This document shows, in pieces, positions 1-64,000 of a DNA stretch of 64,000 nucleotides (position 1 is the stretch's first letter; each line of letters opens with the position of its first letter). The DNA is from Acidobacteriota bacterium (GTDB taxonomy: Bacteria; Acidobacteriota; Vicinamibacteria; Vicinamibacterales; UBA8438): assembly GCA_009838525.1 (NCBI GenBank), contig VXRJ01000018.1:273087-337086 (forward strand), given 5' to 3'. A model generated the notes under the pieces. The model saw nothing but the letters and a program-made list of their open reading frames with translations, did no database searches and was not told the DNA's origin. The translations under genes were made by a program, and so were the position numbers.

Positions 1-95
1 TGTGTGGGCGCCCCCCGCCCCCCCGCGCGGCGCCCCCCCCCCCCCCCCCCGCCGCGCGGGGCGCCGCGCCGCCCGCCCCCCCCCCCCCCCCCCCG
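1..95. other. Low-complexity C/G run at the window edge, probable assembly artefact
   Basis: The first 95 bases are almost pure cytosine with some guanine, including homopolymer tracts of about 20 C. Translated in the frame of the following symporter they give only Pro, Arg, Gly and Ala, unlike the N-terminus of any sodium:solute symporter. The sequence becomes normal coding DNA abruptly at about position 96. I read this as low-quality contig-end sequence and not as biology. Confidence 0.7.
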
Positions 96-1413
96 CGTCC
101 TGGTTTTCACGCTGCTCGCGACCTGGATCGGATCGGGCAGCCTGTTCGGGGGCGCCGGCCTGGGGTACCGCTCCGGTTTCTCCGCGCTCTGGCAGTCAGC
201 CGGTGCCTGGGTGGGGATCGCGCTCGTCTACTTCATTGCGCCGCGGGTGCGCCGAATCGCGCAGTACACGGTTCCCGACATCCTGGAATTGCGCTATGGC
301 TGGGCCGCGCGCGTGCTCGGGACTATTACCACGGTCTTTGCCTACGGCACGATTGCCGCGTATCAGTTCCGCGGCGGCGGGCGGTTGCTGGAGCTGGTCG
401 CCGGCATCGATCCCGGGACCGGGGCGCTGGCGACCGCCATTTTCTGCATCGTTTTCACTTCGCTCGCGGGAATGCTCTCGATCGCCTACATCGACGTCGG
501 CAACGGCCTCGTGATGACGATCGCGGTCACGCTCGGCGTGGCTTTCCTGGTAAATGATGCGGGCGGGCTGGGCGCCTCGATTGCGCGGCTCGAGCCGCAT
601 CAGGTCTCGTTGTTCGGGGACATCGGCCCCCAGGCGGCGTTTGCGCTCTTTCTTCCCACAATGTTCCTGCTACTCGGCGAAGCGAACATGTATCAGAAGT
701 TCTTTTCGGCCCGCGACGAGCGGGCCGCGCGGCTGGCGGTCGTCGGCTGGATCGCCGGCACGATTGTCGTCGAGACGCTGATCGACTCGACCGGCATCTT
801 TGGTTCGCTGCGGATTGCCGGCCTGGACACCGCCGCGTCGGAAGCGATCGTGATCCAGGTCGCGACCGACGTGCTACCGCCCGCGCTCGGCGTCCTGCTG
901 GTCTGCGGCGCCGCGGCGATTGTGGTTTCTACGGCAAACAGCTTCCTGCTAACGCCGTCGACGAACCTGATCCGCGACGTCTATCAACGCTTCATCAACC
1001 CGGCCGTCACCGACCGGCAGGTAGTGGTCTACACCCGACTGATCGTCGTCGCGGTGGGAGCGCTCGGCTACTACGTGGGCAACTTCTTCCCGAGCATCCT
1101 GGCCATGGCGCTTTGGGCTTACACGATGTACGGCGCGGGTATCACGCCGGCACTGCTGGGCGCGCTGCTATGGAAGCGGGCGACCCGGGCCGGAGGTGTC
1201 GCGTCCATCCTGGCCGGCATGTCAACGACGCTGGTCTGGGAGATCATCGGTCTCGTGCGCGCCGTCGATGGCGAGCCGGCTTATCTCTTCGGCTGGCAGA
1301 CCGCCTATCCGGCGCTCGCTCTGTCCATCGCGACGTTGATCGTGGTCAGCCTGCTGACGCCACCGCCGACGCGGGCCGAAGTTGAATTGTCCGCCGCGCC
1401 GGTTTCCTCATGA
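1..1413 (+). CDS. Sodium:solute symporter family protein (5' truncated)
   Basis: A polytopic membrane protein of the SSS (SLC5-like) family that would couple Na+ entry to uptake of an unidentified solute at the cytoplasmic membrane. Reliable sequence starts near position 96 with the motif TLLATWIGSGSLFGGAGLGY, which matches the first conserved SSS helix region. About ten further hydrophobic helices follow, with the usual LLCSGTNSF-like segment represented by VVSTANSFLL. The first few dozen residues are missing and the apparent N-terminus is homopolymer-derived. Its stop overlaps the ATG of the radical SAM gene (ATGA at 1410-1413), so the two are translationally coupled. The substrate may relate to the radical SAM/ATP-grasp pair; that is inference. 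Confidence 0.85.
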   Translation, partial: CVGAPRPPARRPPPPPPPRGAPRRPPPPPPPRVLVFTLLATWIGSGSLFGGAGLGYRSGFSALWQSAGAWVGIALVYFIAPRVRRIAQYTVPDILELRYGWAARVLGTITTVFAYGTIAAYQFRGGGRLLELVAGIDPGTGALATAIFCIVFTSLAGMLSIAYIDVGNGLVMTIAVTLGVAFLVNDAGGLGASIARLEPHQVSLFGDIGPQAAFALFLPTMFLLLGEANMYQKFFSARDERAARLAVVGWIAGTIVVETLIDSTGIFGSLRIAGLDTAASEAIVIQVATDVLPPALGVLLVCGAAAIVVSTANSFLLTPSTNLIRDVYQRFINPAVTDRQVVVYTRLIVVAVGALGYYVGNFFPSILAMALWAYTMYGAGITPALLGALLWKRATRAGGVASILAGMSTTLVWEIIGLVRAVDGEPAYLFGWQTAYPALALSIATLIVVSLLTPPPTRAEVELSAAPVSS

Positions 1414-2774
1414 ACGTCACGTTGATCGCGACGTACGAACTGGGCCGGCAGCCGTTTGGCCTGGCCTCGCCCGCCGCGTGGCTGCGCCGGGCCGGGCACG
1501 ACGTTACCTGTCTCGACCTGTCGCGCCAGCCGTTCGCCGCCGCCGATGTTGCTCGCGCGCATCTCGTGGCATTTCATCTGCCGATGCACACCGCGACCCG
1601 TCTCGCGTCGCCGGTGATTCAGCACGTCAGGCGTATCAATCCGGACGCCTCGCTGTGCGCCTACGGGTTGTATGCGCCACTCAACGCACCCCATCTCCGG
1701 TCGCTTGGTATCCGCCACACTCTGGGAGGCGAGTTCGAAGCGGATCTCGTGCGCATCGCGGACGACGCGACTACGGATTTGCGCGGCGAGACGGACCTGC
1801 CGCGCCTCGACCTGATCACGCCATGGCGCGACAACCTGCCGCCGCTCGAGCGCTACGCCGCGCTGCAGCGTGGAGGCGCGCGCCACGTAACCGGCTACAC
1901 GGAGGCGAGCCGGGGTTGCCGGCATCTCTGCCGTCACTGTCCGGTCGTGCCGGTCTACGGCGGGCGATTCCGGATCGTTCCGCCGGATGTCGTGGTGGCC
2001 GACGTCGAGACCCAGGCGGCGCGGGGTGCGAAGCACATTACGTTTGGCGACCCGGATTTCTTCAATGGCATCGGCCACGCGATGCGGGTTGTCGAGATGG
2101 TGGCAGACCGCTGTCCGGGCATCACCTACGACGTCACGGTCAAGGTGGAGCATCTGATCACGCACGCGAGTCGATTGCCGAGGCTCCGCGCGACCGGTTG
2201 CCTCTTCGTGACCAGTGCGGTGGAGTCGTTCGACGACGTTGTGCTCGCGCGACTCCGGAAGGGGCATACGCGGTGCGACGTGGAGCGTGCCGTGGGGCTC
2301 TGCAGAGATGCTGGTCTGACGCTCGCTCCGACGTTCATCGCGTTCACTCCCTGGACGACGCTGGAGACCTATCGCGACCTCCTGGTGGAGATCGACCGCC
2401 TCGATCTCGTGGACCAGGTAGCGCCGATACAGTTGGCCCTCCGCCTGCTCGTGACGGCCGGTTCCGGCCTGCTCGAACTGGACGACATGCGACGGCGGGT
2501 CGGCAGCTTCGACGAGGCGAGGCTGGTCTATCCGTGGAGGCATGACGACCCGGCGGTGGACCGGCTCGCGGACGACGTAGCGACCATCGTGGGACGGCGC
2601 CTGACCGCGGACCGGAACTCCGTCTACGAAGAAATCCGTGCTCGGGTGGATGCCGAATGCGGATTGCCGCCCCATCGGCCTGCGCCTGCCCGCCAGCGGG
2701 CGGAAACGCCCTATCTGAACGAGCCGTGGTACTGCTGAGCGGAGCCCGCCCCCGAGCAGGTTGCTCTGGTCTGA
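1410..2774 (+). CDS. Radical SAM selenoprotein with C-terminal CUAEP tail (UGA at 2736-2738 read as Sec)
   Basis: A radical SAM enzyme of 454 residues if the in-frame UGA is read as selenocysteine. Residues 1 to about 125 resemble the B12-binding-like domain of large radical SAM proteins. The [4Fe-4S] cluster motif is Cys170-x3-Cys174-x2-Cys177, and the SAM barrel continues to about residue 400. The frame reaches ...EPWYC, then UGA, then AEPAPEQVALV and a second stop at 2772-2774, giving a CUAEP tail. From memory, NCBI annotation names a radical SAM family for exactly this CUAEP/CCAEP ending. A SECIS-like hairpin lies at the expected distance. The extended stop leaves 7 nt before the ATP-grasp ATG, whereas termination at UGA would leave 43 nt. 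Automated callers will truncate it at 2738. The substrate is unknown. Confidence 0.8.
2736..2769 (+). promoter_or_regulatory. Putative bacterial SECIS element after the Sec UGA
   Basis: Downstream of UGA 2736-2738, GAGCA (2754-2758) pairs with TGCTC (2762-2766) around a GGT loop. C2752-C2753 can extend the stem against G2768-G2769 past a bulged U at 2767. The first loop G is about 20 nt after the UGA. A short stem, a G at the start of a small apical loop, a bulged U and a distance of 16-37 nt are the known features of bacterial SECIS elements such as that of fdhF. Structure was judged by eye only. Confidence 0.65.
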
Positions 2775-2781
2775 CCTTCTC

Positions 2782-4086
2782 ATGACGGCCGCCCGCCCGC
2801 GTCTGCTGGTGGTCTCCGCGACCACCGGCTATCAGTTTCGGTCGTTCCGGACGGCGGCTGATCGACTGGGCGTTGACCTGGTGTTCGCAACGGACCGGTG
2901 CCATCAGCTCGACGACCCCTGGCGCGACGGTGCCGTGCCGATCCGGTTCCACGACGAGGAGGTCGCCGTCCGTGCGATCGTGGCATCGGCCGCGGCTGTG
3001 CCGCTCGACGGTGTGGTAGCCGTGGGTGATCGGCCGGCGACAATCGCGGCGCTGGCGGCCGAGGCACTCGGCCTGCCCGGGCATCCGGTCTGCGCCGTTC
3101 GCGATGCGACCCACAAGCTGCGAAGTCGCGTTCGCCTGCGCGATGCGGGTCTGGCGGTTCCGGAATTCCGGGCGCTGCCCGTTGCGGCGGACGAGGCGGC
3201 GCTGCTCGACGGTGCGCGGTTCCCCTGTGTAGTCAAGCCGATGGCGCTCGCCGCGAGCCGCGGGGTCATGCGGGCCGACACTCCGCGGCAACTCGCTGCC
3301 GCCGCGGCGCGCCTGCGCCGCCTGCTGGAAACGCCGTCGGTGCGGGCGCAACGCGATTCGGCCAACGAGGCAATACTCATCGAGACGTTCGTCCCGGGCC
3401 GCGAGGTGGCCCTCGAAGGCGTGCTGACGGACGGCGCCCTAAGGACCTTCGCCATCTTCGACAAGCCTGATCCGCTAGACGGCCCGTTCTTCGAGGAGAC
3501 GATCTACGTCACGCCCGATACGCTCCCGCCCGGGCCCCGCGGCGACTTGATCGCAGAGGTCGAGCGGGCGGTGCATGCCCTCGGTCTCGCGCACGGCCCC
3601 GTCCATGCCGAGGCGCGCATCGACGGCGATAGGATTGTCGTGCTCGAGGTGGCGCCACGCCCCATCGGTGGCCGTTGCGCACGAGTCCTGCGGTTCGACC
3701 CGGCGGCTGGCCGGGATGGTGCCGGGGATTGGACGTCGTTGGAGGAGGTCCTGGTGCGTCATGCACTCGGGGAGTCGGTTGACGGCTGGCGCGTGAATCG
3801 AGGGTCTTCCGCCGTGATGATGATTCCGGTGCCCGGCGCCGGCATCTGTCGCGGGGTCACCGGCCTGGATGCGGCGCGGGCGGTTCCCGGCGTCGACGAA
3901 GTCGCGATCACCGTAAAGCCGGGCGAGCGGCTCGTTCCGTGGCCGGAGGGGTCAAGCTATCCTGGCTTCATCTTCGCGCGAGGCAAAGACCGGGCGGCGG
4001 TGATGGAGGCGGTTCGCACCGCACACCGTCACTTGAGGTTCGACATTGCAACGGAACTGCCGGTCGGGCCGGATGGGCGCCGATAA
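2782..4086 (+). CDS. ATP-grasp domain protein
   Basis: A 434-residue ATP-grasp enzyme, a fold that forms amide or related bonds through acyl-phosphate intermediates. Residues 1 to about 100 form an N-terminal Rossmann-like preATP-grasp domain. The ATP-binding part includes FPCVVKPMALAASRGVM (Lys plus Gly-rich loop), ILIETFVPGREVALEG, and the metal-binding end VLEVAPRPIGG. A C-terminal lobe resembles carbamoyl-phosphate-synthase-like ligases. The ATG at 2782 is preferred over TTG 2761, because the latter lies inside the SECIS-like hairpin and the Sec-extended upstream gene. There is no clear Shine-Dalgarno sequence, which fits coupling to the radical SAM gene 7 nt upstream. The substrate is not predictable from sequence; a peptide or amino-acid ligase role in the same pathway is inferred. 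Confidence 0.8.
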   Translation: MTAARPRLLVVSATTGYQFRSFRTAADRLGVDLVFATDRCHQLDDPWRDGAVPIRFHDEEVAVRAIVASAAAVPLDGVVAVGDRPATIAALAAEALGLPGHPVCAVRDATHKLRSRVRLRDAGLAVPEFRALPVAADEAALLDGARFPCVVKPMALAASRGVMRADTPRQLAAAAARLRRLLETPSVRAQRDSANEAILIETFVPGREVALEGVLTDGALRTFAIFDKPDPLDGPFFEETIYVTPDTLPPGPRGDLIAEVERAVHALGLAHGPVHAEARIDGDRIVVLEVAPRPIGGRCARVLRFDPAAGRDGAGDWTSLEEVLVRHALGESVDGWRVNRGSSAVMMIPVPGAGICRGVTGLDAARAVPGVDEVAITVKPGERLVPWPEGSSYPGFIFARGKDRAAVMEAVRTAHRHLRFDIATELPVGPDGRR

Positions 4087-4145
4087 CGGAGACCTGGCGG
4101 GCGGGTACGGGCGGGGACGCGGCCGCTCCGCAAACCCGACGTGTT

Positions 4146-4427
4146 CTATTGCTTGGCCTGGGGAGGGACGTACTCGGGAGGCAGGGCCGAGCCCTCGCCG
4201 AAGAAGAAATCCTCCATCTGCTCGGCGACCAGCTTCTGGGCTTCCTTCTGCCATGGCATCAGCCGGTACTCGTTGAGGATCATCTTCATCCGCTCTTCCC
4301 AGAGCTTCCACGCCTCCGCGGAGACGTTCTCGTAGATTCGCTTTCCGAGGTCTCCGGGCCACGGCGGCTCTTCGAGCCCCGGCAAATCCCTCTGCAACTT
4401 CACGCACTTGACGGTGCGGCCAGCCAT
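4146..4427 (-). CDS. yggX: Fe(II)-trafficking protein YggX family
   Basis: A 93-residue cytoplasmic protein matching YggX along its length: the N-terminal VKCVKLQRDLPGLEEPP with its conserved Cys, the PGDLGKRIYENVS block, a Trp-rich helix EAWKLWEERMKMILNEYRL, and a C-terminal MEDFFFGEG. YggX proteins help protect iron-sulfur clusters from oxidative damage and are linked to iron handling. The length is normal for the family. It follows the molybdopterin oxidoreductase gene on the same strand after 53 nt, and that upstream gene carries a [4Fe-4S] site, but shared regulation is only possible. It is convergent with the ATP-grasp gene, with 59 nt between their stops. Confidence 0.93.
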   Translation of the reverse strand: MAGRTVKCVKLQRDLPGLEEPPWPGDLGKRIYENVSAEAWKLWEERMKMILNEYRLMPWQKEAQKLVAEQMEDFFFGEGSALPPEYVPPQAKQ

Positions 4428-4480
4428 CTGTCCTGTTCCCTTCCAGTCACCACGGACTCGCAGCAGCCCGTATATGACTG

Positions 4481-6592
4481 CTAGTGTAGTCCCTTCGGTG
4501 TCGACGCGGTCTCGGTCCAGATCGCGATACTCTCCGCGCCTAGCGCCGCTGTTACGATGCGTGTGACTTCCACGCGCGCATCGTTGAAGCAGGCCCCGTC
4601 GCCGATGTCGGTCAGATCATCCGGCGCGAGGGCGTTGGCGGTCGATCCGTTCAGCGTGCATCGCCGCCAGAGCCCCTTGGGCAGACAGACGACTCCGGGC
4701 TTCATGTCCGCGTCGACAAGAGCCATGCAGTGGACCTCCCCGCGAGCGTTGAAGACGCGGACTGCGTCGTCGGTCGACACGTCGCGCCGCTCGGCGTCGT
4801 ATGGGTGGATGCGAAGTCGCGCGGTCCGGGTTTCCAGTTCGCCGAGCGTCGAGTTGACCGTTCTGGCAGTGGCGGGCGAGACCAGCGCGAGGGGGAACCG
4901 GCCGGTGTCGTCCGCGTCCCCTGCGGGTTCCGGACGGTAGCGGTAGAGGCCAAGCGGCGCCTTGCGGTCCAGTTCATCCGGAACGAGATCGACCTTTCCG
5001 TCCGAGGTCCTCGGGTGGACATCGATGAACTGCACCGGCGCTCGCGGCGCGCCGCCGCGGGTTATGCCTGATTCCAGGAGCGCCTCGCCCGCGTTGTCCC
5101 GAAGCGCGCCGGCGACATGCAGCAGCTCGCCGGTGTCGGCCGGCATCCGCTCGGGCATATCGAGTCCGAGCCGCGTTGCCAGGTCGCCGAATACCTCGAC
5201 GTTGGGCCGAGCCTCTTCGACCGGTTCTACCACCGGCTGCACCATTTGCACGTTGCCGTGGCCGTAGCTGAGGGCCAAGTCGTACTGTTCGAGAAACGTC
5301 GTGGCGGGGAGGACGATGTCAGCCCAGCGCGCGGTGTCGGTCATCACCTGATCGAAGACCACCGTGTAGAGATCCTCGCGTGCGAGGCCGGCCAGCACGC
5401 GGTTCTGATCCGGCATCGTCGCGAGCGGGTTGCAGTTGTAGACGAAGAGCATCTTGACCGGCGGGTCCGTATAGTCGGTCAGCGCACGGCCGAGGTGGTT
5501 CATGTTGACGAGGCGCGTTGGCGGTTCGGGGACGCCGATCCAGTCTTCTTCGGAGAGAGGTATCGCGCGGGAGCTGCTGAGCGAGAAGCCGCCGCCCCGG
5601 ACCCCGAACTTGCCGCCGACGGCAGGCAGCGAAAGCACCGCCATCGCCGCGTTGCCCCCGTTTCGGTTGCGCTCCAGCCCCCAGCCGCAGCGTATCAGGG
5701 CGGGTGAAGTCTCCGCGTAGAGCTCGGCCACCCGTTCGAGTTGCTCCGGATCGACGTCGGCCACTGCTGCCGCCCTTTCGAACGTCCACTCGGCGGCGCG
5801 CCGCCGCAGTTCGTCCGCACCGTGCGTCCGCCCTTCGAGAAATGTGTCGTCGGCGTAGCCGTACTCGAAGAGGAACCGGTGGATGGCAAGCGCGACGACG
5901 ACGTCGGTACCGGGGCGGACAGCAAGATGAACGTCCGCTTGGCGGGCGAGCGGCGTTCGACGCGGATCGATGACGACGAGGGCGGCACCCTCCCGTCGCG
6001 CAGCGCGGACGTGAGGCACAAGGTGGAACCCGGTGGCGGACGGGTTCGCTCCCCAGATGATGATCAGCCTGGCATGCCGGTAGTCTTCATAGGCCACGCC
6101 AGGCATTCGACCGTAGAGGGCCGCCGATGCCGCGGTGGTGGGGGCCGAGCAGACATTGCGTGCGAGGCGCGATGTTCCAAATGCCCGAAACAGCCGCGCG
6201 TCGGCCGTGTCCTGCGACAGGAGCCCGTTCGATCCGCCGTAGGAGATCGGGAGAATCGCTTCGCCGCCGAACTCCTTCCGAATGGCCTGCATCCGTTCGG
6301 CGATCTCGTCGATGGCCCGCGCCCATCCGATGCGCTCGAAGTCCGCCTTGCCGCGTGCGCCTCGGCGCCGGCCGGGAGAGTGCAGGCGGTCGTCGCCGTA
6401 AACTCGCTGATCGAAGTCACGCACCTTGCGGCAGATGAAGCCGGAAGTGGCGGCGTGGCGGGGGGAATGGTCGATCCGCGTGATGCGTCCGCGTTCCACG
6501 GATACGGCTAGGCTGCACGTGTCGGGGCAATCGAGAGGGCAGGCGGTGTCGACGGTCGCTCGTCCCCATCTGAGTGGCGGCTCGGCCGACAT
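4481..6592 (-). CDS. Molybdopterin-dependent oxidoreductase, single subunit, formate-dehydrogenase-like superfamily
   Basis: A 703-residue Mo/W-bis-MGD enzyme of the DMSO reductase superfamily. An N-terminal [4Fe-4S] site is formed by Cys18, Cys22, Cys26 and Cys54 (TACPLDCPDTC ... GFICRK). Cofactor-binding blocks follow: ARLIIIWGANPSATGFH, VVIDPRRTPLARQADVHL, and a C-terminal molydopterin dinucleotide domain ending KPGVVCLPKGLWRR. A conserved-looking Cys148 in NVCSAPTTAA could be the metal ligand, but I am not sure of the alignment. There is no Tat signal and no adjacent iron-sulfur, cytochrome or membrane-anchor subunit, so it probably acts alone in the cytoplasm with a diffusible partner. 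The substrate is unknown. It is divergent from the pseudo-ABC gene. Confidence 0.85.
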   Translation of the reverse strand: MSAEPPLRWGRATVDTACPLDCPDTCSLAVSVERGRITRIDHSPRHAATSGFICRKVRDFDQRVYGDDRLHSPGRRRGARGKADFERIGWARAIDEIAERMQAIRKEFGGEAILPISYGGSNGLLSQDTADARLFRAFGTSRLARNVCSAPTTAASAALYGRMPGVAYEDYRHARLIIIWGANPSATGFHLVPHVRAARREGAALVVIDPRRTPLARQADVHLAVRPGTDVVVALAIHRFLFEYGYADDTFLEGRTHGADELRRRAAEWTFERAAAVADVDPEQLERVAELYAETSPALIRCGWGLERNRNGGNAAMAVLSLPAVGGKFGVRGGGFSLSSSRAIPLSEEDWIGVPEPPTRLVNMNHLGRALTDYTDPPVKMLFVYNCNPLATMPDQNRVLAGLAREDLYTVVFDQVMTDTARWADIVLPATTFLEQYDLALSYGHGNVQMVQPVVEPVEEARPNVEVFGDLATRLGLDMPERMPADTGELLHVAGALRDNAGEALLESGITRGGAPRAPVQFIDVHPRTSDGKVDLVPDELDRKAPLGLYRYRPEPAGDADDTGRFPLALVSPATARTVNSTLGELETRTARLRIHPYDAERRDVSTDDAVRVFNARGEVHCMALVDADMKPGVVCLPKGLWRRCTLNGSTANALAPDDLTDIGDGACFNDARVEVTRIVTAALGAESIAIWTETASTPKGLH

Positions 6593-6598
6593 CGCGAG

Positions 6599-6604
6599 AG
6601 TGTA
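6599..6604 (-). promoter_or_regulatory. Possible -10 element of the molybdopterin oxidoreductase gene
   Basis: On the minus strand the hexamer TACACT lies six bases upstream of the ATG at 6592, with no Shine-Dalgarno sequence between. It matches TATAAT at four of six positions. If real, the transcript would begin at or very near the start codon, that is, leaderless. No matching -35 was recognised. Confidence 0.3.
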
Positions 6605-6637
6605 CCATGGGGTGCGGGACGGTCATCGCGCGGGTCT

Positions 6638-7657
6638 ATGCATCTCTTTCTGGATCAGATCACGTGCCGGAACGAGGGATCGGACCGGCCGGTGATCGAC
6701 GGCGTCTCGCTCTGCGTGCGTTCCGGGGACGTGGTTTCCGTTGTCGCGCATCCGCCGCTCGCCGCGTCGGCCCTGCTTCGCTTCATTGTCCGATCCAGTG
6801 TGCGCGACGGCGTACTGATCGGATCGGACGGAACGGTGGCTACCGGCGAGAACGAGCCGGTCAATCGCCGCGACTGGCGGTTCATGGAGCCGTCGGTTCC
6901 GCCCCGCTGGACAACGGAATCGTGGCGCGGCGTCGATCTTCAGCGGTTCGCTTTCCCGAGCCGGGCGAACGGCGAGTCGCCCGACCTGCTGCTTGTCGAC
7001 GATCTCGCGGAACTCCCCGCGTTCGCCGAGACCAGTACGCGGCGGGCGTTCGTTCAAGACCTGCATGCCTTGCATCCGGTGCCCCGCCGCCGGACCATCC
7101 TGTACGCGACGCGCGACACGGACGACGCGCTGGCGGTTGCCGACCGGGTGGCGGTCATGCAGTCGGGCCGGCTGGTTCAGTTCGGGACGCCGGCGGAGGT
7201 GTACGACGCGCCGGAGACCGAGTTCGTCGCGGAGCTCTTCGGCCAGCCGCCGATCAATCTCTTTCCCGCCATCCTCGAGAAGGACGGCCAGGCTCTCAAC
7301 CTCCGCAATCAGTCGGTCGCGCTCGGCGGGCGGATTGCGGAAGAGTTCTGCCGTGACGTTACCGGTGGCGTGCGGCCGCAACACGTGCGACTCTCGCGCG
7401 AGGGAGGTGGCCTGCGCGGCCGGATCGTTTCCGTAGAACCGGTCAGCAACGCGGACGGCGGAGCGGCAGGCAACACGCTTGTCGCGGTGGATGTGGAGGG
7501 ATTCCGGCTGCGTGCGCTCGTTCCGGCGACGAGCGATGGCGGATCCGCCGCGGCATGGGAGGTCGACGACCGGGTGGTGGTCCGGATCCGCCCCGAGCAC
7601 TATGTCGTCTTCGATGACCGCGGCGTCCGGCTGGATCAGGTGCCGCGCCGGAGTTGA
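6638..7657 (+). CDS. Degenerate MalK/UgpC-like ABC ATPase (lacks Walker A, signature and H-loop His) with TOBE-like C-terminus
   Basis: A 339-residue protein that aligns by eye to sugar-type ABC ATPases, yet has lost the catalytic residues. The Walker A position (residues 36-47) reads VAHPPLAASALL, with no Gly-rich loop, Lys or Ser/Thr. The Q-loop to LSGGQ signature region is mostly deleted. The Walker B-like LLLVDDL (residues 117-123) has Asp where the catalytic Glu belongs. The H-loop reads ATRDTD (157-162), without His. The structural blocks ADRVAVMQSGRLVQFGTPAEVYDAP and FVAELFG remain, followed by a TOBE-like half with a GVRPQHVRL motif. ATP hydrolysis looks impossible; a regulatory or scaffolding role is inferred. 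No permease is adjacent. The next gene starts 9 nt downstream. Confidence 0.7.
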   Translation: MHLFLDQITCRNEGSDRPVIDGVSLCVRSGDVVSVVAHPPLAASALLRFIVRSSVRDGVLIGSDGTVATGENEPVNRRDWRFMEPSVPPRWTTESWRGVDLQRFAFPSRANGESPDLLLVDDLAELPAFAETSTRRAFVQDLHALHPVPRRRTILYATRDTDDALAVADRVAVMQSGRLVQFGTPAEVYDAPETEFVAELFGQPPINLFPAILEKDGQALNLRNQSVALGGRIAEEFCRDVTGGVRPQHVRLSREGGGLRGRIVSVEPVSNADGGAAGNTLVAVDVEGFRLRALVPATSDGGSAAAWEVDDRVVVRIRPEHYVVFDDRGVRLDQVPRRS

Positions 7658-7666
7658 CAGGCGCGG

Positions 7667-8791
7667 ATGGAGGGAACACGACGTGTGGCCGCGCTGCAGT
7701 CCCTGCGGAACCGCTTCGCACGCGCCGCGCCCGGGTCACGCGCCACGATGTTCCTGATTGCGGCCGCCGCGTTCGCCTCGCTGACGCCGACGCCTTCCGC
7801 CTGGGTGGAACGGCTCTATTCGACCGGAACCTATCTCCTGGGCCAGCAGGTGGTGACACGGCTTTCCAGCCTTGTCGGCTTCGCGTTGCTCGACCTGCTC
7901 GCGGCCATCCTGGCGGTCACGCTTGCCGTGTGGTGGTGGAAGTCCATCCGGCGGGCGCCGCCCGGCTGGCGAGCCTGCGGGGCGGCTGCGCTGCACACGG
8001 CGTTCCGGACCCTGGGAGTGGCGGCGGCCATCTATCTGATTTTCCTCACCCTGTGGGGTCTCAACTATCGACGCGAGCCGCTCACGGCGAAGCTCGACTA
8101 CGAGTCTGCGCGGATCACGTCGGCCGCGCTCGCGACGCTATCCGGCGAGGCGGTTTCCCGTCTCAACCGGCTGCATGGGGAAGCCGCGGCGGTGGGAGAC
8201 TGGCCGGCGTTCGACGAGATTCCGGCGTGGCTCGGCCCGGCGTTTGATGTTGTCCAGCGACAACTCGGGCTGACACCGCCGGCGGTGCCGGGTCGACCGA
8301 AGCCGACCCTGTTCGCTTCCTACTTCCGGAACGCCGGCGTCGACGCCATGATGAATCCGTGGGGGCTGGAGGTGCTGGTGAACGACGCGGTGTTGCCCTA
8401 CGAACGTCCCTTCCTCGTGGCGCACGAGTGGTCGCACCTCGCCGGTTACGCGAACGAGGCGGAAGCGAGTTTCGTCGGACTGCTGGTTTGCCTGGCCGGT
8501 GATGCACGGAGCCGGTACAGCGCGTGGCTATACCTGACGCCCCGCCTCGTGCAACACCTGCCGCAGAATACGCAGGCCGAGATCTGGGCCGGCCTCGACG
8601 ATGTTCCGCGTGCCCATCTGCGCGCCATTGCCGCGCGGTTCACGCGCGAAACAACACCTATCGTGCAGCGGAGCGCCAGCGTCGTGTACGACCGCTTCCT
8701 GCGTGCCAACCGAGTGGATGCGGGCGTAGCGAGTTACGGCCTGGTAGTGGATCTGGTGCTGGGAACCGCAGGCACCGATACGTGGCAATAG
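7667..8791 (+). CDS. DUF3810-like membrane protein with HExxH zinc motif
   Basis: A 374-residue protein with about three N-terminal hydrophobic segments (roughly residues 27-41, 66-90 and 113-131), then an extracytoplasmic or cytoplasmic domain. The domain carries VAHEWSHLAGY at 251-261, a HExxH motif (His253, Glu254, His257), with Glu264/Glu266 as a possible third zinc ligand, the arrangement of gluzincin-type metallopeptidases. Overall it matches the DUF3810 family as I remember it. The function of that family is not established; a membrane-bound zinc peptidase is a reasonable inference. It sits 9 nt behind the pseudo-ABC gene and is probably co-transcribed with it. Confidence 0.75.
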   Translation: MEGTRRVAALQSLRNRFARAAPGSRATMFLIAAAAFASLTPTPSAWVERLYSTGTYLLGQQVVTRLSSLVGFALLDLLAAILAVTLAVWWWKSIRRAPPGWRACGAAALHTAFRTLGVAAAIYLIFLTLWGLNYRREPLTAKLDYESARITSAALATLSGEAVSRLNRLHGEAAAVGDWPAFDEIPAWLGPAFDVVQRQLGLTPPAVPGRPKPTLFASYFRNAGVDAMMNPWGLEVLVNDAVLPYERPFLVAHEWSHLAGYANEAEASFVGLLVCLAGDARSRYSAWLYLTPRLVQHLPQNTQAEIWAGLDDVPRAHLRAIAARFTRETTPIVQRSASVVYDRFLRANRVDAGVASYGLVVDLVLGTAGTDTWQ

Positions 8792-8883
8792 CGGGCCGGC
8801 CATGACAGGTCGTCGTGCCGGTGCGGCGCGGGGCCTCAGCGCGGTCCGCAGCCCGCCCGCATGAGTGTATCGTGGTTCGGTGC

Positions 8884-8960
8884 GCGCCCGTAGCTCAGCC
8901 GGATAGAGCATCGGTCTTCTAAACCGAGGGTCGCAGGTTCGAATCCTGCCGGGCGCGCCA
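8884..8960 (+). tRNA. tRNA-Arg (anticodon TCT)
   Basis: A 77-nt cloverleaf. The 7-bp acceptor stem GCGCCCG/CGGGCGC is followed by discriminator G and an encoded CCA (8958-8960). The D-arm begins TAGCTCAGCCGG. The anticodon stem-loop CGGTCTTCTAAACCG gives anticodon TCT, reading AGA (and AGG), rare Arg codons in this high-GC DNA. The T-loop GGTTCGAATCC is standard. It stands between the DUF3810 gene and the TonB receptor promoter. Confidence 0.97.
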
Positions 8961-9042
8961 CTCTCAACCGGGGATGCATTCCGGGCACATGGGTTACGGT
9001 CGAATGCCGGTCACGGGGCCACTTCCACACCCGGCGGTGGTG

Positions 9043-9070
9043 TTGACAAATCCCGTTGAAGTGATACAAG
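9043..9070 (+). promoter_or_regulatory. Sigma-70-type promoter upstream of the TonB-dependent receptor
   Basis: A perfect -35 TTGACA (9043-9048) is separated by 16 bases from TACAAG (9065-9070). The latter is preceded by TG at the extended -10 position (TGaTACAAG). Transcription would start near 9077, leaving an untranslated leader of about 150 nt before the receptor ATG at 9227. I saw no known riboswitch fold in that leader. Confidence 0.65.
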
Positions 9071-9226
9071 AGATGCTCTAGTCGGGAGTTCGACCGATCC
9101 GGTGACGGATTTCGGGCTGAACTATCGTCGAGCTCGTTCGCGTGTCGCGTCGGAGAGGGCGTCGGCCGTATCGAGCGATCCTGCGTCGGTGCGGCGGGTT
9201 TGACCCGTTCTCGAGAGGAGGCACCG

Positions 9227-12200
9227 ATGAGAGCCACGTGGGCAGTCTTGCTCACAGCCCTGCTCGTCCTGAGCTTTGGGCCAAGCGCAAACGCGCAGAC
9301 AACTACCGGCGGCTTTTCCGGCAACGTCGTCGACGATGCCGGCCTGGTCCTGCCGGGCGTGACGGTCACTCTCCTGCAGGAGGAGACCGCCGCGGTCAGA
9401 AGTACGGTGACCAACGAGGTCGGCGTCTTCAACTTCGCGGCGGTCCAGCCGGGACCGTACACCGTCCGGGTGGAGTTGCCCGGATTCTCGACGTACGAGC
9501 TCACCGGAGCCCAGCTGGCGACCAACCAGCAGTACAACGTGGGCACGGTGGAACTGTCGATCGCCGCCTTGGAGGAGACCGTACAGGTCACCGCGCAACG
9601 GATCGTCGAGACCATCAGCTCGGACCGTTCGGCGCTGATCACCGAGGAGACTATCGACGCGATCACGGTTCGCGGGCGTGACGTCACCTCGATGCTCCGG
9701 ATTCTCCCCGGTGTCGGCTACCAGCCCGACCCCGATGCGATCGGCGAGATCGTTATCGGCTCGTGGCTGCCGAACGTTGGTGGCACGCGCCAGGGCTGGA
9801 GCACCGTCACCATCGACGGGATCCCCGGCAACGACATCGGCCTGCCGGAGGTCTCCAGTCATTCGATGAACCCGGACGCGGTCGGTCAGGTGAACGTGCA
9901 GCTCACGAATTTCACGGCCGATACGGGACGGAACGGCGGCGCCCAGATCAACCTCGTCACGAAGGCGGGGACGAACAACTTCAGCGGCAGCGCCTATACG
10001 TACGGACGGAGCGAGCAGTTCCGGGCCGACAACTACTTCGACAAGCAGGCGGGGATCCCCAAGCCGGAGTACCGGTACTGGACGCTGGGCGCCAACGCGG
10101 GCGGGCCCATCGTGCAGGACAAGATGTTCATCTTCTACAGCTACGAGCAGTGGGGGGTCAGAACGCCACAGAGCCTTGCACAGATCACGGTGCCGAGCCT
10201 GGCGGAACGGATGGGCGACTTCTCCCAGAGTTTCGATCAGTCGGGGAACCTGATCCCGGTGGTCGACCCGATGACCGGCATGCCATTCCCCGGCAATGTC
10301 GTCCCGGGGGATCGGATCAACTCGCACGGCCAGGCGCTGCTGAATTGGTACCCGAACCCCAACGTCTCGGAGCAGTCGAACTACAACTACCAGTTCCAGG
10401 GCCAGCAGCGGGCTCCCCGGATCAACAACGTCACGCGCGTGGATCTTCGGCCGACGACGAACGACTCGATCTATGCCCGCTTCTCCCACTGGTTGCAGCC
10501 GACCAGCTCCTGGCGGGGCAACTGGGAGATGCTGGAGCGGACGTTCACCTACAACGACTACGCCATCTCCGTGAACTACACGCGCGTCATTGGCGACAAC
10601 ATGGTGAACGAGTTCAACTTCGGCTGGCGCCACTCGTCGGAGCACAATCCGTGGGCCAGCTCGTTCGATATCAACCGTAACCGGCGCATCGATTCCGCTA
10701 CCAACTTCCCCGGCGACGACGGCCGCGACAACGGGGGCGACGGATCCAATACAGCCGGCACGGTCCCGTACACGCTTGCGCAGTGGTACCCGAACAACAA
10801 CCTGTACGGGATCATCCCGGCGATGTCGTTCGGCGCGCCGATTCCCAATGCGGCCAACGTGAGCTGGGACTCGCGCTTCATCAACTACGGCAATGACGAC
10901 CTGTTCAACTTCTACAACGGGTTGTCGTGGACCACGGGGCGCCACAACTTCAAGGCCGGCATCTACGTCGAGCACCTGACGAACATCGAAGGCAAGGGCG
11001 CCAGCGCGCTGGCCGGTATCTACGACTTCAACCGCGACCCGGCGAACCCGTTCGACACCGGTCATCCGTATGCGAACGCCCTGATCGGGTCGTTCCGGTC
11101 CTACCAGGAGAACACGGCCCGGCTGGGGCAGCGGGCCAGCCAGTGGATCGGCAACGTGTTCATTCAGGACAAGTGGCAGCCGACCGACCGGCTGACGCTG
11201 GACATCGGCATGCGCTTCAGCAAGTACACGGTGTTCGAGCAGGCGAACCCCTCGGCATCGTTCCTGCCGTCGCGCTTCGACCACAGCAATCCGGCGCAGC
11301 TCTACATGCCGACCATGGTGAACGGGGTTCGGATGGCGATGAACCCGAACGATCCGACCGACATCCAGCCCGAGGTCGTCATCGGCGCGCTGGCGCCGGG
11401 CTCTCCTGCCGACAACGGCATGGTGCGGCACACGGACTCGGAGGTTCCGGCCCCGTTCCAGAATCTGCCGGCGCTCCTCTTCGAGCCCCGGGTCGGGTTC
11501 GCCTATGACGTGTTCGGCGATGGCCGCACGGCGGTCCGGGCGAACTTCGGCGTCTTCCACAACACCCAGCAGGCGGGTGCGCTCAGTTGGCGGCAGGCGC
11601 TCAATCCGCCGCTCGTGGCCACGCCGCAGGTCTGGTACAACACGATGAACAACTGGGGGTCCATCCGGGAGGGCGTGCTCGCCGGAACGGGTGGCATCGT
11701 CTACCCGACGGGGACCGTGTACGGCGTCGTCACCGACCACCAGGCGCCGACGCTGTACAGCTTCACCGCCGGTGTTCAGACCGAGATCGGCTTCCAGACG
11801 GTGCTCGACATCGCCTACGTCGGGACCCGCGGCCGGAACCTACCGCAGCTCTGGGACGAGAATACCGTCCCCCGCGGGGCCCGGTTCCTCCCGGCGAACC
11901 AGGACCAGACGACCGGCCGTCCGCTGCCTGACAACTTCTTCCGCCCGTACCCCGGCTACGCCAGCATCATCATGACCGAGAACGCCGGCAAGTCGGAGTA
12001 CAACGCGCTGCAGACGCAGGTCAACCGGCGCTTCACGGGGGGGCTGGAGTTCTCGGTGTCCTATACGCTGTCGCAGTCGAAGGACTACACGTCGGCCGAC
12101 ATCCTGTACGGCGCGCGGTCACGCGTGCCGAAGTACGAGGATCTGGACGCCTGGTCGTGGGGTCTGTCCGACTTCGACCGGACGCACCTGCTGACGATCA

Positions 12201-12772
12201 ACTACACGTGGGATCTGCCCGATTCCGGCGGTGGCGCCGGATGGCTACTTGACGACTGGGTGCTCTCGGGGATCACGCAGTTCGTGAGCGGCGCCCCGGC
12301 GACGGTCTCTTTCAGCACGACGGACAACCAGGATATCCTGGGCGGCGGCGACCTGTTGCGCCGGTCCAGCAACCCAGACGGACTGGGGAGCGTCGGCCTG
12401 GTGGTGCCCGCCAACATCGACCGGAGCTGCGACGTGTCGGCTGGCGGCGGCACGATCGACCGTTGGTTCAACACTTCCTGCTTCAGTCGCCCCGCACTGG
12501 GCGAGGTGGGTAACGTGCGTAAGGACGACCTGCGCCTGCCTGGCTTCTATGACACCGGCATCCGGCTCGGAAAGCGGATCGCGGTAGGCGACTCGCAGTT
12601 CTTCGAGGTCGGCTGGGAGATCTACAACGTGTTCAACCAGGTGCAGTTCCTCAGAGTCGATCTGGACGCGCAGTTCGACGAGATGGGAAACCAGGTGGAC
12701 GAGCGGTTCGGGCAGGTCATTTCCGCCCGGCCGCCGCGGACGATGGTCTTCTCGGCTCGTTACTCCTGGTAG
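9227..12772 (+). CDS. TonB-dependent receptor with N-terminal carboxypeptidase-regulatory-like domain (Oar-like)
   Basis: An outer-membrane protein of 1181 residues. The signal peptide MRATWAVLLTALLVLSFG ends in ANAQ. Then comes a carboxypeptidase-regulatory-like beta-sandwich (TTGGFSGNVVDDAGLVLPGV ... NEVGVFNFAAVQPGPYTVRV), a plug domain (ITVRGRDVTSMLRILPG) and a long beta-barrel ending in FSARYSW, with the C-terminal aromatic typical of Bam-inserted barrels. This architecture is expanded in Acidobacteriota, where such receptors import oligosaccharides or other large nutrients. The substrate is unknown. ATG 9227 is chosen because GAGGAGG lies at 9215-9221; upstream in-frame codons add non-signal residues. 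It has its own promoter and terminator and appears monocistronic. Confidence 0.93.
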   Translation: MRATWAVLLTALLVLSFGPSANAQTTTGGFSGNVVDDAGLVLPGVTVTLLQEETAAVRSTVTNEVGVFNFAAVQPGPYTVRVELPGFSTYELTGAQLATNQQYNVGTVELSIAALEETVQVTAQRIVETISSDRSALITEETIDAITVRGRDVTSMLRILPGVGYQPDPDAIGEIVIGSWLPNVGGTRQGWSTVTIDGIPGNDIGLPEVSSHSMNPDAVGQVNVQLTNFTADTGRNGGAQINLVTKAGTNNFSGSAYTYGRSEQFRADNYFDKQAGIPKPEYRYWTLGANAGGPIVQDKMFIFYSYEQWGVRTPQSLAQITVPSLAERMGDFSQSFDQSGNLIPVVDPMTGMPFPGNVVPGDRINSHGQALLNWYPNPNVSEQSNYNYQFQGQQRAPRINNVTRVDLRPTTNDSIYARFSHWLQPTSSWRGNWEMLERTFTYNDYAISVNYTRVIGDNMVNEFNFGWRHSSEHNPWASSFDINRNRRIDSATNFPGDDGRDNGGDGSNTAGTVPYTLAQWYPNNNLYGIIPAMSFGAPIPNAANVSWDSRFINYGNDDLFNFYNGLSWTTGRHNFKAGIYVEHLTNIEGKGASALAGIYDFNRDPANPFDTGHPYANALIGSFRSYQENTARLGQRASQWIGNVFIQDKWQPTDRLTLDIGMRFSKYTVFEQANPSASFLPSRFDHSNPAQLYMPTMVNGVRMAMNPNDPTDIQPEVVIGALAPGSPADNGMVRHTDSEVPAPFQNLPALLFEPRVGFAYDVFGDGRTAVRANFGVFHNTQQAGALSWRQALNPPLVATPQVWYNTMNNWGSIREGVLAGTGGIVYPTGTVYGVVTDHQAPTLYSFTAGVQTEIGFQTVLDIAYVGTRGRNLPQLWDENTVPRGARFLPANQDQTTGRPLPDNFFRPYPGYASIIMTENAGKSEYNALQTQVNRRFTGGLEFSVSYTLSQSKDYTSADILYGARSRVPKYEDLDAWSWGLSDFDRTHLLTINYTWDLPDSGGGAGWLLDDWVLSGITQFVSGAPATVSFSTTDNQDILGGGDLLRRSSNPDGLGSVGLVVPANIDRSCDVSAGGGTIDRWFNTSCFSRPALGEVGNVRKDDLRLPGFYDTGIRLGKRIAVGDSQFFEVGWEIYNVFNQVQFLRVDLDAQFDEMGNQVDERFGQVISARPPRTMVFSARYSW

Positions 12773-12817
12773 CGGTCGCTGCCGCTGCCAGCCGCAACGG
12801 GACGGATTGGCTCGTAA

Positions 12818-12860
12818 CGGCGGGGTGGGGTGCGTCGTCCCACCCCGCCGTTTTCTTTCT
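12818..12860 (+). terminator. Intrinsic terminator of the TonB-dependent receptor gene
   Basis: A perfect 12-bp GC-rich stem pairs 12818-12829 with 12839-12850 around a 9-nt loop and is followed by TTTTCTTTCT on the plus strand. It lies 45 nt after the receptor stop and reaches the stop codon of the convergent ammonium transporter gene. The T tract is only on the plus-strand side, so it is a plus-strand terminator, although the hairpin may also slow transcription from the other side. Confidence 0.85.
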
Positions 12861-14136
12861 AGTCGTCCTGTTCCGGCATGAGCACGAATTCGGGGTAGGC
12901 GTCGATGCCGAGTTCGGCGACATCCTGCCCCATCTTCTCGACCTCATGGGTTACCCGAACCCCTATCGTCTTTTCCAGGGCGAACCATGTCACGAGTGAC
13001 GTGACGAACGCGAACAGAGCGATCGAGAGCAGGCCGAGCAGTTGGACACCGAGACTGGCGCCTGCCGCAATGGCGGTTGCGAGGGTGCCCCACGCACCGG
13101 CGAAGAGGTGGGCGGGAACCGCTCCGACCACGTCATCGACCTTGAGCTTCTCCAGCAGCTTGATGGCTGACGTGCAGATGATCGCGCCGATCGCGCCGAT
13201 CACGATGGCCCAGGAGTGGCTGGTGATGTCGGGTCCCGCGGTAATGGAAACCAGCCCTGCAATGGCGCCGTTGAGGCCGGCCAGCAGATCGACGCGCCCG
13301 AGGATGGGGCGTGAAACCGCGATGGCCGCGATGACGCCGGCCGCTCCGGCGAGATTCGTGTTGACGAGCACGTGACTCATCGCTACGACGTCGGCTGCGC
13401 TGCCCAGGGCGAGTTGCGACCCGCCGTTGAAGCCGAACCATCCGAACCAGAGGATGAACACCCCGAGTGTGACCACCGGTACGTTGGACGGGGGAGTGTT
13501 GGTGACGCTGCCGTCAGCGAGGAACTTGTTGTAGCGCGGACCGACGACGAGAGCGCCGGCCAATGCGGCCGCGCCTCCCGTGCCGTGCACGATGGTGGAG
13601 CCCGCAAAGTCCTGGAACCCCATGGCGTCGAGCCACCCGCCGCCCCACGTCCACGCGCCGACTATCGGGTAGATGAATGCCGTCAGCACCAGCGTGAAGA
13701 CGAAGAATGACCACAGCTTGACCCGTTCGGCCAGTGCGCCGGAGACGATGGACGCCGCCGTGGCCACGAAGACCATCTGGAAAAACCAGTCCGACATGAC
13801 GGCGTAGTCGGTGGCGATCACTGCTTCCCGCGCGCCCTCGGCGCCTTCCAGGAGCGCCAGTTCGTCTGACGACGGTCCGCGGAACAGGCTGAACGACCCG
13901 ACTACGCTGCCCACGTCGACGTACATCAGGTTGTAGCCGATGACGTAGTAGGCGATTCCGGCGACGGAATACAGACCGATGTTCTTGAGGCAGATGACCG
14001 AGGCGTTCTTCGTGCGGACGGAGCCGGATTCGAGCATCGTGAATCCGGCCGCCATCCACATCACCAAGGCTCCCCAGAGCAGGAACGAGAAGGTGTTGAA
14101 AATGAACTGAAGCTCGCCGCTCGGCAACTCGGTCAT
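12859..14136 (-). CDS. amt: Ammonium transporter (Amt/MEP/Rh family)
   Basis: A 425-residue inner-membrane channel with about 11 helices, importing ammonium. Family marks include WMAAGFTMLESGSVR, SDWFFQMVFVATAASIVSGALAER (split here across residues 115-138), DFAGSTIVHGTGG with pore His184 and Asp177, and the second pore His343 in VGAVPAHLFAGAWGT. Length is normal. A strong GGAGGTGA Shine-Dalgarno sequence precedes ATG 14136, and a TAGTAT -10-like hexamer stands about 14 nt further up. No glnK (PII) gene is adjacent, unlike many amt loci, so its PII partner must be elsewhere. Confidence 0.95.
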   Translation of the reverse strand: MTELPSGELQFIFNTFSFLLWGALVMWMAAGFTMLESGSVRTKNASVICLKNIGLYSVAGIAYYVIGYNLMYVDVGSVVGSFSLFRGPSSDELALLEGAEGAREAVIATDYAVMSDWFFQMVFVATAASIVSGALAERVKLWSFFVFTLVLTAFIYPIVGAWTWGGGWLDAMGFQDFAGSTIVHGTGGAAALAGALVVGPRYNKFLADGSVTNTPPSNVPVVTLGVFILWFGWFGFNGGSQLALGSAADVVAMSHVLVNTNLAGAAGVIAAIAVSRPILGRVDLLAGLNGAIAGLVSITAGPDITSHSWAIVIGAIGAIICTSAIKLLEKLKVDDVVGAVPAHLFAGAWGTLATAIAAGASLGVQLLGLLSIALFAFVTSLVTWFALEKTIGVRVTHEVEKMGQDVAELGIDAYPEFVLMPEQDD

Positions 14137-14265
14137 GTCTCACCTCCGTGTCTGGCCATACTATTCGAGCATGGTGACCATTACCAGAAGAGATTGATTA
14201 GGCGCCAAGTGCGGCGGAAGCGGTGCGGTTCACGCGCGAACGCCGCCTTGCGGGCGGTCGGAGCG

Positions 14266-15816
14266 TCAGCTTTCTTCGACCACGAGATCGAAGGCGGCCG
14301 TCTCGACGGCCGCTCCAATCTTCACCTGGACGACGATGCGGTAGCTGCCGGGTTCCGGAAAGACGAACGGAAACGTCACCGAACCGGCGGTCGGGGAAGT
14401 CCGGTCCATCGCTCCGGCGTGCCCGCGTCCGGCCGGCAAGTCCTCGCCCCCTCGCGCGTTTTCCGCCTCCACGAAACGCTGCTGGGCCGTCAGGTTGATG
14501 CTGCCGGACGGATGCAGATGGACGAACAGCGATCCGTCGTCGCGAACTACCGCCGCATGACTCAGCATGCCCATGTACGGCTCGAGCGGCGACGGCGTTC
14601 CGTCAGTCTCGGTCACCGAGAAACGCAGGGTGGTTTCTTCATCGGCACTGGGAGTGGGCTCGCGTTCCCAGTGGACGACCCGGCCGCTCGAGAGCGCGTA
14701 GCGCGAGGCTTCGGACTCGCCGTGGGGCAGCAGCTTGGCCCACGAATCGTCCGGGTCCGGCGCCGGGACGTCGGATGGAACCGCGCCGCCCACCGTGGTA
14801 CCGGGTGGCGTTGCCGGGGAAGGCGGCAGCGTCACGCTGTCGACCAGGGTGGGGGCGAAGCCGCTCTCGTGCACGATATCGGCGTAGATGCGGTACTCGC
14901 CGTCTGGCAGCGGCGGAAGCGCCACGCGGAACGTGTCGGAACTGACTCGAACCGGGTGCACGTGTGCGAACGCGGACAGGTCGTCCGCCCGCACCACGAA
15001 CATGTGCATCAGCTTGCCGTGATCCGGCAGGAGTCCGGCGCCGGGTTCGCTCTCGCGCGCGCTCCATGCCGGGTCGTCGATGGTCAACGTCAGGAGGAGC
15101 CGACCCTCCGTGGCCTCCACGTCCGTCGTCGTGCTCCACGGCCGGTAGATCCGGTTCCGGTACGCGGCGTCTATCGCGTCCCACCAGATCCAGCCGCCCC
15201 CCAGCACGCCGACGAGTGGAAGCGTGAACAGGGCCATCGCGATGCGTCCGTGCCAGCGGCGCCTGGCGTCCGGTACGAGACCCGGTTCCAGAACGCTCTC
15301 GCGGACCGCGGCGCCGATGATGGTCACGGCGCCGACGAACAGAAACAGCCCCGCCGCAGCCAGTCCGAAGCCGATGGCCGGGTTCATCGGGAGCAGCCGC
15401 TCGGCGACCGCCAGCACTGGCACGAAGACGGTTCCTTCGCCCCCGGCGCCCGCCACCGTCACCTCGATGCTGTAGGAGCCTGCCGTCATGAGCCACAACT
15501 CGGCGCTGTAGAGTCCGGTTTCGCCCGGGACCGGATCCGCGATGTCGGGGGGCGGCGCACCATCGAGTCCGAGGTCCGATCGGAGCGGGCGGACCGACAC
15601 GCGATCGACGCTCTCACCACTCAGAATGCGGACCGATGCCTGCGCGAGACCGGGAATCACCCCCGGTGTTCGCACGATCACACGTACGCCGTACGGACCG
15701 GCGGCGCCGTCGAAATAGGCGTTGGAAGTTCCGACATGTGAGGCGACAGTGGCGGTGGCGGCGGCGATCAGCCCCGCTGCAAGCAGGGGTGCGACGAGCG
15801 TCCGCGACTGGCTCAA
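14266..15816 (-). CDS. Exported/membrane protein with two His-rich beta domains, function unknown
   Basis: A 516-residue protein with an N-terminal hydrophobic segment (about 7-25), a first beta domain to about 130, two central transmembrane helices (about 145-170 and 190-212), then two beta-rich segments. Each carries histidine motifs: KLMHMFVVR followed by FAHVHPV, and later MLSHAAVVR followed by FVHLHPSG. Similar His-x-His pairs occur in putative periplasmic metal-binding domains near copper transporters, so metal binding is plausible but not shown. The final segment FPEPGSYRIVVQVKIG resembles a FixH/YtkA-like sandwich. It starts one base after the stop of the upstream membrane gene, so the two are one operon. 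A 129-nt gap to amt contains nothing I recognise. Confidence 0.6.
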   Translation of the reverse strand: MSQSRTLVAPLLAAGLIAAATATVASHVGTSNAYFDGAAGPYGVRVIVRTPGVIPGLAQASVRILSGESVDRVSVRPLRSDLGLDGAPPPDIADPVPGETGLYSAELWLMTAGSYSIEVTVAGAGGEGTVFVPVLAVAERLLPMNPAIGFGLAAAGLFLFVGAVTIIGAAVRESVLEPGLVPDARRRWHGRIAMALFTLPLVGVLGGGWIWWDAIDAAYRNRIYRPWSTTTDVEATEGRLLLTLTIDDPAWSARESEPGAGLLPDHGKLMHMFVVRADDLSAFAHVHPVRVSSDTFRVALPPLPDGEYRIYADIVHESGFAPTLVDSVTLPPSPATPPGTTVGGAVPSDVPAPDPDDSWAKLLPHGESEASRYALSSGRVVHWEREPTPSADEETTLRFSVTETDGTPSPLEPYMGMLSHAAVVRDDGSLFVHLHPSGSINLTAQQRFVEAENARGGEDLPAGRGHAGAMDRTSPTAGSVTFPFVFPEPGSYRIVVQVKIGAAVETAAFDLVVEES

Positions 15817-15817
15817 G

Positions 15818-17008
15818 CTACCTCCGGACCCGCGCCATCCAGTTGCCCCAGACGAGGCCGGCTACGGCCGAGACCGCGGCGATCAGCCCGGTCCAACCCG
15901 CCGCTCCCGCCGTCATCGGCGCTCCCCAGAACTCGTACTGGAAGGGGCCCGGTGCGACGTCGAAGCCGAACTGATCGGCGGCGAAGAAGAAGTTCCGGGC
16001 CGGCTCGGTGAGAAGAAACGACGCGAACGGCCACTGGACGACGGTGAGAGCGAGCATGGCCGCGACGCCCGCGACAACCGCAATCAGCGCCTGGCGAATG
16101 CGTCCTGCGCCAGCCGGAATCCGATTGACGACGATGTCGATGGCCAGTGCCGGCACGACCAGAAGGAGGGGAAACGCCGGCGGCACCATGTGGTCCACCT
16201 GCCTGAGGATCGGCGCCAGCATCGGTTGCGCCGGAAAGAGCTGCAGGATCCAGATCATCAGGAGCGTCACTCCCATGTAGACGCCGGCCGCGCCGGTGGC
16301 GCCCCAGCGCGACAGCGCGCCCCGTGCGACGGCGACCAGCAGGCAGGGGAAAACGGCGGCGCTCGCGTAGAAGAACGGCGGCGAGTGGTGAGCGTTCGGC
16401 ATCATGAGGTACTCGGTGAACAGCGTCGCCACCATGAGGATCTGGAGTCCGCCTGCATAGAGGAACAGCAATTGCAGCATGCGGTCCGTCGCCGAGGCGC
16501 CGTTCTGCCGCGCGAGCGCCATCAGCATCGCGCCGACGCCGATTCCGTAGATCCCGAGGGCGAGCACGACGTGGGGCGGGCTCAGGATCTCCACGTCGAG
16601 ACCGTACGCGTTATGCCACCAATCGTCGAACGGGGCCGAGACGATCATCGCCAGCGATCCCCAGATGCAGACCCAGGCGCCCAACGGCCCGCGGAATCCC
16701 CAGAACCTCACGCCGGAGGCCTCCTCGGCGCTCGGATCGCGGCCGAAGGTGGCGCGGATTACGATCCATCCGCATGACAGGCCGGCGACGATGCCGCCGA
16801 GATAGATCGCCAGGTGGGCCGGTGTCCAGAACGTGTCCCGGCCTATGGTGCGGTGCCACGAGATGTCCCAGATGCCTCCCACGATGACGCTCGTGGACGC
16901 GAATGCAACCGCCCAGAGCGGCCACATGACGGCCGACGCGGTGGACGCGGCCCGCGGCATGACGGTAAGGCCGGCGGGGACGGCGGTTGCCGGTACGGCC
17001 GGTGCCAT
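15818..17008 (-). CDS. Polytopic membrane protein, function unknown
   Basis: A 396-residue protein with about ten hydrophobic helices from residue 26 to the C-terminus (ending VWGNWMARVRR). Polar motifs sit inside or between helices: GGIWDISWHRTIGRDTFWTPAH, FDDWWHNAYGLDVEILSPPH and FTEYLMMPNAHHSPPFFY (shown in parts; residues about 44-65, 125-146 and 207-224). The repeated His, Trp and Asp residues suggest a metal or heme site facing the periplasmic side, as in some oxidase-like or copper-related membrane proteins, but I do not recognise the family. It is co-transcribed with the His-rich protein downstream (one base between them), and the pair probably acts together. Confidence 0.6.
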   Translation of the reverse strand: MAPAVPATAVPAGLTVMPRAASTASAVMWPLWAVAFASTSVIVGGIWDISWHRTIGRDTFWTPAHLAIYLGGIVAGLSCGWIVIRATFGRDPSAEEASGVRFWGFRGPLGAWVCIWGSLAMIVSAPFDDWWHNAYGLDVEILSPPHVVLALGIYGIGVGAMLMALARQNGASATDRMLQLLFLYAGGLQILMVATLFTEYLMMPNAHHSPPFFYASAAVFPCLLVAVARGALSRWGATGAAGVYMGVTLLMIWILQLFPAQPMLAPILRQVDHMVPPAFPLLLVVPALAIDIVVNRIPAGAGRIRQALIAVVAGVAAMLALTVVQWPFASFLLTEPARNFFFAADQFGFDVAPGPFQYEFWGAPMTAGAAGWTGLIAAVSAVAGLVWGNWMARVRR

Positions 17009-17127
17009 GTACCCAGCCTATCGCTACGACAGCGGGAATGCGAGGGCGGGCGCCCGCGTGCCCCGGTGGGCGCGTTGCGGGCTCGTCGGAAGTTCCGCCG
17101 GCGCGGAACTTCCCGCCGCCGCGCAGA

Positions 17128-17133
17128 GTATTC
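17128..17133 (+). promoter_or_regulatory. Possible -10 element for the small exported protein gene at 17144
   Basis: TATTCT stands ten bases before ATG 17144, and there is no Shine-Dalgarno sequence in between. The hexamer matches four of six consensus positions. It fits the leaderless pattern seen at several other genes here. No -35 element was recognised. Confidence 0.25.
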
Positions 17134-17143
17134 TGGCTGCTGG

Positions 17144-17605
17144 ATGAAGAGCTTCCTTGCTATCTGCGGCGCCGCCGCCTGCCTCGTTCCTCTTGCCGCG
17201 CACGCCCAGGGCGTCGGCTTCCAGGCGGGTGCGGCGATCGATCCCGGGCAAATCTATGTCGGCTCGCACGTCGAGTTTCCAGTCGGTTCGAATCAGTTCG
17301 TCATTCGACCGGCGATTGACGGTGGTTTCGGCGGCGGCTGGCGGACCGCGGCGATCCGGGGCGATTTCATCTACCGGGTGAACGTCGGCGCATCGGGATG
17401 GCGCATTCGACAGGGGCTCGGGCCGACCGTGAACATCGCACGCTCCGAGGATCTCGACATCACCGACGTCAGTACCAATTGGAACTATGTGATGGGCGTC
17501 GACAACGAGAACGGCTTCTTCATGGAGTTCAGAGGCGGGCGGGCGCAGGGAGCACGGGCGCCACTTCTCTGGATCGGCGTCGGAATCACGATTCGTCCCG
17601 AGTGA
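17144..17605 (+). CDS. Small exported protein, possibly a beta-barrel, function unknown
   Basis: A 153-residue protein with a clear signal peptide (MKSFLAICGAAACLVPLAAH, cleavage after AHAQ). The mature part alternates hydrophobic and Gly-rich strands (VGSHVEFPVGSNQFVIRPAI, WRIRQGLGPTVNIA, LLWIGVGITIRPE), which is compatible with a small outer-membrane barrel or porin-like fold. ATG 17144 is chosen as the start because it begins the signal peptide; the longer open frame upstream is unlikely to be coding. I do not recognise the family. Confidence 0.6.
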   Translation: MKSFLAICGAAACLVPLAAHAQGVGFQAGAAIDPGQIYVGSHVEFPVGSNQFVIRPAIDGGFGGGWRTAAIRGDFIYRVNVGASGWRIRQGLGPTVNIARSEDLDITDVSTNWNYVMGVDNENGFFMEFRGGRAQGARAPLLWIGVGITIRPE

Positions 17606-17651
17606 GGAGACGGGCGAACGGGGAAACGGCCGGTGAGGAGCCGTCGAGCGA

Positions 17652-17837
17652 TCAGGAGCGGTCGAGCCACTCGACGAAACGGTCGGGCTCCTCGACGATC
17701 ATGACGCGCACCACCCGTTGATGCTCGTGCATCAGCGCCTTGGCGGCTTCTCGCGCTTCGTCGACCGAGGGGTACTTCGCCCAGGCCGCGGCCAGATTCA
17801 CGGCACCGCCCCGGACGGTCGTAACCAGCTTGAACAT
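17652..17837 (-). CDS. Small conserved hypothetical protein
   Basis: A 61-residue cytoplasmic protein beginning MFKLVTTVRGGAVNLAAAWA, then a helical segment (VDEAREAAKALMHEHQ) and a strand (VVRVMIVEE), ending VEWLDRS. The alternating helix/strand pattern suggests a compact alpha/beta fold. An in-frame ATG seven codons upstream (17858) is possible, but the MFKLVTTVRGG start looks like the natural one. I recall similar short proteins in Acidobacteriota without a known function. It is convergent with the exported protein gene at 17144 (46 nt between stops). Confidence 0.5.
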   Translation of the reverse strand: MFKLVTTVRGGAVNLAAAWAKYPSVDEAREAAKALMHEHQRVVRVMIVEEPDRFVEWLDRS

Positions 17838-17910
17838 CGAGCCGGGATCATACACCACGGGCCCTCGCGAGCCGCGGCGGGCGTCCGTCGCAAGCTCCGG
17901 GCTTCACGAC

Positions 17911-17941
17911 TTGACGCTCGGGCGCCGCGGAAGGGTAGAAT
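17911..17941 (+). promoter_or_regulatory. Promoter of the ilv operon leader
   Basis: TTGACG (17911-17916, five of six -35 matches) and TAGAAT (17936-17941, five of six -10 matches) are separated by 19 bases. Transcription would start near 17948, 32 nt before the leader peptide ATG. A 7-bp hairpin (17951-17957 with 17962-17968) lies at the predicted 5' end of the RNA. Confidence 0.55.
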
Positions 17942-17979
17942 GCACTGATCGGCGGGATTGCTCCCGCCGGCAGGCAGCC

Positions 17980-18057
17980 ATGATTACCTGGTGGGAACGG
18001 CTTGTTGTCGTCATCGTTCGCGTGGCCGGTGCGATTGCGCCGGCCGCAACGGGATGA
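17980..18057 (+). CDS. Leader peptide of the ilv operon (transcription attenuation)
   Basis: A 25-residue peptide beginning MITWWERLVVVIVRVAGAIA. Eight of the first 19 residues are Leu, Val or Ile, with an uninterrupted run of six such codons (LVVVIV). This is the hallmark of branched-chain amino acid leader peptides such as IvbL in enterobacteria. It lies between an upstream promoter and an intrinsic terminator that precedes ilvD. When charged tRNA-Leu/Val/Ile is scarce, the ribosome would stall on the run and favour the antiterminator. An AGG-containing sequence 5-8 nt upstream can serve as a weak ribosome site. Confidence 0.8.
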   Translation: MITWWERLVVVIVRVAGAIAPAATG

Positions 18058-18100
18058 TGTCCTGATCCAAACCCACCGCAACCCGGAAAGGCCATCATCC
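18024..18100 (+). promoter_or_regulatory. Alternative RNA pairings of the ilv attenuator (pause hairpin and antiterminator)
   Basis: GGATGATG (18052-18059), overlapping the leader stop codon, is perfectly complementary to CATCATCC (18093-18100), which is the 5' arm of the terminator. Forming this 8-bp helix would prevent termination. Upstream, GGCCGG (18024-18029) pairs with CCGGCC (18040-18045) within the 3' half of the leader peptide coding region, a candidate pause hairpin. Pairings were found by eye; no folding was run. Confidence 0.6.
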
Positions 18101-18122
18101 AACAACGGGTGATGGCCTTTTT
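18087..18122 (+). terminator. Attenuator terminator before ilvD
   Basis: A 14-pair stem (18087-18100 with 18107-18120, containing one G-U wobble) closes an AACAAC loop. Its 3' arm runs into five T residues (18118-18122). It ends 16 nt before the ilvD start codon, so it must be bypassed for ilvD expression. Its 5' arm is shared with the antiterminator helix. Confidence 0.85.
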
Positions 18123-18138
18123 GCTGTAGAGAGAAGAT

Positions 18139-19806
18139 ATGGCGAGCGAGCGACGCAGCGCGGCGATTACGGACGGCCCGAGTCGGGCGCCGGCCCGCGC
18201 GATGCTGAAGGCGGTCGGTTTTACGGATGCCGATCTCGCGCGGCCCATTATCGGGGTTGCCAATACGTGGATCGAGATCGGTCCGTGCAACTACCACCTG
18301 CGCGACCTGGCCGCGCAGGTCAAGGAAGGGATCCGCGCCGCGGGTGGCACCCCGATGGAGTTCAACACGGTCTCCATCTCCGACGGGATCACGATGGGAA
18401 GCGAGGGAATGAAGACCTCGCTCGTGAGCCGCGAGGTGGTGGCCGACTCGATCGAGCTGGTTGCGCGCGGCAACCTGTTCGACGGCATCGTCATCCTCGT
18501 CGGCTGCGACAAGACGATTCCGGGCGGCGTGATGGCGCTGGTCCGGCTCGACATACCGGGGCTCGTGCTCTACGGCGGGTCGATTGCGCCGGGTCGGTAC
18601 GACGGTCATGACGTCACGATTCAGGATGTCTTCGAGGCGGTCGGTGCGCACGCGGCGGGTCGGATGACCGACGCCCAGCTCTGCGCGCTCGAGGATGTCG
18701 CCTGCCCCGGACCAGGTGCGTGCGGCGGGCAGTTCACGGCGAACACGATGTCGACGGTCTGCGAGTTGCTAGGGGTCTCGCCGATGAGCGCGAATGGCGT
18801 GCCGGCGATGGTGGCGGAGAAGGCCGACGCGTCGCGCCGGGCGGGCGAGCTGGTGATGGAGCTGGTGGCGAAGAACCTGCGCCCGCGGCGGATCGTGACG
18901 CGCGAGGCGCTCGACAACGCGATCTCCGCCGTCGCCGCGACGGGCGGATCTACCAACGCCGTGCTGCATTTGTTGGCGATAGCCCACGAGGCGGGGGTCG
19001 ACCTCCGGATCGAGGACTTCGACCGGGTGAGCGAGCGGACGCCGCTGCTGGCGGACCTCAAGCCGGGCGGACGCTTCGTGGCGACGGACCTCTACCGCGC
19101 CGGCGGCATCGGCCTGGTGGCAAAACGGTTACAGGAGGCCGGCCTGCTTCATGAGGACTCCCTCACGGTTACCGGTCAGACGATCGGCGACGTCGCGCGG
19201 GCCGCGATGGAAACCGAGGACCAGGAGGTGGTCCGCCCGGTCGCCGATCCGATAACACCTACGGGGGGCCTGGTGATCCTCAAGGGCAACCTCGCGCCCG
19301 AGGGCTGCGTGGTGAAGGTGGCGGGACACGAGCCGCAGACTCACCGCGGTCCGGCCCGGGTGTTCGACAGTGAGGAAGCGGCGTTCGAAGCGGTAGGGGC
19401 GGGTCTTATTCGGCCGGGCGACGTAGTGGTGATTCGGTACGAGGGCCCCAAAGGGGGGCCGGGGATGCGCGAGATGCTCGGGGTGACGGCGGCCATCGTC
19501 GGCGCGGGCCTGGGCGAGTCGGTGGCGCTGTTGACTGACGGACGGTTCTCGGGCGCGACACGCGGGATGATGGCCGGACACGTCGCGCCGGAAGCGGCGG
19601 CCGGTGGTCCGATCGCCGTGGTGCGGGAAGGGGACGCGATCCTGTTCGACGAGCGGAACCGGACCCTGCGGCTCGAGATAGACGACTCGGAGCTCGAATC
19701 GCGGCTCGCGGCCTGGCAGCCGCCCGAGCCTCGTTTCCGGAGTGGTGTGATGGCGAAGTACGCGCGGCTGGTTTCCTCGGCCGCCACCGGCGCGGTGACG
19801 AACTGA
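18139..19806 (+). CDS. ilvD: Dihydroxy-acid dehydratase
   Basis: A 555-residue cytoplasmic iron-sulfur enzyme that converts 2,3-dihydroxy-isovalerate and -methylvalerate to the 2-oxo acids, the third shared step of Val/Ile synthesis. Cluster ligands are Cys50, Cys123 ([10 protein letters not shown]) and Cys195 ([11 protein letters not shown]), the pattern of [2Fe-2S] dehydratases. [17 protein letters not shown] near the C-terminus is the usual C-terminal signature. Length is normal. ATG 18139 has a purine-rich GAGAGAAG site just upstream. It is the first structural gene after the attenuator; ilvB follows after 63 nt. Confidence 0.97.
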
Positions 19807-19869
19807 CGGGGCATAAGTCTGAAAATGGAACGGATGCGGGACGAACGGACGATGAGATAGAGGCATGAC

Positions 19870-21591
19870 ATGTCTTCGATGAGAACCGGCGCGCAGATCA
19901 TCTGGGAGGCCCTGGTGCGTGAAGGCGTTTCCACGGTCTTCGGCTACCCGGGCGGGGCGATCCTCCCTGCCTACGACGCGATGCTGGAGTACCCGATCCG
20001 CCACGTCCTCGTGCGGCATGAGCAGGGGGCGACCCACATGGCGGATGGCTATGCCCGGGCGAGCGGCGACGTGGGTGTGGCGATTGCCACCTCCGGCCCG
20101 GGCGCCACCAACATGGTTACCGGGATCGCGACCGCGATGCTCGACTCGTCGCCCGTCCTCTGCATCACCGGCCAGGTGGGAAGCCGCCTGATCGGCTCCG
20201 ACGCGTTCCAGGAGACCGACGTCACCGGCGTTACGTTGCCGATCACGAAGCACAACTACCTGGTGTCGCATGTTGACGAGATCGCCCCCGTGATCCACGA
20301 GGCCATGTATGTCGCCCGGTCGGGCCGTCCGGGCCCGGTGCTGGTCGACATCACGAAGGACGCGCAGCAGGCGTCGACGGAGCTTCAGTTCGGGCCCGAT
20401 GACGTCAAGCTCCCCGGGTACCGGCCTAACCTGCGGGCGTCGGAAGCGGAGTTCCAGAAGGCGGCCGACCTGGTGAACCGGGCGAAGCGGCCGGTGATCC
20501 TGGCCGGCCACGGGGTGCTCCTCTCCGGCGCGATGGAGCAGGTGCGCGAGCTCGCCGAGCGGGCGAACATACCGATCGCCATGACGTTGCTCGGCATCGG
20601 GGGAGTCCCGGCGCTCCATCCGCTCAACATGGGAATGATGGGCATGCACGGCGAGGCGTGGGTGAACGCTGCCATCCAGGAGGCGGACCTGCTGCTCGCG
20701 CTCGGCATGCGCTTCGACGACCGGGTGACCGGCAACGTCCGGACCTACGCGCCGAACGCGCGCAAGGTGCACGTCGACATCGATCCGGCCGAATTCCACA
20801 AGAATGTCCAGGTGGACGTCGCGCTGGCGGGCGACCTTGCCGCGGTGCTGGACGACCTCGCCCCGATGATTGAGGCGAACGACCATGCCGCCTGGCTGGA
20901 GACGATTGGGGAAATGAAGGGAGATGTAGCGGTCCGCGACATCCAGAATCTGCCCGACAGCGGACATCTGTACGCCGCGCACGTCATCAACGACATCTGG
21001 AGGATGACCGACGGCAAGGCCATTGTCGTCACCGACGTTGGCCAGCACCAGATGTGGGAGGCGCAGTACTACCACCACAACGAGCCGCGAACGCTCATCA
21101 CCTCCGGCGGCCTCGGGACGATGGGGTTCGCGCTGCCAGCGGCGGTCGGCGCCAAGCTTGCCAAGCCTGATGCGGAAGTTTGGGTGGTGGCGGGCGACGG
21201 CGGCTTCCAGATGACGATGGCCGAACTCGCGACCATCGCGCAGGAGCGCATAAAGATCAATGTCGCGGTAATCAACAACGGCTACCTCGGAATGGTGCGG
21301 CAGTGGCAGGAGTTCTTCTACGAGCGTCGTTACGCGGCGACGCCGCTGCTGAGCCCCGACTTCGCGAAGCTGGCCGAGTGCTTCGGCCTGGGCGGCGGCA
21401 CCGTCAGGACACGCGGCGAGGTGGAGCCGGCGGTAGAGCAGGCGCGCGCCGACGAGCGGACGGTGGTGATCGACTTCCAGGTGGAGCAGGAGGACACCGT
21501 CTACCCGATGGTGCCGGCCGGCGCCGACCTCCACAACATGATTCGCCGGCCCAGCCCGGCGCCGATCGTCGAGACGGCGGACGACGAGTAG
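19870..21591 (+). CDS. ilvB: Acetolactate synthase large (catalytic) subunit
   Basis: A 573-residue thiamine-diphosphate enzyme that condenses pyruvate with pyruvate or 2-oxobutyrate, the first common step of Val, Leu and Ile synthesis. The N-terminal domain has GYPGGAILPAYDA with the catalytic Glu in VRHEQGATHMADGYAR. A central FAD-binding domain follows. The C-terminal domain holds the ThDP-Mg motif VVAGDGGFQMTMAELATIA through INNGYLGMVRQWQ. Length and domain order match the IlvB/IlvI type. The ilvN regulatory subunit gene starts 18 nt downstream. Confidence 0.97.
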   Translation: MSSMRTGAQIIWEALVREGVSTVFGYPGGAILPAYDAMLEYPIRHVLVRHEQGATHMADGYARASGDVGVAIATSGPGATNMVTGIATAMLDSSPVLCITGQVGSRLIGSDAFQETDVTGVTLPITKHNYLVSHVDEIAPVIHEAMYVARSGRPGPVLVDITKDAQQASTELQFGPDDVKLPGYRPNLRASEAEFQKAADLVNRAKRPVILAGHGVLLSGAMEQVRELAERANIPIAMTLLGIGGVPALHPLNMGMMGMHGEAWVNAAIQEADLLLALGMRFDDRVTGNVRTYAPNARKVHVDIDPAEFHKNVQVDVALAGDLAAVLDDLAPMIEANDHAAWLETIGEMKGDVAVRDIQNLPDSGHLYAAHVINDIWRMTDGKAIVVTDVGQHQMWEAQYYHHNEPRTLITSGGLGTMGFALPAAVGAKLAKPDAEVWVVAGDGGFQMTMAELATIAQERIKINVAVINNGYLGMVRQWQEFFYERRYAATPLLSPDFAKLAECFGLGGGTVRTRGEVEPAVEQARADERTVVIDFQVEQEDTVYPMVPAGADLHNMIRRPSPAPIVETADDE

Positions 21592-21609
21592 CGGGAGGCA
21601 GGGAAGACG

Positions 21610-22188
21610 ATGGCCGCAGACCCACGCCACACGTTCGTCGTCTACGTCGAGGACAAGCCGGGAGTGCTGAACCGGGTCGCCTCGCTCTTCCGGCGGCGCG
21701 CGTTCAACATCGAGTCGCTCACAGTCGGTCACACCGAGGTGCCTGAGGTCTCGCGGATGACTATTGTCGTCCGGACCGACGTCGGGGGCGCACGCCGCCT
21801 GGAGGCGAATCTCTACAAGCTGGTCAACGTGCTGCGGGTGCATGACGTCACGGCGGACCCCGTGATATTCCGCGAACTGGCGATGGTGAAGGTGCGCGCC
21901 ACCGCCGAGACGCGGACGCACGTGATGCAGCTTGCCGACGCCTTCCGCGCGCGCCTCGTGGACGTGGCCCCGGACGCGGTCGTGATCGAAGCCACCGGCA
22001 CCGAGGAGAAGATCGACGGACTGCTGGAGGTGTTGCGTCCCTACGGCATCCTGGAGATCGTCCGGACCGGCCGGGTGGCGATGCGGCGCGGCGCACACAG
22101 CGTCATGATCGACCCGGCCGATCTGCCGTCGCGGCGGCCGCCGTCCCTGCGCGAGACGGACGACTCCAACGTCTCCTACTCGGTATAG
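21610..22188 (+). CDS. ilvN: Acetolactate synthase small (regulatory) subunit
   Basis: A 192-residue regulatory partner of IlvB that confers valine feedback inhibition. Residues 8-85 form an ACT domain (HTFVVYVEDKPGVLNRVASL, then FNIESLTVGHTE), and the rest is the C-terminal ALS_ss_C-like domain (TRTHVMQLADAFRARLVDVA). Length is intermediate between short IlvN and longer IlvH forms, and closer to IlvH. GGGAGGCAGGGAAG before the ATG gives a good ribosome site. It lies directly behind ilvB, as usual. Confidence 0.95.
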   Translation: MAADPRHTFVVYVEDKPGVLNRVASLFRRRAFNIESLTVGHTEVPEVSRMTIVVRTDVGGARRLEANLYKLVNVLRVHDVTADPVIFRELAMVKVRATAETRTHVMQLADAFRARLVDVAPDAVVIEATGTEEKIDGLLEVLRPYGILEIVRTGRVAMRRGAHSVMIDPADLPSRRPPSLRETDDSNVSYSV

Positions 22189-22255
22189 ACTGTCGCGTTC
22201 GCGCGCCCGTTCCGGGCCGTCACCGCACCACCCACCGTGAGAGGACACTGACGAC

Positions 22256-23269
22256 ATGGCAACGATCTATTACGACGACTCCGCCGATCTGGGGCTGATC
22301 CAGGGGAGGAAAGTAGCGGTCTTCGGCTACGGATCACAGGGACATGCCCACGCCCTCAACCTGAAGGAAAGCGGCGTCGATGTCCGCGTCGCGCTCCATG
22401 AGGGCAGCCGATCGAAGGCAAGGGCGGCAGCGGAGGGGTTGACCGTCGTGGCAGGCGGCGAGGCGGCGGCGTGGGCCGACGTCATCATGTTGCTGACGCC
22501 CGACACCGCGCAGGCGGGAATCTACGCCGAGCAGGTGGCGCCGCATCTCGACGCGGGCAAGATGCTGATGTTCGCGCACGGCTTCAACATCCGCTTCAAG
22601 ACGATTCAGCCGCCGCCCGACGTGGACGTCACGCTGATCGCTCCCAAGGCGCCCGGCCACCGCGTGCGCGAGGTCTTCCTGGAAGGGGGCGGGACCCCGG
22701 CCCTGATTGCGGTGGAGCAGGACGCAACCGGTAGCGCGAAGGCCCTTGCGCTTTCCTACGCGAAGGCGCTCGGCCTGACGCGCGCAGGCGTTATCGAAAC
22801 CACCTTCGCGGAGGAAACCGAGACGGACCTGTTCGGCGAGCAGGCCGTACTCTGCGGCGGGGTCAGCGCGCTTGTGAAGGCGGGATTCGAGACGCTGGTC
22901 AAGGCCGGCTACCAGCCGGAAGTGGCCTACTTCGAGTGCATGCACGAACTGAAGCTGATCGTCGATCTCTTCTACCGGGGCGGCCTCAACTACATGCGCT
23001 ACTCGGTGAGCGACACGGCGGAGCATGGCGATTACACTGGCGGGCCGCGCGTCGTGACGGACGAGACCCGCCAGGCGATGCAGCAGATCCTCAAGGACAT
23101 TCGGGAGGGCACCTATGCCAATAACTGGATTGCCGAGGACAAGGCGGGACGCCCTTGGTTCATGGCGCAGCGCAAGCAGGAGCAGGCGCACCAGATCGAA
23201 CAGGTGGGCGCCGAACTCCGTTCGATGATGCCGTTCCTCGATGCGGTAACGCTGAAGGAGGACGTGTAG
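22256..23269 (+). CDS. ilvC: Ketol-acid reductoisomerase (class I)
   Basis: A 337-residue enzyme that isomerises and reduces acetolactate with NADPH, the second step of Val/Ile synthesis. The Rossmann motif is [17 protein letters not shown]. The C-terminal knotted domain has [18 protein letters not shown] with the Mg-binding Asp/Glu residues, and [17 protein letters not shown]. At 337 residues it is the short class I form. It is last in the attenuated ilvD-ilvB-ilvN-ilvC order; leuA-D and ilvA are not in the window. The DUF1499 gene 40 nt downstream might be read through. Confidence 0.97.
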
Positions 23270-23309
23270 CCTTACAAGAGAAGTTGATCGCAAGTTCCGG
23301 AGGGGCCCC

Positions 23310-24065
23310 ATGCTCAGTCGTGACCCAGCCAAGCCTCGCTTCTGGTCGCCCGTCGTCTGTGCCGGAACCGGCGCCGTCGCTCTCGGCGCGGCGCTTCTGT
23401 TCGCCGCCGCCCTTGGCTACCGCACCGGCCTGCTCGACCTGGGGACGAGCTTTACCGTGCTGCGTTGGGGTGCGCGTATCTCGGCTGGTGCAGCCGGACT
23501 GGCGTTGATCGCGGCGATCTGGGCCGCGTTCCGGCGCCTGCATTGGCAGAACGTGGCGGCCGGCGCGGTAGCTGCGGCTGTGGGAGCTGGCGGCTACATG
23601 GTTCCTGCCCAGCAGCAGGCAATTGCCCAGTCGGTCCCACCGATCCACGACATCACGACCGACACTGACGATCCTCCGCTCTTCGTCGCCATTGTTCCTC
23701 TCCGGGCCAATGCGCCGAACCCTCCGGAGTACGATCCGGCGGTCGCCGAGCAGCAGCGAGAGGGCTATCCGGATCTCCGTTCGGTAACGCTCGGCCTGCC
23801 TCCCGCCGAGGCTTTCGCGCAGGCGCTGGTGGCAGCCGAGGCAATGGGATGGGAACTCGTGGCCGACGACGCGGCAACGGGTCGCATAGAGGCGACCGAC
23901 ACGACGTTCTGGTACGGCTTCAAGGATGACGTCGTCATCCGCGTCCGCCCCGATGGTGCTGGCAGCCGCATCGATGTTCGTTCCAAGTCGAGAGTGGGTC
24001 GCAGCGACGTGGGCGCCAATGCCCGGCGCATCCGCGAGTACACGTCACGCCTTCCCGGCGGCTGA
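23310..24065 (+). CDS. DUF1499 family membrane protein
   Basis: A 251-residue protein with three or four N-terminal hydrophobic helices (about 12-33, 48-68 and 76-96), followed by a soluble domain. The domain contains VPPIHDITTDTDDPPLF and the C-terminal VRSKSRVGRSDVGANARRIR, both diagnostic of DUF1499. The function of the family is unknown. GGAGGGGCCCC just before the ATG supplies the ribosome site. It follows ilvC on the same strand but has no evident link to amino acid synthesis. Confidence 0.85.
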   Translation: MLSRDPAKPRFWSPVVCAGTGAVALGAALLFAAALGYRTGLLDLGTSFTVLRWGARISAGAAGLALIAAIWAAFRRLHWQNVAAGAVAAAVGAGGYMVPAQQQAIAQSVPPIHDITTDTDDPPLFVAIVPLRANAPNPPEYDPAVAEQQREGYPDLRSVTLGLPPAEAFAQALVAAEAMGWELVADDAATGRIEATDTTFWYGFKDDVVIRVRPDGAGSRIDVRSKSRVGRSDVGANARRIREYTSRLPGG

Positions 24066-24073
24066 TCGTCGTG

Positions 24074-24082
24074 TGGTACGCT
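24074..24082 (+). promoter_or_regulatory. Possible extended -10 promoter of tRNA-Pro
   Basis: TGgTACGCT, an extended -10-like sequence, ends 12 bases before the mature 5' end of tRNA-Pro, which is the distance expected for a short 5' leader. No convincing -35 is present. An identical TGnTACGCT occurs before the redoxin gene at 43419-43427. Confidence 0.35.
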
Positions 24083-24094
24083 GATTGCGATTGA

Positions 24095-24171
24095 CGGGGC
24101 GTGGCGCAGCCTGGTAGCGCGCCTGCTTTGGGAGCAGGAGGTCCCGAGTTCGAACCTCGGCGCCCCGACCA
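24095..24171 (+). tRNA. tRNA-Pro (anticodon TGG)
   Basis: A 77-nt cloverleaf with acceptor stem CGGGGCG/CGCCCCG, discriminator A and encoded CCA (24169-24171). The anticodon arm CCTGCTTTGGGAGCAGG gives TGG, reading CCA (and, with wobble modification, other Pro codons). The first base is C paired to G, and the T-arm is CCGAGTTCGAACCTCGG. It is flanked by the DUF1499 and PpiC-like genes. Confidence 0.97.
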
Positions 24172-24228
24172 GGTATTCCGCGGCAACTGCATGGCTTTCG
24201 GTCCGAGGCGGACCGTCGGCGCGCGCGC

Positions 24229-25080
24229 ATGAGAGTCATTCGAGGCACGTCGCCGCTCCTCGTTTTCCTTTTTCTCGGTACCGCCGTTTTTCTGTTCGGG
24301 CGATGGCAGGACCAGGCGGAGGCCGAGGGCCGCGTCGTCTCGGTGAGCGAAGACCAGATCGCGGCGATACGGCAACGCTGGGTGGCGCAATGGGGTCGCG
24401 AACCGACACCCCGGGAGCTGCGGGGGCTTATCGACGATGCGGTCAGGGAAGAGATCCTGTACCGCGAAGCTCGGCGCCTGGCGCTGGACCGGAACGACCC
24501 GATCGTGCGCCGGCGGCTTGCCCAGAAGTTGACGTTCATGCTGGAGGACAATGCCGACGTGCCCGCGCCGGCCGCCGAAGACGTGGAGACACACTTTGCC
24601 GTGCACGCCGACCGCTACCGCGTTCCACGCCGGACGACGTTCCGGCACGTGTTCCTGGGCGACGACGGCCGAACGGATCCCGCCGCCGATGCGGTCGACC
24701 TTCTTGACGAAGCCCGCCGCGGCCGCGACGGGGCCTGGAGAGACCTCGGCGACCCGTTCATCCTGCTGCGCGAGTACGCGGACCGGAGTGATCAGGAGAT
24801 CGCCGAGCTGTTCGGCGGGAGATTCGCTGCCGCGCTGTCCGACGTCGCCGTTGGACGGTGGCACGGTCCTGTCCGGTCCGCACACGGCACCCATCTGGTC
24901 CTCGTGATGGGCCGGACCGAGCCGCGAACACCCGACTTCGATGACGTGCGGCTCCGGGTGGCCGACGATCTGCTCGCTATCAGGCGCCGCGCGCAGAACC
25001 AGGCTGCTATCCAGGCGGTACGCGAACGGTATGAGGTGCGGCTGCCGGTAGCGGGGGATTCCGACCCGGGGGGCGGATAA
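24229..25080 (+). CDS. PpiC/SurA-like peptidyl-prolyl isomerase, membrane-anchored
   Basis: A 283-residue protein with an N-terminal hydrophobic anchor (about 8-24) and a helical SurA/PpiC-type N-domain (REEILYREARRLALDRNDPI). A divergent parvulin-like region follows (FRHVFLGDDG ... FAAALSDVAVGRWHGPVRSAHGTHLV, quoted in parts). The last block, WHGPVRSAHGTHLVLV, matches the end of parvulin domains. It would assist folding of exported proteins. It lies three bases before the HupE/UreJ-like gene, a pairing I remember from other genomes, which suggests a common role. Confidence 0.75.
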   Translation: MRVIRGTSPLLVFLFLGTAVFLFGRWQDQAEAEGRVVSVSEDQIAAIRQRWVAQWGREPTPRELRGLIDDAVREEILYREARRLALDRNDPIVRRRLAQKLTFMLEDNADVPAPAAEDVETHFAVHADRYRVPRRTTFRHVFLGDDGRTDPAADAVDLLDEARRGRDGAWRDLGDPFILLREYADRSDQEIAELFGGRFAAALSDVAVGRWHGPVRSAHGTHLVLVMGRTEPRTPDFDDVRLRVADDLLAIRRRAQNQAAIQAVRERYEVRLPVAGDSDPGGG

Positions 25081-25083
25081 CGG

Positions 25084-26127
25084 ATGGCAGTCTGTCTTCG
25101 GTGGTGCCGCTCGAAACGGTGGGCGCTGGTGTTTCTGGGTGCGCTGGCGCTCCCGTTCGCCGTGGAGGCCCACGAGGTGCGGCCCGCCTACCTCGAACTC
25201 ACGGAAGTCTCCGCCGGGCGCTTCGACGTGCTCTGGAAGCAGCCGATACTGCCGGGGAGCGAGCCCGGCATCGTCCGCCGCCTGCCGCTGGAGCCACGCT
25301 TTCCGGACCGGTGCTTCGAGAGCGCGCGAACGCTCCCCGACTTGACCGATTCGGCGTTGATCGAACGGTGGACCATCGATTGCGGCGAGCGGGAGCCGTC
25401 CGAGGCCGATCTGGACGTGGAGATCGCGGGCCTGCCGCGGACACTGACCGACGTCCTGCTCCGGGTCCGTTTTCACGACGGGCCGTCGGTCGATCATCTG
25501 CTCCGGCCGGAGGCGCCTCGGGCGGCGCTGTCGAGCGATGCAGCGGTGGGAGTGGCGGTCCCGACCTATCTGCAGCTCGGCGTCGAGCATCTTCTCTTCG
25601 GATTCGATCACATCCTGTTTGTCGTGGGTCTGATGTTTTTTGTTCGCCGGCCGCTGCAGCTCGTGCAGGTCGTCACCGCGTTCACCGCCGCCCACAGCAT
25701 CACGCTCGCGCTCTCGTCGCTCGGCGTGGTGACCCTGTCCCAGCGCCCGGTCGAGGCGGTGATCGCACTCAGCATTCTGTTCCTGGCCGTCGAGTTGATC
25801 CGCGGCGCCGGGCGCGAGCGGTCGCCGATGGTCCGTTCCCCCTGGGTGATCGCCTTTGGATTCGGCCTGCTGCACGGTTTTGGGTTCGCCGGCGCCCTCG
25901 CCGAGATCGGGTTGCCCGAACAGGCCCGGGCGCTCGCCCTGTTGCTGTTCAATGTTGGAGTGGAGATTGGCCAGCTCATGGTCGTCGGCATCCTCCTGGG
26001 GCTGCTCTATTGCATCCGGACCACGCGCGTGCGGGTCCCGGGCGCAGTTACCCAGATGCCGGTCTACGTCATGGGAACCGTGTCTGCCTACTGGTTCGTC
26101 GAGCGGGTGGTCTCGCTGCTGCCGTGA
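25084..26127 (+). CDS. HupE/UreJ family membrane protein (long form with extracytoplasmic N-domain)
   Basis: A 347-residue protein with a signal peptide ending in VEAHEVRPA, an extracytoplasmic domain to about residue 150, and then a six-helix HupE/UreJ domain. The domain carries GVEHLLFGFDHILFVVGLMF, TAAHSITLALSSLG and FGLLHGFGFAGALAEIGLP, with the typical His residues of putative nickel/cobalt permeases. No hydrogenase, urease or nickel genes are nearby, so the metal is uncertain. It overlaps nothing but is tightly packed with the PpiC-like gene (3 nt) and with the DUF3604 lipoprotein gene downstream. Confidence 0.8.
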   Translation: MAVCLRWCRSKRWALVFLGALALPFAVEAHEVRPAYLELTEVSAGRFDVLWKQPILPGSEPGIVRRLPLEPRFPDRCFESARTLPDLTDSALIERWTIDCGEREPSEADLDVEIAGLPRTLTDVLLRVRFHDGPSVDHLLRPEAPRAALSSDAAVGVAVPTYLQLGVEHLLFGFDHILFVVGLMFFVRRPLQLVQVVTAFTAAHSITLALSSLGVVTLSQRPVEAVIALSILFLAVELIRGAGRERSPMVRSPWVIAFGFGLLHGFGFAGALAEIGLPEQARALALLLFNVGVEIGQLMVVGILLGLLYCIRTTRVRVPGAVTQMPVYVMGTVSAYWFVERVVSLLP

Positions 26128-26169
26128 GTGCCGCAAGTGGTCCCGCACGGTGAACGCTCAGGAGATGTC

Positions 26170-28098
26170 ATGCCGGATAGCAACCCCGCACGCCGGAGTT
26201 TCCCCATCCATCGTCCCGGAGTCGCCGTCGCCCTGGCCGTCACCGCCTTGTTCGGCGCTATGGCAGCTGGCTGCGGCGGCGACGATGGGTCCGCCACCGG
26301 CGTGACCGAACCCGCCGCGCCGGGTTCCGAGCCCGCGACGCCCGGTGCGGGTCCAAATCCGCTGCGTAACGCCTACTTCGGCGACCTGCACACGCACACC
26401 AGGTTGTCCTACGACGCCTTCCTCAACGGCACCCGCGCCGGGCCGGACGACGCCTATCGGTACGCCCAGGGCGAGCCCCTGACGCACCCGGCCGGCTTCG
26501 ACGTTCAGCTCGACGCGCCGCTCGACTTCTTTGCGGTCACCGATCACGCGAGCTTCCTCGGCATGCTGCCCGCCATGCTGGATCCCGAACAGGAGGTCTC
26601 CCGCCACCCCGACGCGGCGGTGGCCCGGCAAATCGCATCCGGGGAGCTCTCCGGGGCGGACCGGGCTCGGGCCTACGCGGGCATTCGTGCGCACACCCTC
26701 GGGGACCGCGACGACCTGATCGACATGGATGTCGTCCGCTCTGCCTGGCAGGAGACGATCGCGGCGGCCGAGCGTCACTACCAGCCGGGCAGCTTCACGA
26801 CCTTCATCGGCTACGAGTTCACCGGCAGCCCGGAGAACCAGAATCTGCACCGCAACGTCATCTTCCGCGGGAGCGCGGCGCCGGACGTGCCGTTCAGCCG
26901 CCTCGATTCGTTCAATCCTGAAGAACTGTGGGCATGGATGGACCGCAACCGGGAGGCGGGCATGGAGGCGCTCGCCATCCCGCACAACTCCAACGGCTCG
27001 AACGGACTGATGTTCCGCCTCGCCACATACGCCGGCGAGCCGCTCGACGCCGCCTACGCCGATACCCGCATGCGCAACGAGCCGGTGGTGGAGATCACGC
27101 AGACCAAGGGCACGTCAGACACGCACCCGGCCCTCTCGCCCAACGACGAATGGGCGGACTTCGAGATCTGGTCCTACCGGATCGGCGGCGGTACGACCCC
27201 GAGCCAGCCGTCCGGCAGCTACGTGCGGGAGGCCTACCTGAACGGCCTGCTCCTGGAGGAAGAACAGGGCATCAACCCGTTCCGCTTCGGTCTCGTCGGA
27301 GCCACCGACAACCATGCCGCGGCAAGCGCGCTCAACGAGTCCGACTTCTTCACGGCGGGCGGCCTCCCGCAACGCGGTATCGCCATACCGCTCGATCAGC
27401 CGCGTCCGGACGGCAGCCGGTACAGCGCCTCGGCGCTCGGTCCGATCCGGGGTGCGTCGGGCCTGACCGGTGCGTGGGCGGAAGAAAACACACGCGACGC
27501 GATATTCGATGCGTTCCGCCGCAAGGAGACGTTCGCCACGACCGGGCCCCGTATGCGACTCCGTTTCTTCGGCGGCTACGACTATGCGGACGACCTGCTG
27601 GACGACCGCGATATGGTGGCCCGAGCATACGACGGCGGCGTTCCGATGGGTGGCGACCTCGTCGCGCCCGGTTCACGCGTTCCCCGGTTTCTCGTCTGGG
27701 CGAGCCAGGATCCGGCCGGCACGCCGCTGGCGCGCGTGCAGATCATCAAGGGCTGGGTCGATGGCGGTGAAGCGCACGAGAGAGTCTACGATGTTGCCTG
27801 CTCGGATGGCCTGTCCGTGGATCCGGCGACCCAGCGCTGCCCGGACAACGGCGCCACCGTGAACCTCGACGACTGCGGTGTCAGCTCGGACGCCGGCGAC
27901 GCGGAGTTGCGGACCTTGTGGTCGGATCCGGACTTCGATCCCGAGCGGCGCGCCTTCTACTACGTGCGCGTGCTCGAGAACCCGTCCTGCCGCTGGTCCA
28001 CTTGGGAAGCGGTTCGCGCCGGCGTTGAACCGAGGCCTGATTTGCCGGCCACCATCCAGGAGCGCGCCTGGTCGTCGCCAATCTGGATTACCCCCTGA
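26170..28098 (+). CDS. DUF3604 lipoprotein (PHP-like metal-dependent fold)
   Basis: A 642-residue predicted lipoprotein. The signal peptide ends in a lipobox, GAMAAGCGGDD. After a short linker, YFGDLHTHTRLSYDAF and FAVTDHASFLG carry the His/Asp pattern of PHP-type metal sites, as in DUF3604 proteins. Later blocks include FIGYEFTGSPENQNLHRNVI, IPHNSNGSNG, EITQTKGTSDTHP and GATDNHAA. DUF3604 has no established substrate; a metal-dependent phosphoesterase-like role is inferred from the fold. ATG 26170 is chosen because AGGAG precedes it by 5 nt and it starts the signal peptide, whereas GTG 26128 would add 14 odd residues. Confidence 0.82.
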   Translation: MPDSNPARRSFPIHRPGVAVALAVTALFGAMAAGCGGDDGSATGVTEPAAPGSEPATPGAGPNPLRNAYFGDLHTHTRLSYDAFLNGTRAGPDDAYRYAQGEPLTHPAGFDVQLDAPLDFFAVTDHASFLGMLPAMLDPEQEVSRHPDAAVARQIASGELSGADRARAYAGIRAHTLGDRDDLIDMDVVRSAWQETIAAAERHYQPGSFTTFIGYEFTGSPENQNLHRNVIFRGSAAPDVPFSRLDSFNPEELWAWMDRNREAGMEALAIPHNSNGSNGLMFRLATYAGEPLDAAYADTRMRNEPVVEITQTKGTSDTHPALSPNDEWADFEIWSYRIGGGTTPSQPSGSYVREAYLNGLLLEEEQGINPFRFGLVGATDNHAAASALNESDFFTAGGLPQRGIAIPLDQPRPDGSRYSASALGPIRGASGLTGAWAEENTRDAIFDAFRRKETFATTGPRMRLRFFGGYDYADDLLDDRDMVARAYDGGVPMGGDLVAPGSRVPRFLVWASQDPAGTPLARVQIIKGWVDGGEAHERVYDVACSDGLSVDPATQRCPDNGATVNLDDCGVSSDAGDAELRTLWSDPDFDPERRAFYYVRVLENPSCRWSTWEAVRAGVEPRPDLPATIQERAWSSPIWITP

Positions 28099-28148
28099 CC
28101 GTCACGACGCAGCGCATCGGGGCCTGGCGGCGGCGGGAGGCGGCGCAC

Positions 28149-29447
28149 GTGGGCCCTGCCCAACACGCGGCGGGCATGGTCATTGCCGGGATGCTGGCGC
28201 TCGCGATCGCGGGAGCCGTGTGGCCCGCGGTTCCGACGCTGTCGGCCGCCGTTCTGGCCTGGATTGCGCTGGCGCTACTCTGGCCGAACATCGGTAGGCG
28301 GCAGCAATTCCAGGCGCTGATGTTCATCGCGGCGGGTCTGGCCGCCTTCGCCTGGGGCGCAAGCCAGGGCGCGCCGCTGCGATTCGACAGTCTCCTGGGC
28401 CAGAACCAGCCGATCCTGTCGATGCTGGCCGCCGTTACCCTGCTGCGCCTCCTGAACCGGCCTCCGCGCGTGGACGAACCTGAACTGCCACGAGGCAGGG
28501 GCGCCTACCTTCAGAGCATGCTGGGCGTGCACGCTTTCGGGTCGATCATCAACATCTCCGCCGTCATCATCATGGCCGACCGGCTGGCACGCGTGCTGCC
28601 GCTCGGATTCAACCAGGCGCAGCTCTTCAGCAGGGCGTTCACCGCCGTCGCCTTCTACTCGCCGTTCATCGGCGGCGTCGCCCTGGCCCTTTCGTACACG
28701 CCCGGGTCGAGCCCGGTGGTAATGATGCTGTTCGGACTCCCCCTGGCCGCCGCGTCCTTCGTGCTGCTGTACTGGTACGCGTCAAGTGGCCGGGCCGAGG
28801 AGGTCCGGACCTTCCGCGGCTACCCACTGCATCCCCAGGATCTGAAGGTGCCGTTAACCCTCGGCGCCGCGGTGCTCATTGCTGCCACCGTGTTGCCGGG
28901 TTACTCGGTGCTCGCGCTCATCACCATGGTCACTCCGGCGGTGGTCGTGGCCGTGCTGATCAAGCGCAAAGGCTTGCGCGGCCTGCGCCCGGCCCTGGCG
29001 GAATACGTGAGGGAGCGAGCCCCGCAGATGGGCAGCGAGCTGGCGCTGTTCCTTGGCGCCGGGGTGCTGGCGGCGGGCGTCGTTGCCGCGGCGGCGGGTT
29101 CGGGCGACTGGACGCTGCTACCGCGCCTGGACGCCTTCCACGCCGCTCTTCTCGTTTTCGTCTTCATCGTCGCCTCACTGGTGTGCGTTCACCCCGCCGT
29201 GTTGATGGGTATCACGGTGGCGTTGGCAGAGACCGTGGAACTCGACCCGACGCTGCTGGCGACGACGTTTGCGATGGGCTGGGGTCTCGGCTGCGCCGTC
29301 AATCCCCTGTCCGGAGTGAACGTGGTGCTCGCCACCCGGTACGGCGCCGACAACTGGCGAATCGCGCGGAGCAACATCGTCTATAGCGCAACCTTGTATC
29401 CGGTGGCGGCAGCATTGCTCTATTTGTACGAGTTCATCCGACTGTAG
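28149..29447 (+). CDS. Polytopic membrane protein, possible ion-transporter-type carrier
   Basis: A 432-residue protein with about 11-12 hydrophobic helices. It has a symmetrical feel: the internal blocks FYSPFIGGVALALSYTPG and WGLGCAVNPLSGVNVVLATR look like helix-break motifs of two inverted repeats, as in members of the IT superfamily (DASS, CitMHS). I cannot assign a family or a substrate. The start is GTG 28149 or ATG 28176; the first adds nine residues. It follows the DUF3604 gene by 50 nt and may be co-transcribed. Confidence 0.55.
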   Translation: MGPAQHAAGMVIAGMLALAIAGAVWPAVPTLSAAVLAWIALALLWPNIGRRQQFQALMFIAAGLAAFAWGASQGAPLRFDSLLGQNQPILSMLAAVTLLRLLNRPPRVDEPELPRGRGAYLQSMLGVHAFGSIINISAVIIMADRLARVLPLGFNQAQLFSRAFTAVAFYSPFIGGVALALSYTPGSSPVVMMLFGLPLAAASFVLLYWYASSGRAEEVRTFRGYPLHPQDLKVPLTLGAAVLIAATVLPGYSVLALITMVTPAVVVAVLIKRKGLRGLRPALAEYVRERAPQMGSELALFLGAGVLAAGVVAAAAGSGDWTLLPRLDAFHAALLVFVFIVASLVCVHPAVLMGITVALAETVELDPTLLATTFAMGWGLGCAVNPLSGVNVVLATRYGADNWRIARSNIVYSATLYPVAAALLYLYEFIRL

Positions 29448-29503
29448 GACGGCGCCGGGCGCCTCGCCGCTCTCGTTGCTACACGGGGTTTCACGACGGG
29501 CTG

Positions 29504-29995
29504 CTAGAAGAAGGCTTGCGCGTGCCACGAGTCAGCCGCCGGGACTTCCCACCGTCCCGCTCGCACTTCGCCGAGACTCGTCAGCGTATTGTTGAACACG
29601 GTGGTATCGGGCCCAACCTTGCCTGCGTCCGCAAGGCGGGCGAAGGCGTCGCGCGGCACGCGGGCGATCGCTTCGCCCTGACGGAACAGCACCGGCGCAT
29701 GGTTGACCAGCTCCACGTCGATCTCCTCTTGAAGCTCCTGCATCCGTCGGACGAGGGCGTCGATGGAACAGCCCGACGGACCAGCGGCCCGCTGATCCAC
29801 CGCGATGAAGAGGAACTGGCCGTACACGAGATCACGGCCTGCCGTCAGGGGAACTGCATGCGCCCCCCACTGATTGATAAAGGCATCCACCTCGGCGAGC
29901 AGGCGGGCCTGTTCCGGCTCGGTCAGCTTCCGCGCCGCCGAGAAAATCCACACGCGGGCATCACCGGGCAACTCGTCGAACTCGATCCGCGGCAT
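29504..29995 (-). CDS. Conserved protein of the family often misnamed 'ABC transporter ATPase'
   Basis: A 163-residue cytoplasmic protein starting MPRIEFDELPGDARVWIFSA. It matches, from memory, a short protein widespread in Bacteroidota databases under the name ABC transporter ATPase. There is no Walker A, signature or Walker B motif, so that name is wrong for it. Family-like blocks are AVDQRAAGPSGCSIDALV with a conserved Cys, LFRQGEAIARVPRDAF, TVFNNTLTS and the C-terminal WEVPAADSWHAQAFF. Function is unknown. ATG 29995 has a GGAGGA ribosome site 6 nt upstream; the longer form starting at 30025 is unlikely. Confidence 0.75.
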   Translation of the reverse strand: MPRIEFDELPGDARVWIFSAARKLTEPEQARLLAEVDAFINQWGAHAVPLTAGRDLVYGQFLFIAVDQRAAGPSGCSIDALVRRMQELQEEIDVELVNHAPVLFRQGEAIARVPRDAFARLADAGKVGPDTTVFNNTLTSLGEVRAGRWEVPAADSWHAQAFF

Positions 29996-30025
29996 CCAGG
30001 TCCTCCTCCGTTCTTCACTCGTCAA

Positions 30026-30031
30026 TAGAAT
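30026..30031 (+). promoter_or_regulatory. Possible -10 element for the hydrolase pair at 30040
   Basis: TAGAAT (five of six matches to TATAAT) ends eight bases before the GTG start at 30040, with no Shine-Dalgarno sequence between them. It therefore fits a leaderless transcript. The plus-strand hydrolase operon is divergent from the gene ending at 29995. Confidence 0.35.
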
Positions 30032-30039
30032 ACAGGCCC

Positions 30040-30732
30040 GTGGCCACCAGCCTTCCTCCCGATGTGGCGCCGCCGTCCGCCGTGACGGTCCACAGGATTA
30101 CGGCGACGACGCACGGCCGGTTTCTCGTGGCGCCGGCCGAGAGCCCGGGCCCGGCCCCGATCCTTGTCGGTTTCCATGGTTACGGCGAGCACGCCGAACG
30201 TCACCTCAAGCAACTCGACCGCATTCCCGGCAGCGGAGGCTGGATCCGGGTCGCCGTGCAGGCGCTTCACCGGCACTACAGCAAGAGCCGCCGGCACGTC
30301 GTCGGGAGCTGGATGACACGTCAGGACCGGGCATACGCCATCGCCGACAACATCGCCTACGTTAATGGCGTCGTGCGGGCCGTTCGCAGGGATTACGCAA
30401 CCGCTCCTCCACTGGTCTACTGCGGCTTCTCCCAAGGTGTCGCCATGGCGTACCGGGCCGCCCTGCGCGCCGGGCATCCGTGCCGCGGCGTGATCGCAGT
30501 GGCCGGCGACGTGCCGCCCGAGTTGCAGACCGATCCGGACGCTGACTGGCCGCCGGTCTTGATCGGACGGGGCCGTCTGGACACCTGGTACACCCAGGAG
30601 AAGCTGGACGCCGATCTGAGCTTCCTGCGCCGCACCAGGGCGCAGGCGGAGTCGCTCGTTCTCGATAGCGGCCACGAATGGACCGACGAATTCCGCGCGG
30701 CGGCTGGTCGTTTTCTGGCGGAGCTTCTGTGA
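30040..30732 (+). CDS. Alpha/beta hydrolase, phospholipase/carboxylesterase-like
   Basis: A 230-residue cytoplasmic serine hydrolase. PILVGFHGYGEHAERH supplies the oxyanion region, YCGFSQGVAMAYRA the nucleophile Ser in a GFSQG elbow (as in carboxylesterase/YpfH-type enzymes), VLIGRGRLDTWY the acidic region, and LVLDSGHEWTDEF the catalytic His. The substrate is unknown. The start is GTG 30040. Its stop TGA shares an A with the ATG of the next hydrolase (TGATG at 30730-30734), so the two are translationally coupled. Confidence 0.82.
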   Translation: MATSLPPDVAPPSAVTVHRITATTHGRFLVAPAESPGPAPILVGFHGYGEHAERHLKQLDRIPGSGGWIRVAVQALHRHYSKSRRHVVGSWMTRQDRAYAIADNIAYVNGVVRAVRRDYATAPPLVYCGFSQGVAMAYRAALRAGHPCRGVIAVAGDVPPELQTDPDADWPPVLIGRGRLDTWYTQEKLDADLSFLRRTRAQAESLVLDSGHEWTDEFRAAAGRFLAELL

Positions 30733-31433
30733 TGGCGACACCCTTCAGTATTCCTCTCGATGGATCCGAGCCGGTCAGCGCGCTGGACTACGCGCCCGAG
30801 CCGGAAGCTGCTGCCGCCCTCGGCGCGACCCTCATCCTGGCGCACGGGGCCGGGGCGCCGCAGACCCATCCGTTCATGACCGCCTTCGGCCGCGGCCTGT
30901 CAAGTCGCGGCCTTCGCGTCGTCACCTTCAACTTTCCCTATATGGAGCGGAGGCGGCGCTATCCGGACCCCGGCAGGCGGCTCGAAGCGTGCTACCGGGC
31001 CGTAATCGCGGACGTGCGCAAGCGGCAGGCGAACGCCCGGTCCCGCCTCCTCGTCGGGGGCAAGTCAATGGGCGGGCGCATCGCGACACAGGTCGTCGCT
31101 CAAGATACGGGCGTCGAAGCCTCACTTGGTGTCGATGGCCTGGTGCTGCTGGGCTATCCGCTGCATCCGCCCGGCCGCCCGGACAAGTTGCGCGACGCGC
31201 ATCTGCCGTCCATTGCCGCACCCATGTTGTTCGTGCAGGGCAGCCGCGACACGTTCGGCACGCCCGATGAACTTCGTCCCGTGCTCGCCGGCTGCGCCTT
31301 GGCCGAGTTGTTCGTCGTCGAAGGCGGGGAGCACTCGTTCAAGGTGCGCGGGAAGAACGCCCCAAGCGAAGCGGAGATTCATTCGACCGTGCAGGACGCC
31401 GTCATCGAGTGGTGCGGGCGGCGGCTGCGGTAA
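30732..31433 (+). CDS. Alpha/beta hydrolase, dienelactone/TEX30-like family
   Basis: A 233-residue serine hydrolase distinct from its coupled neighbour. LILAHGAGAPQTHPFMTAFG gives the oxyanion loop, LLVGGKSMGGRIATQV the Ser nucleophile in GKSMGG, FVQGSRDTFGTPDEL the acidic residue, and VVEGGEHSFKV the catalytic His. This is the KANL/TEX30 and bacterial homologue type, whose substrates are mostly unknown. ATG 30732 is chosen because it overlaps the preceding stop and begins the conserved domain. The tandem arrangement of two unrelated hydrolases suggests sequential steps, which is inference only. Confidence 0.8.
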   Translation: MATPFSIPLDGSEPVSALDYAPEPEAAAALGATLILAHGAGAPQTHPFMTAFGRGLSSRGLRVVTFNFPYMERRRRYPDPGRRLEACYRAVIADVRKRQANARSRLLVGGKSMGGRIATQVVAQDTGVEASLGVDGLVLLGYPLHPPGRPDKLRDAHLPSIAAPMLFVQGSRDTFGTPDELRPVLAGCALAELFVVEGGEHSFKVRGKNAPSEAEIHSTVQDAVIEWCGRRLR

Positions 31434-31483
31434 CTGCCTCGGCTTCCGCAATTCCGGCGACAGAAGCCGGCACGCGGAAGGGG

Positions 31484-33928
31484 CTAACGTGCGAGGCTTG
31501 TGGCCCTAGGAAACAACGGCTCGTCCGGGGGCGGAAGCCGCGACGGGTCAATCTGCATGACCGCGTGCCGTCCCACCCCCGCGGGTCGAATGCGGAAGGT
31601 CGCGGTGGGGGTGCGGATCGTGCCCGCGACCACGTTCCGGTTGACCACCAGCGTCATCGTTCCCGACTCAACGCCCGCCAGGCGACCGGAAAGTGCATAG
31701 CCACCGGAGAACGTCGTCGTCCGCCGTTCGACGATGCCGGTCAAGGTGGCGTCGTCGAAGAGGTTCAGAGTGAGGGCCGGGGGCCCGGACGGCCACATCG
31801 CCGCGGGCGTGCCCGTGAGGCGGCCGGTGTCGATGGCGACGTCGCGCCGCCGCAATGTTGCCGGGTCGTGGCGCGTGGCGGCCCGCGCGCGGCCGGGCTC
31901 CGGCGTGAACAGGCCGTTGTTCCCCGCATCGGCGGTGCTGAAGGCTATAGTCGGGGTGACGGTGATCGGCGGTATCACCGTGACGGTGAAGAGCAGACTC
32001 GCGCGCGTATTCGATCCGTCGATGTCGGTCGCCGACACCTCTATCGTTGCCAGGCCCGTGCCGACCGGGGAGAGTCTGAGCTCCGCGCCCACCACCCGTG
32101 CCGTGACGACGGAGGGCGCCGACGAGGTGGCCCCGTAGGTCAGCGCGTCTCCGTCGGGGTCGTTGAAGAGACCAGCCAACGGGATCGCAGCCACGTCGTC
32201 GCTCGCCTGCACCGTCAGGTCCGGCAGCGTGCCGGTCGTCACCGGCGACTGGTTGGTGTAGCGATCCCGATAGGTTGCCACCGAATGCCGCATGAGGTTG
32301 AGGACGTCAACCGCGTTGGCGGGTCCGTCCACGTCGGTCGATGGGAAGCTGCCCGCCACGCCCAGCGGATCGTCGTTCCACGCCTGTTCCGGGTTGGAGA
32401 AGCGCGGTATTCCCTGGCACCTCACTCCTGCCCGGGAGCACCGCGCATGGTAGGCCATGATGGTGATCCAGCGCTGCGAGTCGGACGCGTCGGGCTCAAG
32501 CCCCGGAGGATTCACATAACCGTATCCGTGTCGAAACGGCCAGTCGATGCATGGGTTGCCGGGGCCGCAGAGGGAATACCGGTCATGCCGCAGACCCATG
32601 TTGTGGCCGAGCTCGTGGGCGAAGGCCAGGTCGTCGCAGTTCGAACCGGTAAGCCCGACCGCGCCGGCCGGCCATGCCTTGCCGCACGCGGTGTAGTCGT
32701 TGCCACCCACGAGGGGCAGGAAATGCACGAGGTCGGCCCCGACCTCGTCCCGGATCGCATGCACTTCGTCCAGGTAGCCGTCCGCCGGGTCCGCCAAACG
32801 CCTGAGGTCAACGTTCTGGTTCACTTCGGCGTATTCGATCTCTCTCGTGGCTACCAGTGCGATACGCTGTTTCACGCCACTGTCCGCGTAGGCCTGATTC
32901 GCCGCGGCGACCATCAGGTCGATCACTGCCTCGATCTCGGGGATTCCGCCCGCGTCCCGGCGTGCCGCCGGCGTATAGAAGACCGCCACGTCGATCAAGG
33001 ACATCGCCGGCTCGGGGTCTCCGCAGGTCAGCCCGGACGAACGGAGGTTCGGGATCGCTCTCAGCCATGTCCGAAACTCCGCGCTTCCGGGAACACACAC
33101 CCTCGTTCCCGCCAGATCCAGTGCGCGCAACGCCTGCTGGTGCAACTGCGGCGGAAGGGGGCCGGTCAGTCGTTCATTGAATGCGAGGTTCATCTCGTCG
33201 AGTCCGGATTCGCCCAGTCCGGAGGGAATCGAGCCGCTCAGCCGGTTGCCCTCGAGGTTCAGTCTGCTGAGCCGGTTCAAGGCACCCAGTGCCACCGGTA
33301 GCGGCCCCGTCAGGCCGTTCTGATAGAGCGACAACCACGTGAGGCTGGCCAGATCGCCAATCCACGTCGGTACTTGTCCCGTCAGTCGGTTGTTCCCGAG
33401 GCGCAGGTGCGCGAGCAAGACCAGGGTGCTCAAGTCAGGTATGTGCCCCGTCAGGTCGTTGCTCCAGAGACCCAACTGCGTCAGACGGGTCAGGTTGCCG
33501 AGAGTGGCCGGTATGTGCCCCGTCAGCTCGTTGCCTCCCAGATCCAGCTCCCGGAGGTTGTCCAGATCGCCGATCTGCGCCGGAATGGAGCCCTTCAGGT
33601 CGTTAATGAACAAGTGGAGTACTTCGAGGCGGTCCAGATCGCCGATTGCCCCCGGTATCTGTCCGTCCAGGCCGTTGAAGTCCAGATCCAGCACGGTGAC
33701 CCGGCCGTTCGTGTCCGTGGCGACTCCGTGCCAGTCTGCTAGCGGCTCGTCACTCAACCAGTTCGTGCTGTTCGTCCAGTTGGGGCCGTTGGTTGCGTTG
33801 TAGAGCCTCACGAGCGTCGCGCGGTCGGACTGCACGCTTCCCTGCGCAAGGGCGTCGTCCCCCGGAGAGCACACCGCGACGGCCATGAAAGCGATCGAAA
33901 ACGCGCTACGGTCGAACCACTGCTGCAT
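31484..33928 (-). CDS. Secreted leucine-rich-repeat metzincin protease with Ig/cadherin-like domains
   Basis: An 814-residue exported protein. After a signal peptide (ending DALAQG), residues 77-275 hold about eight plant-type LRRs of the form LxxLxLxxNxLTGxIPxxLGxL (for example LRLGNNRLTGQVPTWIGDLA). Residues about 311-525 form a metzincin protease with the zinc motif HELGHNMGLRHD (His438, His442, His448; Glu439) and a Met-turn ITIMAY. Next comes a cadherin-like or putative-Ig segment (VTTGTLPDLTVQASDDVAAI ... LFNDPDGDALTYGATSS), then a beta-rich C-terminus. The LRRs probably bind a protein or glycan target that the protease processes; this is inference. No sorting signal is evident. Confidence 0.85.
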   Translation of the reverse strand: MQQWFDRSAFSIAFMAVAVCSPGDDALAQGSVQSDRATLVRLYNATNGPNWTNSTNWLSDEPLADWHGVATDTNGRVTVLDLDFNGLDGQIPGAIGDLDRLEVLHLFINDLKGSIPAQIGDLDNLRELDLGGNELTGHIPATLGNLTRLTQLGLWSNDLTGHIPDLSTLVLLAHLRLGNNRLTGQVPTWIGDLASLTWLSLYQNGLTGPLPVALGALNRLSRLNLEGNRLSGSIPSGLGESGLDEMNLAFNERLTGPLPPQLHQQALRALDLAGTRVCVPGSAEFRTWLRAIPNLRSSGLTCGDPEPAMSLIDVAVFYTPAARRDAGGIPEIEAVIDLMVAAANQAYADSGVKQRIALVATREIEYAEVNQNVDLRRLADPADGYLDEVHAIRDEVGADLVHFLPLVGGNDYTACGKAWPAGAVGLTGSNCDDLAFAHELGHNMGLRHDRYSLCGPGNPCIDWPFRHGYGYVNPPGLEPDASDSQRWITIMAYHARCSRAGVRCQGIPRFSNPEQAWNDDPLGVAGSFPSTDVDGPANAVDVLNLMRHSVATYRDRYTNQSPVTTGTLPDLTVQASDDVAAIPLAGLFNDPDGDALTYGATSSAPSVVTARVVGAELRLSPVGTGLATIEVSATDIDGSNTRASLLFTVTVIPPITVTPTIAFSTADAGNNGLFTPEPGRARAATRHDPATLRRRDVAIDTGRLTGTPAAMWPSGPPALTLNLFDDATLTGIVERRTTTFSGGYALSGRLAGVESGTMTLVVNRNVVAGTIRTPTATFRIRPAGVGRHAVMQIDPSRLPPPDEPLFPRATSLAR

Positions 33929-34037
33929 GCGTACTTGCCTGGGTCGGCCTGATGGAGGCCGAACCCATGCACGCTAGCACTGCGTTCCCGTGACTGTCAG
34001 GCGCGCTACCGCAAATCCCCTTTGGGCTACCGCGAGC

Positions 34038-34418
34038 TCACGCGCTGCCGTACGGCTTCGTAAGCACCTCCAGAAGGTGGCCGTCGGGATCCTCGAAGTA
34101 GACGCCGCGTCCGCCGTCGTTGCGGTTGAAGCCAGGCCGCCTCCTGCCCGGATCGGCCCAGTGGTCGAGGCCGCGCTCGCGGATGCGTCTGTAGATCCGG
34201 TCGAAGTCCGCTTCGTCGATCAGAAACGCGTAGTGCTGGGGCTGGAACTCCCGGCCACCGGCGTCGGCAAAGTCGAGCGACACGCCGTTGTCCAGATCGA
34301 CCACGAAAAAGTGCCCGAAGGCCCTCGGTTCCGGAAGGCCGAGGATCTGCGTGAGAAAGTGCGCCGACGCCTGCCTGGATCGGCTGTAGATGATGGTGTG
34401 GTTGAAACAGGTCGGCAT
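34038..34418 (-). CDS. VOC (glyoxalase/bleomycin resistance-like) superfamily protein
   Basis: A 126-residue single-module VOC protein: MPTCFNHTIIYSRSRQASAH begins the first beta-alpha-beta-beta-beta unit, HYAFLIDEADFDRIYRRI the second, and GRGVYFEDPDGHLLEVLT supplies the usual C-terminal metal-ligand Glu. Candidate metal ligands are His7, His62 and Glu117. VOC proteins include dioxygenases, lyases and resistance proteins, and the substrate here is unknown. The start at 34418 is chosen from the domain boundary; the longer open frame to 34979 is the antisense of the lipoprotein gene. Confidence 0.85.
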   Translation of the reverse strand: MPTCFNHTIIYSRSRQASAHFLTQILGLPEPRAFGHFFVVDLDNGVSLDFADAGGREFQPQHYAFLIDEADFDRIYRRIRERGLDHWADPGRRRPGFNRNDGGRGVYFEDPDGHLLEVLTKPYGSA

Positions 34419-34433
34419 GCCGTCGTCAGTCGC

Positions 34434-34479
34434 ATCATAGCGCCGCGCGGCGCCGGGATTCGGGTCGGCTCGATATAAT
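34434..34479. promoter_or_regulatory. Divergent -10 elements between the VOC and lipoprotein genes
   Basis: On the plus strand a perfect TATAAT (34474-34479) ends eight bases before ATG 34488 with no Shine-Dalgarno sequence, which points to a leaderless mRNA for the lipoprotein. On the minus strand TATGAT (34439-34434, five of six matches) stands 15 nt before the VOC ATG at 34418. No -35 elements were recognised. Confidence 0.5.
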
Positions 34480-34487
34480 CCGCGCGG

Positions 34488-34988
34488 ATGTTGGCTTTGC
34501 AGCGGTTCTTCGTGCCTGCGGCGCTCTTCGTGCTGGCTGCCGGGTGCGGTTCGGGCGGAGGTCGAGCGGCGGGGGACGGGACGTTTGCAGACGGACCTGA
34601 AACCGTGCAACTGGAGGTGACGCATCGGTCCGAGTGGCGGCAGCTCTGGATAGAGGGAGCGACGGATCTGCCGGATGGGGCCTACGTCAATTATCGGATT
34701 GCGCACGAGGCGGCGGAGACGGTGCCAGTCGAGGAGTGGCCAGCCGAGAACCTGATGGATACGGGTCGCGCCGCCGTGCAGGACAACCAGTTCTGGACCC
34801 GCATCAACACGTTCCGCTGGCCGCGGGGCGAGGTGCGCGTGATCGTTCAGTTCCCGCTGCCGCCGCAGCCGGAAGAGGTAGTGGCGCGCTACGGCGAGTT
34901 CGGTGAGCGTCTCGGCGGTGACAACGTCACGGAGCGCGCCGGGATGCGCGCGGTGGAAGTCGAGCACGTGTTCGAGCACCGGCCATGA
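34488..34988 (+). CDS. Small predicted lipoprotein, function unknown
   Basis: A 166-residue protein with a signal peptide and lipobox (MLALQRFFVPAALFVLAAGC, cleavage before Cys20). A Gly/Ala-rich linker is followed by a beta-rich domain (VQLEVTHRSEWRQLWIEGAT, then EVRVIVQFPLPPQPEEVVAR). No family was recognised. Its stop overlaps the ATG of the flavodoxin-like gene (ATGA at 34985-34988), so the two are coupled and probably function together. Confidence 0.6.
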   Translation: MLALQRFFVPAALFVLAAGCGSGGGRAAGDGTFADGPETVQLEVTHRSEWRQLWIEGATDLPDGAYVNYRIAHEAAETVPVEEWPAENLMDTGRAAVQDNQFWTRINTFRWPRGEVRVIVQFPLPPQPEEVVARYGEFGERLGGDNVTERAGMRAVEVEHVFEHRP

Positions 34989-35746
34989 ACGTTGGGGATT
35001 CCATGCTGAACGAACGCCAGGAACGGCTGTGCTCCGAGAGCCGATGGGATTTCTCGGACCTGCGGGCGGTCTTTCTCAACTGCACGCTGAAACCGAGCCC
35101 GGAGCTGTCGCACACGGAAGGGCTGATACGGATCTCGCGCGCCATCATGGAGAAGAACGGTGTGGCGGCGGAGTTGATCCGCCCGGTCGACTACACGCTC
35201 GCGCCTGGTGTCTACCCAGATATGCGGGAACATGGGGCGGAGCGGGACGATTGGCCCGCGCTGCTGGAGCGGGTGATGGCGGCGGACATCCTCGTGATCG
35301 GCACCAGCATCTGGCTGGGTGAAAAGACATCGGTCGCCACCCGCGTGATCGAGCGGCTCTACGCGGCGTCGGGGCAGCTCAACGATGACGGCCAATACGC
35401 CTACTACGGCCGGGTCGGGGGTTGCCTCGTCACCGGAAACGAGGACGGCGCCAAGCACTGCGCAATGAACCTCCTCTACTCGCTGCAGCACCTCGGCTAC
35501 GTGATTCCGCCCCAGGCGGACGCCGGGTGGCTGGGCGAGGCGGGGCCCGGACCGTCGTACCTCGACGAAGGGTCGGGCGGTCCCGAGAACGATTTCACGA
35601 ACCGCAATACGACCTTCATGACGTGGAACCTGCTCCACACGGCGCGGATGATCAAGGATGCCGGCGGCATCCCGGCCCACGGCAATCAGCGGTCGGCGTG
35701 GGACGCCGGCTGCCGGTTCGACCACCCGAACCCGCTCTACCGCTGA
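34985..35746 (+). CDS. Flavodoxin-like / NADPH-dependent FMN reductase family protein
   Basis: A 253-residue protein with a flavodoxin-like fold. LRAVFLNCTLKPSPELSHTE is the first beta strand plus phosphate-binding loop, in which the Ser/Thr/Asn pattern would hold FMN. ADILVIGTSIWLGEKTSVAT and YGRVGGCLVTGNEDGAKHCA are the later FMN-contact loops. It resembles iron-sulfur flavoprotein or WrbA-like reductases, which use NAD(P)H to reduce quinones or other acceptors. No extra iron-sulfur Cys motif is evident. It is coupled to the lipoprotein gene and convergent with the TPR protein gene. Confidence 0.78.
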   Translation: MNVGDSMLNERQERLCSESRWDFSDLRAVFLNCTLKPSPELSHTEGLIRISRAIMEKNGVAAELIRPVDYTLAPGVYPDMREHGAERDDWPALLERVMAADILVIGTSIWLGEKTSVATRVIERLYAASGQLNDDGQYAYYGRVGGCLVTGNEDGAKHCAMNLLYSLQHLGYVIPPQADAGWLGEAGPGPSYLDEGSGGPENDFTNRNTTFMTWNLLHTARMIKDAGGIPAHGNQRSAWDAGCRFDHPNPLYR

Positions 35747-35755
35747 GGGCGGCGC

Positions 35756-37657
35756 CTACTGCTCGTCCGGCAGCGGTGACCGGAATGGACGGAATGCCAG
35801 GTACAGCCGGATGCGGCCTTCGATGTTGTTCGCGAGGGGCTCGTACGCCGGATTGGCCCGCGCCAGATCCACGGCGCGGCGCGCGGTAGCCACCGCATCG
35901 TCGAACCGCCCGGTCGTGGCATAGGCGGCGGCGAGCGTATCTAGCACTTCGGGGTTGTCATTGCCGACCAGAGCGACGGCGCGCTGCGCCAGCGAGAGCG
36001 CCTGATCGGCGCCCCGGAGGGACTCGTAGGGCGAAGTGGCCCGGATCCACGCCAGACCCACCAGGGCGATCGGCAGGTCTGGGGCAACCTCAAGCGCCCG
36101 CTCATAGTGCGTAGCTGCTTCCGTCTGTTCGCCGCCGGCTGCCAGAGCCCGCGCAAGACTGCTGTGAACCGCCGGATCGTTGGGTGCGGTGACCAGGGCT
36201 TCCCGGAAGTGCGGAATCGCCTCCTCCCGGTTGCCCAGGGTGAGTTGCGCGCTCGCCAGATTGAAGTGCGCGCTCGCGTCGCGCGGATTGAACTGCAGCG
36301 CCAGTTGGTAGTAGACGACCGCGTCGGTAAGTGCGCCGGATGCCGCGAGCAGCGCTCCGAGGTTGTTGTGGGCGTCGGCGTACTCCGGACGCAGCTCTAC
36401 CGCCTTGCGGAAGGCGTCGATGGCCTCGGCATGGTTGCCTTCGGCGATCAACAGCGACCCGAGATTGAAGTGCGTCTCGGCGTAGTCGGGTTCCAGCGCG
36501 ATGGCCTCCTCCAGATGCGGGCGCGCCAGCTCGGCCTGGCCCATGTCGATATAGCGTGCGGCCAGCCTGCTGTGGCTCCGGTAGTCGTCAGGGGCAAAGC
36601 GGAGCCGTGCCTGCAGACTAAGCAGGGCGTTGCGCGCACGCTTCAGGCCGATATTCCGGACCAACGTCGCCGTGTCGATAGGCAGTATCGGCAACACCTG
36701 CAGCACCAGCTCTCCCTGCTCGGGCGCTGCCTCGCCGTCGGGAGCGGTGGCGACGAATCCGGCGCGTTCCGGCGGATCCGACGGGTTCCGGGGGTTGCCA
36801 GTCGAATTGTCGAACGTGAAACGCGCGACCAGCGTAGTCTCGGCCGGCAGATGGATCGCTTGGTCGTACCGATGGCCGACCAGTTCGTCCGGCTGCCAGT
36901 CATCCAACTGAAGCAACTCGCTTACCGTCCCGTCCGGGAGGGTGGCCTGCAGATGGATCTGCCGGCCGAGCGGCCCCATCTGCGGATAAGCCCCGACCAG
37001 ATCGACGGCGACTGGCAGGCGGTAGCGATCCTCCACGATGTGCTCGGCCGTCCCGGCCGGGATGTCGAGCGCCGGTGCTTCCATCGGTAGCGTGACGGCG
37101 GCAAGCGCCGGCCCGCCGTCGACGAAATACAGGCCTATCGACGCCTGCACGTCGACGGGCGCGCCGCTGGCCTGCATCTCGAGTTGCAGCAGTACGTCGG
37201 CGCCGGGGAGAAGCGGCCACGCCAGTCCCCCGACCGGGGGAAGGATGCCGCCCGCCGCGGACCAGGTGAGTACGTGGCCCGCGGGGAGCACGCCATGGTC
37301 CGTGATGGCGCCCGCGTAGCCCGACTCGGCGTCCTGCTCGTCCCGCCTCTGGCCGACGCCGGTCACATCGAGCAGTATCCGCGCCCGCAGCACAGCGTCG
37401 CGGGCGCTCGCGGCGGGCCGCAGGTCGAACCCGCGGACCCATCGTTCTTCGGTCAGATCAACCGGCAGGACGAAGTTCCGCGTGCTTACGCCGTTGCCTG
37501 AGGCGAGCGTGTAGACCGCGGGCAACTCGAGCACCATGTCGGGTTCGCCCTGCGGCCAGTTGCCGTCGTCCGCCTGGCCAGCCGCGATGCCTGGAAGCAT
37601 CGCAGCCGCGACGACAATCAGGCTCCCGAAGAGCCGCGTGATAACCATCTGTAACAT
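35756..37657 (-). CDS. Exported TPR protein with an N-terminal copper-monooxygenase-like domain lacking copper ligands
   Basis: A 633-residue protein. A signal peptide (LFGSLIVVAAAMLPGIAAGQ) is followed by about 300 residues that align by eye to the copper type II monooxygenase encoded at 44929-46176: shared landmarks are GEPD, a strand before LTEERWVRGFDLRP, PAGxxLxLQxx and FTFDNSTGNPRNPSD. At every position where the copper enzyme has His-His, Met-His, His-x-His or Met ligands, this protein has other residues. The C-terminal half has about seven TPRs (HFNLGSLLIAEGNHAEAIDA and similar). A non-catalytic, protein-binding role is inferred. ATG 37657 has a GGAG site and begins the signal region; 37687 would overlap the aminotransferase stop. 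Confidence 0.7.
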   Translation of the reverse strand: MLQMVITRLFGSLIVVAAAMLPGIAAGQADDGNWPQGEPDMVLELPAVYTLASGNGVSTRNFVLPVDLTEERWVRGFDLRPAASARDAVLRARILLDVTGVGQRRDEQDAESGYAGAITDHGVLPAGHVLTWSAAGGILPPVGGLAWPLLPGADVLLQLEMQASGAPVDVQASIGLYFVDGGPALAAVTLPMEAPALDIPAGTAEHIVEDRYRLPVAVDLVGAYPQMGPLGRQIHLQATLPDGTVSELLQLDDWQPDELVGHRYDQAIHLPAETTLVARFTFDNSTGNPRNPSDPPERAGFVATAPDGEAAPEQGELVLQVLPILPIDTATLVRNIGLKRARNALLSLQARLRFAPDDYRSHSRLAARYIDMGQAELARPHLEEAIALEPDYAETHFNLGSLLIAEGNHAEAIDAFRKAVELRPEYADAHNNLGALLAASGALTDAVVYYQLALQFNPRDASAHFNLASAQLTLGNREEAIPHFREALVTAPNDPAVHSSLARALAAGGEQTEAATHYERALEVAPDLPIALVGLAWIRATSPYESLRGADQALSLAQRAVALVGNDNPEVLDTLAAAYATTGRFDDAVATARRAVDLARANPAYEPLANNIEGRIRLYLAFRPFRSPLPDEQ

Positions 37658-37683
37658 GCTACTCCGGCAAGGCCCGCTTGTTG

Positions 37684-38976
37684 TCAAGCGCGCGCTGCCC
37701 CCACCTCGAGTCGTTGCCGCGCAGCGATCAGCGCCACTGCGGTGACGAAGATCGGCATCGCCTGATCCAGTTCTTCCATCGAAGGGTAGGTCGGCGCGAG
37801 GCGGATGTTGGTGTCATTCGGATCACGTCCGTACGGAAACGTCGCCCCCGCAGGGGTCAGCTTCACGCCCGCCTGCCCTGCCAGGTCCACGACGGCCGAA
37901 GCCGTGCCGGGCGGCCCCTCGAAAGAGAGGAAGTATCCGCCACGAGGCCGGCTCCACGACCCGACACCGTCCGCCCGCAGGCCGTCGCCAAGATGCTGCA
38001 GCACCCGCTCGAACTTCGGCCGGACGATCGTCGCGTGCCGGCGCATCAGGCCGCGGATGCCGTCGAGGTTCCCGAGATAACGCACATGCCGCAGCTGGTT
38101 CACCTTGTCGGGGCCGATCGTCTGGGTGCCCAGCGCCTTCGTGAACGGGGCGCGATTGGCGGGCGACATCGCGATGAACGAAACGCCGGCGCCGGCCCGG
38201 GTGATCTTCGACGTCGACGTGAACATCACGACGTTGTCTTCGGTCCCGGCGTCCCGAGCCCGCTCCATCAGGTTCGCCAGCACGGGCGGGTTGTCGTCAA
38301 GGTCGTGCACGGCGTAGGCGTTGTCCCACAGGATCCGGAAGTGGGGGCCGGCGCGGCGCGCAAGCTGCGCGAATCGATCGAGCACCGCGTCTGAATAGGT
38401 ACAGCCGGTCGGATTGGAGTACTTCGGGACGCACCAGATGCCCTTGATGCCTGCGTCTTCCGCGACGAGGCCTTCCACCATGTCCATGTCCGGGCCGTCG
38501 TCCCTGATCGGTACCGACACCAGCTCGAAACCCAGGCTCTGGGTGATCGTGAAGTGGCGGTCGTAGCCCGGAACGACGCAGAGAAAGCGCAGTGGACGGC
38601 CTTCCTCTCGCCAGGCGCTGCCTGGACCGAGGGGTCCGTTCAGCCAGGCGTTCAGCACGTACTGGTACATGAAGGTCAGGCTGGAGTTGCCGCCCGCGAT
38701 GACGAGATCCGGGCTGACGCCCAACATCTCCGCGCCCAGCCGCCGCGCCTCGGGAATGCCGGTCAATCCGCCGTAATTCCGGACGTCAGTGCCATCCTCG
38801 AGACGGTAGTCACCGCCGAGGGTGAGATCGATGGGGTCGGAGAGCGCCACCTGCTGCGGGCTCGGCTTGCCGCGCGTCAAATCGAGATTCAGGCCCGCGC
38901 CGGCCAGTTCGCTGAACCGGGCGGCGAGCTCCCGTTCACGGGCGGCCAGAGCCTCGGTGGTCAGTCCGTCGAACAT
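37684..38976 (-). CDS. Class I/II aminotransferase, bacterial aspartate aminotransferase type
   Basis: A 430-residue PLP enzyme. GLTGIPEARRLGAEMLGV, VIAGGNSSLTFMYQYVL, KYSNPTGCTYSDAVLDRFAQ and ILWDNAYAVHDLDD mark the fold-type I cofactor site, and Lys in FTSTSKITRAGAGVSF would form the Schiff base. PRGGYFLSFEG completes the substrate site. It resembles the actinobacterial-type aspartate aminotransferase (AspT) group rather than the classical AspC type. It would interconvert aspartate and oxaloacetate with a 2-oxo acid partner, but other amino donors are possible. ATG 38976 is favoured over 38988 because GAGG precedes it and the upstream ATG lies in the -10 hexamer. Confidence 0.85.
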   Translation of the reverse strand: MFDGLTTEALAARERELAARFSELAGAGLNLDLTRGKPSPQQVALSDPIDLTLGGDYRLEDGTDVRNYGGLTGIPEARRLGAEMLGVSPDLVIAGGNSSLTFMYQYVLNAWLNGPLGPGSAWREEGRPLRFLCVVPGYDRHFTITQSLGFELVSVPIRDDGPDMDMVEGLVAEDAGIKGIWCVPKYSNPTGCTYSDAVLDRFAQLARRAGPHFRILWDNAYAVHDLDDNPPVLANLMERARDAGTEDNVVMFTSTSKITRAGAGVSFIAMSPANRAPFTKALGTQTIGPDKVNQLRHVRYLGNLDGIRGLMRRHATIVRPKFERVLQHLGDGLRADGVGSWSRPRGGYFLSFEGPPGTASAVVDLAGQAGVKLTPAGATFPYGRDPNDTNIRLAPTYPSMEELDQAMPIFVTAVALIAARQRLEVGAARA

Positions 38977-38986
38977 GATGTGCCTC

Positions 38987-39018
38987 ATTATAGAGATTGA
39001 GGGACGGCCCTCTATAAT
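38987..39018. promoter_or_regulatory. Divergent -10 boxes forming a perfect 9-bp inverted repeat (aminotransferase / bioB)
   Basis: ATTATAGAG (38987-38995) and CTCTATAAT (39010-39018) are perfect inverted repeats separated by 14 bases. Each strand therefore carries a perfect TATAAT box pointing toward its gene: plus strand 39013-39018 for bioB (ATG 39036), minus strand 38992-38987 for the aminotransferase (ATG 38976, ten bases away). The symmetry and spacing could also form an operator half-site pair. No BirA-type or BioR-type consensus is matched exactly. Confidence 0.55.
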
Positions 39019-39035
39019 TCAGCGGGTTCCTGGCA

Positions 39036-41908
<2,873 letters not shown>

Positions 41909-41999
41909 CTATGGCGCTTCCAACGCGCCCGTGCGCAGCCGTGCGCGGCCCGGCAGAGCGCGTGGCCGCGGGCGGGCTCAGTAGCGGCGGATCGCAGGG

Positions 42000-43337
42000 C
42001 TACCCGACGGCGGTACGGACCGATGCGGAGAGGATCTCGACCATCCGCGCGAGCTGATCGTCCGGGGTGACGATCGGTGGAGCCAGCAGGTAGGTGTCTC
42101 CCTTGACCCGACTCACCAGGCCGCGTACCGCCGTCTCCCGAAGCAGAGCGGGGCCGACGCCGTGGTCGGGCGCGAACGGCCGCTTCGTGGCACGGTCCTC
42201 CACCAGCTCGACGGCGCACATCAGGCCCTTGCCGCGGATGTTGCCGACATGCGGATGATCGCCCAGCGCGTCCGTCAGACCGCCTAACAGGGCGGTCCCC
42301 TTGACTGCCGCCTGCTCGGGGAGGCCCTCGTCTTCAATGATCCGGAGCGTGCGGAGTGCGACGGCGCAGCCGACCGGATGGGCGCTGTACGTATAGGCGT
42401 GCATCCAGGGCTCGCCTGCCGTCTCGATGGTCTCGGCGATCGCGTCACTGATGCCGATGCCGCCGAAAGGGAAGTAACCGGAGGTGATCGCCTTGGCGAA
42501 CTGAACGATGTCCGGCTCGATTCCCCAGTGGTCCAGCGCGAAAAGGCGGCCCGTGCGTCCGAAGCCGGTGATCACCTCGTCGGCGGCGAGGAGTACATCG
42601 TACTGGTCGCAGATCTCGCGGATTCGGGGGAAGTAGTCGTCCGGCGGAACGATGACGCCGCCCGCTCCCTGCACCGGCTCGGCGATGAAGGCCGCGACCG
42701 TGTCGGCGCCCTCGCGCTGGATGACCTGTTCGAGCTCGTTGGCGGCGGCGATCCCGACGCTCGTGCCCTCCGGCGCAGTGTAGCGATACGGGTCGGGAGC
42801 GGGAATGTGGACGAAGCCCGGAACGCGCGGTTCGAACAGCGGCCAGTAGCGGCTGATGCCAGTGGCGCTCATCGCCGCCAGGGTGACCCCGTGGTACGCG
42901 TCGACACGCGATATCACCTTCGTCTTCGACGGGTGGCCCCGGAGCTTCCAGAAGGCGCGGGCCGTCTTGATCGTGCTGTCGGTCGCTTCGCCGCCGCCGC
43001 TCGTAAAGAAGAAGTGGTTTATGGAGGGGTAGCAGATGCCGGCCAGTTGCTCGGCCAGTTCGATCGCGCGCGGATTGGAGCTGCCGGCGTAACCGGAGAC
43101 GTAGGCGAGGTCGGCCGCCTGCTTCCGCATCGCCTCGGCAAGCTCCACCCGGCCATGACCGGCGGTGACGTTCCAGAGGCCGGCGAGGCCGTCGAGATAC
43201 GCTCGTCCGTCCGCGTCGGTCAGAACCGCACCCTCACCCTTCACCCAGACCCTTCCGTCCCGGTGAGAGGCCGGGTCGTGCAGCGGATGGATGAGGTGCG
43301 CCTGGTCGCGTGGCAGGAGGCTGGCAGTCGTAAACAT
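42000..43337 (-). CDS. Class III aminotransferase (omega-aminotransferase type)
   Basis: A 445-residue PLP enzyme. YLDGLAGLWNVTAGHGR, FFFTSGGGEATDSTIKTARA, DAYHGVTLAAMSATGIS, EPVQGAGGVIVPPDDYF, LLAADEVITGFGRTGRLFAL and the Schiff-base Lys in QFAKAITSGYFPFGG define class III. The overall pattern is closer to polyamine/beta-amino-acid:pyruvate aminotransferases (SpuC-like) than to BioA as I remember them. Placed 95 nt before bioF on the same strand, it could be a substitute DAPA aminotransferase, but substrate specificity cannot be read from sequence. Confidence 0.8.
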   Translation of the reverse strand: MFTTASLLPRDQAHLIHPLHDPASHRDGRVWVKGEGAVLTDADGRAYLDGLAGLWNVTAGHGRVELAEAMRKQAADLAYVSGYAGSSNPRAIELAEQLAGICYPSINHFFFTSGGGEATDSTIKTARAFWKLRGHPSKTKVISRVDAYHGVTLAAMSATGISRYWPLFEPRVPGFVHIPAPDPYRYTAPEGTSVGIAAANELEQVIQREGADTVAAFIAEPVQGAGGVIVPPDDYFPRIREICDQYDVLLAADEVITGFGRTGRLFALDHWGIEPDIVQFAKAITSGYFPFGGIGISDAIAETIETAGEPWMHAYTYSAHPVGCAVALRTLRIIEDEGLPEQAAVKGTALLGGLTDALGDHPHVGNIRGKGLMCAVELVEDRATKRPFAPDHGVGPALLRETAVRGLVSRVKGDTYLLAPPIVTPDDQLARMVEILSASVRTAVG

Positions 43338-43418
43338 GATGCCTGGCTGGCGCCCGGGATGGCCCCCGCGGGCCAGATCGACGGGATGCCGCTCCTATCG
43401 GCAGGATAGCACGCCGCG

Positions 43419-43427
43419 TGCTACGCT
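43419..43427 (+). promoter_or_regulatory. Possible extended -10 promoter of the redoxin cluster
   Basis: TGcTACGCT, identical in form to the sequence before tRNA-Pro, ends ten bases before ATG 43438. GGAG at 43431-43434 lies between them, so the transcript, if it starts here, would have a very short leader. No -35 was recognised. Confidence 0.3.
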
Positions 43428-43437
43428 TACGGAGATC

Positions 43438-44040
43438 ATGACGGGCTGGCGCCGGTCTTGTGTACTGTTGGCGGCAGCGCTGCTGACGGGTTCTGTGTCG
43501 GCCGGCCTCGGCGCTGTCTCTGTGGCGCCGGCGAACGTGGTCGTTCCCGGGTTGGACGGAGCTCCGGTCGAGCCGCTCGCGCTGGCTGACGACATCGAGG
43601 CAACCGTCCTGCTGTTCGTCATGAGCGACTGTCCCATCTCGAACCGCTACGCGCCCGAGGTGCGGCGGATCCACGAAGCGTTCGGCGAGCGGACCGCCTT
43701 CTGGCTGGTCTACGTAGACACGCACCGGCCGGTTGCCGAGCTCGCGGCGCATCGCGAGTCATTCAGCTACCCGTTCGCCGCCGTCCGCGATGTGGAAGGC
43801 GCACTGGCCACGGCAGCGGGCGCCACCGTGACGCCGGAGGCGGCGGTCTGGGACGCGGCGGGGCGACTCGTCTACCGTGGGCGGATCGACGACCGGTTCG
43901 TCAGCTTCGGCGTGACGCGGGCCGCGCCGACGACGCACGATCTGCGCGGAGTTCTGGACCGGGTCGCGGCCGGGGAGTCGGTGCGGTTCACGGAGACCCG
44001 CGCCATCGGGTGCTACATCCCGGAAATAGTCGAGAAGTAA
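43438..44040 (+). CDS. Exported redoxin-like protein (single-Cys thioredoxin fold)
   Basis: A 200-residue exported protein with a signal peptide (residues 1 to about 22). The thioredoxin-like domain has LLFVMSDCPISNRYAPEVRR, a CxxS rather than CxxC active site, followed by WLVYVDTHRPVAELAAHRES. A second Cys lies near the C-terminus in ETRAIGCYIPEIVEK. I remember proteins in Acidobacteriota and Planctomycetota in which this type, including the terminal GCxI, is fused to cytochrome c and copper monooxygenase domains like those encoded at 44929. Here they are separate genes. It is first in the cluster; the FAH gene follows after 28 nt. Confidence 0.75.
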   Translation: MTGWRRSCVLLAAALLTGSVSAGLGAVSVAPANVVVPGLDGAPVEPLALADDIEATVLLFVMSDCPISNRYAPEVRRIHEAFGERTAFWLVYVDTHRPVAELAAHRESFSYPFAAVRDVEGALATAAGATVTPEAAVWDAAGRLVYRGRIDDRFVSFGVTRAAPTTHDLRGVLDRVAAGESVRFTETRAIGCYIPEIVEK

Positions 44041-44068
44041 TCGGAGTCGATCGAAGAGGAGAAGGACG

Positions 44069-44923
44069 ATGAAGCGCATCAGTGTCGTGGCCGTGGTCGT
44101 GGCGGTGGCCGTGCTGGCCGGGGCCGTGGCTTCCGCTCAGGAAGTGACGAAGTACGTCCGCTACGAGCACGGCGGCAGCGTGTCGTACGGCGTGCTCGAG
44201 GGAGAGACGATCCACCAGCTCCGCGGCAACGTCTTCGAGTCGCCCGAGCGGACCGGCACGACCGTGCCCCTCGACGAGGTCCAGCTCCTCGTTCCGAGTG
44301 AACCGCAGAAGGTAGTGGCGGCCGGCCTCAATTACCGCAGCCATCTCGGCCAGGCGTCGCCGGCGGAATACCCGGGGCTTTTCGACAAGCACGCCACGTC
44401 GCTGGCGCCGCATGAGGCGACAGTCATCTACTACGAGGATGCCACCAACCTCCACTTCGAGGGGGAGATGGTGTTGATCATCGGCAAGACGGCCCGCAAC
44501 GTTTCGGTCGAGGAGGCGCCCGACTACATTTTCGCGGTCGCCCCCGGCAACGACATCAGCGAACGGGTGTGGCAGAGCAACGACCTGCAGTGGTTCCGCG
44601 CAAAGGGGGCCGATACGTTCGGGCCGGTCGGCCCGGTGATGGCGCGCGGCGTAGATTACAACGACCTGCTGCTGCAGACCCGTGTCAACGGGGAAGTCCT
44701 GCAGTCGCAGCGGACGCGCGATCTACTGTTCGATTCGTCCACGCTGGTGAGCTACATCAGCCGCTACGTGACCCTCGAGCCGGGTGACATGATCTTCACT
44801 GGCACGCCGGGGACCACTTCGGCGATGCAGCCCGGGGATGTCGTCGAGGTGGAGCTCGAGGGAGTCGGCGTGCTCCGCAATACGATCGGCGAGAAGGGCG
44901 TCCGGCCCACGAACGAGGAATAA
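44069..44923 (+). CDS. Fumarylacetoacetate hydrolase family protein with a signal peptide
   Basis: A 284-residue member of the FAH superfamily, which hydrolyses, hydrates or decarboxylates oxo acids using a divalent metal. KVVAAGLNYRSHLGQASPAE and LHFEGEMVLIIGK carry family motifs, the latter with the Glu-x-Glu metal ligands. FAVAPGNDISERVWQ supplies a further Asp, and PGDMIFTGTPGTTSAMQPGD is the C-terminal signature. Unlike typical FAH enzymes it starts with a signal peptide (VVAVAVLAGAVASAQ), which suggests a periplasmic location. It lies inside the redoxin/cytochrome cluster. GAGGAGAAGG gives a strong ribosome site. The substrate is unknown. Confidence 0.85.
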   Translation: MKRISVVAVVVAVAVLAGAVASAQEVTKYVRYEHGGSVSYGVLEGETIHQLRGNVFESPERTGTTVPLDEVQLLVPSEPQKVVAAGLNYRSHLGQASPAEYPGLFDKHATSLAPHEATVIYYEDATNLHFEGEMVLIIGKTARNVSVEEAPDYIFAVAPGNDISERVWQSNDLQWFRAKGADTFGPVGPVMARGVDYNDLLLQTRVNGEVLQSQRTRDLLFDSSTLVSYISRYVTLEPGDMIFTGTPGTTSAMQPGDVVEVELEGVGVLRNTIGEKGVRPTNEE

Positions 44924-44928
44924 CCGTC

Positions 44929-46176
44929 ATGACGATCGCAAGACTCTTCGTTGCCTTGATACTGGTCGCCGTTTTCGTCGCGCCGGCCGCGGCGGAGGAG
45001 ACGCCCACGTTTTCGAAGGACGTGGCTCCGATCCTCTACGAGCACTGCGTCGCCTGCCACCGAGCGGGCGAGTTCGCGCCGATGCCGCTCGTCACCTACG
45101 ACGAGGCGCGTCCGTGGGCGCGCGCCATCCGGCAGCGGGTGGAGGCGCGAGAGATGCCGCCCTGGTACGCCGAGCCGGGCCACCAGGAATACTCGAACGA
45201 CGCCAGCCTGAGCGACGAGGCCATCGCGATGATCGGCGCTTGGGTCGAAGGGGGCGCACCCGAGGGCAATCCGGCCCACCTTCCCGACGTGCCCGCGTTT
45301 CCCGAGGGCTGGACGATCGGCGAGCCGGACATCGTGTTGAGCATGCTGGCGCCGTACGATGTCCCCGCCGACGGGACGGTCCCGTATCTCTACTTCACGG
45401 TACCGACCAATTTCACCGAGGACAAGTGGGTGAAGGCGGTGGAGATCAAGCCGGGCGATCGTCGCGTCGTCCACCATGTCATCGCCACGCTGCAGCAGTC
45501 CGATCCCGCCGCGCCGCCGTCACCCGAGCCGACGCTGAGGCGGGACCGGCAGCGGCAGAGCGGATCGCTTGGCGGGACGACGCCGAACAAGCTGGGGAAC
45601 GTCTACCCGGAGGGTGTCGCCCGGAAGATACCCGCGGGCGCCGAGATTGTCCTGCAGATGCACTACACGACGATTGGCGAGGCGACCAGCGACCAGACCA
45701 GCGTCGGCCTGATCTTTCAGGACGAACCGCCCACCCGGGCGGTGGGTGGCGGCCAGGTGATCAACGCGCGGTTCGTCATTCCGCCTGGTGCGGCCGATCA
45801 TCAGGTGCGCGCCGAGCAGGTGATCGAGGAAGACACCTGGCTCACGACGATGAACCCGCACATGCACTCGCGCGGCAAGGACTTCACGTACACGGCGGTC
45901 TATCCGGACGGGACGGAGGAGATCCTGCTGCGGGTGCCGAACTACAACTTCGACTGGCAGCTTACGTACCGGCTGGCCGAGCCGAAGTTGCTGCCGGCGG
46001 GCACCAGGCTGGTCGGCGTCGCGCACTACGACAACTCGGTCAACAACCGGCACAACCCCGATCCGAGCGCCGAGGTGCGCTGGGGCGACCAGACGTGGGA
46101 AGAGATGATGATCGGCTTCTACGGCACGGAGGATCTCTCCGGGGCCACTGAACCGACCACGACCAGCGGTGGTTAA
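44929..46176 (+). CDS. Cytochrome c / copper type II ascorbate-dependent monooxygenase-like protein
   Basis: A 415-residue exported redox protein. A signal peptide (to about residue 22) is followed by a cytochrome c domain with CVACH (Cys40-His44) and a probable Met54 ligand. The remainder is a PHM/DBH-like double beta domain with the full copper set by position: His182-His183 (RRVVHHVI), His245 (LQMHYTT), His311 and His313 (NPHMHSRGKDF), and Met393/394 (WEEMMIGF). That corresponds to the CuH and CuM sites of peptidylglycine monooxygenase. It would pass electrons from heme to copper for an oxygen-dependent hydroxylation in the periplasm. The substrate is unknown. It starts 5 nt after the FAH gene. 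Confidence 0.85.
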   Translation: MTIARLFVALILVAVFVAPAAAEETPTFSKDVAPILYEHCVACHRAGEFAPMPLVTYDEARPWARAIRQRVEAREMPPWYAEPGHQEYSNDASLSDEAIAMIGAWVEGGAPEGNPAHLPDVPAFPEGWTIGEPDIVLSMLAPYDVPADGTVPYLYFTVPTNFTEDKWVKAVEIKPGDRRVVHHVIATLQQSDPAAPPSPEPTLRRDRQRQSGSLGGTTPNKLGNVYPEGVARKIPAGAEIVLQMHYTTIGEATSDQTSVGLIFQDEPPTRAVGGGQVINARFVIPPGAADHQVRAEQVIEEDTWLTTMNPHMHSRGKDFTYTAVYPDGTEEILLRVPNYNFDWQLTYRLAEPKLLPAGTRLVGVAHYDNSVNNRHNPDPSAEVRWGDQTWEEMMIGFYGTEDLSGATEPTTTSGG

Positions 46177-46912
46177 GCGCGGCTGGCGGAATCCGTTAGT
46201 GCGTCGTTCCTGGACCGGTGCGAGCCGGGCGGCGGCCGCGGCGCTACTCGTGGCGGCGGCGCTTGTCCTGCTGCCGGCCGGGGCGGCGGCGCACCCGATG
46301 GACACGCAGAACGCGGCGTTCGTCCAGGGGGTAGACGGGCCGGCGCCGGCGCCGTTCATGTACCTCGGCGCCAAGCACATGGTGACCGGCTACGACCATC
46401 TGCTCTTCCTGGTCGGCGTCATCTTCTTTCTCTACCGACTGCGCGATGTCGTCCTGTACGTAAGCCTCTTCACGCTGGGGCACAGCATCACGCTGCTCTT
46501 CGGCGTGCTTGGCCGGCTGGAGGTCAACGCCTACATCATCGATGCCATCATCGGGCTGTCGGTCTGCTACAAGGCGTTCGAGAACATGGGCGGCTTCGAG
46601 CGGGTGCTCGGCTTCCGGCCCAACACGAAGATGGCGGTGCTCATCTTCGGCCTGTTTCACGGCCTGGGCCTCGCCACCAAGCTGCAGGAGTTCACGGTGA
46701 CCGACAACGGCCTCGTGGCGAACATCTTCAGCTTCAACGCGGGGGTCGAGATCGGACAGATCCTGGCCCTCACGGCCGTTCTCGTCGGGATTACCGCCTG
46801 GCGCATGCGCCCCAGCTTCGTGCGCCATGCCTTCGTGACGAACGCCGTGCTGATGGGAGGCGGCTTCGTGCTGACCGCGCAACAGTTATTCGGCTACGTC
46901 TTCTATCCGTGA
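46169..46912 (+). CDS. HupE/UreJ family membrane protein (short form)
   Basis: A 247-residue membrane protein with a signal-like N-terminus ending in GAAAHPMD and six HupE/UreJ helices. GAKHMVTGYDHLLFLVGVIF, FTLGHSITLLFGVLG, FGLFHGLGLATKLQEF and FNAGVEIGQILALT match the paralogue at 25084-26127, which has an extra N-terminal domain. Such proteins are candidates for metal (nickel, cobalt or perhaps copper) permeases; in this cluster a link to the copper enzyme is possible. The start is GTG 46169, overlapping the preceding gene by 8 nt, so the two are coupled. Confidence 0.82.
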   Translation: MVKRGWRNPLVRRSWTGASRAAAAALLVAAALVLLPAGAAAHPMDTQNAAFVQGVDGPAPAPFMYLGAKHMVTGYDHLLFLVGVIFFLYRLRDVVLYVSLFTLGHSITLLFGVLGRLEVNAYIIDAIIGLSVCYKAFENMGGFERVLGFRPNTKMAVLIFGLFHGLGLATKLQEFTVTDNGLVANIFSFNAGVEIGQILALTAVLVGITAWRMRPSFVRHAFVTNAVLMGGGFVLTAQQLFGYVFYP

Positions 46913-46939
46913 TTCCACGTGACCGCACCATCCTGAAGC

Positions 46940-47512
46940 ATGCCCGACACCGCGCCACCGCCCGTATCGATCCGCAAGCTGGCTCTTGCCGCACTCGCGT
47001 CGCTGGTTGCGGCCGGCCTGGTCTTCGTGGGTGCGGTACTTCCCGCGGAGTACGGCGTGGATCCACTGGGGACGGGTGAGATCTTCGGGTTGCTGGCGCT
47101 CGCCCAGGTCGTGGCGGTCACGTCGGAAGAAGGCGAGTACCGGCTCGACACGGTGGAACTGCCGCTCGCGCCGGGGGAATGGGTGGAGTACACCTACCGC
47201 CTGGAGGAGGGCGCCGCCATGCTGTATACATGGCAGGCCACCGGGGCGGTGGAATACAACCTCCACAGTGCGCCGGATGGGGCGCCGCCGGGTTACGCAG
47301 AGAGCTTCGACTCCGCGGCAAGCGACGCCGCCACTGGCAGCTATATTGCGCCGTTTACGGGGATCCACGGGTGGTACTGGGAGAATCCCGGAACGTCGGA
47401 GGTGATGATCACCATGCACACCGCCGGCTTCTACCGCGATGCGCATGTCGTGCGCGCACGGGCGGATGGCTACCGTACATTGACCGACGTGCGCGGCAAC
47501 CCGGTTGAGTAG
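46940..47512 (+). CDS. Membrane-anchored protein of the 'transmembrane anchor' type
   Basis: A 190-residue protein with one N-terminal transmembrane helix (about 14-34) and a periplasmic domain. VEYTYRLEEGAAMLYTWQAT, VEYNLHSAPDGAPPGY and FTGIHGWYWENPGTSEVMIT are typical of a family named transmembrane anchor protein in databases (from memory), often found next to HupE/UreJ genes, as here. Its role is unknown. It follows the HupE gene by 27 nt and is probably in the same operon. Confidence 0.7.
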   Translation: MPDTAPPPVSIRKLALAALASLVAAGLVFVGAVLPAEYGVDPLGTGEIFGLLALAQVVAVTSEEGEYRLDTVELPLAPGEWVEYTYRLEEGAAMLYTWQATGAVEYNLHSAPDGAPPGYAESFDSAASDAATGSYIAPFTGIHGWYWENPGTSEVMITMHTAGFYRDAHVVRARADGYRTLTDVRGNPVE

Positions 47513-47580
47513 GATCCCTCGGCGATAGGCGATCGTCGAGCATCAGGAAGGTAGATTCTGATCCGTTCTTTGGAGAGGTG

Positions 47581-48594
47581 ATGCGTACGAGACTTGCAGT
47601 GACGGCGGCGGTGTTTCTGATGGTGACGATGGCCGACCCCGCCGCGGGCCAGGAGCGGGAAGCAAGCGCGCCAGCCGCGGCCTACCAGGCACCCCGCACG
47701 GCGGATGGCCAGCCGGATATTTCTGGCGTCTGGACGAACGACACGCTGACCTCGCTCGAGCGGCCCACCCGCCTCGGGGAGAAGGAGTTCTATACCGAGG
47801 AGGAAGCGGCGGAGATAGGCCGGCAGGGGCGCGAGTCGTACGATCGCGACGGTGCGCCGGGCGGGCGCCGTACGGTGGCGGGGCAGTTCGGCGGTGGCTA
47901 CAACCGGTTTTGGAGCGACGTGCGCGACACCGTGGTGTACACGCGCCGGACGTCGATGATCGCCGATCCGCCAACCGGCCGCGTGCCGACCCGCCCGGAG
48001 GCGGAGGAACGCGCAAGATGGCTGGTGGAGAACCGGACGAACTCCCACGAGAACATGAGTCCGTACAGCCGGTGCATCACGCGCGGTATGCCCGGCTCGA
48101 TGATTCCCAACACCTACAACGCCGGCAACCAGATCTTCCAGATCCCGGGTTACGTCGTCATCCTGTACGAGATGGTGCGGGAGCCGCGAATCGTCCCCCT
48201 CGACGGCCGGCCGCCGATCCACGCGAACATCGATCAGTGGATGGGTGATGCGCGGGGCCGCTGGGAAGGGGAGACGCTGGTCGTTGAAACGACGAACTTC
48301 ACGGCCAAGGGGTGGATCACGCCGAACCAGAACGCCGGCCGCATGCACGGCGTGCCGGTGTCGACGGACCTGCGCCTGGTGGAGCGTTTCACACGCGTCG
48401 CCGAGGACCTCCTCGACTGGGAGGTCCGCGTCGAGGATCCGGAGGTCTACACGCAGCCGTGGACGCTGGAGTTGCCGCTGGAGCGCAATCCGGAATACAT
48501 CCTCTACGAGTACGCCTGTCACGAGGGGAACCGCGCGGTCACCGGAATCCTGGGTGGCGCCCGCCACGTCGAGAGCACGACGGACGACCCCTGA
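47581..48594 (+). CDS. Secreted protein of unknown function, common type in Acidobacteriota
   Basis: A 337-residue exported protein with a signal peptide ending DPAAGQE. The mature part begins with APRTADGQPDISGVWTND, a motif seen at the start of many exported Acidobacteriota proteins, and includes YSRCITRGMPGSMIPNTYNA, IPGYVVILYEMVREPRIVPL, WEGETLVVETTNFTAKGWIT and YEYACHEGNRAVTGIL. The three Cys, the acidic residues and the conserved WEGETLVVET block point to a defined enzyme-like fold, but no activity is known to me. ATG 47581 is preferred, with GGAGAGG just upstream; GTG 47578 is adjacent and adds one residue. Confidence 0.75.
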   Translation: MRTRLAVTAAVFLMVTMADPAAGQEREASAPAAAYQAPRTADGQPDISGVWTNDTLTSLERPTRLGEKEFYTEEEAAEIGRQGRESYDRDGAPGGRRTVAGQFGGGYNRFWSDVRDTVVYTRRTSMIADPPTGRVPTRPEAEERARWLVENRTNSHENMSPYSRCITRGMPGSMIPNTYNAGNQIFQIPGYVVILYEMVREPRIVPLDGRPPIHANIDQWMGDARGRWEGETLVVETTNFTAKGWITPNQNAGRMHGVPVSTDLRLVERFTRVAEDLLDWEVRVEDPEVYTQPWTLELPLERNPEYILYEYACHEGNRAVTGILGGARHVESTTDDP

Positions 48595-48654
48595 CGCGGT
48601 CGCTGCCTGGCGGGCGGAGTGGGGAAGGGCTCGCCGTCCGGAGGGGCGCCGAGT

Positions 48655-50130
48655 CTACTTCGCGTCTTCCTGCGCCAGGGCCGCAAGGGTCGCGGTCAGC
48701 AGCCCGTAGAAGCGGCCGACCGAGTCCACATGGACCCGTTCGTCGGGAGAGTGCGGGAACTCGATCGTCGGACCGAACGAGACCATGTCGATGCCCGGCG
48801 TCTTCTTGCCGATGATGCCGCACTCCAGTCCGGCGTGAATCGCCTTGACGTCTGGCTCGTTGCCCAACACTTCGGCATGAACTCGCCTGACGACGTCGAG
48901 TAGCGGCGAGTCGAGATTCGGCTTCCAGCCCGGGTAGGCGTTCCCTTCTTCCACCCGCGCGCCCGCCAGCTCGCCGGTCGCGCGGATGCGCCGCCGCAGC
49001 GCATCGAGGGCCGCGTCGACTGACGAGCGCGTGCTCGTGGTGATCACGATCGATCCATTGGAGCCGCCAACGGTGGCCAGGTTGTTGCTCGTTTCCACGA
49101 GGTCGGGGATGTCGTAGCTCATCGCGGCGACGCCGTGCGGCAGGCTCGTCAGGAGACGGAGTACGGTGGCGGTCGTTTCCGCACTCCACGGCGCGCCGTC
49201 GCGGGTCGACTCCGCGGACTCGTCGACCGAGAGCTCGATGCGCGGATCGGCGGGGCGAAATTCCGCCTGGACCGCCTCCATCTCGTTGCGGACGCTGGCG
49301 ATGACGTCGTCGAGCACGTCTCCTTCGGCCACGATGGTCGCGAACGCCTCGCGCGGTATCGCGTTGTGGGCACTGCCACCCTGGATGCGCGCGAGGCGGA
49401 ACGGCGTCGTCTGGTACGCCGACCACAGGGCGCGGGCCAGCAGGCCGATGGCGTTGCCTCGCTGCAGGTGGATGTCGCAACCGGAGTGGCCTCCCTTCAG
49501 GCCGGTGACCGCGAGAGCGGCGCGCCGGTCGGCGGCGCCTGCCTCCACGGTCTCGGCCGCGAGGGTCAGTCGCGTATCGCCGCCGCCGGCGCAGCCGACG
49601 TAAACGACCCCCTCTTCCTCGGAGTCGAGGTTCAGCAGCCGGCGCCCTTTCAGCAGTGAGGCATCCAGTTGCGCGGCGCCGGTCAGGCCGGTTTCCTCGT
49701 CGATCGTGAAGAGAAACTCCAGCGGGCCGTGCGTCAGGTCCGTCGCCTCCATGACGGCAAGCATCGCCGCGACCCCGATGCCGTTGTCCGAGCCCAGCGT
49801 CGTGCCGGTGGCGGTGACGTAGTCGCCCTTCCGCTGCGGCACGATCGCGTCGCTGCCGAAGTCGAACGCGACCTCGCGGTTCTTCTCCTGCACCATGTCG
49901 AGGTGTGATTGCAGAATCGTCACGTGCGCCGCCTCATGGCCCGGACTGCCCGGCTTGCGCACGACGACATTGCCGGCCGCATCGACGGCGTGGTCGAAGC
50001 CGATCCGGTCAGCGGCGGCAATCACGTGCCGGCGCATCCGCTCCTCGTCCTTCGAAACGCGCGGGATGGTCAGTATCGTGTCGAACTGGGTCCAGACGGC
50101 AATTGGTTCCAGGCTGGAAACAAACGTCAT
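48655..50130 (-). CDS. pepD: Aminoacyl-histidine dipeptidase (Xaa-His dipeptidase)
   Basis: A 491-residue M20-family di-zinc peptidase. Zinc ligands and catalytic residues appear in LQSHLDMVQEKN (His), TLGSDNGIGVAAML (Asp), FLFTIDEETGLTGA (Glu pair), LLNLDSEEEG (Asp) and IHAGLECGIIG (His). GLKGGHSGCDIHLQRGNAIG belongs to the lid domain. Length and order match cytoplasmic PepD, which cleaves dipeptides such as carnosine-like Xaa-His. GGAGGG precedes ATG 50130. It is the last gene of a minus-strand run starting with the efflux adaptor. Confidence 0.93.
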   Translation of the reverse strand: MTFVSSLEPIAVWTQFDTILTIPRVSKDEERMRRHVIAAADRIGFDHAVDAAGNVVVRKPGSPGHEAAHVTILQSHLDMVQEKNREVAFDFGSDAIVPQRKGDYVTATGTTLGSDNGIGVAAMLAVMEATDLTHGPLEFLFTIDEETGLTGAAQLDASLLKGRRLLNLDSEEEGVVYVGCAGGGDTRLTLAAETVEAGAADRRAALAVTGLKGGHSGCDIHLQRGNAIGLLARALWSAYQTTPFRLARIQGGSAHNAIPREAFATIVAEGDVLDDVIASVRNEMEAVQAEFRPADPRIELSVDESAESTRDGAPWSAETTATVLRLLTSLPHGVAAMSYDIPDLVETSNNLATVGGSNGSIVITTSTRSSVDAALDALRRRIRATGELAGARVEEGNAYPGWKPNLDSPLLDVVRRVHAEVLGNEPDVKAIHAGLECGIIGKKTPGIDMVSFGPTIEFPHSPDERVHVDSVGRFYGLLTATLAALAQEDAK

Positions 50131-50148
50131 GCCATTCCCTCCGGGCGA

Positions 50149-51084
50149 TCAGTCGATGCGTTGATAGTCGGCGTTGCCGAGGCGCCGGAACGGCCCGCCG
50201 TCAATGGAGAATTCTTCGGTCACCCGGAATGCCCGTTCCGACGTGAACGTGACCTGGCGTCGCATCTGGTACGTCCGGCCGTCCGCCTCGACCGGGCGCG
50301 TGACGAATTCGATGCCTATCGGGCTGCGCCAGTCGCCGACGCTCAGCAGCTCGATGCCGTTCGACAACTGTTCCTGCTGCACCAGCGTCTGGCTCTCGGG
50401 GTCGAAGCCGATAGAGAGTCGTTCCTCATAGGCTTCACCGAAGACCTCTCCGGTAACGGCGCCGTCCACCCAGGGCGCCTCGCCGCGCGGCGTGAAGACG
50501 ACCTGGCCGCTCCGGGTCCCGATGCTGAGGGGCGGGTATTCGCCGCCGAGGTAGTCGAATCGCCAGGTGCCTGTGAAATAGCCGATCCGCTGTTCCACCT
50601 GCGGTTGCGGCACGTCGCTCCGCCGCCACAGGCGCAGTTCCACGTCGGCGGCGGTCCGCGCGGCGCCGGCGATCACCTGCTGCGTTCCGGTCAACTGGCG
50701 CCCGTCGTCGGCCAGCGTCAGGTCGTACCGCAGGATCAACGCTCCGAGACGGGTAACCACCTCGGCCTCCGCCACCACCGAGGCGTCGCCAATCTCGATG
50801 CGCGTAAGCGGAGCGTCGCGTCCCGGCTCGAAACCGGAGACGGTCCCGGCCCATGCGCCGTCCGCGTCGGTCAGGGCAAGCACGACCTCCGTCGTTGCGC
50901 CGTCCGCGCCTGTGGCCGTGCCTCGCCAGTTGCCGGTAAACGGACTGCCGTCCCCGCGCCCGGCCGGCTGCCCGGCCGCGGTCACTGCGGTGAGCACGGT
51001 GAGCGCCGCGAGCGCCAACCCCCGGAGCCCCCACGGGCCTGCCGCGCGCCCCGCCTGCGAACCATGCGCGCTGCATCCTGGCAT
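50149..51084 (-). CDS. Exported protein of unknown function behind an RND efflux gene
   Basis: A 311-residue protein with a hydrophobic export signal near residues 22-37 (LALAALTVLTAVTAAGQ). The mature part is beta-rich and has an internal similarity: FTGNWRGTATGADGATTEVV near the N-terminus and FTGTWRFDYLGGEYPPLSIG in the middle, suggesting two lipocalin-like or GW-type sandwich domains. No family was recognised. It starts 8 nt after the RND permease gene stop on the same strand, so it probably belongs to that operon. The start may be internal, closer to the signal. Confidence 0.6.
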   Translation of the reverse strand: MPGCSAHGSQAGRAAGPWGLRGLALAALTVLTAVTAAGQPAGRGDGSPFTGNWRGTATGADGATTEVVLALTDADGAWAGTVSGFEPGRDAPLTRIEIGDASVVAEAEVVTRLGALILRYDLTLADDGRQLTGTQQVIAGAARTAADVELRLWRRSDVPQPQVEQRIGYFTGTWRFDYLGGEYPPLSIGTRSGQVVFTPRGEAPWVDGAVTGEVFGEAYEERLSIGFDPESQTLVQQEQLSNGIELLSVGDWRSPIGIEFVTRPVEADGRTYQMRRQVTFTSERAFRVTEEFSIDGGPFRRLGNADYQRID

Positions 51085-51092
51085 CGGACGTA

Positions 51093-54000
51093 CTACTCCG
51101 AGCCGCCCTCGGCGATCATCACCAGCGTCGGCAGAAGGAAGAGAATGAACGCGCCGGACAGCACCAGGCCACCCACCATGCTGACGACGAACGGCACGAC
51201 GAAGACCAGGTCGTCGCTGCGCTCGTAGAGCAGGGGAGACAGCCCCAGGATGGTGGTCGCGCTCGTCAGGAACACCGCCCGGAAGCGGTGCCGCGCTGCC
51301 GCCGCCGCCGCCGCGATGGCCGGCAGCATTGCGTTCTCACGGCGAAGGGTGTTGTAGCGGTCCAGCAGCACCAGCGCATCGTTGACGATCACGCCGAAGA
51401 CCGCGATCAGACCGAGCAGCGACATGGCGGTCAGATCCCATCCAAGCACCCAGTGCGCCAGCACCGCGCCGGCGAACGATATCGGGAACCCGGCCACGGC
51501 GACCAGCGGTTTCCAATAGCTCCGCAGAAACGCCGCCATGAGGGCGTACATGGCGATCAGCACGACGGGAACCAGAAAGCCGAGGGTTTCCAGCATGGCC
51601 CGCTCGTCCCGCACGCCGCCGGCAGGCTCTATCGTCAGGTCGGGGTGTTCCGCGAGCAGCTCCGGGATGATCTCCCGCTCGACCTGCCTCCGCGCCTGCA
51701 GGGGAGTGACAATCGCCGCGTCGGCTCGGGCTTCCACCGTCGCGGCCTGGTTGCCGTCGATACGCATCAGCGTCGCCTGCTCGCGGCTCTCGCTCAGATC
51801 CGCCACCACCGACAACGGCACTTCGCCGCCGCCGACCCGACGGACGCGTTCATTGGCCAGCTCACGCAGATTGCGCCGCCGCTCCCGCGGGTAGCGCACC
51901 ACGACCTGGAGCTCTTCATGACCGCGTTGAATCCGCTGCACCTCCACGCCGTGGAATTTCGCGCGCAGCGCCGCCCCGATGGCGGTCGGCGTCAAGCCCG
52001 CCGCTTCTCCGGCCGGGGTCAGCTCGATCTCGAGGTGCCGCTTTCCGAGCGACAGGCTGTCGGCGATCTCGTAGATGCCCGGCATCGTCCCGAGATAGGA
52101 CCGCAATTCGCCGGCCGCCGCACGCAGCACTTCCGCGTCGTCGTGCTTCAGCGCGTACGCGACGCTCGGTCGGGGTCGCACGCTCGTTCTCTGGAACTCC
52201 ATCGTTTCCAGATGTGACAACTCCCCGATGTTCTCCCGCCAGACGCGTTCGATCTCTGCCGGCGAGACTTGCCGGGCCGGCCGCCCGTTGAGGTGGATCC
52301 GCACCCCGGCGAGATGGCTGCCGTTCGGTTCTTCCGTGCCCGTTCGCGACGAGACGACGTTGCCGGCGAGGATGCTGACCCCGGAGATCGATTCTCCGGG
52401 GAGTTGCTCGTTCATCGCGTGCGCGGCGGCCGCAACCTGCTCCGCGGCGGCGAGGGTGGTGCCGAACGGCGTGCCGGCCGGGAGACGCAAGTCCACCTGG
52501 ACGTTCTCCGGAATGTTCATTTCCTCGTCGAAGAGGATGATCCGAACCACCTCGGAGCCCAGCAGCAACAGCGAGAACAGCACAAGCACGGCGCCGCCCG
52601 CGAGCATCGGCCAGACGTTCCGCACGGACCACGCCACCGCTGGCGCCACGGTGCGCTCCCGGAGTTGGTCCAGCCAGGCGCACACGCGAACCTGCAGGGC
52701 CCGCAGCGGTCCCAGGCTCCAGTTTCCGTCGTGCGAGAGATGGGCAGGCAGAATGAAGAACGCCTCGACCAGCGACACGGTGAGCACGAAGAACGCGACG
52801 TACGGAAAGACGTTCACGAACTGGGTGAGGGACGCGGTGACGAAGAGGAACGGCACGAACGCGAGGATCGTCGTGCACGCGCCGATGGTTATGGGCCCCA
52901 CCACGGCCTTCGCGCCCGACGTGGCGGCCTCCGCCCCACGCTTGCCGCGGTCGCGTTCGGTAGCGATACTCTCGCCGACAACCAGCGCATCGTCCACGAC
53001 CAGACCGATCATCAGGAAGAAGCCGAGCAGCGTTCCGATGTTCAACGTCAGGTTCGCCGGAGCGAAGAACGTCAGGGCGCCGACGAACGAGAACGGAATG
53101 CCGATCGCCATCCACGTCGCGGCGCGCAGGTCGAACACGAGCACGAGAAGCAGAAAGACCAGTATCGCGCCGGCCAGCCCGTTCCTCGCGACCGCCGACA
53201 TCCGGTCGATGGCCGGCTGCGCCCGGTCGTTCCAGACGCCGATCGCGACGTCCTGTGGAGGTTCGTAGTCCGCGAGCCAGCTTCGGATGTCGTCGCCCAT
53301 GTCGACGATCGACTGCCGCTCCGTGGCGTCGACGCGAATGAACACGGCCGGCGTGCCGTTGACCTCCGAGACGACGTCGTCCTCGACGAACCCGTCACGA
53401 ATCTCCGCCACGTCGCCGAGCTTCACGATGGTCCCGTTCAACCGCGTGATGAGCGGAATGTCCTCGAACTCCTCGCCGATGCTGCGCTTGGCCACGGTGT
53501 GCAGCACCACCCCGCCCGACTCGGTGCGCAGCTCCCCGAACGTGAGGTTGAGGGAGGCGCGCTGCACCGCGGCGGATACGTCGGCGATGGACAGGTCGTT
53601 CCGGCGGAGCTCTTCCTCGCTGAGTTCGATCGCTATCTCCCGGTCCCGCGTGCCCCGGAGCGTCACGAGCGAGACCGACGGCAACCCCAGCAGCTCGTCG
53701 CGCACGTTCTCGGCCGCCAGCCGCAGCTCGTTCTCGCCGACAACCGAAGACGAGACGGCCAGCGTCATCGCTTCGATGGAGAGCTGCGCCAGCCTGATCT
53801 CCGGCTGTTCCGCGTTCAGCGGCGGGAAGTTCTCGATGGCATCCACCGCGTTCCGCACGTCGTTCAGGACCGAACCGGCATCCGCGAAGGTCGCCATCTC
53901 GATGTTGATCCGACCCACGCCCTCGGTGGCGGTGGCCACCACCCGCTCGACGCCCGCGAGACCGATCACGCTCTCCTCGACGCGGCGGTTGATGTCCTGC

Positions 54001-54227
54001 TCCACTTCCTGCGGCGATGACCCGGGCGACAGCACCGTCACGTGCACCATTCGCAGATCGATTTCCGGGAAGTTCTGAACCGCGAGCTGACAGCCGGACG
54101 CGACCCCGCCGGCGATGAGAACCAGCATGAGCAGATTGGCGGCGACCGGATTCCCCGCGAAGTAGGCGATCAGCCCCTTCCGCGCTTCGGCCGGCTGCGC
54201 AGCCCTGTCGGTGTCGGTGGAGGTCAT
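51093..54227 (-). CDS. RND-family efflux transporter permease (AcrB/MMPL superfamily), copy 1
   Basis: A 1044-residue proton-driven inner-membrane pump of about 12 helices. The N-terminal helix has YFAGNPVAANLLMLVLIAGG and is followed by a large periplasmic loop. Helix 4 carries the proton-relay MIGLVVDDALVVGES with the Asp-Asp pair. The second half has AVFGVIVNDALVLLDR and FLTSATTILGLSPLLYE. It exports small hydrophobic or amphipathic compounds with an adaptor and an outer-membrane channel. The adaptor gene lies 12 nt upstream, and no channel gene is nearby. The start ATG 54227 has an AGGA site. Confidence 0.93.
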   Translation of the reverse strand: MTSTDTDRAAQPAEARKGLIAYFAGNPVAANLLMLVLIAGGVASGCQLAVQNFPEIDLRMVHVTVLSPGSSPQEVEQDINRRVEESVIGLAGVERVVATATEGVGRINIEMATFADAGSVLNDVRNAVDAIENFPPLNAEQPEIRLAQLSIEAMTLAVSSSVVGENELRLAAENVRDELLGLPSVSLVTLRGTRDREIAIELSEEELRRNDLSIADVSAAVQRASLNLTFGELRTESGGVVLHTVAKRSIGEEFEDIPLITRLNGTIVKLGDVAEIRDGFVEDDVVSEVNGTPAVFIRVDATERQSIVDMGDDIRSWLADYEPPQDVAIGVWNDRAQPAIDRMSAVARNGLAGAILVFLLLVLVFDLRAATWMAIGIPFSFVGALTFFAPANLTLNIGTLLGFFLMIGLVVDDALVVGESIATERDRGKRGAEAATSGAKAVVGPITIGACTTILAFVPFLFVTASLTQFVNVFPYVAFFVLTVSLVEAFFILPAHLSHDGNWSLGPLRALQVRVCAWLDQLRERTVAPAVAWSVRNVWPMLAGGAVLVLFSLLLLGSEVVRIILFDEEMNIPENVQVDLRLPAGTPFGTTLAAAEQVAAAAHAMNEQLPGESISGVSILAGNVVSSRTGTEEPNGSHLAGVRIHLNGRPARQVSPAEIERVWRENIGELSHLETMEFQRTSVRPRPSVAYALKHDDAEVLRAAAGELRSYLGTMPGIYEIADSLSLGKRHLEIELTPAGEAAGLTPTAIGAALRAKFHGVEVQRIQRGHEELQVVVRYPRERRRNLRELANERVRRVGGGEVPLSVVADLSESREQATLMRIDGNQAATVEARADAAIVTPLQARRQVEREIIPELLAEHPDLTIEPAGGVRDERAMLETLGFLVPVVLIAMYALMAAFLRSYWKPLVAVAGFPISFAGAVLAHWVLGWDLTAMSLLGLIAVFGVIVNDALVLLDRYNTLRRENAMLPAIAAAAAAARHRFRAVFLTSATTILGLSPLLYERSDDLVFVVPFVVSMVGGLVLSGAFILFLLPTLVMIAEGGSE

Positions 54228-54239
54228 GTTCAGGACTCC

Positions 54240-55376
54240 TCAGTTCACCGGCGACGCGGCGTCCCGCACCTCGACCTCCAGCCCTTCGCGGGCTGCGGGC
54301 AGCGCGCCGACGACCACGCCGTCGCCGGCATCGAACGCCTGCACGATCCAGCCGGCAGCCGTCCGTCCGAGGGTTGTCGGGGTGAATGCGCTCAGCAGGC
54401 CGTTCCGGACCACCCAGACGCTGTCACGCTCCTGCAGCACGGATTCCGGAAGCACGTATACGTCGTCGTAGGCCGGTCCCTCCAGGTCGATCTCCACGAA
54501 CGTGCCGGGCGCCGGCAGCGAGTCCATGGGCTCATCCTCTGCGAACTTCAGGAACACCGAGGCCAGGCGGGTCTTCGGAGCGATCACCGAGGAGACGCGC
54601 ACCACCCGTGCTCGCCACGTCCCCATCTCTCCGACGACGCGCGCCGTGCGGCCGATCACCGGATCCAGGTATTCCAGATCCCGCGGCTCGATCGGCGCGT
54701 CCACCTGCAGCGCACCGAGCCGATAGACGGCGCCCAGACGAGACGCAGCGCCGCCGACCTCCTCCGCCGGCCCCACCAGCTCGCCGACCGCGACATCCGC
54801 GTTGATCACCCGGCTGGCGTACGGGTAGGAAATGTTCGTGCGCGCGAGATGCAGCTCCGCCAGCTTGAGATCGGCCTCCGCCCTCAGGAGCCGCGCCTCG
54901 GCCTCCTCCAGCGCGAAGGCCCGGGCGCCGTCCCCGCCCCGGGCCTTTTCGGCCGCCAGTTGCGCATCGGCCTCGCGGACGGCCATTTCCGCTGCCTCCA
55001 CCTGCAGCTCGAACTCGGCCGGATCGACGCGGATGAACGTCTCGTCCGCGGAGAGCGACCCGCCATTGGCGAAATTCGGCGAGACCCAGGCAACGCGGCC
55101 GGCGACCTCGGACGCCACGTTCACCGTGTCTTCGAGACCCACGGTGGCGGTCAACTCGACGGTCAGCGCCTGATCCGTCGACTCCGGGCGAATTACCGGG
55201 ACCGTGGGCCGGACGCTCTCAGCCGTGAGGTCGGAGACCGGGCCCCGCTCGACGCGATCGGGCGCCCGCGCAAAGAGCAGGGCCATCACGATCGCGCCGA
55301 GGACCAACGCCAACTGCAGATAGCCGCGCCAAGCGGGCGGGTCGGTCTGATTCGTGTCGTACGGTTCTTCTGGCAT
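54240..55376 (-). CDS. RND efflux membrane fusion (adaptor) protein, HlyD/AcrA-like
   Basis: A 378-residue periplasmic adaptor with one N-terminal transmembrane helix (about 18-36: LQLALVLGAIVMALLFA). The lipoyl half motif VASEVAGRVAWVSPNFANGG is followed by an alpha-hairpin of coiled-coil type (EAAEMAVREADAQLAAEKAR and following). Beta-barrel and membrane-proximal domains end in EGLEVEVRDAASPVN. It would join the permease encoded 12 nt downstream to an outer-membrane factor. It is divergent from a second RND permease gene that has no adaptor of its own. Confidence 0.9.
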   Translation of the reverse strand: MPEEPYDTNQTDPPAWRGYLQLALVLGAIVMALLFARAPDRVERGPVSDLTAESVRPTVPVIRPESTDQALTVELTATVGLEDTVNVASEVAGRVAWVSPNFANGGSLSADETFIRVDPAEFELQVEAAEMAVREADAQLAAEKARGGDGARAFALEEAEARLLRAEADLKLAELHLARTNISYPYASRVINADVAVGELVGPAEEVGGAASRLGAVYRLGALQVDAPIEPRDLEYLDPVIGRTARVVGEMGTWRARVVRVSSVIAPKTRLASVFLKFAEDEPMDSLPAPGTFVEIDLEGPAYDDVYVLPESVLQERDSVWVVRNGLLSAFTPTTLGRTAAGWIVQAFDAGDGVVVGALPAAREGLEVEVRDAASPVN

Positions 55377-55415
55377 GGCTTCTTCCTGTACTGGACCGCG
55401 TGACTCTCACTAGTC

Positions 55416-55461
55416 GGCCGGGGTCTAGCACGCCGATCCCTGCGCCCGGCCACCATATCAT
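55416..55461 (+). promoter_or_regulatory. Candidate promoter and operator between the divergent RND genes
   Basis: In the 136-nt divergent spacer, TATCAT (55456-55461, five of six matches) lies 51 nt before GTG 55513. Just upstream, GGCCGGG (55416-55422) and CCCGGCC (55445-55451) form a 7-bp inverted repeat over a 22-nt spacer, overlapping where a -35 would be. A repressor site is possible. No regulator gene is adjacent. Confidence 0.3.
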
Positions 55462-55512
55462 TACAAGTCGCGTCAAGAGACAGGTCCGGATCATTCGACG
55501 AGGAACATCAAC

Positions 55513-58500
55513 GTGAACCGCGCGGTCTTGTGGCTTGCGGGCAACCCGGTCGCCGCCAATCTCCTGATGGTCCTGATCATCGTGAGTGGCCTGATGGCCG
55601 CCAGGACGATCACGGTGGAGGTCTTTCCCGAGGTGGAACTCGACCGGATCAGCATCCGTGTGCCCTACCTGGGGGCGGCGCCCGAGGAAGTCGAGTCCGG
55701 CGTCGTCGTCCGGATCGAAGAGTCCATTCAGAACATCGACGGCATCAAGGAGATCGTGTCTACGGCGTCCGAGGGCGGCGCCTCGATAATCGTGGAGCTC
55801 GAGCTGGGCGCAAACCAGCAGCAGGTGTTCCATGAAGTAACCAACAACGTCCAGGAGATCTCGACGTTCCCCGTCGAAACCGAGAGGCCGATCATCCGCG
55901 AGTTGGTCACCCGGAGCAAGGTCATGGACATCGCCGTCTCCGGCGACACGGACCTTGCCGCGCTGAAGGCGGTCGCCGAGCGGGTACGCGATGGACTGGT
56001 TGCCATGCCGGACGTCAGCCAGGTCGAGATCGGCAGCGTGCCCAACTACGAGATCTCCATCGAGGTGTCGGAGGCAGCCCTGCGCCGGCACCAGATCACG
56101 TTCGACCAGGTCGCGAACGCCGTCCGGCGCTCGTCCCTGGATGTGCCAGGCGGCTCGCTGCACCCCGACCGCGGCGAAATCCTGCTGCGCACGGTCGGGC
56201 AGGCGTACCGCGGCGCGGAGTTCGAAGACCTCGTGTTCTGGACCCGGCCCGACGGGAGCCGGCTGTTTCTGAGAGACGTGGCAACGGTGGTCGACGGCTT
56301 CGCGGAAACCGATGAACAGGCCCGTTTCGACGAAGTCACGGCCGTTACCGTCTCGGTTTACCGGGCCGGGGAGGAAAGCGCTCTCGACGTCGCGGTGGCG
56401 GTGCGCGACTACGCCGAGCGGGCCAGGCTCTGGTTGCCGGAGGGGATCACCTTGACCGTCTGGCAGGACGAATCGCAAGCCCTGTCGGACCGATTGGCGA
56501 TCATGCTGAACAACGGCGCCATGGGGTTCGTGCTCGTATTCGTGGTGTTGAGCCTGTTCCTCCGAATGCGTCTCGCATTCTGGGTCAGTTTCGGGATACC
56601 AATCTCGTTCCTCGGCGCGATCGCCGTCATGCCGAACCTGGACATGACCATCAACATGGTGACGTGTTTCGCGTTCATCCTGGTGCTCGGAGTGCTGGTC
56701 GATGACGCGATCATGGTGGGCGAGAACATCCACCGTCACCAGGAGGGACACGTAGATGGCCTGCGGGGCGCCGTGGCTGGCGCGCAGGAGATCGGGAAAC
56801 CCGTGATCTACGCCGTCCTGACGACGGCGGCGGCTTTCCTGCCCCTGATGTTCGTACCGGGCGCGTTCGGGAAGATCTTCCGCATCATTCCGCTCGTCGT
56901 GATTCCCTGCCTGCTCTTCTCGCTGATCGAATCGCTCGGCATCCTGCCGGCTCATCTGGCGCACATCCGCCGGACGGGCCGACCAGGTCCGTGGAGCCGT
57001 TTCCAGCGGCGCCTTTCCGGGGGGCTGACGTGGTTCGTTCAGAGGGGCTATGAACCGGTCCTGGAACAAGCCCTCCGGTGGCGCTATGTCACCGCCGCCG
57101 TCGGCCTTTCCGGCCTGCTGTTGACGGTTGGCGTCGCCCTGGGCGGCTGGACCAGTTTCCGTTTCTTTCCGTCGATCGAGAACGAGTTCATGAGCACTGC
57201 CGTCACGATGCCACTCGGCACGCCGGCGGAAGTGACGTCGGAGGCCATCGGGAGGTTCGAGTCCGGCGCCGCGCGACTTCGCGCCAGGTTGCAGGAAGAG
57301 ACCGGCACGGACTACTTCAGGCACGTGGCGACGGTCATTGGTGAGCAACCCTCGCAGTCGACGGGCGGACGGCTGGGAGACATCGGCCTGTCGGATGGCG
57401 CGGACGCCCACCTGGGCGAGGTCACCATCGAGCTGGCGCCGGCGGAGTTGCGAACGTACTCCAGCGAGCAACTCGGCGCGATGTGGCGGGAGGAGACCGG
57501 TCCGGTTCCCGAGGCGGTGGCGATCGAGCTCGACACATCGCTTCTGGACCCGGGCGAGGACCTGGACGTGCAACTGTCCGGACCCGATCTGGAGCAACTG
57601 CGCGCCGCGGCCGACCGCATCAAGGAGCGCCTGCGCACGTATGGCGGCGTCTATGCGATCTCCGATTCACTACGTACCGGAAAGGAGGAGATGCGGTTGG
57701 ACATCCGCCCGCCGGCGGAGATCCTCGGGCTTACGCTGCAGGACCTGGGCAACCAGGTCCGTCAGGCGTTCTACGGCGAGGAGGTGCAGCGGATCCAGCG
57801 CGGGCGGGAGGACATACGCGTCATGGTGCGCTATCCCCGTGATGAGCGGCGATCCGTCGGCGATCTGGAGAACCTGCGCATCCGGACCCCGGACGGCGGG
57901 GAAGTGCCATTCGGTCTGGTCGCGCGGGCGGAGTCGGGACGAGGCTTCGCGTCCATCCGGCGGGTCGATCGAAACCGCTCAGTGAACGTGACCGCGTCGG
58001 TCGACCCGCAAGTCTCGTCGGCGTCGGACGTGATCGCCGACCTGGAGGAGCGAATCCTCCCGGAGATACTGACGGGCTTTCCGGACGTCTTCTACAGCTT
58101 CCGGGGAGCCCAGGCGGCACAGGAGGAGTCGGTGGAGGCCCTGCGAACGGGTTTCGTCCGGAGCGTTATCCTGATCTTCGCCCTGCTTGCGATCCCGCTG
58201 CGTTCCTACGTGCAGCCGTTCATCATCATGGGAGCGATTCCGTTCGGTATCGTCGGGGCGTTCTGGGGGCACCTGGTGATGGGGATCGACGTCACGGCCA
58301 TGTCGTTCTTCGGGTTCGTCGCCCTGACCGGCGTGGTCGTCAATGACAGTCTGGTCATGGTCGACTTCATCAACCGGGAGCGGAAACCCCGTGACGGGGC
58401 CGATCCGGCCGAGCGCTCCACACCAGTAGGTCAACCCGCCGCCAGCGGATTGGAACAGGCTATCCGGCGCGCCGGCAGCCACCGTTTCCGTCCCATCCTG

Positions 58501-58722
58501 CTCACCTCGCTGACTACCTTCGCCGGCCTGGTCCCCATGATGTTGGACCGCAGCCTGCAGGCCGCCTTCTTCATTCCGATGGCGGTTTCGCTGGCCTTCG
58601 GCGTGATGTTCGCCACGTTCGTCACGCTGCTGCTGGTACCGATCGCCTACCTGATCCTCGACGATCTGCAGCGGCTGCCGCGGCGTCTGCTCGCATCGGC
58701 GGGAATGGTCCGGGAGGGATGA
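55513..58722 (+). CDS. RND-family efflux transporter permease, copy 2
   Basis: A 1069-residue RND pump, related to the permease at 51093-54227. Both share GNPVAANLLM near the N-terminus, the Asp-Asp helix 4 motif (here LGVLVDDAIMVGENIH) and the periplasmic string EEVQRIQRGREDIRVMVRYP. The second half has GFVALTGVVVNDSLVMVDFI and LTSLTTFAGLVPMMLDR. The start is GTG 55513 with GAGGA upstream. No adaptor is encoded with it, so it may share the divergent adaptor. Its TGA overlaps an ATG of the tannase-family gene (ATGA at 58719-58722). Confidence 0.93.
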   Translation: MNRAVLWLAGNPVAANLLMVLIIVSGLMAARTITVEVFPEVELDRISIRVPYLGAAPEEVESGVVVRIEESIQNIDGIKEIVSTASEGGASIIVELELGANQQQVFHEVTNNVQEISTFPVETERPIIRELVTRSKVMDIAVSGDTDLAALKAVAERVRDGLVAMPDVSQVEIGSVPNYEISIEVSEAALRRHQITFDQVANAVRRSSLDVPGGSLHPDRGEILLRTVGQAYRGAEFEDLVFWTRPDGSRLFLRDVATVVDGFAETDEQARFDEVTAVTVSVYRAGEESALDVAVAVRDYAERARLWLPEGITLTVWQDESQALSDRLAIMLNNGAMGFVLVFVVLSLFLRMRLAFWVSFGIPISFLGAIAVMPNLDMTINMVTCFAFILVLGVLVDDAIMVGENIHRHQEGHVDGLRGAVAGAQEIGKPVIYAVLTTAAAFLPLMFVPGAFGKIFRIIPLVVIPCLLFSLIESLGILPAHLAHIRRTGRPGPWSRFQRRLSGGLTWFVQRGYEPVLEQALRWRYVTAAVGLSGLLLTVGVALGGWTSFRFFPSIENEFMSTAVTMPLGTPAEVTSEAIGRFESGAARLRARLQEETGTDYFRHVATVIGEQPSQSTGGRLGDIGLSDGADAHLGEVTIELAPAELRTYSSEQLGAMWREETGPVPEAVAIELDTSLLDPGEDLDVQLSGPDLEQLRAAADRIKERLRTYGGVYAISDSLRTGKEEMRLDIRPPAEILGLTLQDLGNQVRQAFYGEEVQRIQRGREDIRVMVRYPRDERRSVGDLENLRIRTPDGGEVPFGLVARAESGRGFASIRRVDRNRSVNVTASVDPQVSSASDVIADLEERILPEILTGFPDVFYSFRGAQAAQEESVEALRTGFVRSVILIFALLAIPLRSYVQPFIIMGAIPFGIVGAFWGHLVMGIDVTAMSFFGFVALTGVVVNDSLVMVDFINRERKPRDGADPAERSTPVGQPAASGLEQAIRRAGSHRFRPILLTSLTTFAGLVPMMLDRSLQAAFFIPMAVSLAFGVMFATFVTLLLVPIAYLILDDLQRLPRRLLASAGMVREG

Positions 58723-58745
58723 CAACCCCTGTGCCATACTGCCGT

Positions 58746-60299
58746 ATGCGCCGTTGTGCCGGGCTGCTAGCCGTCGTTTTCGCCGCCGTCGGCCTCGGCT
58801 GCCAGAGCGCGCTCCCTGCCGCGGACAGCGGGGGATCAGCTTCGGAACCGGGCGGGTGCCGCACGTTTCTTTCCCGCACCGACTTCGACGTCACTGTCAT
58901 GAACGCCGAGCTGATCAACGCTGGTACACCGGCCGAGTATTGCTGGGTCGACGCGATGATCCGCCCGAACATCCGGTTCGCGGCGAGCCTGCCGACCGAC
59001 TGGAACGGCCGCTTCGTCATGCGCGGAGGGGGCGGCTACGCGGGGCAACAGCCGGTGAAGGGCCGTGACGACCCGCTGCGCGACGAGGGTTACGTGACCG
59101 CTTCCACCGACACCGGCCACGACGCGGCCCGCTTTCCGCTTGCCACGTTCGCGTACAACAACCGCGATGGCGAGATCGACTATGCCTACCGGGCGGTCCA
59201 CCTGACGGCGGTCGAAGTCAAGGAGTTAATCGCCGAGTACTATGGCCGCCCCGCCGACTACAACTACTGGCTCGGGTGCTCGACCGGTGGCCGCCAGGGA
59301 CTGATGTCGGCCCAGCGTTTCCCGGAGGACTTCGACGGCATCGCGGCCGGCGCGCCGGTCCTCGACTTCACCAACACGCAGATCGGAGGCATCTGGTTCT
59401 CGCGGGCGATGCGGGAGCACCCGCTCAGCCTGGAGCAGATCGCCAGCGTCGGCGAGGCGATCTATGCCCGCTGCGATGCCGTCGACGGCCTGGAGGATGG
59501 TCTGATCGACGATCCGCGCCAGTGCGATTTCGATCCCGCGGTCGACTACCCGGCATGCGACGGCGCCGACCGTGACGACTGCCTGACGGCGGGGCAGCGC
59601 CAGACTCTGGCGAAGATCTACGGCGGCGTGGTCAGCCGCGGAGAGCCGTACTTTCCGGGCCAGCCGCTCGGAGCGGAACTGGGGGATCCGCTCGGCTCTC
59701 CCGCCGCGCGCGTCAGCGGCTGGGGACGCTGGTTCGTCGATCCATCGAGCAACACGCCGCTGCTGGAGACGTTCGGCGTCACGTTCATGCGGTACATGGC
59801 GTTCACCCGGGATGATCCCGACTGGTCGCTCGATCAGTTCGACTTCGACGAAGATCCCTATCGCATGGACGCCATCCGGGGGATCCTCGATGCGACCGAC
59901 CCTGACCTGTCGCGATTCAGTGCCGCCGGCGGCAGGATGATCACCTATCACGGCTGGTCGGACACCGCCCTCAATCCGATGATGGCGGTCAACTACTACG
60001 AGGACGTGCTGGCTACCACGCCCGGCGCGAAGGACGTCTATCGTCTGTTCATGGTGCCGGGGATGTTCCATTGCGCGGGCGGTCGCGGGATCACGCACAT
60101 CGACCCGCTGCCGGATCTCGTGGAGTGGGTGGAAGCGGGGACGGCGCCGGCGCGGCTGGTGGGGCAGCGCGTCGACCGAGACGGCAACGTGCTGATGACG
60201 CGCCCGGTCTGTTCGTATCCCGAGGTGGCGCGCTACACCGGAACCGGCGACGCCAACGACGCTGACAGCTTCGTCTGCCAGCCGCCTCCGGAAGGATGA
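58746..60299 (+). CDS. Tannase/feruloyl esterase family lipoprotein
   Basis: A 517-residue predicted exported serine hydrolase. The N-terminus MRRCAGLLAVVFAAVGLGCQ has a lipobox ending at Cys19. NYWLGCSTGGRQGLMSAQRF carries the nucleophile Ser flanked by the Cys that in tannases pairs with a Cys near the catalytic His. ITYHGWSDTALNPMMAVNYY (Asp) and FMVPGMFHCAGGRG (His, Cys) complete the triad. It would cleave ester bonds in plant phenolics or similar compounds. The alternative start ATG 58719 overlaps the pump gene stop and adds nine residues; translation may in fact begin there. It is coupled to the lipocalin-like gene at its 3' end. Confidence 0.85.
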   Translation: MRRCAGLLAVVFAAVGLGCQSALPAADSGGSASEPGGCRTFLSRTDFDVTVMNAELINAGTPAEYCWVDAMIRPNIRFAASLPTDWNGRFVMRGGGGYAGQQPVKGRDDPLRDEGYVTASTDTGHDAARFPLATFAYNNRDGEIDYAYRAVHLTAVEVKELIAEYYGRPADYNYWLGCSTGGRQGLMSAQRFPEDFDGIAAGAPVLDFTNTQIGGIWFSRAMREHPLSLEQIASVGEAIYARCDAVDGLEDGLIDDPRQCDFDPAVDYPACDGADRDDCLTAGQRQTLAKIYGGVVSRGEPYFPGQPLGAELGDPLGSPAARVSGWGRWFVDPSSNTPLLETFGVTFMRYMAFTRDDPDWSLDQFDFDEDPYRMDAIRGILDATDPDLSRFSAAGGRMITYHGWSDTALNPMMAVNYYEDVLATTPGAKDVYRLFMVPGMFHCAGGRGITHIDPLPDLVEWVEAGTAPARLVGQRVDRDGNVLMTRPVCSYPEVARYTGTGDANDADSFVCQPPPEG

Positions 60300-61354
60300 C
60301 GATGGCGTTTGCATGCTGGCGCGGCGGGGCGTGCACCATCCTCGTGGTTGCCGCGTTCGTTGTGGCCGGTTGCGGCGCGGCGGATTCCGGCGCGGTTGCC
60401 GACGCCGACGCGGCCGCGGAGGCGGTAGACCCACGCGAGCAGTTCGCAGGGACCTGGCGTCTCGTGCGCACCGAACGCTACGACCAGCGCGGCGAGCCCC
60501 TCTCCGACCTGATGCACCCGACGATTGGCTTGGCCGACGTGCTCGGCTACCTGATGTACGACGGCGACCGGTTCGGGCGGATCGTGCAGCGCGTGGATCG
60601 ATCGGCGGAGGATATCCAGGCCGCCCTCGAAGGGTACGAGGCGTACTTCGGCGCTTATGAAGTGCGCGAGGCCGAGGGCTACGTCAGGTACCGGATCGCC
60701 GGCAGCGTGAACCCGCGCCTGACCGGCACCGAACTGGAGTCGTTCTACGAATTCTCGGGCGGGCAACTGGTTCTGACTCCCGGCCTGCGGTGTCCCGACT
60801 CCTACGTCGCGCGTAACGGCTGCGCCTACGGCACGACGGGCATTCAACTGCGCCACTTCTGGGACCGCGTGGCTCCGTCGCAGGAGTCGGGGGCGGCAGC
60901 GGAGCCGTTCCATGGGTTCTGGGCGATCGACCGCTTGGAGCGGCAGTCGCTCGATGGTGGTGACCTGTCGGCCAACCAGTACGCCGACGGCTACTTGGCG
61001 TACATGCCCTCCGGCCAGATGGCGGTGCAATTGATGCGCCCCGATCGCCGCCGCTACGAAGGGCCGCGCCCGACGGCCGCGGAGGCAGAAGCGGCGATGG
61101 AGACCTACGCGAGCTACTTCGGTCCGTTCAGCCTGGAGCCGGGCGAGGACGTCGTCGTGCATCACCGCGCCGGTCACCTCGATCCGGACCAGGTGGGCAC
61201 CGACGCGCGCCGCGCCTTTGCCTTTCGCGACGGCCAGCTTGTCCTCCAGCCGCCTGTGTCGACCGATGCCGAGGGGCGTGAGGTCCAGACCTCGGTGTAC
61301 TGGAACCGGGTCAGCGCGCGCGATTCCGCTGCTGTCGCGCCGACCCGTGACTAA
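60296..61354 (+). CDS. Lipoprotein with two tandem lipocalin-like domains
   Basis: A 352-residue predicted lipoprotein (lipobox VVAGCGAAD). Two repeats of about 130 residues follow: FAGTWRLVRTERYDQRGEPL ... YEAYFGAYEV in the first and FHGFWAIDRLERQSLDGGDL ... YASYFGPFSL in the second, each ending in a VYWNRVxP or FWDRVAP strand. The pattern matches the lipocalin-like domain family (Lipocalin_5) from memory, and suggests binding of a small hydrophobic ligand. Its ATG overlaps the stop of the esterase gene (ATGA at 60296-60299), which links it to the same pathway. Confidence 0.75.
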   Translation: MTMAFACWRGGACTILVVAAFVVAGCGAADSGAVADADAAAEAVDPREQFAGTWRLVRTERYDQRGEPLSDLMHPTIGLADVLGYLMYDGDRFGRIVQRVDRSAEDIQAALEGYEAYFGAYEVREAEGYVRYRIAGSVNPRLTGTELESFYEFSGGQLVLTPGLRCPDSYVARNGCAYGTTGIQLRHFWDRVAPSQESGAAAEPFHGFWAIDRLERQSLDGGDLSANQYADGYLAYMPSGQMAVQLMRPDRRRYEGPRPTAAEAEAAMETYASYFGPFSLEPGEDVVVHHRAGHLDPDQVGTDARRAFAFRDGQLVLQPPVSTDAEGREVQTSVYWNRVSARDSAAVAPTRD

Positions 61355-61370
61355 CCTCGGCGGGCTGCCA

Positions 61371-61376
61371 TACAAT
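61371..61376 (+). promoter_or_regulatory. Possible -10 element for the NIPSNAP gene
   Basis: TACAAT (five of six matches) lies 54 nt before ATG 61431, in the gap after the lipocalin-like gene. A strong ribosome site follows at 61417-61422. No -35 was recognised. Confidence 0.35.
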
Positions 61377-61430
61377 GCCCTGCCGGTTGGAGACAGCCTG
61401 TCGCCGCGTGGCGACGAAGGAGGTTCAGTG

Positions 61431-61904
61431 ATGCGTACGTTCATGCTTGCCGTCATCATCAGCTTCGGTTTCGTCGGTCTGGCCAGCGCCCAGGGATTCG
61501 AGGGGCCGTGCGGCCCGAAGGGCCAGTTGCCGTCGGAGTATTCCAACAACGTCGGCGACGGAGCCCGCTGCTTCGAGTTGCGCATGTACACCGTCGACCA
61601 TTCGCGGGTCGGTCAGGGCGACTTCGAGGGGGGCATCGACGAGCTTCACCAGCGTTTCCGCGAAGAGGAAGTCGCTATTTTCGAAAAGCACGGCGCGGAA
61701 GTGGTCGCGGTTTGGCAGGATCTCCAGAAGCCGGACACGCTAGTCTGGATGCTGGCGTATCGCGACTGGGAGCACCGCCAGGACGTGTGGGCCAAGTTCC
61801 GTGACGATCCGGCGTGGGACGCGCTGCTCGCGAAGTACAACGTGCCGATTCAGCGACCGGTCGTCTACTACATGAGCGCGACCGACTACTCCCATCTGAA
61901 GTAG
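61431..61904 (+). CDS. Exported NIPSNAP family protein
   Basis: A 157-residue protein with a signal peptide (MRTFMLAVIISFGFVGLASA). The mature part is a NIPSNAP domain: RCFELRMYTVDHSRVG at the first strand, then FREEEVAIFEKHGAEVVAVW and LVWMLAYRDWEHRQDVWAKF. NIPSNAP folds are ferredoxin-like and have no settled enzymatic role in bacteria. ATG 61431 is chosen because AAGGAGG stands at the right distance and the signal peptide starts here. Export is unusual for this family but is common for Acidobacteriota versions as I remember. Confidence 0.82.
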   Translation: MRTFMLAVIISFGFVGLASAQGFEGPCGPKGQLPSEYSNNVGDGARCFELRMYTVDHSRVGQGDFEGGIDELHQRFREEEVAIFEKHGAEVVAVWQDLQKPDTLVWMLAYRDWEHRQDVWAKFRDDPAWDALLAKYNVPIQRPVVYYMSATDYSHLK

Positions 61905-61948
61905 GCGCGTCGGCGCGCGCCGGCGCGGTCCGCTTCCGCCGATCAGCC

Positions 61949-63520
61949 GTGGAAACGCCACTGACGCCGCTGGAGTTCAAGCGTCGCGCCCTCGGTTTGT
62001 ACGCTGGCCGGGAAGCGGTCGTCGACGGAGCGCTGCGGCTGACCTACGCTGACCTCTTCGACCGCTGCGACCGGTGGTCCGCTGCGTTGCAACGCCTCGA
62101 CGTCGGCAAGGGCGACAGGGTCGCCTATATCTCGCCGAACACGCACGCGCAGCTCGAGTCGTTCTATGCCGTGCCTCAGCTTGGCGGGGTGCTGGTCCCG
62201 ATCAACTTCCGCCTCACGCCGGAGGAAATCGCGTACATCATCCGACACAGTGGTGCGAAGGTGGTATGCGCGGCCGCCGAGCACGTCGAGGCGGTCAACG
62301 GCATCCGGCCGGATTGCCCGGCGGTGGAGCATTGCGTCGCGCTCGAGGGGCCGCAGGAGGGATGGCTCGACTACGCGGCGCTCATCGACTCGGAGGCGCC
62401 GGACTTCGAGTCGCCCGCGATCGACGAACGCGACCTGCTGACGATCAACTACACCAGCGGCACGACGTCGCGTCCCAAGGGGGTGATGATCACCCACCGC
62501 AACGCGTACATGAACGCAGTCGGCTCGCTCATTCACTGGCCGATGACGGTTGGGGCCCGGTACCTGTGGACGCTTCCGATGTTCCATGCGAACGGATGGA
62601 CGTTCACCTGGGTCGTCACCGCGGCCGGCGGCACGCACGTCTGCCTCCGGGCCGTCGATCCGGTGAAGGCGTTCGGCTTGATGCGTGATGAATCGGTGAC
62701 GCATCTCTGCGCGGCGCCAACTGTGTTGATCATGCTGGCGAACGCGCCTCCCGACGTGCGGTCGGCAGCCCCCGAGGGGGTGCGCGTCCTGACCGCCGGC
62801 GCCCCGCCGGCCGCGGCGACCATTCAGCGGATCGAGGGCGAGCTGGGATGGACGTTGCAGCATGTCTACGGGCTCACGGAGACGGCGCCGCTCATTACGG
62901 TCTGCGAACCACGCCCGGAACACGCGGAGCTGCCGCTCGAGGCACGCGCCACGATAAAGGCCCGCCAGGGGGTGGAGCTGATCACGTCCGGCGAGCTGCG
63001 GGTGGTGGACGACGATGGCAACGACGTTCCGCCCGACGCGGCGACGCTCGGGGAGATCATCGTCCGCGGCAACGTGGTGATGGCGGGCTACTACGACGAC
63101 CCGGAGGCCACCGCCACCGCGATGCGCGACGGCTGGTTCCACAGCGGCGACGCCGCGGTGGTCCATCCTGACGGGTACGTCGAGATCCGCGACCGCTTCA
63201 AGGACGTCATCATCAGCGGCGGCGAGAACATTTCCTCCGTCGAGGTGGAAGGCGTCCTGATGCGCCACCCGGCGGTGCTGGAGGTCGCCGTCGTCGGCGT
63301 GCCGGATCCCCAGTGGGGTGAGACTCCGCATGCCTTCGTCGTTCCCGCTGTTGACGCAGCGGTCACCGGGGAAGAGCTCATCGCCTGGGCCCGCGACGAG
63401 ATGGCGCACTTCAAGGTGCCGCGCCACGTGACGTTTACCGATCAGTTGCCGAAGACGGCGACCGGGAAGATACAGAAGTACGTGCTGCGCCAGGGCCGGT
63501 CGGCCATCGGCCGGCAGTGA
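61949..63520 (+). CDS. AMP-dependent acyl-CoA synthetase/ligase
   Basis: A 523-residue adenylate-forming enzyme that activates a carboxylic acid to an acyl-CoA. The P-loop NYTSGTTSRPKGVMITHRNA, the VYGLTETAPLIT motif, GWFHSGDAAVVHPDGYVEI, and the C-terminal hinge and catalytic Lys in LPKTATGKIQKYVLR are present. It resembles medium/long-chain fatty-acid CoA ligases. The likely start is GTG 61949, at the first residue of the conserved N-terminus (VETPLTPLEFKRRAL). The substrate is unknown; nearby esterase and pump genes hint at an aromatic acid, but this is speculation. Confidence 0.88.
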   Translation: METPLTPLEFKRRALGLYAGREAVVDGALRLTYADLFDRCDRWSAALQRLDVGKGDRVAYISPNTHAQLESFYAVPQLGGVLVPINFRLTPEEIAYIIRHSGAKVVCAAAEHVEAVNGIRPDCPAVEHCVALEGPQEGWLDYAALIDSEAPDFESPAIDERDLLTINYTSGTTSRPKGVMITHRNAYMNAVGSLIHWPMTVGARYLWTLPMFHANGWTFTWVVTAAGGTHVCLRAVDPVKAFGLMRDESVTHLCAAPTVLIMLANAPPDVRSAAPEGVRVLTAGAPPAAATIQRIEGELGWTLQHVYGLTETAPLITVCEPRPEHAELPLEARATIKARQGVELITSGELRVVDDDGNDVPPDAATLGEIIVRGNVVMAGYYDDPEATATAMRDGWFHSGDAAVVHPDGYVEIRDRFKDVIISGGENISSVEVEGVLMRHPAVLEVAVVGVPDPQWGETPHAFVVPAVDAAVTGEELIAWARDEMAHFKVPRHVTFTDQLPKTATGKIQKYVLRQGRSAIGRQ

Positions 63521-63590
63521 TCCGCGTTCGCACCGAGCCGCGGTCGGCATCGTGTTCCGGGGCTGCCCGGGACAGGCCGGGGAGGTCGAG

Positions 63591-64000
63591 ATGAGACGTA
63601 TGCGATCCGCTCCGCCGCTCTGTCTGCTGGGGATGGCGGTTGCGCTGGTGGTGGTGGCTGCGGGTGCGGCTCTGGCGCAGGACCGGGCCGGGGAGTCGGT
63701 GGAGTGGCCTTTCGTCGGCGGTGATGCCGCGAACACTCGATTCTCCGCGGCGGGCAGACTGACTCCGGACAACGTCGACGAGTTGCAGGTGGCTTGGACC
63801 TGGCGTCCGGCGGACCGGCCTCGGGAGGAGTTCGGCACCGTGCCGGGCAGCTTCACGAGCACGCCGATCATGGTCGACGGCACCGTCTACGTCAGCTCGA
63901 ACTACAACCGGGTCGCGGCGCTGGACGCCGAAACGGGCGCGGAACGCTGGGTCTTCGATCCGCGGGCCTACGCGGACGGCATGCCCGCGCTGGGAGGCGG
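63591..64000 (+). CDS. PQQ-dependent quinoprotein dehydrogenase-like protein (3' truncated by window end)
   Basis: The first 136 residues of an exported quinoprotein. A signal peptide (CLLGMAVALVVVAAGAALAQ) precedes WPFVGGDAANTRFSAAGRLT, and STPIMVDGTVYVSSNYNRVA and ALDAETGAERWVFDP follow, the propeller-blade motifs of PQQ-type dehydrogenases (glucose/alcohol dehydrogenase superfamily). GGGGAGG precedes ATG 63591. The rest lies outside the window, so cofactor ligands and any cytochrome domain cannot be judged. Confidence 0.85.
   Translation, partial: MRRMRSAPPLCLLGMAVALVVVAAGAALAQDRAGESVEWPFVGGDAANTRFSAAGRLTPDNVDELQVAWTWRPADRPREEFGTVPGSFTSTPIMVDGTVYVSSNYNRVAALDAETGAERWVFDPRAYADGMPALGG

What the first reader, a model, noticed from the sequence alone, without database searches (positions are those of the whole stretch)
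1410..2774. Radical SAM selenoprotein with a CUAEP tail that standard gene calling truncates
The radical SAM frame ends Cys-UGA, and the same frame continues Ala-Glu-Pro and eight more residues to a second stop at 2772-2774. A hairpin with a GGU loop lies at SECIS distance, and the longer frame restores tight spacing (7 nt) to the next gene. A C-terminal CUAEP/CCAEP motif is, from memory, the hallmark of a named but functionally uncharacterised radical SAM family.
Basis: partly seen in the sequence, partly recalled or inferred. Interest (0 to 1): 0.85.

Follow-up and report, generated by a model that had tools for sequence, protein, structure and literature searches.

The report
Selenium-tailed radical enzyme with peptide-ligase partner
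A gene of an Acidobacterium that ordinary gene calling would cut short really reads one "stop" codon as selenocysteine, giving a radical SAM enzyme of a family NCBI has named but nobody has characterised; its gene neighbours suggest that it builds an unusual amino acid that is then joined into a small peptide.

Summary
Confirmed. The frame 1410-2738 continues through UGA 2736-2738 to a second stop at 2772-2774. It scores 596.5 bits to NCBIfam NF040546, "CUAEP/CCAEP-tail radical SAM (seleno)protein" (cut-off 500). The genome has selA, selB, selD and tRNA-Sec(UCA). Across 101 distinct UGA and 27 Cys tails, Ala/Ser-Glu-Pro after the Sec/Cys is kept in both. The downstream hairpin is kept only in UGA forms, 24 SD beyond synonymous shuffles (Cys forms 0.7 SD). 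UGA/Cys swapped at least 11-14 times; selA is missing only in Cys-form genomes. The selenoprotein reading is right, and the family is already named.

New here is context. The gene sits in a cassette: transporter (POT peptide carrier or Na+ symporter), CUAEP enzyme, ATP-grasp L-amino-acid ligase (98 of 140 loci). Its nearest characterised relative is ArsL of arsinothricin synthesis, which also ends in a Cys-Cys pair and whose clusters often hold a related ligase, but no arsenic genes flank CUAEP genes. Likely role, inferred: ArsL-like synthesis of an unusual amino acid that is ligated into a small peptide. The substrate is unknown.

The parts
96..1413 (+). Sodium:solute symporter (SSF) gene, 3' part; its 5' end lies upstream of the window, behind an assembly gap and poly-C junk (window 1-95)
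   Evidence: Pfam SSF PF00474 E 1.4e-33; SSF directly upstream of the CUAEP gene in 16 loci, a POT peptide transporter takes this place in 33 others; upstream sequence L201
1410..2774 (+). CUAEP-tail radical SAM selenoprotein gene, 454 codons including Sec, second stop 2772-2774
   Evidence: NF040546 596.5 bits over the 500 cut-off; 60 of 396 genomes of the phylum carry the family over the cut-off
1410..1790 (+). N-terminal Rossmann domain of the B12-binding type; no DxHxxG motif seen
   Evidence: Pfam B12-binding 23.0 bits, below its 32.1 cut-off; fold match to AprD4 and to B12 radical SAM enzymes
1917..1940 (+). CxxxCxxC radical SAM [4Fe-4S] motif, Cys170/174/177, invariant
   Evidence: alignments A1 and A2; Pfam Radical_SAM 48.7 bits
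2736..2738 (+). In-frame UGA read as selenocysteine (residue 443), Cys in 27 of 126 homologues on the tree
2739..2747 (+). Ala-Glu-Pro after the Sec: the protein-level motif, kept in UGA and Cys forms alike
   Evidence: entropy near 0 in 101 UGA and 27 Cys tails
2751..2769 (+). bSECIS-type hairpin: stem 2751-2757 / 2763-2769 with one C.U mismatch, loop AGGUU 2758-2762, loop starts 20th nt after the UGA
   Evidence: covariation in homologues, z 23.8 against synonymous shuffles
2782..4086 (+). ATP-grasp L-amino-acid ligase (ATPgrasp_N + ATP-grasp_4 + LAL_C2), 7 nt downstream
   Evidence: Pfam; closest solved structure L-amino acid ligase BL00235 3vot E 1.7e-37; relative beside the CUAEP gene in 98 of 140 loci in several orientations
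4146..4427 (-). Fe(2+)-trafficking protein YggX, recurring neighbour in related loci (probably shared synteny)
   Evidence: Pfam Iron_traffic E 3.1e-34; in 17 of 61 loci

Best explanation
A genuine selenoprotein: SelB/tRNA-Sec insert selenocysteine at UGA 2736-2738, directed by the hairpin that follows, giving a radical SAM enzyme with a C-terminal ...PWYC-Sec-AEP tail (shown by comparative genomics, about 0.97). The enzyme works with the neighbouring ATP-grasp amino-acid ligase and a transporter as one small pathway (strongly suggested by recurrent linkage, about 0.7). Mechanism proposed (inferred, about 0.4): like its closest characterised relative ArsL, it cleaves SAM with its [4Fe-4S] cluster, transfers a SAM-derived group (most likely 3-amino-3-carboxypropyl) to a soft, thiol- or selenol-seeking acceptor held by the vicinal Cys-Sec (or Cys-Cys) pair of the tail, and so makes an unusual alpha-amino acid. 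The ligase then joins it to a second amino acid, and the POT or SSF carrier moves the small peptide or its precursor. The acceptor is unlikely to come from a dedicated arsenic operon.
For: Sec: family score; sel genes and tRNA-Sec; selA over cut-off in all 49 UGA-form genomes tested but absent in 5 of 10 Cys-form genomes, Fisher p 5e-5; SECIS covariation beyond synonymous codons, z 23.8 in UGA forms and 0.7 in Cys forms; UGA/Cys exchanged at least 11 to 14 times. Cassette: ligase in 98 of 140 loci, including 9 convergent, 2 divergent and 6 upstream arrangements; POT (PTR2) carrier upstream in 33 loci, SSF in 16, never both; 4-nt overlap and 7-nt gap in the window. ArsL link: ArsL proteins score 298-373 bits to NF040546 while every further NCBIfam model stays below 80 bits on them; 47 invariant columns shared, including the last Cys-Cys; three of four ArsL clusters viewed hold an ATP-grasp ligase of the same domain type. 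ArsL chemistry: PMC8552651 (proposal) and the 2024 JACS work cited in PMC12159101.
Against: No biochemistry is known to me for this family. ArsL and this protein are only about 30-33% identical over the shared part, the tail differs (RCCLKC against C-U/C-AEP) and the linker before it is longer here. No arsM, arsR, arsN1, arsQ or arsenic transporter homologue lies near CUAEP genes (E limit 1e-8; a few marginal hits at 1e-4), so the acceptor is unknown. 42 of 140 loci show no ligase within the DNA held, some of them with full flanks. ATP-grasp ligases are common and the two sets share only about 20-30% identity. Transporter linkage is partly shared ancestry.
Confidence: 0.6

Rival explanations
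1. The tail Cys-Sec pair is a redox shuttle, as in the C-terminal GCUG tail of animal thioredoxin reductase: it passes electrons or resolves a disulfide or persulfide during the reaction, and does not bind an acceptor atom.
For: Vicinal Cys-Sec near a C-terminus; frequent exchange with Cys-Cys fits a redox role as well as a binding role.
Against: ArsL, the closest relative, also ends in a Cys pair and its substrate is thiophilic As(III) (PMC8552651). The invariant W and EP around the pair suggest a defined pocket rather than a loose redox arm (weak argument).
Confidence: 0.25
2. The tail Cys-Sec binds an auxiliary metal or Fe-S centre, or the enzyme serves Fe-S maintenance, with its neighbours Nfu, IscA-type and YggX genes.
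For: Nfu/NifU or IscA-type genes lie near the gene in 14 of 61 loci of several families; YggX lies nearby in 17 loci.
Against: These neighbours differ between clades and may be housekeeping synteny; the ligase association is wider (98 of 140). Two ligands are few for an Fe-S centre.
Confidence: 0.1
3. The UGA is an ordinary stop and the reading frame after it is chance.
For: The window's own hairpin has a mismatch and is weak in isolation.
Against: AEP and hairpin conserved in 101 distinct UGA forms, Cys at the site in 27 homologues, sel genes present.
Confidence: 0.02

Closest known systems
NCBIfam NF040546, CUAEP/CCAEP-tail radical SAM (seleno)protein
   Same: Full-length match above cut-off, same tail, same UGA/Cys alternation
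   Different: Nothing that separates it; no function is given by the family name and no paper in the searched library names it
ArsL (NF040542), arsinothricin biosynthesis radical SAM enzyme
   Same: Closest characterised family, CxxxCxxC, full-length co-alignment, Cys-Cys pair at the C-terminal end, amino-acid ligase in some clusters
   Different: Below the ArsL cut-off (247.8 of 450 bits), tail AEP instead of LKC, no arsenic genes nearby, selenocysteine, different transporters
B12-type radical SAM fold (AprD4 6fd2, MgmA 9ccb, OxsB, TsrM)
   Same: Whole fold: Rossmann domain plus radical SAM barrel (VIA Z 28.0 for AprD4, rmsd 3.8, 405 aligned)
   Different: About 15-20% identity; no cobalamin-binding motif seen
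L-amino acid ligase BL00235 / BacD, for the neighbour gene
   Same: ATP-grasp_4 with LAL_C2, E 1.7e-37 to 3vot
   Different: Substrates of the neighbour unknown
Radical SAM selenoproteins TIGR04167 and TrsS (NF045646)
   Same: Radical SAM enzymes with Sec (PMC13188914)
   Different: Other families; neither appears among this protein's NCBIfam matches

Membership tests
NF040546 CUAEP/CCAEP-tail radical SAM (seleno)protein | Score above the curated cut-off over the whole length | tested here: met
   596.5 bits against 500, residues 3-452 to positions 1-467 of 468
NF040546 CUAEP/CCAEP-tail radical SAM (seleno)protein | C-terminal C-U/C-A-E-P tail | tested here: met
   PWYCUAEP at residues 439-446
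Bacterial selenoprotein | SelA, SelB, SelD and tRNA-Sec in the genome | tested here: met
   selB 304 bits joint; selA 540.7; selD 308.5; tRNA-Sec, anticodon TCA
Bacterial selenoprotein | SECIS hairpin at the right distance downstream of the UGA | tested here: met
   19 nt between UGA and loop; covariation z 23.8 in UGA forms only; bSECISearch itself not available
Bacterial selenoprotein | Sec present in the protein | not testable with these tools
   needs mass spectrometry or 75Se labelling
ArsL (NF040542) | Score above the curated cut-off | tested here: not met
   247.8 bits against 450; no genome of 297 in the phylum passes
ArsL (NF040542) | RCCLKC tail | tested here: not met
   tail is YCUAEP
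ArsL (NF040542) | Arsenic or arsinothricin genes alongside | tested here: not met
   no clear arsM, arsR, arsN1, arsQ or transporter homologue in 141 loci
ArsL (NF040542) | 3-amino-3-carboxypropyl transfer chemistry | not testable with these tools
   needs enzymology
Cobalamin-dependent radical SAM enzymes | B12-binding domain with a cobalamin site | tested here: inconclusive
   Pfam B12-binding 23.0 bits, below the 32.1 cut-off; fold matches both B12 (OxsB, TsrM) and AprD4-type enzymes

The most novel reading that the evidence does not exclude
CUAEP enzymes are the first radical SAM enzymes to use a C-terminal selenocysteine to hold a metalloid or chalcogen acceptor for SAM-derived carbon transfer, and with their dedicated ligase and peptide carrier they make a widespread, undiscovered class of element-containing small peptides in Acidobacteriota and other phyla.
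Probability: 0.25. Interest if true: 0.9.

Novelty: new member of a known kind. Interest (0 to 1): 0.55.

Why it matters
It settles one truncated gene as a selenoprotein and shows, for the whole family, which tail residues serve the protein (AEP) and which only serve the SECIS RNA. More usefully, it ties an uncharacterised family, present over cut-off in 60 of 396 genomes of the phylum, to an amino-acid ligase, to peptide-type carriers and to ArsL, which turns "function unknown" into a testable pathway with a small-molecule product. It also gives a Cys/Sec natural experiment with at least 11 exchanges on the tree.

Tried and rejected
TIGR04463 was a wrong family guess and gave only weak generic radical SAM hits. 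Rfam at gathering scores gave only a tRNA. Single-sequence folding of the window's tail is not significant, so it was replaced by covariation and synonymous-shuffle tests. An arsenic pathway was tested by scanning 141 loci with ArsM, ArsN1, ArsR, ArsQ and transporter queries; no hits at 1e-8, with a positive control added because the zeros looked suspicious (ATP-grasp queries hit 90-94 loci). True ArsL orthologues in the phylum: none of 297 genomes over the cut-off. Distances between tail and cluster in the AlphaFold model could not be read, since coordinates are not released. Haft and Gwadz 2023 and Haft and Tolstoy 2025, likely sources on such families, are not held, so prior discussion there cannot be excluded.

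Full report
WHAT IS THERE. The window lies in a 4.29 Mb draft assembly (contig C18 of 38, 96.9% complete). The named nearest relatives are Acidobacteriota, among them Vicinamibacterales. Reading TGA as Sec, 1410-2774 gives 454 residues plus stop, ending EPWYC-U-AEPAPEQVALV. NCBIfam assigns it to NF040546, "CUAEP/CCAEP-tail radical SAM (seleno)protein", 596.5 bits against a cut-off of 500, over essentially the whole model including the tail. The second best model is ArsL, 247.8 bits against a cut-off of 450.

IS THE UGA SELENOCYSTEINE? Four lines agree. (i) Machinery: selB, selA, selD and a tRNA-Sec with anticodon TCA are in the same genome. (ii) Homologues: of 61 loci from the phylum, 51 have UGA and 10 have Cys at the site; in 79 tails from the named collection plus the window, 58 have UGA and 21 Cys. 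(iii) Correlation with machinery: all 49 UGA-form genomes tested carry selA over the cut-off, while 5 of 10 Cys-form genomes lack it, Fisher p 5e-5; those five also lack selB over its cut-off. Two UGA-form genomes (G110, G287) also show no selB over the cut-off; both are fragmented drafts. (iv) RNA: 19 nt after the UGA begins an A-G-(G/U)-U-N loop on a 7-bp stem. Among 101 distinct UGA tails 603 of 707 pair cells are standard pairs, with compensatory changes such as G-C, U-A and C-G at one pair and A-U, C-G and G-C at another. Shuffling synonymous codons within each gene's own usage gives 423 (SD 7.6), z 23.8. In 27 Cys tails the same positions give 82 of 189 against 79, z 0.7. These cells are not independent, since the sequences are related, but the contrast between UGA and Cys forms holds across many separate exchanges: on a tree of 126 family members and four ArsL the UGA/Cys state changes at least 14 times, 11 of them forced by well-supported branches.

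WHICH PART OF THE TAIL IS PROTEIN FUNCTION? A/S-E-P directly after the site is kept in both UGA and Cys forms. The residues that follow (typically T-x-E-Q-V/L-A-L) look conserved only in UGA forms; in Cys forms they drift or are shortened to a few residues (MEIV, MEQF, METV). They are therefore best read as the imprint of the SECIS hairpin. Upstream, W440, Cys442, the Sec/Cys and E-P are invariant in the 40-sequence alignment.

FOLD. AlphaFold2 with 40 family sequences gives mean pLDDT 94.1 and pTM 0.92, with the last 34 residues at about 70-84. The best solved matches are the radical SAM dehydratase AprD4 (VIA Z 28.0, rmsd 3.8, 405 aligned) and B12-type enzymes such as MgmA, OxsB and TsrM. 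The N-terminal Rossmann domain resembles a cobalamin domain but stays below the Pfam cut-off and shows no DxHxxG motif by eye.

NEIGHBOURHOOD. The gene starts at the stop codon of a sodium:solute symporter and is followed after 7 nt by an ATP-grasp enzyme with an L-amino-acid-ligase C-terminal domain (LAL_C2), whose closest solved structure is the L-amino acid ligase BL00235. A relative of this ligase lies beside the CUAEP gene in 98 of 140 loci: 81 downstream on the same strand, 9 convergent, 6 upstream on the same strand, 2 divergent. The rearranged cases argue against mere synteny. A POT-family (di/tripeptide type) carrier lies upstream, mostly within about 130 bp, in 33 loci, and an SSF symporter in 16 others, never both. 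In other clades the gene lies near Nfu/NifU or IscA-type genes (14 of 61 loci).

RELATION TO ArsL. ArsL proteins from Priestia, Alicyclobacillus, Pantoea and Pseudomonas plasmids score 298-373 bits to the CUAEP model, far above any further model (below 80 bits). They align over the full length and end in a Cys-Cys pair that aligns with the Cys-Sec pair. In three of the four ArsL clusters viewed an ATP-grasp ligase is present, and these ligases find the CUAEP-side ligases in 90-94 of the loci (HMM E 1e-29 to 1e-42). ArsM, ArsR, ArsN1, ArsQ and arsenic transporters are not found around CUAEP genes. [quoted passage not shown] later work cited in PMC12159101).

INTERPRETATION. Shown: a selenoprotein gene (by comparison) of a named family, in a cassette with a ligase and a carrier. 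Inferred: an ArsL-like SAM cleavage that builds an unusual amino acid on an acceptor held by the vicinal Cys-Sec pair, followed by ligation into a small peptide. Not known: the acceptor, the partner amino acid and the purpose. The claim "it is an ArsL" fails tested features; the claim "it works like ArsL" remains open at about 0.4.

NOVELTY. NCBI already holds the family, so the gene is a new member of a known kind. No paper in the searched open library mentions CUAEP, CCAEP, RCCLKC or either accession, and a 2026 review of prokaryotic selenoproteins does not list the accession in its main text. The two most likely primary papers are not held. The cassette, the ArsL-ligase parallel and the separation of protein from SECIS constraint in the tail were derived here; whether others have noted them cannot be excluded.

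Noticed in passing
window 1-95; L201 7981-8182: Window begins right after a 10-N scaffold gap flanked by poly-G/poly-C junk that interrupts the 5' part of the symporter gene; an assembly artefact, not a real low-complexity feature.
   Followed up: yes
L048, L053-L055, L058-L060, L063, L088, L091, L092: In several other families of the phylum the CUAEP gene lies near Nfu/NifU-domain or IscA-type Fe-S assembly genes (and an Mrp-like gene in L048 and L053); meaning unclear.
   Followed up: partly
L066, L072: CUAEP gene without ligase nearby, followed by genes that look like the methionine sulfoxide reductase pair MsrP/MsrQ (judged from sequence only).
   Followed up: no
L197, L198, L199: ArsL-type (RCCLKC) clusters on Priestia, Alicyclobacillus and Pantoea plasmids carry an ATP-grasp amino-acid ligase, which may point to arsinothricin-containing peptides.
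   Followed up: partly
L092 and L094 (G327, G263): Tail variant C-U-S-E-P with only one residue (L) before the stop and a different hairpin placement; a minimal CUAEP tail.
   Followed up: partly
L124: Contig titled Bifidobacterium breve MAG carries an acidobacterial-type CCAEP gene; the record name is probably wrong.
   Followed up: no
L098 (G001): CUAEP gene whose tail does not follow in the frame of the body of the protein as matched: frameshift or sequencing error.
   Followed up: no
window 4481-6592 (-): Molybdopterin oxidoreductase-like gene on the opposite strand, recurring 3-4 kb downstream in 15 loci of related genomes (judged from sequence only).
   Followed up: no
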